Translations under genes and position numbers: made by a program | DNA from: Hypomesus transpacificus | Taxonomy: Eukaryota; Chordata; Actinopteri; Osmeriformes; Osmeridae | Assembly (NCBI RefSeq): GCF_021917145.1 | Contig: NC_061074.1 | Location: forward strand, 14,167,609 to 14,231,608 | Reading direction: 5' to 3' | DNA: 64,000 bases | Shown: positions 1 through 64,000 of the stretch, one piece after another | How the letters are laid out: the number at the start of each line of letters is the position of its first letter | How positions within the stretch are numbered: the first letter of the stretch is position 1 | Notes under the pieces: model-generated | What the model was told of the DNA's origin: nothing | The model's database searches: none | What the model saw: only the letters and a program-made list of their open reading frames with translations

Positions 1-2612
<2,612 letters not shown>

Positions 2613-2626
2613 AGAAGGGACTCATC

Positions 2627-3628
2627 ATGAATCTGTCCAGGAACAGTAATTGCTCTATCAGCAATTTCAAACACAATGTCTACCCAGCAACCTACTTGGT
2701 CATCTTTATATTGGGACTGATCTTTAACCTCGTCTCCCTGTGGTTTTTTCTGACTGTGTGGAAGACTAACAGGAAGTTTGGTCCTGTCAACTTGTTTATG
2801 TTGAATCTCGTACTGTCTGACCTAATGTTGGTGTGCTCCCTGCCATTGAGGGCAGCATACTATCTGATGGAGTCCGACTGGGTCTTTGGAGATACTCTCT
2901 GCAGGATCATGTCTTTTTTATTTTATGTCAACATGTACAGCAGCATTTACTTCCTCATGGTACTAAGTGTGGTTCGCTTTTTAGCTATCACCAAACCATA
3001 CACATTTGCGATGCTTAAGACCAGCCGGAGTGCCTGGATAGTATGCTTGATGATATGGGTGTTAATTTCCTTGGTGTCAATTCCTATGCTTAATGCAGGG
3101 ACTACCAAAGATCTGGCATCTAATAAAACCAAGTGTCTGGAGCTGAATCCAGATTATAATGCACACAAATTATTCACATTAATTATTGCTAATTATGTTA
3201 CCATGTTCTTTGGAATCATTTTACCTTTCGCAGTAATCTGCATCTGTAATATATTTGTGGTCTGTAAACTTGTTAAAATCAGGCACATGCAAGGAACAGA
3301 AAGACCTAGATTTAGAAAGTCAATTGCCCTAGTAATCACAGTCCTCTGCATTTTTCTGACCTGTTTTTTGCCATACCATGTTGTTCGAACTCTCTTCCTG
3401 GAGTCTGAACAAGATATATCTAATAATGGTTATGGAGAGTCCTGCAAATACACGGAACGTGTACGCAAAGCAGCTGTCATCACGCTCTGTCTTGCTGCTG
3501 GGAATAGCTGCCTTGATCCACTCATTTACTTTTTTGCAGGGGAAAACTTCAGACAGTTTGTTCTGAAACAAACTTCTGAAAAGGAAATTGAAATACCAAA
3601 GTATACTAGAAGGATTCAGCGACAATAA
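2627..3628 (+). CDS. cysltr2: Cysteinyl leukotriene receptor 2 (rhodopsin-class GPCR)
   Basis: A single coding exon encodes 333 residues with seven hydrophobic segments. N-glycosylation sequons lie at N2 (NLS) and N8 (NCS). TM1 carries the conserved Asn (FNLVSLW), TM2 has LSDLMLV, and TM3 ends in VVRFLAI, the CysLT-receptor form of the DRY motif. TM6 has CFLPYH, and TM7 ends DPLIYFFAGENF. Cysteines in extracellular loop 1 (DTLCRIM) and loop 2 (KCLELN) can form the usual disulfide. The VNMYSSIYFL and SVVRFLA stretches are nearly identical to mammalian CYSLTR2. The family binds LTC4/LTD4 at the plasma membrane and signals mainly through Gq and calcium. The start ATG lies just after a splice acceptor, as in mammals where the coding region is in the last exon. 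Synteny between rcbtb2 and fndc3a supports CYSLTR2; a fish-specific paralogue is the main alternative. Confidence 0.9.
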   Translation: MNLSRNSNCSISNFKHNVYPATYLVIFILGLIFNLVSLWFFLTVWKTNRKFGPVNLFMLNLVLSDLMLVCSLPLRAAYYLMESDWVFGDTLCRIMSFLFYVNMYSSIYFLMVLSVVRFLAITKPYTFAMLKTSRSAWIVCLMIWVLISLVSIPMLNAGTTKDLASNKTKCLELNPDYNAHKLFTLIIANYVTMFFGIILPFAVICICNIFVVCKLVKIRHMQGTERPRFRKSIALVITVLCIFLTCFLPYHVVRTLFLESEQDISNNGYGESCKYTERVRKAAVITLCLAAGNSCLDPLIYFFAGENFRQFVLKQTSEKEIEIPKYTRRIQRQ

Positions 3629-4524
3629 CATAATACTTAATGCAATAGTGTGTTTTAATTCACCACATGTATCAAAGTTTGAGAGGAATTTGTTTCAAAA
3701 GGTCATTATAACATGTTATCTAACTTTTTTACTGTACTAAATGAGATTACATTTGGTTTGTATAAAGATGTGTGATGTGTCTGTGTTTAATTTCTTTTTT
3801 GTGGAAACCTGGGTTTGACCAAATTTGACCTCTGACAAAATAACAAATTAAAGATTAGACAAAAACAATTAGAATATACCTTGAACTCTAAACCTTGAAC
3901 ATTACTAAAATACACAGTTGAACTGTGGATTTTATGCAATAATGCATCTTAGATGAAAATCAGTTTATGACAGGGTTGGTCCTTGATCAACAAAAGAAGA
4001 AGAAATGTGGTGCGCTGCATTTTTGTGGACTCTGTGGTTGAAACAACACTGCCTTCAGGTAACACAGAATAACTGGATAAATTATATGATTATGCTTTCC
4101 TATGTTGATGTTAGACTCATGTTTTCTTTTGGTTATTTACTTTTAAATTGTATATCCCTTGCACACATTATTATTTGAAATGTTACTGTAAAAAAAACGA
4201 TTTATGTTATACTTAAGCTAAGGTAAATAACTGTGTCACCCTAAATGGACATGTAATTGTTGAACACTTTCTTTGCATGTTGAATAAAAAAATATTAATA
4301 ATTGAAAACAACTTTCCATAAATGAATAAACTACACTGCCTGTCATCTATGGCGCAACTTTATCTCTTCTCAGTTTAATACCCCACTACCACCATCTAGT
4401 GGTGAAGTAATTAAGTAAATTACAAAAAAAAAACTCAAAGGCTGTAAAAATGTAAACGTCTGCCTATTTTGGTGCAAACCACACAAAAAGAGTGACCTAC
4501 TCGGGTCTACACCATAGTGTTAAC

Positions 4525-4641
<117 letters not shown>

Positions 4642-6943
4642 ATCCCCTTAACATATCGGGTTGGCATTTAGTCATTATAGAGGCTAGGATGAGCCGACTA
4701 TTGAGTCGTTACTCAATAGTAGCTATTCTTATCTTATTACAAGGCCAGGCTAGTGTAATACTAGCCTAGTGTAACACTAGTGTTTTACGTGTTAAGAATT
4801 AGTTCAAATCAATTCGACTCGATAGATTATTCTTCCAGTGAAACTTTTTATTTAACTAGGCTATCACAAATTAGCGTAGTAACTAGTCAACAAATAGATG
4901 CGCTAAGGTTAATAAGGAATATTTGAATACAGGAATAGTTATGAATAACTACGTTTTTATTGAAAACGGGAACACACTACGTAAGATAGGGAGCGCACGC
5001 GTAGCTGAAACTGGCGTTTCTACAACTTCCCAAATCACCTTGTATAGAAATGTGAACACTGCACACAGGCTTGACAGCGGGAAATTTGCAAACTAACATT
5101 TCGATTAGGATATCATATTTCATACACACTTGCTAAACTCAGTGTTAAACTACAGGTACCATAGTGGCCCAGCCATCTAGCTAGCTTCATACATCATGTC
5201 ACATTTCCACGTCTTGGATGGCTAGCAAGCGTATGACGTTTCATTTTGAGCCCGACCAAGCTAGGCTACAGTAGCTAGCTTTCTTACGTGAACGCTGCAC
5301 AGCTAATCATTTCAGTTGATGCTGAAGTAAGTTAGGGATCTAGGTATAGTTATCTTACTCGCGTAAGAACATTTAATACGTTGATACGTTTGGAGACAGC
5401 CAAGCAAGCTAACTGCAAATTTGGTGAGTTGTTATGTTATTGTTACGCAAGTCTATACGGCTATTTCTAGCTAGCTAGCTAGTTAAATGGGGACGTCTCG
5501 AGATAACTATGTATACTCCGGCGTATATCGACTGCTAAGCTAACGAGCAAGGTTGATGTTTTAGTTCATGCTAGGTATATTTAATTACTGTTTGTTTGGT
5601 TCTGTTTTCTCAAATTCACATTCATTGCATGAACGCTAGTTAGACTGCGTTGCTCGCAGACAGCCAGCTGGCAAGGTTTGCAAGGTGTCTTGTGTGGCGT
5701 GTCATTATCTCTGGAAGTGATCATACGAATATTTGATCGGGGGTGAAACATTGCATTGCAAGGCAATTAAACAATTTCATATTTTGCCTACTTTAATAGT
5801 TGTAAGTGCAATACAGACAGTTAATGTACTAAAGCCTAGGCTTGAATATCAACGTCGTAGCCACGACATACTAGCTACTAGTACTAACTGTGACGTCAGT
5901 AGTTGGTAAACTAGTGGCTCAATGTAAGCTACGGTGTCAGGTTCAACGTTTCTGAAATGTAGACCTAAAACTTGATATGATCATACTTACCTACGTTTGA
6001 TAACTAGCTTGTTAGGCTAACTGAAGCAGGGAAGCCTTACTACTAGCTGCCTTGAACTAACTTAGCTAGCTATATTAGCAAGAAGGCCCCGTACACCGGA
6101 ACACCCAATGGTCATTTGCAGTCTTGAGATGCTTGCTTTTAACCTAGGTTAGGTGGTGGTATGTGTCTTTCAATATGATTTGGATTACATTTTAATTTCT
6201 GTGATGGTGTCATGTGTCAACGTATTACACTTATTATAGAATCATTTGAAAGACACTACTTAAGGCACCGACTTCTTTGCGGCATATTCCTTGCAGCAAC
6301 ACAGAATCAGAGCTTCATTATAGGCCATATGCACAAGTGACATTTGCACACGTTTGCTTCCATTCAAATTTTGTCCCTGCAATTTTCTTTTCTCCTAATC
6401 ATAACCATACCGAAAAACAGATGTCCCCGTTCTCTGTACAGTGGTTTCTCGACTGAGATCTGAGGGGATTTTCAAGATGCAGTCAGAGATGTTTAGTCTT
6501 TCATTTGTCAATGGCAAATTTCAAGTGTCATTTAAATAATTAAAGTACATAAATACAAATACTGATTTAATGTGTTCTACTGTAGTTTGTAGACATACTC
6601 AAAGTGTGAGGTAATAGGGGCAATGATGTTGCCTGGTAGCAAGTGTTAGTAGTCTTGTGTTTTTATTTCAATAGAGAAGCAATGGAAGTGGGCACCTGAG
6701 CTTCATAACTCAGGTGACTCAGTCAAAGACTAATAACTGTAAGGGACTGACACATGCTGCACATCATCTAAAGCCAATCTATGCCAAATACAAGTAAATT
6801 ATAAGCTAATATTGTGCAATGTTAGATCTGACACATGGCTGCAGTGCTTGGGGTTTCCAGTTCATTGACCACAAGGTAAAGTGACTTACTGAGCTTAAGT
6901 AGGGGTGTGGCTTACATAAGCCAGATCACCACTTCGTTTAGGA

Positions 6944-6981
6944 GCGCATGCGCTGGATAGTAATTAAGTTCAAGGACACGT
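6944..6981. promoter_or_regulatory. NRF1-like palindrome and nearby CACGTG E-box
   Basis: The palindrome GCGCATGCGC at 6944-6953 is a full NRF1-type core, and CACGTG follows about 25 bp downstream. They lie about 1 kb upstream of the first fndc3a coding exon. Placement is compatible with a promoter but no transcription start is visible, so this is only a motif match. Confidence 0.25.
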
Positions 6982-7938
6982 GCCCTTTTTCTCAAAAGGA
7001 TTGGGTGATGGAGACTCTGCAAATTGCCATAGCCTTTGTTGTTAGAATGTGTCTGACTGTAGAAATTAGAAGGGATAGGAAGGGAGATTTGCTGTTAACT
7101 GAATACTAACTGTTAAGGCAAAACAGTCTTATCCTGCATAGGCCTTTTGCCTCTTCCGCCCATTGTTTCAAACATTTTACCTTAAATAACATGCACAAAA
7201 TTAAATAAACATTCAACCATAGGGACCATTATGACTGAAATGTCAGACATAAAGTGGATAAGATGATAAACCACTATATATTTTGAGAAAATATTAGTTC
7301 CACATCCAAATACAGCAATATTTCTTACTGAAAAACCAAAAATGCCCTTGGTTTAAGCTAGTTCCACAACATCAACATTTAATTCAACCTACACCTATGA
7401 TCTAATAACAACACTGTGGTCAAATGCCTTGTATTTGGAGATCAATTTGGGAATAATAACTTAAGGGATCAATTTAGTTGAGGCCACCATCCAGACACAT
7501 GAGGGAGACACAGGCCTTGTCTGCGAATGTGAGCTGCAAATACAAGTGTGTTGAGGCAGCGTGCTTTATGAGGGCCTAAGTCTACAATTTCACCCAAAAA
7601 TTTGATGCTGTATGAAAAAATACACATATACTTGAAAAGTAGGACAAATGTCTGGTTTAGTTGATAACTTAATGTGTTAAATGAAACATCAGTGTTTCCC
7701 CTAGGTTTACAGCTATAAAATACTGCTTGCTTCATCACCAACCGGCTTTTGAGTGGAAGAGATCATGGTTAAGTTATGCTTTGCTTTATAGTGCACTGCT
7801 CAAGTTGAAATTGTGTTTCTTTTTCTCACTGTATGTCTATTGTGCCCTGTTGCTCTGACGTTATGAGATCCTGTGCTGATTGTTGTTTTATACCACAGGA
7901 GCTTGGAACACCTCTTCAGTGGTGTGAATGAGGGAGAC

Positions 7939-33247
<25,309 letters not shown>

Positions 33248-35151
33248 GCTCCTGTCCAGCTGCAGGGTTACAGCTTTTTTTGTTTTTTTTTCTGTTGTAT
33301 TTTCTGTGTTTTATGTGTTTCTGTGTTTTCACACCTGAAGAATGAGCAGTGTGAGGGGTAGGGATTACCTGAACAGAAGTGAGCAAATGATACCTTTTTT
33401 GTCTTTTGCACCCCAACACCCTCACAACGGCCTCCTTTTCAATTACAGTTAAAATTCCAGTGTAATTGGCTATACTGCACAACAGGGACTTAAAAGCAGT
33501 AGGGATACTGTTGTTGAAAGACCTAACAGACTTGGACTCATGTAATTGTCGATCATATTATGTATCATTAGTCATTATTTATGTTTACGTTTATGTGAAA
33601 CAGATCTTGATTGAGTAGGTTGTTGGTAGTGTTTGACCAAGGGACCTGGTTGGTCGGTGCAGAGTCTGGTGAGACCCGAAGGTATGTCATGGTCCCCAGG
33701 CAGGAGGAGCCTGTTAGAGGCCTACTGATTCCTACTGGAGATTAGACAGTTGTACTGAGAGAAGACAAATTGATATACAGTCTTGTTCACATTATAGAAC
33801 CTTAATTTAGCACTTTCCAACTTTTTTGATGTTCAGAATGTGTAAGGATGCAAAAATGAATGGATACATTTGAGTATATTTTTGTACAGCAAGACACAAG
33901 GACCTGTTATAGAAATTGCTCAGTATAGAAAACCAAACATAACACAACATAAACATGGTTTATTTTACTATAATATATTTATACTGTAGCCTGTTTTTAC
34001 AATCATGCAGCTGCTTTACTCCAAATTATTTTTGTTCAGCAAAAAAATGTATGCTTATCTTTATCTGATTTTTTTCCAGTATTTGATTTGCACCTTAGTT
34101 AAAGAATACCTTGACCTAAAACGTCTTGGTCTTGTGATGCATTTTATTCAACATATCTTCAGATTGTTCAAGCCCTATCTGTGTTTTGAATGTTTTAAAA
34201 GTAGTATCACATGTTGCTGAAAAGGCTTATTTCTTTAAAGAAAACAGTTTGAGAACCAATTGCTTCAGATAATTTACTAGTATATGTGGTATAAACCTGG
34301 GAGCATTCTCTTAATTCAGGTTTTGAATTTTGTTTTAGTCTAGAAATCTGTTCTGTTTACTTTAACTTCTAGCAATTTAGATTGTGTCAGGAAAACATGC
34401 ATAATTATGAGATTTGGCATAGTTCCAGGCATTAATTTGTGAATTATTTTGATTTCTTTATTTAAGGTCATACTTGTGTGAAGTATATTTTTTTATTGTA
34501 ATGAAGTTATATAAATTAATTAATTATGTCCAGAGAAAAAAAAATCTGCACTCATGAAACACGAAAAGCAAACAACAGATACAAAATGTGTAACTTGTGT
34601 AGTTCCTGTGAATCTAAGTTTGGCCTTTTCTCTGTGTGTTAAGTCTTTGTAACAGAGTGCAAATACTGAATTTTCAGTGTTGTAGTCTGACAATAGGGTC
34701 TAGTGTTGTATTTGGTATGGGCAAATTATTGCTGTTGCAACCGTTATGAATCACAGGTATCTTGCAAAAGTCTTTAGATAATTACATGATTTGGTCGACC
34801 AGGCATTCTGCAAATGTCTTCTTTTTGTCATTTAAAGACTCAAATTCCTATTTTTGATAGTGATTGCAAAGTGTGCCATTATAACACCTCGCCGCAGGTT
34901 ACTACCTTTGTCTGAGATAAACAAAAACGCAACAAAAGAAATAAAATATGCACAAAAAAGAGACCATTTTTATGTAATTTTAATGTTTGCAGTTACCTCA
35001 TACACCTTACATTCCAAAATGAAAATTTGTTATACTATACATATTACCAGACATATCACTTTAAAATGTTCGTAATGGGAAAATGTATAATCATAGATAT
35101 GTATCTAAAGTGTATCTGTATAGCCATGATATATACAATGGATCCATGCAC

Positions 35152-35157
35152 AATAAA
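35152..35157 (+). terminator. Probable fndc3a polyadenylation signal AATAAA
   Basis: Canonical hexamer in a long AT-rich 3' region of the same strand, with no competing gene between it and the fndc3a stop codon. Confidence 0.5.
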
Positions 35158-35446
35158 AGATTTATAATTCTTGAATGTCTCAATTTGTGTTTTCTGACAT
35201 CTGTACTGTTAGTTACTTTCACTGAGACAAAGCCTGTTGGAAAAGGCGGAGAACCTGATTAAATAAAATTACAGAAGTGAGTTTGGTGGTATCCACTGGC
35301 ACAAATCGTGAGAAATGTTGTCACTTCTTTGGAATCATGTACCTTCTTCTGTGTGCCATTCTGAGATACATTGCGACGGTGACCAGAAATCCAGATCTAT
35401 GCAGATTTGAATTTTTTCAGTTTATAGTGGCCATCAACTGGGCTCC

Positions 35447-35851
35447 TTAGGCTTCCACTTTTATGTTGTTGAATGTTTTGTGTATAGCTACCTCAATGCT
35501 AGCTACAATAGGTAACATAAAATTAGTAAATAAGTTGAAAATGAGAAACAGCGCCCCCAATTCTTCTCTGATCAGTTTGCTGTCCTCCAGTTCGAGTTTG
35601 ATTGACATTAGTTTCACAAAATAAGCCAAGTAGGAAGGCATGCATCGCCGAAGGCGATTGGCTGGAACAGGATTGTTGGAACAATTTACTGGAAAGTAGC
35701 GGCACGCTCCAAAAATTATAAATTGCCATTCTTCTGACACTGAACTGTCTGTGTTACTAATCAACTCTCAGAGGGCCTCATTAGCGTACACAATATGTGT
35801 ATAAGGAACAACACTCTTTATTGAAAAAATCCAACCCATTGTACCTTTAAT
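35447..35851 (-). repeat. Teleost dispersed repeat, minus orientation
   Basis: Read on the minus strand it starts TTAAAGGTACAATGGGTTGG and ends in a segment with GTAGCTAGCATTGAGGTAGC and ACATTCAACAACATAAAAGT. This start and end resemble a common teleost repeat type known to me by sequence pattern, not by name. Boundaries are approximate and no duplication was identified. Confidence 0.45.
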
Positions 35852-38773
35852 AATTAACTGAACATAAAAACCTTTATTTGTAATTTTTGGTTAAACCCCT
35901 ATGGTTAATATCCACGCATTGCTAAACACTTGATTCTGACTATTATTTGCATCGATGGGCCCTGCTTACTTCAAAGACATCATGGTGTGAATCGTAGTGA
36001 AGCATTAGGGCTTTCTTACTGTTTGTGCTGGGAAAAGCATTGGGGCATGAAAATGTAGAGCAGAGCAAATGTGCAACAATGCAATGCCTCCTTTATTTCT
36101 TAAACACATCAGACTATGTGTTGTCTTCTGTTCATATGTTAAAAGAGCTGCAATACATTTACATATTATAATGTGTGTCAGTATGCTTAAGTAAAATGTA
36201 TTATTCAACTACAGACTGCATGAATAAACGGACAATGACAAAAAACACGACCATAGACTTGGACACAGAGCAATTCATCACAACTGTCCCATTTATAGAC
36301 TATGCACCACACCCACCTGTTTACATACACAACACACGCACACCAACACCATATAATACAATACCACCACCTAGCTACTCAATGGTTAAGTGCAGTCCAA
36401 CGACAGTGCTACAGAAGTACAAACACTTTAGAATTGGATACATTTTACACTTCTGTTTTTTTTGTATTCACTTCAGAATTTAAGTGTCATGATCCTGGAT
36501 CCTGGATATAGCCTACCTGAGCTTGCTCTCTTTAACCAATGACGTGCTGAGACCAGTGGGGCTAGGGACTTGCTGATTTATTATAGCACATATGCACACT
36601 GAAAATGAGGTATTTGTTTACTTTAAACACAAGAAAATGTGTCCATCATGTGTAAGCACACCTGCACATGATACATTAATGTTTAGTTTATTCATATGAT
36701 CTCAAGTGAAACACATTTCACAAACGTGAAAATTGTGTGTTTTAGTTTTTATTAAATACTGTAGACACACAAAAATTAAATGTATGTGATTCTGTCAAAT
36801 CATAAAGTTCACATGTGAATTACATGTGAATGTGTGTACATGACATTCATGTAGTTTAGTTAAATGGTGTGCACATGTACAATTATGTGTTTTTTTCTGT
36901 TGAAAAGTGGACAATAGTTTCCAAAATAAATGTTAACAAGAGCTTTCTCTTCAGTGTTCTAGGTGTAAAATCTGACTAAGGTGATTGCACCCTCCATCCT
37001 AGGGAACATACTTACGGTTTACAAAGGAATCATTTATTACAGTAATGCTTACAGTTTGACGATCATTCAGTAATTATTTGGCAATGACTGATCTTTCCAA
37101 TACTGTGGGCAGCAGCTGTTTTAAAGGCTGTATATGTCTATTTAAGGAAATCAGGCTACCAGGTGACAGAACACATCTACATTGAATATCAACATTGTTC
37201 ACTAAAACAGGAATGTTTAACATCTATGGTTGGCTTATTAGTATGTCAATAGCAGCTTTAACTGTAGGATTTTTTCAATTAATCTTGCACATGGGCACCT
37301 TACACCATGCAGAAAAGATATTTTCTGAGTGAAATGTGATTGGCAGGGAAATAATGCACCTTTTCCAAATGATACAATTATTCCACCCCTATGATAAATG
37401 CTATCTCACTGATATCCACAAACATTGTGGAAGCAGAATACACATTTTTGACAATTTTGACAGAAGCATTTGCCACGTGACAGTGCTGCTTTGACAGGCG
37501 CAATTTGCATCTGTGCTACCAAGATTTAGATCATGGTTTTATACATCATTAGTGTGCACTGGGCACTTTTTAAAAACGTTTTGTGTATATACACAGTTTA
37601 GAAATGAGGCACCAGGTATTTTAAAGATTGAAACTGAAAGCACCAAACATCCTATAAGGGTGTAAGAGTTTTGTGAAACCCTTCTATAAAACAACAAAGA
37701 CAAATGATTATCACTTTATTGTTGGTGGTTTCATGAGGATCATGAGATTCGTATAACCTTAGCACAAATTAAAATGTCAGTTTGATGCTTTAATCTCTAA
37801 TCCAAAATAAATAAATGGCAAACAAAAAAGAATAAATACATCAATAAATAAATTATAACAAAAATACAACGTCTCTTTCCGCAATAAGTATCCTTTTCCT
37901 CTTTCAATCACGCATTAAGAACAGCAGATGCTGTGAATATGGTGATGTGGAGTCCCTGCCTGCCAGTGTAAATCTTGCTCCAGGGCCAGGTAATGCAATT
38001 ATAATGTCAGATTACACCTGGTAGACAGTACACACAGCAGCCATAGGCTCTGGGCTCAGGTGGACCACATATTATATCTACACAAGCAGTCCACAATTAT
38101 TATTATTTTCAGGATACTAAATTCAATTTAGGGGGGTAACTGTAAATGAGGGACAACAAACCTTGAATATACCTTTTCCAACTAAAGATTAAATCATAAC
38201 ACAGGCTGTTCACATCCAACAAACAAATATGACTTTAGATGAGTGCTTACATGACAATTAGTTCATGGAAATTATCTGTTCTCAATACAATAAACAGTTA
38301 TGAGCAGGATTTTCGAGTAAAAACCAAGGGAATTCCACGATATGTAACTGCATAAAAACAGAGAATATTATATGAAATGCAATAGTTGTGCCATGGAGTA
38401 ACCAAGCATCATCAGAAGTAATAACAAGAATTTCTAAATTTGGTTTACAGAAATTACCTAATGCGTAAATATGCTATTACTGTTAATATGTGTAACCATC
38501 TTGAAATGATTTAAAACTGTATATATATTCAAATCTACACAATACAAGACTATATGAAAACACAATGTCACTGTAAACATATACAATGGTACAGATATTC
38601 TTTGTGGTAACAGTGGAAGATTGAGATGGGACCTCTGATTGACACAATCTCTTCTGGCTGCTGTGGCTTTGGGCCTGTTTTGAATCTAGGTATTGGTAAG
38701 CCTCTTACGAGACAACCCATGTCTCAGGAGACCTGGAGCATTATGGACTGCAGCTGGGGAGCAGGCTATCCTA

Positions 38774-40640
38774 CTACACCCCAGTTAGGGTCTCATTGAG
38801 GGTTGTGATGTCCTCTCTGACAGAAAGCTGTCTCTGGAAATGTTGATTCTGTTGAGGTCTGTGGGAGAGCAGGAACAGTCGGCGAGCGGCGGCCCTGTAC
38901 TTGGTAGACATGAGGTTGTACAGCACTGGGTTGAGGGAGGCACTGAGGTAGCAGAGCACCATGGAGCCTACATTAAAGTTCTGACTCAGCTTGGCCTCAT
39001 GATAGTCATCCACCTGAGCAAACAGGTTTCTACCAATGTGGTAGGGCAGCCAGCAGATGATAAAACCCAGTACCACTACCACTAGTGTGAACAAGACAGG
39101 GAATGATAGGATAAAACGTATCAGGATAGAAGAAGCAGGTAGAGAAAGAGAGGCAGAGGTACAAAAATATAGGGTTAGGTTCAGGGTTAGGAATCCTAAG
39201 GAGTGAGTGGTGAATCATGAGTGTTACAGACACGTTTATATATTTATATTTAGTACGAGACTATATTTCAGCTGATTTTTTTTTTATCTCCCCTGAGCAC
39301 ATCAATTTGACACCACAAAATTAGAAAGCCATTTAGGAGCGAGAGGGAGCTTGTCATTTCCATTCACTTTGATTTATGACAACCTCAACATAGGAACCCA
39401 CTAATGTGGACAGTGAAGGCGGCAAGTTTTATGTCTATGGCTTTCTGTGTGCTAGGCTAATGAACAACATTAATATTAAAGGATACAGTTCATTAAACAT
39501 GAACACACTTCAGAAGAGACTGGTTAAAGTGTGGAACAACGTTCCTGGAAATCATGTAAGAGCTACACATCACACAGATGATATGTTGGCACAGTAATTA
39601 AACAAGATAAACGGCTCATTTGGCTGTCATAAGATGACAATCATTCATTAATTAGACTTCTTTTCTCACACTCAAAGGTTAAGAACGGTGCACTAACCTT
39701 TTTAATACTTTAAGTGTACACTAAGTTATATCACAAGCTGGAGTTGAAGTTGACATTTAGGCTAAGTAAAAACAATTTTCAGTTCCGTCACCAAGATGCA
39801 GATTTTGCAGAGAAATGCAGAGAAATTGTGTTCAGTCTTGGAAAAAGTTGATAATAAAATGGTTAACTCACCAAGAATCTTGACAGTCTGCCTATGGGAC
39901 CTCTCACGCACGATGGCACAGTGACCCTGCAGGTCATTCTTGCTTTTCCACAACTTGCATCCAATAGAACCATACAGGAAAATCAGGCAGAACATGGGGC
40001 AGAAGAAATAAGTGGTAGACACCCAGAGCATAGTGTGCAGTTGTCCTGAGCTAATGGCATAGTTGGTATGTTTGCACTGGCGGGTGCTGTAATCTGGGTG
40101 AGTGTCATTTTCATATTCCACCCCAACCAGAAATAGTGTTGGTGCTGCAGAGAGAAGAGCAAAGGTCCAGAGAGCAACAATTATGTTCTGAACCCTGCGC
40201 TTGGTCACCACCACCTTGGCCCACAAAGGGAAACTAATTGCCAAGTAACGCTCCATGCTCAGGGCAGTAATGTGCAGGATGGTGGCGTATGTGCAGCCCT
40301 CATTGATGTAGTGGTAGAGACGGCACACCAGCCCACCAAAGACCCAAGGTACATACTTCCAGAGGCGGTAGAGGTCAAAGGGCAGGCTGAGGAAGATGAC
40401 TAAGTCAGACACAGCCATGCTGGAAAGGTACAGGTTTGTGGTTGTCTTCATGTCTTTGAAGCGCTGGATGATGAGAATGGTCATGGTGTTGCCAGTCACA
40501 CCAACAATGAAGAGCAGAATACAGATCACGGTGACTGGGATGAGGGTGGAGGTTGGAAACAGAGAACCTTCGTAGTGGTGTTCATCCATGATGTCTGTTG
40601 AGCCAGAATAGAGCTCTGATTGGGGTTTGGTCCAGGGCAT
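38774..40640 (-). CDS. mlnr: Motilin receptor (class A GPCR, ghrelin/motilin receptor family)
   Basis: Two minus-strand exons, 40640-39872 and 39081-38774, join in phase 1 across LL/VVVVLGFIICWLPYH, the position used by the ghrelin-receptor family. The product is 358 residues from the ATG at 40640 (MPWTKPQSELYSG); a second ATG at 40589 (MDEHHYEG) would give 341 residues. Features: TM1 GVTGNTMTILII, TM2 NLYLSSMAVSDLVIFLSLPF, TM3 SMERYLAISFPL (ERY motif), TM6 FIICWLPYH, TM7 ASLNPVLYNLMS, then KYRAAARRLF helix 8. The GCTYATILHITALSMERYLA stretch and RERSHRQTVKIL at the exon end are characteristic of MLNR. It responds to motilin at the plasma membrane and couples to Gq in gut motility. FNDC3A-MLNR adjacency is conserved with human 13q14. 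Confidence 0.93.
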
Positions 40641-41845
40641 GCCAGAAAGGGAGGCAGAAAGAAAAAAGCCTGGCAGGAAGGAAGTCAAAAACTGTGGAAA
40701 GAGCCAGATGTTTAAAATCAACCCAGGATAAAACAAGTGATTATTAAATCAATTTTTCTCTTTACGTGGAATCCCTACCGTCTGAACTCTGCCTCTGAAA
40801 TTGTCCTCCTGAGGGTGTAGATGGAACTGGAGAGGCTAGCAATGCTGTGAAGACAGACGAGCTCTAGGAAGGGACTGAACCAGAAACAGACACCACCTCT
40901 TCCAGTGATAAAAGAACGGCAGAGGCTGTGTGTGTGTATGTGTTCATGGTTGTGTGTGCATATACTTTATCAAATAGCAAATGCGGTGTGTGTAAGTCAA
41001 AGGCAGGAAGGAGGGGGGAAACTGAGAGGGAGAAACGCTCCCTCATCCATTTATATTTATCTTCATTTGTTTCCGAGTGGTCTATTTTTTTTATACATAA
41101 CTGTCAACAACAGAAATTATTATCCAAAATTGGCTTGACACTCAAAGTTCTTTTGGCACCAGAATGTAGGGGTTGTCCAAGAATGAAATGATAGTCAAGT
41201 TGTGAGAATAATGACTAATAATGTGTAAACTTAGGCGTAATCACTGGCACACATCATGTTTTATACAATTGTTTAACCCTTTTATACAAGTATTGTGAAT
41301 GCTGAGAGATTGTAGTATTGATAATACAGTTATGTAAAGTAGAAAGAAAAAAATGCGGGTTTTGTCCCTAGGAACTGAATGACACTCCATATCCTCTCAA
41401 AATCAACATGATAGGCTCCCTACTCATGAAAAGCTTGCATGACACACCCTACTGTCCAACTGGTGTCAGTGCATGAGTGGCCTATGCGTGAGTGATGAGG
41501 AAAAACGGGGAAGGGATCTGTACTAAGTCCTTCACAATTGGCTCAGATTAATGAGCAAATGAGCTCACAGCCAAACTATTCTCTAACCGGGAGCCTTTCT
41601 GCCACAGTCACCACTGACACGGTGGGCAGTAATGGGACAAAAGGGCTGCCGTTTCTCTCTCTTCCTCTTCTCCCCTGTTCAGGTAGGGTCCTTCGTTGCT
41701 AACTACAATATAGAGTAGGTTGGAGGACAGGAAGTTTCAAATGTGGATGTGTTGTAAGTTTTGCACGAAAGCAGAGGGCATCTCAGGCGATTATTGTGTC
41801 AGGGAAGGCTACATGTTGTTTTTAAAGTGAAGCGGTGAATGTGGC
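40641..41845. other. Region between mlnr and the RCSD1-like gene
   Basis: This interval holds the mlnr promoter and should hold the 5' exons of the RCSD1-like gene. I looked for the family's N-terminal exons (VAxLAGRF and PPKFKVKSSPLIEKLQ types) and did not find them. Confidence 0.4.
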
Positions 41846-44800
41846 ATGCAAGGCAAGACAAAAATATCAATTCTAATGCAGGTAAACCTTGATGTTTTCA
41901 TGCATCACATGGATGAGAATTACAAAACAATTATGTCAACAATGTTTTTAACATAATTTTTTAAAATTCTACAACAGTGTGCCATCCTTTTTGAGTGGAG
42001 GGCTTGATATGACAAATTTGTGATGTTTCTATTTCTATGTTTAATATTTAGCCTAGTGCCTTAGATGCTTTCAATTATTAAGTAAACTTCTCAGTCAGAT
42101 GCAGAATGCCACATAACAATCTGACTGTGTGGTAGATTGTATAATTTGTTGTTAAATTCAAGACAATAGCTTCTTGTCATAGTCAAAGAGTTGCTTTTTC
42201 TGGTGTCTTTCACTAGGCCAACTTAGCATTGACACCTACAGAGTTGCTACCCTCACCAAGGAGTCCAGAGGTGAAGTTGCAGCCGGTACCCTCATCTTCC
42301 CCCACCTGCAGCCCTCTGAGTCCAACAGAGAGTCCAACAGTGAGTCCAACAGTGAGTCCAACAGTGAGTCCAACAGTGTGTCCAACAGTGAGTCCAACAG
42401 TGAGTCCAACAGTGAGTCCAACAGCGTGGGCCCCCGTGCTCTCCAGTGACGATGAGGATCCTGTCTGCTTTGAAAGGCCTGCTGAGACCACAACGCTGCT
42501 CAGCATCAACAAGGTCTGTCCATAGAATTTAACATTTCGACCAGGGTGATGTAAACCTTACTGGTGATGCTACTTTACTATGCAGTGGCATGCTTAGTAG
42601 TTTTCAGCTTGATCATGTGTGCAGCTTTAATATACAGTAATTATATTTATATGTCGGAAACATTTCAACATGGGTTGAAATTCACAGCACAACATTGTTA
42701 TGACAACTATAATTCTGTACTCCGCTGTAGAGATTAGACAGGTAGCAAATACAAGGAAAAAGGTGTTGGGTTATCACAAAATACCAGCACAGCTAAAATA
42801 CACCTAAGCATATATTGCACAAGTGTTTGGAACTCTTCTGAAGGCATGTCACACTATCCTTCCAAAAGTTATTCCTTAATTAGGTGTTTTGATGATGGTG
42901 GTAGACAGCACGCCTAATACATTGGTCCAAAGTCTCCCATTATGTTTAACTGAGCTGAGATCTGCTAACAGTAAGTACCATAATCAGATCATTTTCATGC
43001 TCATCACACCATTCAGTGATCCCTTGTGCCCTGTGGATTGGGGAATTGTCATCCTGGAAGAGACCATTCCAGGATAGGAATGTTTCATCACAGGAAAAAG
43101 AAAAAAAGGTGATATGAATTACTTTGTAAGGAACTGCAGTGACCGTTCCCTCTAAAGGGATAAATAGGGCCCAAACCATGCCAGAAAAATGCCCCCTACA
43201 CAGCCACCAGACCTTCTTGCTGTAGGGGTGCAGTATTCAGACCTGTACTGCTCTGGGTGCATGCCACACATGTACACACCCACTTGTAGAGAATAGGATC
43301 AAGTATGACTCATCTAACCACCCTTTCCCCACATCTCTCTACTAATGGTTCTCAACCCTTGTCCTCGGGGACCCCCGCCCTGCATGTTTTAGATGTTTCC
43401 CTGCTCCAACACACCTGATTCAAATGAATGAGTCATTAACAAGGTCAGTAGACTCATGACTCATTCATTTGAATCAGGTGTGTTGTGACTCATTCATTTG
43501 AATCAGGTGTGTTGGAGCAGGGAAACATCTAAAACATGCAGGGCAGAAGGGGGATCCCTGAGGACAAGGGGTTGAGAAAGCCTGCTTTAGATCAAAACCC
43601 ATATATTTTTCACCACAGAATTCTAAAATATGCATTCATATTTGTAATGAGGGGCAGACCAACATCCAGCGGCGTAACAAGGACTTGGCGGGCCCGAGTG
43701 CAGATCTCACCAACGGGCCCCGTACCGACCTATCGTCAGGCGAAATTATTGAGTTTTCAGTTTAGCGATGCGCAAGGAAATTTAGGCTACTCATGATGTA
43801 CAATTAAGGGTAACGACTGCTCCTTCTATGTGAAGATAGATTACGGTTTTCAAAAGTGAACGGCTCTGACTCGCGAGTCTCTGGCTCTAGATTATGCTTG
43901 CTACAACACAGAATGAGCATAATGGAACAGTCAGTCATGAGCCGACGTATCTGCGACGTTTGAAATAGAGCACAGAGATGAGAAGAAAATCTGATCATTT
44001 ACCGAGGCTTATTCGACGTTATGAATGACGTTTCGATCTGTCATGTGTGCTATCTGGGTACTAAAAAAAACAGTCACTTCGATGGTGAATATTTGATTTT
44101 ATGTTCGTTAGATATGCTAGTTTACATTTAGTCTATCTAGCTTTAGCTATTTTCCGACTACATCCTGCACATAGTTTACTATATCTAACCTGGCCGCTGC
44201 CTGGTAGCCTAGGCCTATATGTGCATTTTTATGACGTTTAATAGCCATGTCAACTGCATACACCAGACAGTAAACGTTATGTAATTATTAGCCTACCCTG
44301 GTGGCTGAGTTTCACACTCATTGCTGTTGCCGGGCTGGGGGTCAGACGTAGCGTCCTCTTCAACACGCTTCGCCACAATCCAAATGAGGATAGTTTTGAC
44401 AGCTTTGCCACCCTTACATCTTGCTCTTTTCGTTCCTGCCGCTTTCTGGAGCCACTTTTATGTTAAAGGGTATGGCATGGGGTAGCCTAATTCGCTTCAA
44501 AACGCTAATGCAACACAACTGTAGTATCCCAACAACTGTTTGTGGTATTCCAACAACTGGATGGGAACAATCGTGTGTGGGTGGGCGGGAATCTTTGACA
44601 ACAATATTACCCAGACATCCTTGCTATTTTTCGAGGGCAATATTACTTAATAAAAACGACATTTGTTTCATTCAGCAAAAGGCAAATGAGGAAAAATTAA
44701 TTATTTGCTGTTGTTAACACTGACTGTTTTTAAAATGTTTATTGGGCAAGTGATAGCTCATAATTATGAATAACTGACACCATAATTGAGAAATGTTTGC

Positions 44801-46782
44801 GAATTGATAAGAATGGATCATATGCGATCCTCAACTTGCGGTATAACAGCGGTGCAAGGGGCCTGGTCAGATTGCCTTAAGGGGCCCGGTCAGGTTGTCT
44901 CACTTTTACTGTGAGATCGAGGACGGGCCCCCTTTTGCCACGGGCCCTAGTGCAGCTGCACTCCTTGCACTCCCTATAGTTACGCCACTGCCAACATCCC
45001 TTTCCATGTGGTTGTTGGCAGACTGTTCATGTTAATCAGTTGAGCAGTCTTTGTGACTGAAGCTCCTGTAATGAACCATGTTTCAAAGTCACATATGTGT
45101 CACCTTTTTCCACAATTTAAGTTACTTGCAAGTGCTCTGAATTTGTATACATGCCCCAGAGCCAGGAGCGTAGCCACGGGTAGGCATGGGTAATCACAGG
45201 CCTACCCAATTTGTTCCAAGGCCTACCCAAAAACGAAAATATCTCTGAAAAATGATGCACCGGGTGCACATCGCAAAGTAAATAAGAAAAAAATCCTGAA
45301 AACATTATTCTGGCTATGACCCGGCCCAGTACATGAAGGTATGTTGCTTTCATTGTGTCATGTCATACACTTGTATGAAAGCATATGCCTTTTTTTCTGT
45401 TTCTCCACTCATTTATTAAAATGTCCGTCATTTGCCACCTGTTGGTGTGTTTGGAGTCATGGTCCTGCTGGAAAACCTACCTTTCTGTTATCGGGTTTAA
45501 CAATGCATGCCTCGGCTTGGTAATCCCATGATTTCACGATACCTAACGTCAGCAAAGAAGCCCCAGGTTATGGGTCAATCAGATCAAATGATGTATGGTA
45601 GAAACAGGAACATCATTGATTCTGGAAATCTGAAAGTGAAATTGTAGTGGGGGTTGACAAAAATCTTACGTTCCATGTATTTCTTTACCACTTGTGTGGG
45701 ATGTTTTTTTCTTGTCATTTTAGTAAATAAATATTTTTATTGCAAGCAACTTGCTTTTGGAATTTAAAAAGGGGAGCATGTATATCAACAAGATCTACAT
45801 AACATTATCTTTAATGTTATGTCCTGATACATGTCTTAACAAGGTTAAGACATGTATCAGGACAGGTTTGATTTGATATTGAGATCATGCAAGGAAGTGA
45901 AGAAATAATCTAAATTAGTATTGTTCTCCTGTATATGTGACACCGTCACTAACCTTCATAACACAGAAGCACCCAATCCCAATTCTTACCAACACGTAGT
46001 TGTGAGCATTAAGGTTGTGTCCTATGCCCAGGATAAGCCTGAGAACAGTCTCAAGAGGGATTAGAAATGTAATCCCCTTAACCCAGTTTCCCCTCATACC
46101 TTCTCTCTAGATGCCATTTTATGCAGGATTTCCTTTCTTTGGTGTCTTTTTGTTAACTGGGACAATTAAGTTAAAAAAAAATGGTAATGCAAATGAAGTG
46201 TACACAGTTGTCATTGTAAATATGTAAGATAATAAGTCCCTCATCTACCTGGATGACACTGAAGTGTTGGCCTACTTTAATGATTATGTTGCGTGCTGAG
46301 TCTGGTTCTTCTTTCCCCCACAGAGTCGTGCTCGACTGTCGTTCAAGAGGCGTCCGCCGACACGACAGCACAGAAGGTCCGCTGGAGAGGAAACAGTGAC
46401 ATCTGAGCTGCACAGTCCCCAATGGAATGGTGACAAGGACCATGTGTTTGAGGTTTCAGGACAGGAGGTTCAAGAAAGTCAGGGAAACTCCTGTGATGAA
46501 CCAGATCCTCTGAAAGTGGCTGAAGGAAAGAAGGACAGTACAGCAGACAAAGGACTGGAGGTCACTTCCTCTAGCTGTCTAAAGGCCACAGATAAGGCAG
46601 CTCTGGCACTCCAGGAGTCAGAGGAATCAGAGGAGCAGGCCCTGGCCTCCCCATCTCAGTCACAAGCCTCAGGTGTTATGGAGGCCATTGAAGATGGACT
46701 TGTTGGTTTTTACCCAGCTGGAACAATAGATGGCAGCATTAAGACAGAGGAGCAAGATCAGGTTTTTTCAATGGTTGACTAA
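41846..46782 (+). CDS. RCSD1/CapZIP-like protein (actin capping-protein interacting), N-terminus uncertain
   Basis: Two exons are secure: 42217-42513 and 46324-46782, joined in phase 0. The first begins ANLALTPTELLPSPRSPEVK, matching the CapZIP segment ANLTFDPAALLPGASPKSP, and ends PVCFERPAETTTLLSINK. The second opens SRARLSFKRRPPTRQHRRS, the RCSD motif (human RTRGSIKRRPPSRRFRRS), and continues as an acidic, Ser/Glu-rich tail to the stop. A possible first exon, 41846-41881 (MQGKTKISILMQ), ends at CAG|GTAAAC in phase 0, giving 263 residues overall; it only weakly resembles the family's IEKLQ segment. The normal N-terminal half is absent from the window. CapZIP binds CapZ and is a stress-kinase substrate in muscle. 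The first secure exon carries an in-frame SPTV minisatellite. Human RCSD1 is on 1q24, so this may be a paralogue or relocated copy. Confidence 0.7.
42319..42423 (+). repeat. Coding 12-bp minisatellite (SPTV repeats) in the RCSD1-like exon
   Basis: Nine near-identical 12-bp units (AGTCCAACAGTG with single-base variants) encode the SPTV/CPTV series. The unit is a multiple of three, so copy number can change without breaking the frame. All six frames stay open across it, which creates false antisense open frames. Confidence 0.85.
42780..43341. repeat. Degenerate dispersed repeat, 5' portion
   Basis: The text around 43045-43330 (ATTGTCATCCTGGAAGAG, GCCCCCTACACAGCCACCAG) resembles a known teleost dispersed repeat by pattern. 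The similar text around 45003-45110 and 45430-45475 suggests the same element continues after later insertions. Boundaries and family are not resolved. Confidence 0.4.
43342..43584. mobile_element. Palindromic hAT-type MITE with internal duplication
   Basis: Related to the MITE at 21590-21801: it shares TGCATGTTTTAGATGTTTCC, CACACCTGATTCAAATGAAT and their complements. Here a ~35-bp segment around GACTCATTCATTTGAATCAG is present twice in tandem on the right arm. The outermost bases have drifted and no clear 8-bp duplication remains, so it looks older than its relative. Confidence 0.75.
43667..44990. mobile_element. Non-autonomous hAT element, 1324 bp
   Basis: Terminal inverted repeats CAGCGGCGTAAC and GTTACGCCACTG match at 11 of 12 positions. 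A perfect 8-bp target duplication, CCAACATC, flanks it (43659-43666 and 44991-44998). GGGCCC-rich subterminal sequence occurs at both ends. No transposase-like open frame is present, so it needs a helper. It sits in the RCSD1-like intron. Confidence 0.9.
45163..45324. mobile_element. Short hAT-type MITE, degenerate
   Basis: Starts CAGGAGCGTAGCCACGGGTA and ends TGGCTATGACCCGG, an imperfect inverted pair. Flanking octamers CCCAGAGC and CCCAGTAC agree at 6 of 8 positions. Together these fit an old, 162-bp hAT-type insertion. Confidence 0.65.
45820..45864. repeat. Perfect 21-bp inverted repeat with 3-nt loop
   Basis: The arms TGTCCTGATACATGTCTTAAC and their exact complement surround AAG. No flanking duplication was found. 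It lies in the large intron of the RCSD1-like gene. Confidence 0.85.
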
Positions 46783-46889
46783 AATGACAATTAGAAGGTC
46801 TAAAGTGTGAACAATGATGGACATTTAACATAAATTAACAATTACATATATGTATAAACAATATTATTTATGTCAAAAAAGAACAAGTA

Positions 46890-46989
46890 GGGTGCCATGG
46901 TAGCTCACTGGGTAGAGCATGTATCACTAAGGCTAAGGCCTAAACGCAGGTGCCCGGGTTTGAATTTGGCCTAGGCCATTTCCAGCATT

Positions 46990-47054
<65 letters not shown>

Positions 47055-47134
47055 GTTTCTGTTTCTGTCTCTGTCTCTCTCTCTCTCAAAAACTGTCTCC
47101 TTCAATGCAAATAAAGCCAAAATAATATCCAACG
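46890..47134 (+). mobile_element. tRNA-derived SINE with (CT)n body
   Basis: The head carries an RNA polymerase III A box (TAGCTCACTGGGTAGAGCA) and a B box (GGGTTTGAATTTGG). A (CT)n tract of ~60 bp and the tail AATGCAAATAAAGCC follow. Imperfect 14-bp direct repeats (AAAAAGAACAAGTA and AAAAAGAGCAAGTA) flank it, as expected for LINE-assisted insertion. The tRNA fold is not preserved, so it is not a tRNA gene. Confidence 0.8.
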
Positions 47135-47739
47135 AAAAAGAGCAAGTATGTCTTCAGAGAACATTGGTTATCTACCGATACATACATGTAATTTTAAATT
47201 GATTGAATATGAGTGTTTGGGGTATGCTAATATTTCTCTCACATTGTCTAGGTATTTTAATAAATGGCTCAATAAATGACCAAGACAGCAGGAGTACTAT
47301 TTTCATAACTAAAACATTCAAGTAGGTAACAAATAAATAAACAAATACATTAATTAATAAATAGGACAAGCTATTATCTAGATGGTTAAATGAAGCATAC
47401 TTCTCCAGCCCAGAAATACGCTATTTAGCCTACTCTACTGTATAAGACAAACACCTTGTATACGAAATGACTATGATGCAGTACAACTCGCCTAAATGAA
47501 AGGAAATGTGCCTCTTGCAAGCCTCTGAATAGAACAAAGATATGATTTATATCTGGTTCTTCGTATAGCACTTGTACATCATCAATCTGTATAGAATAGA
47601 AAGATGTTCTAATAAAAACTAAAAGTACCAAAGTGTTGAACCACTAGGGGCAAAAGGAGACTAGACAGTGGCTACCACGGACATTTATTTACAAGGATTC
47701 TTCGGTAATCAAGAAACAAGTTATTCGTTTAGCCGTGCC

Positions 47740-47755
47740 TACGGTTATAACCGTA
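47740..47755. repeat. 16-bp perfect palindrome
   Basis: TACGGTTATAACCGTA lies about 450 bp upstream of the TTMP-like start codon. The same core recurs at 60592-60611, extended to 20 bp. Confidence 0.8.
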
Positions 47756-48207
47756 AACATAGGCTATAATTTAAAATGATGTTTGATCTAACCCTAACCT
47801 TAAATTGAGAAGGTCCAGAGTCTAGTCTCATGCACATTTCAGAAGTCTAAGAAAACGTAGACGCCTTCAAAGTATTCATTTTCTTACATTAGAAGTTTTC
47901 ACCTAAACTGTGATCAGTATCAACACAAATGCCCGTGTCTGAGGACAGTTTACTGAACAGTCTACATAAGAAAACAATGGTATTAGACTATTGTTCTACT
48001 TCCTGAGAAGAAAAAAGCCTTGACGTCATCACACTCCTTTACGGGATTGACACCTGGAAACAATAGTGGAAAAGTGAATCCTTATCAATTGGAATGTATT
48101 TAGTCTACAATTAATTGCACATATTGTTATTTTAATCAAGACAATGTTTTGAGAATTACGTCTACCAACGTTCTCATTGGAGGATATTCTGAAGTTTGGG
48201 TAAAGTT

Positions 48208-50282
48208 ATGGAGAACATTGAGTTAACGAAAATTGAGGTGAGTTGGTCTTTTCGGGATCAGTCAGCAGGTGGGACAGAAATGCACTTCGCCAGAATTCAG
48301 TCGTGTAAAAGGGTTTTTGGGATGGCCTAAGAGGTCCAATAATAGCATGCACCCGTGGATCTCAAAAGGAAGCCACTTTATTATCACTCGGCTTAGTGTT
48401 GGCTAAGACTGAGGGCTCTGTTTACATGTTTAAATTCCCGGAACTTGTTCACTATTCCATTTCAAGGCGACTACAGGAAATGGTGCGAGAACAGAACACG
48501 ACCCAGAGGCAGGAGAGCATTCCCCTCTCATTCTTCCACAGGTATCAATGAGTAATAAAAAGCATATTATTTAAGAGAGTAGAGACTGAAAAAAGCTTAC
48601 AAAGAATCACAAATATATTTGTAGGGATACTGTTCAACTCGAATTAAGTTGTAATTTTTACCAGGACTTAAGGCTATATAAGGTAGTTATTCAGTGTGGC
48701 AAATGTAGATGAAAGTGAAAATGTATCAGTCAGTGTGCGGTCTTCATGAAAACAATCACATCTACACCATCCTTAACAAAGATATGCACATATTAAGGAC
48801 ACTTGTTAAACATATTTTTATAATTTCAAGACAGAATACAGCCCTACCCTGAAATGCCTTTCCAGCCCTGCTGTGAAATGCACCCCCCCTCTAATTTCTA
48901 TTCTGTGTGGTAAGGGGCTTGTCAGTAATGGAAATCAGCAGACTGCAGGCCAATCTGCAGAGGCCCATCAAAGATCCACCTCAACCACTTCGGAAAATCG
49001 GGAGTCTTCACAGACACAGGTTATTTACGGCACTTGATTCTTTAAAAAAATTATGTTAATCCATTTAACTATGGCATCCACATGGCAACAGTGGACTTTT
49101 GAAAGGAAAGTCAAACATGGCTTTGTTAACGATGAGTATCTGTGTGTTTGTGTGTAGAGAAACACACTATTCAGGATTCTGAATCAGGATGTATACAAAC
49201 GTGTGAGACTGTGGATGGTTATCGTCTTCATTATCCTCCTCATCTTTGTCTTAATTATGGTTTCCCTGGCCTTGTGCACAGGTACAGTACACATAACCCA
49301 TTCACAGAACCATAAATGCACTTTGTCAACAGCATGCCACAATGCTGTACACATATGCAGAGTAAAAGACAAAATATTTGATTTACATATGGTTCTGGTG
49401 AATACCTGTGTCTGATATTTATGAATATTATGTATGGCTTTAACATGGTTATGTTTCTCTTATGGAGAACAGTGATTCATGAGGATGTGGATGAGAAGTA
49501 TGATCTTGCATCTTTTACGGTGTCACAATACTTCAACGGCAGCTTCCAACTACCCAATCAGATCTTCTCAGCGGAGCTTCTTTCCTCCCAGTCCAATAAG
49601 ACCCAACCCCTATCTATTGAACTACAAAAGAAGGTTTGGCTGATGTATTTTTGAGCTTCAAGCTTATAACAGTGCTCATAAATAATATAAACGTCTATTA
49701 CAGACCTGTTCAAAGTCTTTCACATCCCAAAATTGGAATCTTTGGTCAGACAGAGAAAGCAATCTCTCTCATTTTAATGTTCTTTTGAGCCCTTAGTAGT
49801 GTCGAAAGGAATTTGTATCTAATAACAGAGTTCTGAAAGTAGTGAGTCAGTCATTCACAATTCTGTTCAGTGTCCTTGTTTTATGCCTCACCCAGCTCAA
49901 TGACGTCTACCACCACTCTCCTGCCCTTGGTCGCTACTTCTCAATGGCTGAAATACAGGGTTTCAGGTGAAGCATATTCTACATGTCTTTATCTGATATT
50001 CTCTACTAATTTCTACTCGATTTCATCAAACAGTAAACAGTACTGTATGTATGAGTCTAACAATCGGTTGATGTTTGTGTCAGGAATGGCTCTGTTGTAG
50101 CTAAGTATCGTCTAAGCTTCCTGATGCCTGAGCAGCACGACCAATTGAAGCATTTCACCCTAAGTCGAGAGGTGGTGTACAATGTTCTCAGACAGCACCT
50201 GTACGACCAGGAGCCAGAAAAGGAGGGGGTGCTGTATATTGACCCTGCTTCCCTGGAAATGGAGGGTGGAAAAAAAGTTTAA
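48208..50282 (+). CDS. TPA-induced transmembrane protein (TTMP, C3orf52)-like
   Basis: Seven exons close in phase: 48208-48237, 48477-48541, 48915-49019, 49160-49281, 49473-49633, 49896-49966 and 50084-50282, giving 250 residues. A polar cytosolic N-terminus (about 1-77) precedes one strongly hydrophobic span, LWMVIVFIILLIFVLIMVSL, so a single-pass type II topology is likely. The outer part has NGS and NKT glycosylation sequons, then LNDVYHHSPALGRYFSMAEI and IDPASLEME. These match human TTMP (LTDVYSTSPSLSRYFTSVEI, LDPASLLLYE). The exterior domain is SEA-like in layout. Human C3orf52 interacts with lipase H and affects hair growth; its role in fish is unknown to me. An AATAAA near 51064 is a likely poly(A) signal. 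Sequence is clearly more diverged than the neighbours. Confidence 0.8.
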
Positions 50283-52893
50283 GTAGTCAGATTCACCAGG
50301 ACATTAACATTGTTTTTACTGCCAAAGACGTGTTTCATTCTGAGCACAGAATTATTATTTTTTTTGCAGTTACTATTGAGTCAGTGCCTAAACTGTGAAG
50401 TATAGGCCTAGGTGAGTATACCACTACCAGTATCTACTTCTCAGTCATGTGTTTTGTGTCATGTGTTTGTACGTCATCAAACTGTATGTGTCAGATGAAG
50501 TGGTCAACAAACCCCAACCACACAAGGAAGACAGAGAGATGCTCACACAAATTAAGCAATTTCGATCAGTTCTATCTCAATGTATGTAAGTTTGATCATG
50601 TCTTCCTAAAAAATATGTGTTTATGTCTCCCAGCTTTGCTTTAGAACAATCACCAGAGTCTAAGACATCACCATGACGTCTCTCTAACAGGATGGAGAAA
50701 GAATGTGAATGGCAATCTGGTGACAGCTTTTCTACTTCCCTGAGACTTAGAGCTATGATCACTGTTTGCACATTGACTGTGTTTTCTGTCTAGACAGCTA
50801 TCTAAAGGTACTGTAAGTGGGGATTTGGATGGGATTCATTTATGGGGCTATTGGGTTTGAATACTACGAGCTTTACAGTGGAAAGATTATGTCTGTGGAC
50901 TGGGAGACACTGTCTTACTGTACATGCCTTAACTTTGAGTAATACAGCCAAAATGTGTACACATTTTTATTTCTGCTGCTTGATTTTATATATTTATGTA
51001 CCTATCAAAAGAGAGAGAGCATATTTACACAGTCGGATTTGGTACTTTTCTATTGTCATTGAAATAAAGAATATTGTAATTCAAATGAAAGAGAGCTGAA
51101 ATTGTAATAATAAATTATGTTATTACAAGTATTTACCTGTAAGTGTGTGCAGATGGTCGTGAAAATTCAGATTGAATCATTCCTGGAGAGCAAGAGATGG
51201 GTGGACACAGAACATTTTATTTCAGTTTAGCTTGTTTTTTTCTGCCCAGACTACCCACTGTCTGAAAACAGTGTTGGCGATAAAGACAAACTGTTGAGTT
51301 TCATAGTCCACATTTCTCAATCTTTTCAATCTTCTTTTTGGTCGAAAGATCTGATTACCAGTTTTCATCATGTGACGCCAAAACTGTTGCCACACATGAA
51401 TTGCAAGCCTTTTGACATAAGGGACTCAAAAGAGGTGCCAGAGTTGACAACTTCAGTCTTTAGATTACTTTAGATTACTTTCAAGACCAGTTCTAAATAT
51501 ATTTCTTACTGTGATTGAATTTTGTTAAACTAATGTGTCTCCTGGCTGGAGATCTAAATTCCACTTGCCAAACGGTACAGTTGCCAAAACATTTTTCTCT
51601 TACTTGAGGAAAAGGCTTAATCCATGTCTGCGAAACTGGGCCTTAATGTTAGAAAATGGTCAAATAATGAAAACAATCTCCTTGAAAATATAAAGGGTGT
51701 ATTGATTTTCCATGAACACTATAATATAGACTTGGCCATTTCCGTACTGATACTGCTTAGTGTATTGGCAGCCATTGCTGTCTGCTGCTCCTGGCATGAG
51801 TCCCTGTTAATCCTGCTTTCAAGATGGTTAATCGCCTAAAGGTAGATTTACTATAACAGGACTGCTGAGCTTTGATATTCTGATTGATTTAAACACTGCT
51901 CTTTCATTTGGAAGCCTCAGCCTAGAGGTCTTAAATTGATGATCCAACCAAAGGTCATACACATGAGTCAGTCATAGGTCACTGGTGGCTTCACAGCCAG
52001 TAACTTCTCCACGGTTGCTGGTGCTTGTTCAACAACATGGCATGTGTTGATCCTCTCAAAGTGTGATTTTAGATGGGTGATTGGACAGGGATTATATTGA
52101 AAATCAGTTTGTCAGTCCAGTTAGTGGTACGTGTTTATGCAATCATAAACCCTTAGCGTTTTGATCACAAGTTATAACAATCTGTCTTTGGAGATGTTTT
52201 CTACAGTTTAAAGGAAAATGTTATATATAAAAGGACTAAAGTGATCTATACCTACTGCAAAGCTTGGTAGCAGGAGCTGGAAAGTATACATAAATGATTG
52301 CATTCTATTTCACTTTCACTACATAAAAATGTATTTCTGAAATGGCTGAAATAAAACGAAGCTTACTGGGGTCCCTTTGCATATTCTGTAATTTATGTTA
52401 CAATAACCCTAACCAAAACAGATCCAGGTTGAGGTATTCCCTGACCCCACTGCCACTGCAGGGCAATCCTTGTTTCAATAGGGTTAGTCTTGTGTTCGAC
52501 TGTGGGTGGTGAGATTCAGTGCTATAAAAATAGAATGTTAGGCAAGGAATTAAAGTTGTCATGCATGTTCTGCCAGTTCAGTGGATAGGAACTGTTGTGC
52601 AAGTGTCCAATACATACTACAACTACTCTGCACGCCAGAAATGTTCTTGAATTCTTGGAAGTGTTCAGCTGTTATCCAATTTGTGTGTTAACTCTCTTTT
52701 TAAGGTTTACTTGCCATGTGGCTTACAGCTTAGATTAAGTCAGTCAATGCATTAAGTCTGTGCCTGTCTAGTGTTGCCGGCACTACACTAGCACAGCTTT
52801 CACCAGGCAGTCTACCTTTGCCAGCTCCCTGCAGTCATCTGGGTGCTTTGGACAGTATCCCCACTGCCGAAGCCTCTCTACACTGTAGAAATC
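50283..52893. other. TTMP-like 3' UTR and intergenic region to guca1c
   Basis: The 3' UTR probably ends near 51085. Beyond it no exon, repeat family or RNA gene was recognised. The guca1c promoter should lie just upstream of 52894. Confidence 0.4.
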
Positions 52894-54506
52894 ATGGGTG
52901 CCCACGGCTCAAACATGGATGATATTTTGGCAGAGGACATGCACCACTGGTATAACAAGTTTATGAAGGAGTCTCCATCGGGTCTGATCACCCTTTTTGA
53001 GTTAAAGACCATGCTGGAGCTGCAGGGCATGACAGAGGAAGCTGGCAGCTATGTAGACCAGGTCTTTTTTACCTTTGACATGGATGGGGTAAGAGACACA
53101 AAGTCTCTTTCCTTCTTAATGTTAATAGCTGTTTTGTTTTTTTACGTGGTGTGATTTGCATGCAAAGTATTTTGAGACTCACAATCACGCTCCTTTGTCT
53201 TATTTGACACTACAGGAAATTGAAAGTTGTATTTCTAGTAGTAAGTAGAATGATTAAGTATAGTCAAGTGTGAAGTCTTGATGCTTCTGTTTTACAGTGA
53301 TAATCATCTGTGTCTACCTAACTCAACTTGCTCTGTACAGTAGAACATCTGACACTGCAAGACTCTCAAAGAACAGTCAAAAGGTAAAAATGACCCTGAA
53401 TGTATCTAACAACCTTCTCTATATATTTCTCTTCTTAGGATGGCTATATTGACTTTGTTGAATACATAGCAGCTGTAAGTTTAATGCTGAAAGGAGAAAT
53501 CAATCAGAAACTAAAGTGGTACTTCAAGCTTTTTGACCAGGATGGAAATGGGAAAATTGACAAGGATGAATTGGAAACAATATTCAAGGTATGTCATTTT
53601 TATTTTCTAATTTACTATCAGTGTTGAGTGACTTAAATAAGGTTTTGGGTCTATGCAGCTGAAGGTTTATCTTCTTGGAATAGCCCCCTATTTCAGAGCT
53701 CTGATGGGGTCAAAAACTTTAAAATAGCCATGAACTGGACACAACCTGTAATCTGAAGTTCTACTTATCTAGTCCCAACGTCGACACAAGCTCCAGTATG
53801 ACCTAAATCCATTGCTTTTCTGTCTAAGACACATATAATAGATGACACAATATTTACACACTGCACTGTGGAAACCAAAACAAAAATAATAAGACATTCA
53901 TTGTAATATTATATTTTTATATGACGTTTATATATGACAATGTATTATGTTTGATACAGTGTCTCCATGCATCAGGCATGTGTGTTAAGCTATTTTTACT
54001 ATGTCACATACTGAAAGTGTAACATTTGAGGTTTGCGGATTAACCGCAACCTTAGACAAAGCGTAATGATCTGCGGGCATGCGAGTGTGTGTGAAAGTGT
54101 GTGATGATGTGTGTGTGTGTACTATCTTTCATGTCTCCCAGGCTATACAGGACATCACCAGGGACTATTCTATTCCTCCTGAGGAAATTGTTACCCTTAT
54201 ATATGAGAAGATTGATGTTAATGGGGAAGGTAAATACTTTTTGATTGACATAAACAGGATAAGTTGCCTCAAGTGTTGAAATACACTTTTTTAATGGCAT
54301 AAAATACCTATAAGCAATGACAATATACTTTGATGGATTTTTGTATCTGATAAGTATGGCTTTGTATCGATCCAGGTGAGCTGACCCTGGAGGAGTTCAT
54401 CAGTGGAGCAAAGGACCATCCGGACATTACAGAGATGCTCGCCAAAATGATGGATCTCACACGAGTCCTGGAAATTATTGTTGAGGGACAGAGGAAAGTT
54501 TGCTGA
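52894..54506 (+). CDS. guca1c: Guanylate cyclase activating protein (GCAP3-type)
   Basis: Four exons, 52894-53088, 53439-53588, 54142-54229 and 54376-54506, encode 187 residues; the four-exon layout is that of the GCAP family. MGAHGS provides the N-myristoylation glycine. EF-hand 1 is degenerate (around [11 protein letters not shown]). EF2 loop is D62-E73 ([12 protein letters not shown]), EF3 D98-E109 ([12 protein letters not shown]) and EF4 D140-E151 (DVNGEGELTLEE); all three keep acidic residues at positions 1 and 12, so should bind calcium. GCAPs activate photoreceptor membrane guanylate cyclases when calcium falls after light. MGAHGS plus [14 protein letters not shown] point to the fish GCAP3 type, usually cone-expressed. 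A different guca1 paralogue is the alternative. An AATAAA near 55349 ends the likely 3' UTR. Confidence 0.85.
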
Positions 54507-56167
54507 GTGACTCTCTGGTTGCTTATACATTGGACTATACAGAATAATTTAAAAAATCTAAGCAAAGGAAAGAAGTGGAAAGCAATGTAAAATAACTTGT
54601 GAAAAAGGAGACTTTGATCGCTCCTATAATTATATCTCAACTGATCTGAGGATGGAATTACAGAGCTAACAACACTGCTTGACAATGAGTTCTATAAGAG
54701 AATCACCTGAGACAATGGAGACCTGCTTGTGATCGCCTATTCTTAGTTCCTCTACTCACCAAAAGATTGTCTTAAAAATGTTTCCTAAAACAGAAAATCT
54801 AACATCAATTAAGCTGTGACAACAAGTCTAACCACATATTTATCAAGCTGTGGACATCCCGCAGAATGGAGAAATAGTAAATTAGGTGTTACACTGGCAA
54901 TGTTGAGTAATGATTGCTGGTTGCTGGCTGCTGGTTGATCATTTACTGTTGTAAGGGATTTAACAAATGATGTTTGCTGGTGGCACTTTCCACAGAGAGA
55001 CAAGCTGTGTAGTGCACATTTTAAAATGGTTATTATGCAATTCCTCTATTTTCTACTGAATTTAATAGAACATACGTTGAGCCATCAGACTAATTGCAGT
55101 TCATGTACCTATTTCAATACAAGGCCACCCAATCCCTACTCACAAATGGAAAAGATTGCACTTTATAGAATGAAATGTCCCTAACCAACCTGTTTTATTC
55201 ACATTAACTGGTCACAAAATGACAGTATTCATGTTAAATAAGCTACTGCCTCTCTTGTTAAATTTGATTGTCTGTGACTGTGAAATCATTGAGTGTATAA
55301 GGCTGTAATTTTACAGTATATTATTTAAAAGTGTTTAACTTGCCTTAAAAATAAAATTCTGAAAAACATAAAACGAATAACAGTAACATTTCTCTTATTA
55401 CTAGTCTCTATGTTTTAAAATATCATACAGGATACAGCACTGGACAAGGTACTTGCAGAGCAAGGTAAACACTCTTGTAACACAAACATACACTGGACCA
55501 CAACCTTGCCCTAAACTGGATGAACTTTTAAGCTAGATCTCAAAATAAGGATTGATGATGTGGAAGTGGATTTGGAAAATATTAAAAGCAGTTTATATAT
55601 TATGTCAATGCCTGTATTAGTGTGCATATTGGTACATTGGCCATTCATCTTGATAAGCAGCTCTAACACAATGTCATTAACCCTAACCCAATGTTTTAGT
55701 TACTGTATTCATAAAGGAAAAATGTGTCTCGTAATAACAATTGACAAAATGTATATATTTTAAATACATTGTCAATCTTTGTATACGTGTATAAGTAGTG
55801 CTGAAACAGACAAGATAAGTATCAAATAGATACACATGCATGTTAGTAACTTCACAATGCAAACAGTGCAGACCTTAAATGCACTGCCCACTTGAAGCAG
55901 TTTAAAATAACTTTCAATAGTGCTATAGTATAACAACTAAATTTATTTCATGGCCATCACATAAATATTGTTTAGAAGGTCTGAATTAATCATTTAAATC
56001 AGTACATAATCATACTATATGTGATATAGTGAAAAACACTTTAGACAGCACACGGTGTCACAGTGGACTTTCAGTCACTGCCAAAGAAAACGGCAGCTTG
56101 TGAAAATCAAACAATTGAGAAACTTGAGCCATCATTGCAGTCAAAATGTTCTTAAATCAGACCACCT

Positions 56168-56209
56168 AGTTGCATAATATCACCAGCCAGTTGCATAATA
56201 TCACCAGCC
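56168..56209 (+). promoter_or_regulatory. Tandem 21-bp duplication with C/EBP-like sites, thrsp promoter
   Basis: Two exact copies of AGTTGCATAATATCACCAGCC abut each other. Each holds TTGCATAAT, close to the C/EBP consensus. They end 25 bp before the TATA-like box. Confidence 0.5.
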
Positions 56210-56233
56210 AGTCAATGTCAGGCAAGCGTTTTG

Positions 56234-56240
56234 CATAAAA
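56234..56240 (+). promoter_or_regulatory. TATA-like box of thrsp (CATAAAA)
   Basis: CATAAAA lies about 100 bp upstream of the start codon, at a sensible spacing for a short leader. No other core element competes with it. Confidence 0.5.
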
Positions 56241-56335
56241 ACCCAGCCTGTTCTTTCATGGCACTGCAGACTGACTTCTGGCTACCACCATCATACCAAC
56301 CGCACCAGAGAAGCCAGAACAATTTGATTGGAAAC

Positions 56336-56755
56336 ATGCAGTCTGCCGAGGCCAAGCTCAACAAAAGCTTCCTGCTCCTGGCTTTAAGGAGATACAACAC
56401 AGCTGTGCAAAACATGGAGCACACCATCCTCCTACCTAGTCTCCTAAGAGATGTGCCATCTGACTATGTTGAAGACTGTGATGCAGCAGAGGGCTCCTGT
56501 AAAGATCTGTATGACGACTATCTCATGGTGAAGGCCATCAGAAACAAAGTGGAGAGTGGTCTGGTTCCCCTAGATGAACTCAAGGATAAAGCCCACGCAG
56601 AACTTCACACAACCTTGGGGCCGTTGCTGGAGGTCGATCCTGAAGCCCTTTTCTACTTTCACCTCAGAGGGCTATTCACTGTAATGGTCTCTCTTACCAA
56701 AAAATCCCAGAGCCTCACAACTAAGTACTTGGACATCATTGGAGTGGCAAACTAA
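56336..56755 (+). CDS. thrsp: Thyroid hormone-responsive Spot 14 protein
   Basis: One uninterrupted coding exon, 139 residues, starting MQSAEAKLNKSFLLLALRRY. Hallmarks of the Spot14/MID1IP1 family are present: NMEHTILLPSLLRDVP near the N-terminus, a variable acidic centre, and FHLRGLFTVMVSLTKKSQ..TKYLDIIG near the C-terminus. The frame is open upstream of this ATG, but the family start and the promoter position favour 56336. Spot14 forms dimers with MID1IP1, modulates acetyl-CoA carboxylase polymerisation and raises lipogenesis in liver and fat. Length (human THRSP 146) and position beside ndufc2, as on human 11q14, favour THRSP over MID1IP1. The poly(A) signal AATAAA is at 56863. ndufc2 converges from the other side. 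Confidence 0.88.
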   Translation: MQSAEAKLNKSFLLLALRRYNTAVQNMEHTILLPSLLRDVPSDYVEDCDAAEGSCKDLYDDYLMVKAIRNKVESGLVPLDELKDKAHAELHTTLGPLLEVDPEALFYFHLRGLFTVMVSLTKKSQSLTTKYLDIIGVAN

Positions 56756-56862
56756 ACTACCTGCAAAAACCTCCAGTTTTATGGAAACAAACAAGCTGCC
56801 TTTGCATTTTTTAACCTAGCGCATTGTTCAAATACATCAATGTTCAGAATGTGATCTAAGGA

Positions 56863-56868
56863 AATAAA
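56863..56868 (+). terminator. thrsp polyadenylation signal AATAAA
   Basis: Canonical hexamer 108 bp after the stop, before the convergent ndufc2 3' end. Confidence 0.6.
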
Positions 56869-57106
56869 TGTGCTTTGACAAAACTCACCTTCAAAACAAT
56901 GTTGTTTTCTTCTATATTAATTAACTTGGTATTCACAGAACAATGGAACATTTAATTATTTATTTTAAAAGGAAATATATCAAGAGTAGGCATTAGGATG
57001 TTTGTTAAGTAGGTTTTATTATGTACATTACTCCAAATTTGACAGTATAGAATCACATTCAAAGAGCAACAACGGGGACAGATGGTGGTCTGTGAAATGT
57101 GTGTCC

Positions 57107-57112
57107 TTTATT
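57107..57112 (-). terminator. ndufc2 polyadenylation signal AATAAA
   Basis: TTTATT on the plus strand reads AATAAA on the gene strand, only 16 bp after the stop codon, implying a very short 3' UTR. A later AT-rich site near 57013 is an alternative. Confidence 0.45.
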
Positions 57113-57128
57113 TGTCAGCCTCCTACAC

Positions 57129-57857
57129 TTAGCGTACTGGATGAAAAGGCTCCACAATTTCAGCAAAGGTCTTTTTCTCTGTTGAGATACAATCAATTAA
57201 GGAACAAGAAATTACACACCAAAAAAAACCTCAAACAAGCAATTACATGGTCATAATAATACCTGTACATAATACCTGGTATTTGCGACTAATTATTTAA
57301 AAAGGTTGTTTGTGCTGAAGTAGAAGAAACACATTCTGTTTAGATCTGACTAATGAGCAAAGTGCAGCACATCCAATTAACCCAAGTAGACACATGGAGA
57401 CTATGACAAGCATAACAATTCATGAATATTGGCTGGTGTGGAATTTAGGATTGGGATTGCATATCTGAATGGAGTGTTGCGTTTTATTCTTTTCATCAAA
57501 GCTTATAATGACATATAGTTACCTTTCTCTCGAAACTCTTCTGGATGCAGCCTTATATACTCGTTCATGTCTCGGTCCAGTCTTGCAAAATTGTAGTTTT
57601 CATATTTTGTAATATGGTAACCAATGAACCAACCAATGGTGGACATCAAGACTTGTCTGTGCACACCTGCAAAGGCAAAACACAAGCTAAAACACACTGA
57701 CCACCAATCAAGGCCGTAGCCATGTAGTCAACATTGGGGGGGACGAATTATATTTGTTATGATAATTTCGGACAGCGTGCGTGGTTGCCTGTCGTAGCGT
57801 AGCACATTTATATTTTTATATCAATATTTTGGGGGGACATTTTGACCAGATTTGAAT

Positions 57858-57892
<35 letters not shown>

Positions 57893-58403
57893 GTTCCCCC
57901 AACATATATTATGATTACGGCCTTGCCACCAATACTTCTGACAATAGGAACAGATAACATGTTACTGTGTTGTAACGTTAGACTGACGAGACAGGTTGTA
58001 GATTATTCGACACACAAGTCTACTTTATTAATAAGTGCTATCTTGCCCAACTGTACAGTAGTGCTAGTTAGTCTTGCTACATTCTGACACCAAACTAGCA
58101 TTGCAAGCCAACTAGTTTGCCTGTAGTTAATTGACTCGCTTCCTAGAAAATAAAGTAACTGGCGTTTTAATTTAACTACTAGGGCTATCTACCGAGCAAG
58201 TTAGCAATGTATGCAGTACGTCGGTTAATGTAATTTAGCTAAATTAGCCAAGAAGCATACCAACCTGATTTCAGAGGCGGTCTGCGGTTTAGGGTATTCT
58301 GAAGCATCGCCGTGCACCACCCCAACACCCCCAGCCATACTGAATTTCTGTTCACTATTCCTGGTGGTGGGAGAACTTTGGCCTCATCTGGTACAAGACC
58401 CAT
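57129..58403 (-). CDS. ndufc2: NADH dehydrogenase (ubiquinone) 1 subunit C2
   Basis: Three minus-strand exons, 58403-58265, 57666-57523 and 57178-57129, join in phases 1 and 1 and give 110 residues. Exon 1 reads MGLVPDEAKVLPPPGIVNRN followed by a hydrophobic span (VWLGVLGWCTAML). Exon 2 starts GVHRQVLMSTIGWFIGYHIT, a second membrane span. It then gives YNFARLDRDMNEYIRLHPEEF. Exon 3 ends IVEPFHPVR, matching the human FEKFHPIR end. NDUFC2 is an accessory subunit of the membrane arm of respiratory complex I, needed for its assembly, in the inner mitochondrial membrane. The NDUFC2-THRSP pairing is conserved with human. Intron 1 contains a hAT MITE. Confidence 0.93.
57709..57925. mobile_element. 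hAT-type MITE with internal poly(G), in ndufc2 intron 1
   Basis: Ends CAAGGCCGTA and TACGGCCTTG are exact inverted repeats, extended by less perfect matches. A perfect 8-bp duplication, CCACCAAT, flanks the element (57701-57708 and 57926-57933). Inside is a run of 31 G (57861-57891) next to other G-rich motifs. No coding capacity. Confidence 0.88.
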
Positions 58404-59149
58404 ATTTGCAAATTGTTAGCTAAACCACCTATGTGGATTGCTAGTTGTCTGCTCAGTTAGCACTCCTTTCACCTCTCAAGAGGAAGTCAAGGGCAGGGTG
58501 TAACCGAAAAATATGGTCGGTGAAAAAATACGATGCAGTACAGCATGATTCCGCCTCGTAAAGCACATCAGGTGGGTCTCACACCTTATCCTAGACATTG
58601 CTAAACAGGGATACATTGTTTATTTGAACCAAGGATAACCAAAACCACATAGCGTTAGGTTTACCCAGAACTAATATTTTCTGTGTCATTAAACCCCGAA
58701 CCTAAGAACAACCTAGACGTGAACCCGGTGTTCCGGAGAATTCAGTTCCCCTGTTGCCCCTTCCCTTGAATCCTGAGGAGGGATAACGAGGATCTGCACA
58801 CTCAAGAATACAAAAATAAACACGTTACAGTCTTTCCATTTAATTTTTATATTCTATATAGTTTTCACACTCCACTGGGAAATTGCTACAATTGCTTATC
58901 AAGGCGAGGGCATGAGACGCGAGGCTCCAGGCTGCAGCCGTAGAATGGATTTTTAGTCTGCATTTATTTATAAATGGACATATATTCCGTTTATTCATTA
59001 GAACGATAGTCTTCATTTATCTTATAGACAGATATTTAGTATTTTATTCATTTGTAAATTCCGTGTTTGTGTAAACCTACATATCGAATAAAATCAATTC
59101 AGATTCTGAGCAGACCAGACGCGAGCTTTAACTTTGAAAAGTAGAAGCT

Positions 59150-59437
59150 CGGGGTGGGCATGAGACGGGAGGGCATGAAACGGGAGGGCATGAGACGGGA
59201 GGGCATGAGGCGGCGGGAGGGCATGAGACGGGAGGGCATGAGACGACGGGATGCATGAGACGGCGGGAGGGCATGAGACGGCGGGAGGGCATGAGACGGG
59301 AGGGCATGAGACGGGAGGGCATGAGACAAGAGGGCATGAGAAGAGAGGGCATGAGAAGAGAGGGCATGAGACGGAAGGGCATGAGACGGGAGGGCATGAG
59401 ACGGGAGGGAATGAGACGGGAGGGCATGAGACGGGAG
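59150..59437. repeat. 15-bp minisatellite (GGCATGAGACGGGAG)n
   Basis: About 19 units, several with an inserted GC or changed core (AGAAGAG variants), run almost uninterrupted. The unit length keeps all frames open, so the apparent proteins on both strands are artefacts. Confidence 0.9.
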
Positions 59438-60591
59438 GCTCTCTGGTCATCAGCTGGTTGACCAATTGGGTCATGATGTCTTGAGAGTAGAAATCAGTGG
59501 ATGCGCCACTGTTTCCTGGAGGGCATGACTTACAATATTTATTTATTCATATACACAGCATTTGATTAAGCATTTTTATACACTTACCTTCAGTCAAAAT
59601 ATACATGGATGGATGTGTTACACATAAACTCTCTTATTTTATAAATGGTTCACTCGAAGATGTGAATAACAAACCAACTTTACAGCCAAAATATATTGAC
59701 AATCAGAACAATAACATAGCCTATAGCCTAAGATAATTATGAGAACTGTCCTTTCATTACCAGACATTACACCAAAGGATGTTAATGACATTTGTCAACT
59801 CTTTGACTTTGCTTCATCAAATACAGAACGAAGTTTTGAATCGTTCACCAGTTTTACCAGACAGTGCAGTGCCATTGGTGACATCACCGACTGATAATTC
59901 TGACTGAGCCTCTACTGTTAGGCTGTGTGGTCGAGATCATACTCTTGATCAAACTGACCGGATGCATGCATACCACAGTCTGTATTTAGGGGAGTTCCCC
60001 AGGTTTTGGTAAGTACAAATGACATTCAATCTTACAATTACCACATCCACAACCCGTACTTTCTACGCTATCTTATACATTAGCCACCGGCTCCTGCATC
60101 AGGATACTGAAGCCGTCCTAGTAGCAAACTAGCTAGCTAGTGGTGCACTTGTATGCTGTCTTTTCGCTAGCTTAAGGTGAGGCCCTGGTCACATACGAAT
60201 GCTGTGAATGTTGATGGAGCGAGTGTGTGTTTATTATTGACAGTTTGTTGTTGCCAGGTTGGACAGATAGCTCTAGCAATGCTAACTGTATAATACTGCT
60301 GGTATATGGATATTCAGTCTAGTCTAGCTACTGTAGCTAGTAAATCGCTAGCGCCATCATCAGCATCACCATCAGGGGTGGGGGCAGCCAACCACTGTTG
60401 TTGAATCAATTAGCTAACCCCAGTAACAGCTCATCATTACATAACTATCGCTACCCTTTGTTGTTGTAAATACACTTTCGGATGGCTGAAAATGTGTTAG
60501 CAGTACAGTAGTTTTGCCAGGCAATGTCAACAGACAGAGGACGGAGGCCAGAGACTGTACTGCTAGTTTGCTAAGGCTATCTATAACGGGG

Positions 60592-60611
60592 CATACGGTT
60601 ATAACCGTATG
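60592..60611. repeat. 20-bp perfect palindrome
   Basis: CATACGGTTATAACCGTATG is self-complementary. Its last two bases overlap the left target duplication of the fold-back element, so it may have marked the insertion site. Confidence 0.85.
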
Positions 60612-60617
60612 AACATG

Positions 60618-62125
60618 GAGAGGCAGCTAAATCTTTTTTTGCGTTTTGGACGTCCATATGGACGTCCATAGACTGACGGCGATGGCTGCTGATCTTTGCA
60701 TGGATGGACGGACGGCGATGCTGTTCAGAGTGCCGTCCATAGAGGGAGCAGATATTTTGGACGGCGATGGATTAGCAGGGACGTCCCTCGTGCCGTCCAT
60801 AGAGGGAGCAGATATTTTGGACGGCGCCATAGCCGTCCATATGGACGGCGATGCTGTTCAGAGTGCCGTCCATAGAGGGAGCATATATTTTGGACGGCGA
60901 TGGATTGAATGTTTAGCAGGCTGTTGAGCTAACAGAACTGCCGAAGGCTACCATAGCATGTAGCTAGCTACATTAACTTTGGATGACTCAATCTTTTGTC
61001 AAGTTAATTTGTATGAATTGCATGTTAGTGCAATATTTACGCCTTCTGTTTTTTTACATAATCAGCAGTATGATCTCATGACAATATAGACTTGAAAAAC
61101 AATATGTTATGGTTTGGGTTTGCCTATAGGCTACATATATTTTAATTATTTCGAGAATTGTTAATAAAGACTCATTTAAAATTTTAAAATTTGGAGTGTT
61201 AGGCCCATAGGCTATTACGTTTTGCATTTGTCTCCGCTCAAAGTGGTTCGTGCGCAACATTGGAGCTACTGACTGGTGGCTCCAAATCCACCCATAAAAC
61301 ACTTAAAACTGACGGTTTAAAAGACCTAAATGGCAATGTATTTCATAGGGTCATAACACAATGTTAACATTTTAAATGAGTCTTTATTAACAATTCTCGA
61401 AATAATTAAAACATATGCAGGCCTAGCCTATATCTCGGCAAACCCAAACCATAACATAGGCATATTGTTTTTCAAGTCTATATTGTCATGAGATTATACT
61501 GATGATTATGTAAAGCCCTAAAAGGCATTGTATTTCATAGGGTCATAACACAATGTTAAAATTTTAAATGAGTCTTTATTAACAATTCTCGAAATAATTA
61601 AAATATATGTAGCCTATAGGCAAACCCAAACCATAACATATTGTTTTTCAAGTCTATATTGTCATGAGATCATACTGCTGATTATGTAAAAAAACAGAAG
61701 GCGTAAATATTGCACTAACATGCAATTCATACAAATTAACTTGACAAAAGATTGAGTCATCCAAAGTTAATGTAGCTAGCTACATGCTATGGTAGCCTTC
61801 GGCAGTTCTGTTAGCTCAACAGCCTGCTAAACATTCAATCCATCGCCGTCCAAAATATATGCTCCCTCTATGGACGGCACTCTGAACAGCATCGCCGTCC
61901 ATATGGACGGCTATGACGCCGTCCAAAATATCTGCTCCCTCCATGGACGGCACGAGGGACGTCCCTGCCAATCCATCGCCGTCCAAAATATCTGCTCCCT
62001 CTATGGACGGCACTCTGAACAGCATCGCCGTCCGTCCATCCATGCAAAGATCAGCAGCCATCGCCGTCAGTCTACGGACGTCCATATGGACGTCCAAAAC
62101 GCAAAAAAAGATTTAGCTCCTACTG
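60618..62125. mobile_element. Fold-back hAT-type giant MITE, 1508 bp
   Basis: Two inverted arms, about 60618-61188 and 61557-62125, are nearly identical. Ends read GAGAGGCAGCTAAATC on the left and, complemented, CAGTAGGAGCTAAATC on the right. A perfect 8-bp direct repeat, TGAACATG, lies immediately outside (60610-60617 and 62126-62133), as expected for hAT. The outer ~300 bp of each arm hold repeated units with CCGTCCAT, GGACGTCC, CCGTCCATATGGACGG and GGGAGCAGATATTTTGGACG. The central spacer contains a further diverged copy of part of the right arm in tandem (about 61330-61520 beside 61522-61690). Open frames read from the arms are repeat artefacts; no transposase is present. Confidence 0.85.
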
Positions 62126-62462
62126 TGAACATGGTAGCTATGTACGCTAGCAAATGGCATTACAAATGACTTGTACGACCTTTTAGACCACACAGCGCAC
62201 ACAACAAATAGTTGCCAAGGAAGCTACTGTACTTCATCATGGTTTAAAGCAGGGTATTGCAAAGCGCATGGCCTTCACATTCCAATATTTCCAGCATCCT
62301 CCTACCACCAGTCAAAATAACTATCCAAGATGAACGGAAGGTGTTGGTGTTCTTCATAACCTGCTCATGTGTTTTCAGCAATAATGATCGACATCCTGCC
62401 AATGACAATTTTATAATACAATTGCACTAATCCCGTCTCATTTTGCCCATCTACAGGTTAGA

Positions 62463-63669
62463 ATGAGCATGGAGGATTATGACTACCTGTTCAAAATTGT
62501 GCTAATAGGAAACGCTGGTGTCGGAAAGACCTGTTTAGTCAGACGTTTTACTCAGGTATGCACAACATGATGTGTAATGATGATTGAAGAATCAATACCA
62601 TTTTCAAATGGATATTACTTGATCTGATGTGTTTATTCCATTCTACAGGGCCTTTTCCCACCTGGTCAAGGGGCTACAATAGGAGTTGATTTTATGATCA
62701 AAACAGTGGAAATTAAAGGATTGAAAGTAAAGGTCTGTCTATAATGCTTGCTTTTGTAAGACAATAGCCTAATCGAAATTATGACCTTGTTCCCAACCTT
62801 TAAAACACAAGCCCATGTGTCATTTTTGTCATTGGCCGGGTTTCCCAGATTCGTTAAGAACACTCTTGGAACGTTCTTAAGACGCTCTTAGCGTTAAGAG
62901 CTTCTTAACGAATCTGGGAAACCCGGCCATTGTCATTATTATTGAGTGAACAGTGCAACAACAATGTTTTTTTCCAACACACCTGATAAAGAAGAACAAC
63001 CCTTGCTATGTTTTCCTCACCAACTTTCACCATATCACCATAACAAAATAAAGCAAAACAATGTAGGAACTTAAAACTTGCTGCTGCAATCCTTGTCAGT
63101 GGCTCGATATTAATTTAAACTCTGGATTACAGCTGCAAATATGGGACACAGCTGGACAAGAGAGGTTCCGCTCCATTACTCAGAGTTACTACCGTAGTGC
63201 CAACGCCCTTATCCTTACCTATGATATCACCTGTGAGGACTCCTTCCGGTGCCTTCCAGAATGGCTGAAAGAGATTGAACAGTATGCTAACAACCAAGTG
63301 GTGACCATCTTGGTGGGTGAGTATTTATTTTTATTTTATTGGATTTTACATTCTGAACACCTTTTCTTAAACCAGACAGTGTATATTAACTGCTGTAACA
63401 TTTCACTTTCTTCCACAGGTAATAAGATAGACCTTGCTGAAAAAAGAGAAGTATTGAGGCAGAGGGCTGAAGAGTTTGCTGTTTCTCAAAGCATGCTCTA
63501 TTTGGAGACTTCAGCCAAAGAGTCAGACAATGTGGAGAAACTCTTCCTTGATCTGGCTTGTGAACTGATTCAAGACGCCAAGCAGAATACGCTGGACAAC
63601 AATGACACTGCCCCAATGCCTGGGGAGGGCAAAAGCATTAGCTACTTAAGCTGCTGCAGCCTCAATTAG
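62463..63669 (+). CDS. rab30: Ras-related small GTPase Rab30
   Basis: Four coding exons, 62463-62555, 62649-62732, 63133-63316 and 63419-63669, encode 203 residues, the length of human RAB30. Start [19 protein letters not shown]-binding motifs are intact: P-loop GNAGVGKT, switch I GATIGVDF, switch [13 protein letters not shown], base-recognition NKIDLAE, and ETSAKES. The C-terminus YLSCCSLN carries the paired cysteines for prenylation. RAB30 localises to the Golgi and supports its structure and autophagosome formation during infection. The exon 1 acceptor (CTACAG|GTTAGA) shows that there is an upstream leader exon; the fold-back element lies within or upstream of that leader intron. Intron 1 is only 93 bp. 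3' UTR continues to the window edge. Confidence 0.96.
62834..62928. mobile_element. Short palindromic MITE in rab30 intron 2
   Basis: GGCCGGGTTTCCCAGATTCG and its exact complement form the ends of a 95-bp hairpin with TTAAGA-rich centre. The 8-bp TTGTCATT occurs directly before (62826-62833) and one base after (62930-62937), consistent with an 8-bp duplication plus one extra base. Confidence 0.75.
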
Positions 63670-64000
63670 AACATAGTGGTCGTCATGGGAACCAGCCATT
63701 TACTGTACAGTTCAAATGACAGGGATACATTGCCACAGTCCTCCAATAAGCTGCCAAGTCTTATGTCTAGAAGCTGAACTAAGGAGTTTGTTAAGTAGGC
63801 ATTCTTTGTTATAACAGGAATAACTAAACGTTCATTTGGAGCAAAACAATTCAAGCTGCTGCTGTAATGTGAAACAGTAACTACAGTTCAACAGGATGCA
63901 AACTATAACTATCTTTGTTGTTACCTTATGTGAGGCATAAGGATTTGTAAATGAATGTTTTGGGAGCTAGGATCTCAGATCATCTTAGACAGAGAAATAC

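Follow-up and report, generated by a model that had tools for sequence, protein, structure and literature searches.

The inverted arms and their flanks

The window analysed here, a 64-kb stretch of DNA from Hypomesus transpacificus, contains near its right end a 1,508-bp element with two long inverted arms (60618-62125), followed by a rab30-like gene of the Ras family, the name rab30 being that proposed in the first-pass annotation. When ten reading frames of the window were compared with Pfam, a Spot_14 domain was found at 56156-56752 and a Ras family domain at 63067-63666, the latter in a downstream exon of the rab30-like gene; the same set gave 7tm_1 in three frames and fn3 in one, with no match in the remaining four. 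The element and its surroundings are composed as follows (a strand is assigned to the exon only):

60610-60617: left direct repeat TGAACATG, presumed target-site duplication (direct reading)
60618-60624: left tip GAGAGGC, with 4 of 7 bases unlike the right tip (tip comparison)
60625-60920: left arm, outer part, bearing three 37-bp units and the GGACG/CGTCC array, whose 16 sites span 60648-60896
60921-61191: left arm, inner part, AT-rich and without GGACG/CGTCC sites
61192-61319: spacer, 128 bp without convincing repeat in the window
61320-61511: spacer, inner right arm repeated in tandem (diverged copy, period of 192 bp)
61512-61551: 40 bp found on the right side and in the spacer copy, missing from the left arm
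61552-61830: right arm, inner AT-rich part
61831-62118: right arm, outer part, with the GGACG/CGTCC array of 16 sites
62119-62125: right tip, CAGTAGG when read inward (tip comparison)
62126-62133: right direct repeat TGAACATG (direct reading)
62457-62555, + strand: first coding exon of the rab30-like gene, with its ATG at 62463, placed 331 bp after the end of the element (direct reading)

A repeat search detected the two inverted arms (60625-61191 and 61552-62118) as sequences of 567 nt each, 99% complementary and 360 nt apart, in agreement with the pair of nearly identical arms of about 570 bp described in the first pass. They differ at 5 of the 567 positions (60668, 60774, 60801, 60827 and 61188 in left-arm coordinates), and the last of these is only 4 bp off the inner edge of the left arm, in such a way that a 563-bp core remains with 4 mismatches. 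All four are located within the outer 203 of the 563 bp, for which a chance of 0.017 was calculated post hoc and given no weight. The arms account for 1,134 of the 1,508 bp and contain internal 37-bp units, which is the structure of a foldback-type element.

The direct repeat TGAACATG is present at both ends of the element (60610-60617 and 62126-62133), as corresponds to the target-site duplication of a foldback-type transposon, and has no other occurrence on the two strands of the window, so that the 8-bp outer repeat reported before is well founded; it becomes 9 bp long if the next G is included. For comparison, when 20,000 pairs of 24-bp segments were drawn at random from the window, 31 had a word of at least 9 bases in common; pairs lying less than 30 bp apart were skipped in this control yet kept in the denominator.

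The ends had also been described as matching over 16 bp and as being of the CAG type. When both are read inward, GAGAGGC is found at the left tip and CAGTAGG at the right one, and the outermost 7 positions differ at 4; matching 16-bp ends have to be abandoned, and the CAG start is retained for the right tip but not for the left one, which reads GAG. Inward of these 7 bases, both ends are identical over the 25 further bases compared, and it has to be explained why two arms of 99% identity should end in different tips. Long inverted repeats are hard to assemble, and the arms might be thought an artefact of the assembly. We find this hardly credible, since 5 differences in 567 positions, unequal tips, an asymmetrical spacer and a flanking direct repeat are not expected of a folded-back artefact.

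No long reading frame was found in the element, its longest stop-free stretch being of 98 codons, and inspection by eye of the six-frame translation of 143 bp at 61188-61330 revealed nothing recognisable as a transposase remnant. What fills the outer part of each arm is a dense array of GGACG/CGTCC sites, 16 per arm, in both orientations and spanning about 250 bp. In dinucleotide shuffles (2,000 per arm) the number of sites averaged 0.66 and 0.81, with maxima of 4 and 5, and the remaining 62,492 bp of the window contain 22 sites; none was found in the AT-rich inner parts of the arms. Three 37-bp CCGTCC...GGACGG units are present per arm, and perfect palindromes of 18-22 bp were detected in both arms, supporting the earlier description of repeated palindromic GGACGG units and of a dense subterminal array.

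The array is most likely a platform for transposase binding, by analogy with Hermes and Galileo, in which domains of the transposase bind subterminal or arm repeats: the BED domains of Hermes bind short subterminal repeats (PMC10368747), and multiple THAP sites are described within the arms of Galileo (PMC3688188). For the repeats of Foldback and Phantom, transposase binding is given as untested in PMC3688188.

Several other repeats and palindromes were observed in the window. The 16-bp palindrome TACGGTTATAACCGTA occurs twice, within 60592-60611 and at 47740-47755, with 23 of 26 columns aligning around it, and the copy beside the element is 20 bp long and runs two bases into the left direct repeat. 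A looser search, in which up to 3 of 14 positions were allowed to mismatch, detected 3 occurrences, a number reached by 15 of 100 shuffles, and constitutes no test of the exact pair. A weak palindrome around TTATAA is the preferred target of Tol2 (PMC2753552), and the 20-bp palindrome was considered as a Tol2-like target and discarded, the element not being at its centre. A 212-bp palindromic element at 21590-21801, with CAGTGG ends and CTATATTT on both sides, has the appearance of a hAT-type MITE; a palindromic relative of it (84% over 146 columns) is located at 43349-43578, with no clear CAGTGG ends at these boundaries. Another palindromic element, of 109 bp, is found at 62827-62935, apparently in an intron of the rab30-like gene, and a near-perfect hairpin of 45 bp at 45820-45864. 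The window also contains a CpG-rich minisatellite of 15 bp and 18.4 copies upstream of the element (59152-59438), interstitial telomere-like repeats of the CCTAAC/AACCCT kind (18706-18828) and 115 uninterrupted C (4527-4641), which are possibly real and possibly a feature of the assembly.

Spacer copy, CpG content and the history of the arms

That the spacer holds its own tandem copy of arm sequence was verified by alignment of 61320-61514 with 61512-61690, which match at 88% over 195 columns. About 40 bp of this repeat (61512-61551) match 61320-61359, and the left arm is without them. Over the 139-bp stretch that is present in three copies, the spacer copy alone differs at 8 substitutions and 2 indels; changes specific to the left arm amount to 1 substitution, which is 4 bp from the repeat edge and may fall outside the true homology, and those specific to the right arm to 0. 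Changes specific to the spacer copy are thus 10 of 11, a skew with a P of 0.001 without indels and of 0.0001 with indels under three equal rates. Taking the spacer copy as outgroup, with 10 of the 11 changes being its own, the arms probably acquired their similarity once the spacer tandem copy had split off, as far as such small counts can tell. An accelerated divergence of the spacer copy would mimic this late homogenisation of the arms. The comparison suggests copying or conversion of the arms, and not merely a recent jump, and such copying or conversion may predate the insertion.

The CpG content was also analysed. Only 3 of 637 bins of 300 bp have at least 20 CpGs, all three overlapping the outer arms, where the observed/expected ratios are 1.11 and 1.18 versus 0.37 for the whole window. 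Within the 563-bp core the two arms share 25 CpGs, and a single further CpG is confined to the right arm. Where methylation causes CpG decay, these CpG-rich outer arms are a hint of a young insertion, with which the intact direct repeat agrees, although the high CpG content could come from absence of methylation and not from youth. The near identity of the arms had been taken in the first-pass annotation to imply recent insertion or arm-to-arm conversion. This proposal can be made more precise: the spacer copy (10 of 11 changes) suggests a later homogenisation of the arms, whatever the time of the insertion, and the CpG richness points to a young insertion; the use of arm identity as a date has to be given up, as it does not, by itself, give an insertion date.

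Position relative to the rab30-like gene

The best donor-like sites between 56.8 and 62.5 kb, scored with a simple home-made matrix, are at 60177, 58572 and 60009, all of them upstream of the element, which makes it plausible that the element lies within the rab30 leader intron. In a predicted RNA fold, 562 of the 567 arm positions are paired in register, with -1174.8 kcal/mol, and a long double-stranded RNA from the arms is a prediction of this fold only. Long inverted arms near a gene could, as a possibility only, give double-stranded RNA or promote rearrangement. A function for the host, as source of double-stranded RNA or as regulatory hairpin in the leader intron, would fit with the location 331 bp ahead of the first coding exon, with the predicted in-register pairing and with the donor-like sites upstream, but we consider it very improbable, as all these features are also expected of a passenger transposon.

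Nature of the element and related systems

The presence of further copies was investigated. Elsewhere in the 64-kb window no convincing second copy was found, the weak matches having E values of at least 0.3. Exact arm patterns gave 0 matches in the viral_contigs collection and 2 in genome_contigs, both in contigs of bacterial MAGs, when around 1.9 chance matches are expected, by our own arithmetic, for a 19-base pattern in 257 billion bases with both strands counted. A distant BLAST search against plasmids and phages produced no match; the searched collections consist of prokaryote and viral DNA, and absence from them says little about fish. The window had 0 matches in Rfam at gathering scores. 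Arm and tip strings were also looked for in full-text literature, and none appeared among the matches listed, which contained only nTnnnnAn, a result that makes no claim of absence from print. The case for mobility of the candidate element is limited by the lack of a second copy and of a transposase seen in the window.

The best explanation, and one that we hold as very probable, is that a non-autonomous, foldback-type (long-arm) cut-and-paste DNA transposon inserted at this site and duplicated 8 (or 9) bp of its target. The arms, TGAACATG and the 16 sites per arm endorse the large foldback-type insertion with target-site duplication and dense subterminal array that had been put forward from the first reading. 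In the mechanism that we propose, the insertion of a non-autonomous foldback-type element would have duplicated 8 or 9 bp of target, and a transposase from another element would bind the GGACG/CGTCC array and cut at the tips. The long arms would have been generated by copying one end, in inverted orientation, onto the other, either by aberrant gap repair after excision or by conversion between the folded arms. In the simplest reading the copied tract would be of about 563 bp, leaving about 7 bp at the tip uncopied, with arm-to-arm conversion as the alternative. An older copy of the inner arm is preserved in the spacer, which allows the order of events to be followed in a single copy, and the point at which copying came to an end may be indicated by the unequal tips.

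Regarding the superfamily, which has to be judged by structure as no stop-free stretch is longer than 98 codons, the estimates that follow are our own. hAT elements are common in fish, and having this in mind together with the CAGTGG-ended palindromic element at 21590-21801, the hAT superfamily is placed slightly ahead, at somewhat less than even chances, as an element with elongated arms whose array would be bound by BED domains. From the hAT-like insertion claimed in the first-pass annotation, the 8-bp repeat and the right CAG are preserved, and the left GAG, the YARNG form, the forms of the duplication and the arm length count against it. In hATs the tip form is YARNG, which both tips miss, GAGAG at base 1 and CAGTA at base 5, and the left tip reads GAG; the right tip does start with CAG, the 8-bp target-site duplication proper of hATs is present (with 9 bp also possible), and the 21590-21801 element, by its ends and by CTATATTT on both sides, points to hAT-type movement in the same genome. 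The subterminal binding by the BED domains of Hermes (PMC10368747) is a further argument in favour. By contrast, TGAACATG fits neither the nTnnnnAn form of Hermes (PMC2803484) nor the nnnTAnnn form of Buster (PMC3517528), a mismatch that is weak evidence because it comes from one site and because individual Hermes sites tabulated in PMC2803484 depart from the form as well, and the 567-bp arms are far from the short inverted ends of 5-27 bp given in PMC3517528.

In its anatomy the element agrees with the Mutator-like/Foldback group (MULEs), as a member with long arms and subterminal repeats, no less well than with hAT, and we regard this reading as possible, if on the unlikely side. Arms longer than 100 bp combined with an 8-10-bp duplication, typical of MULEs according to PMC5225508, are found here; in the Aedes MULE families treated there, 12 of 14 have arms longer than 100 bp, and 10 of these 12 carry short subterminal tandem repeats. 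Most foldback elements seem to be Mutator according to PMC4079207. However, the sites in the present arms do not form a regular tandem array of 9-15 bp. Membership of the P superfamily, as a Galileo-like element, is improbable: Galileo has internally repetitive arms of up to about 1.25 kb, which in some cases carry a tandem repeat of around 210 bp and are longest in its non-autonomous copies (PMC3573991), and multiple THAP sites in its arms (PMC3688188), but its duplication is of 7 bp (PMC3573991) and not of 8 or 9 as here. Merlin was rejected, as its tips should begin with GG (PMC8101967) and GAGAGG and CAGTAGG do not. Any other superfamily is a rather unlikely home for the element.

A more specific reading is that a vertebrate hAT has been caught here after turning foldback, one of its ends, array included, having been copied in inverted orientation onto the other except for the outermost 7 bp or so, to give two equal arrays with different tips. 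We consider it doubtful. If it were true, the transposase would now meet two equal dense arrays at two different tips, and if in addition other copies showed intermediates (tandem copy, short or unequal arms), the step by which foldback elements arise would be documented.

Coming back to the foldback-type transposon as the preferred explanation, its long-arm design is already known from other organisms, and the element described here would be another case. The hATs Tol2 of medaka (PMC8151067) and Hermes (PMC10368747) and the Mar MITEs (PMC3517528) share with it the 8-bp duplication, the CAG tip, found at one tip here, and subterminal repeats, which are used by the transposase in those hATs; an internal inverted repeat (Angel) is described for Tol2 (PMC8151067). 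On the contrary, hAT arms are short, and neither the tips nor the duplication found here conform to the consensus forms consulted. Merlin, as described in PMC8101967, has 8-9-bp duplications, arms of 24-462 bp and internal tandem repeats in some elements, and differs in its tips, which start with GG, as neither tip does here. Galileo of Drosophila (PMC3573991, PMC3688188) is similar in its very long and internally repetitive arms, in a tandem repeat of around 200 bp and in having several binding sites in the arms (candidate sites in the present element), and is distinguished by a 7-bp duplication versus 8 or 9. Muta1 of Aedes aegypti (PMC5225508) and Tetris of Drosophila virilis (PMC4079207) show regular short tandem repeats where the element has GGACG/CGTCC half-sites of mixed orientation, and resemble it in their long arms, subterminal repeats, duplications (8-9 bp in Muta1 and 8-10 bp in Tetris) and non-autonomous copies; in Tetris, tandem repeats of about 220 bp in the arms (PMC4079207) are also reminiscent of the tandem copy found here.
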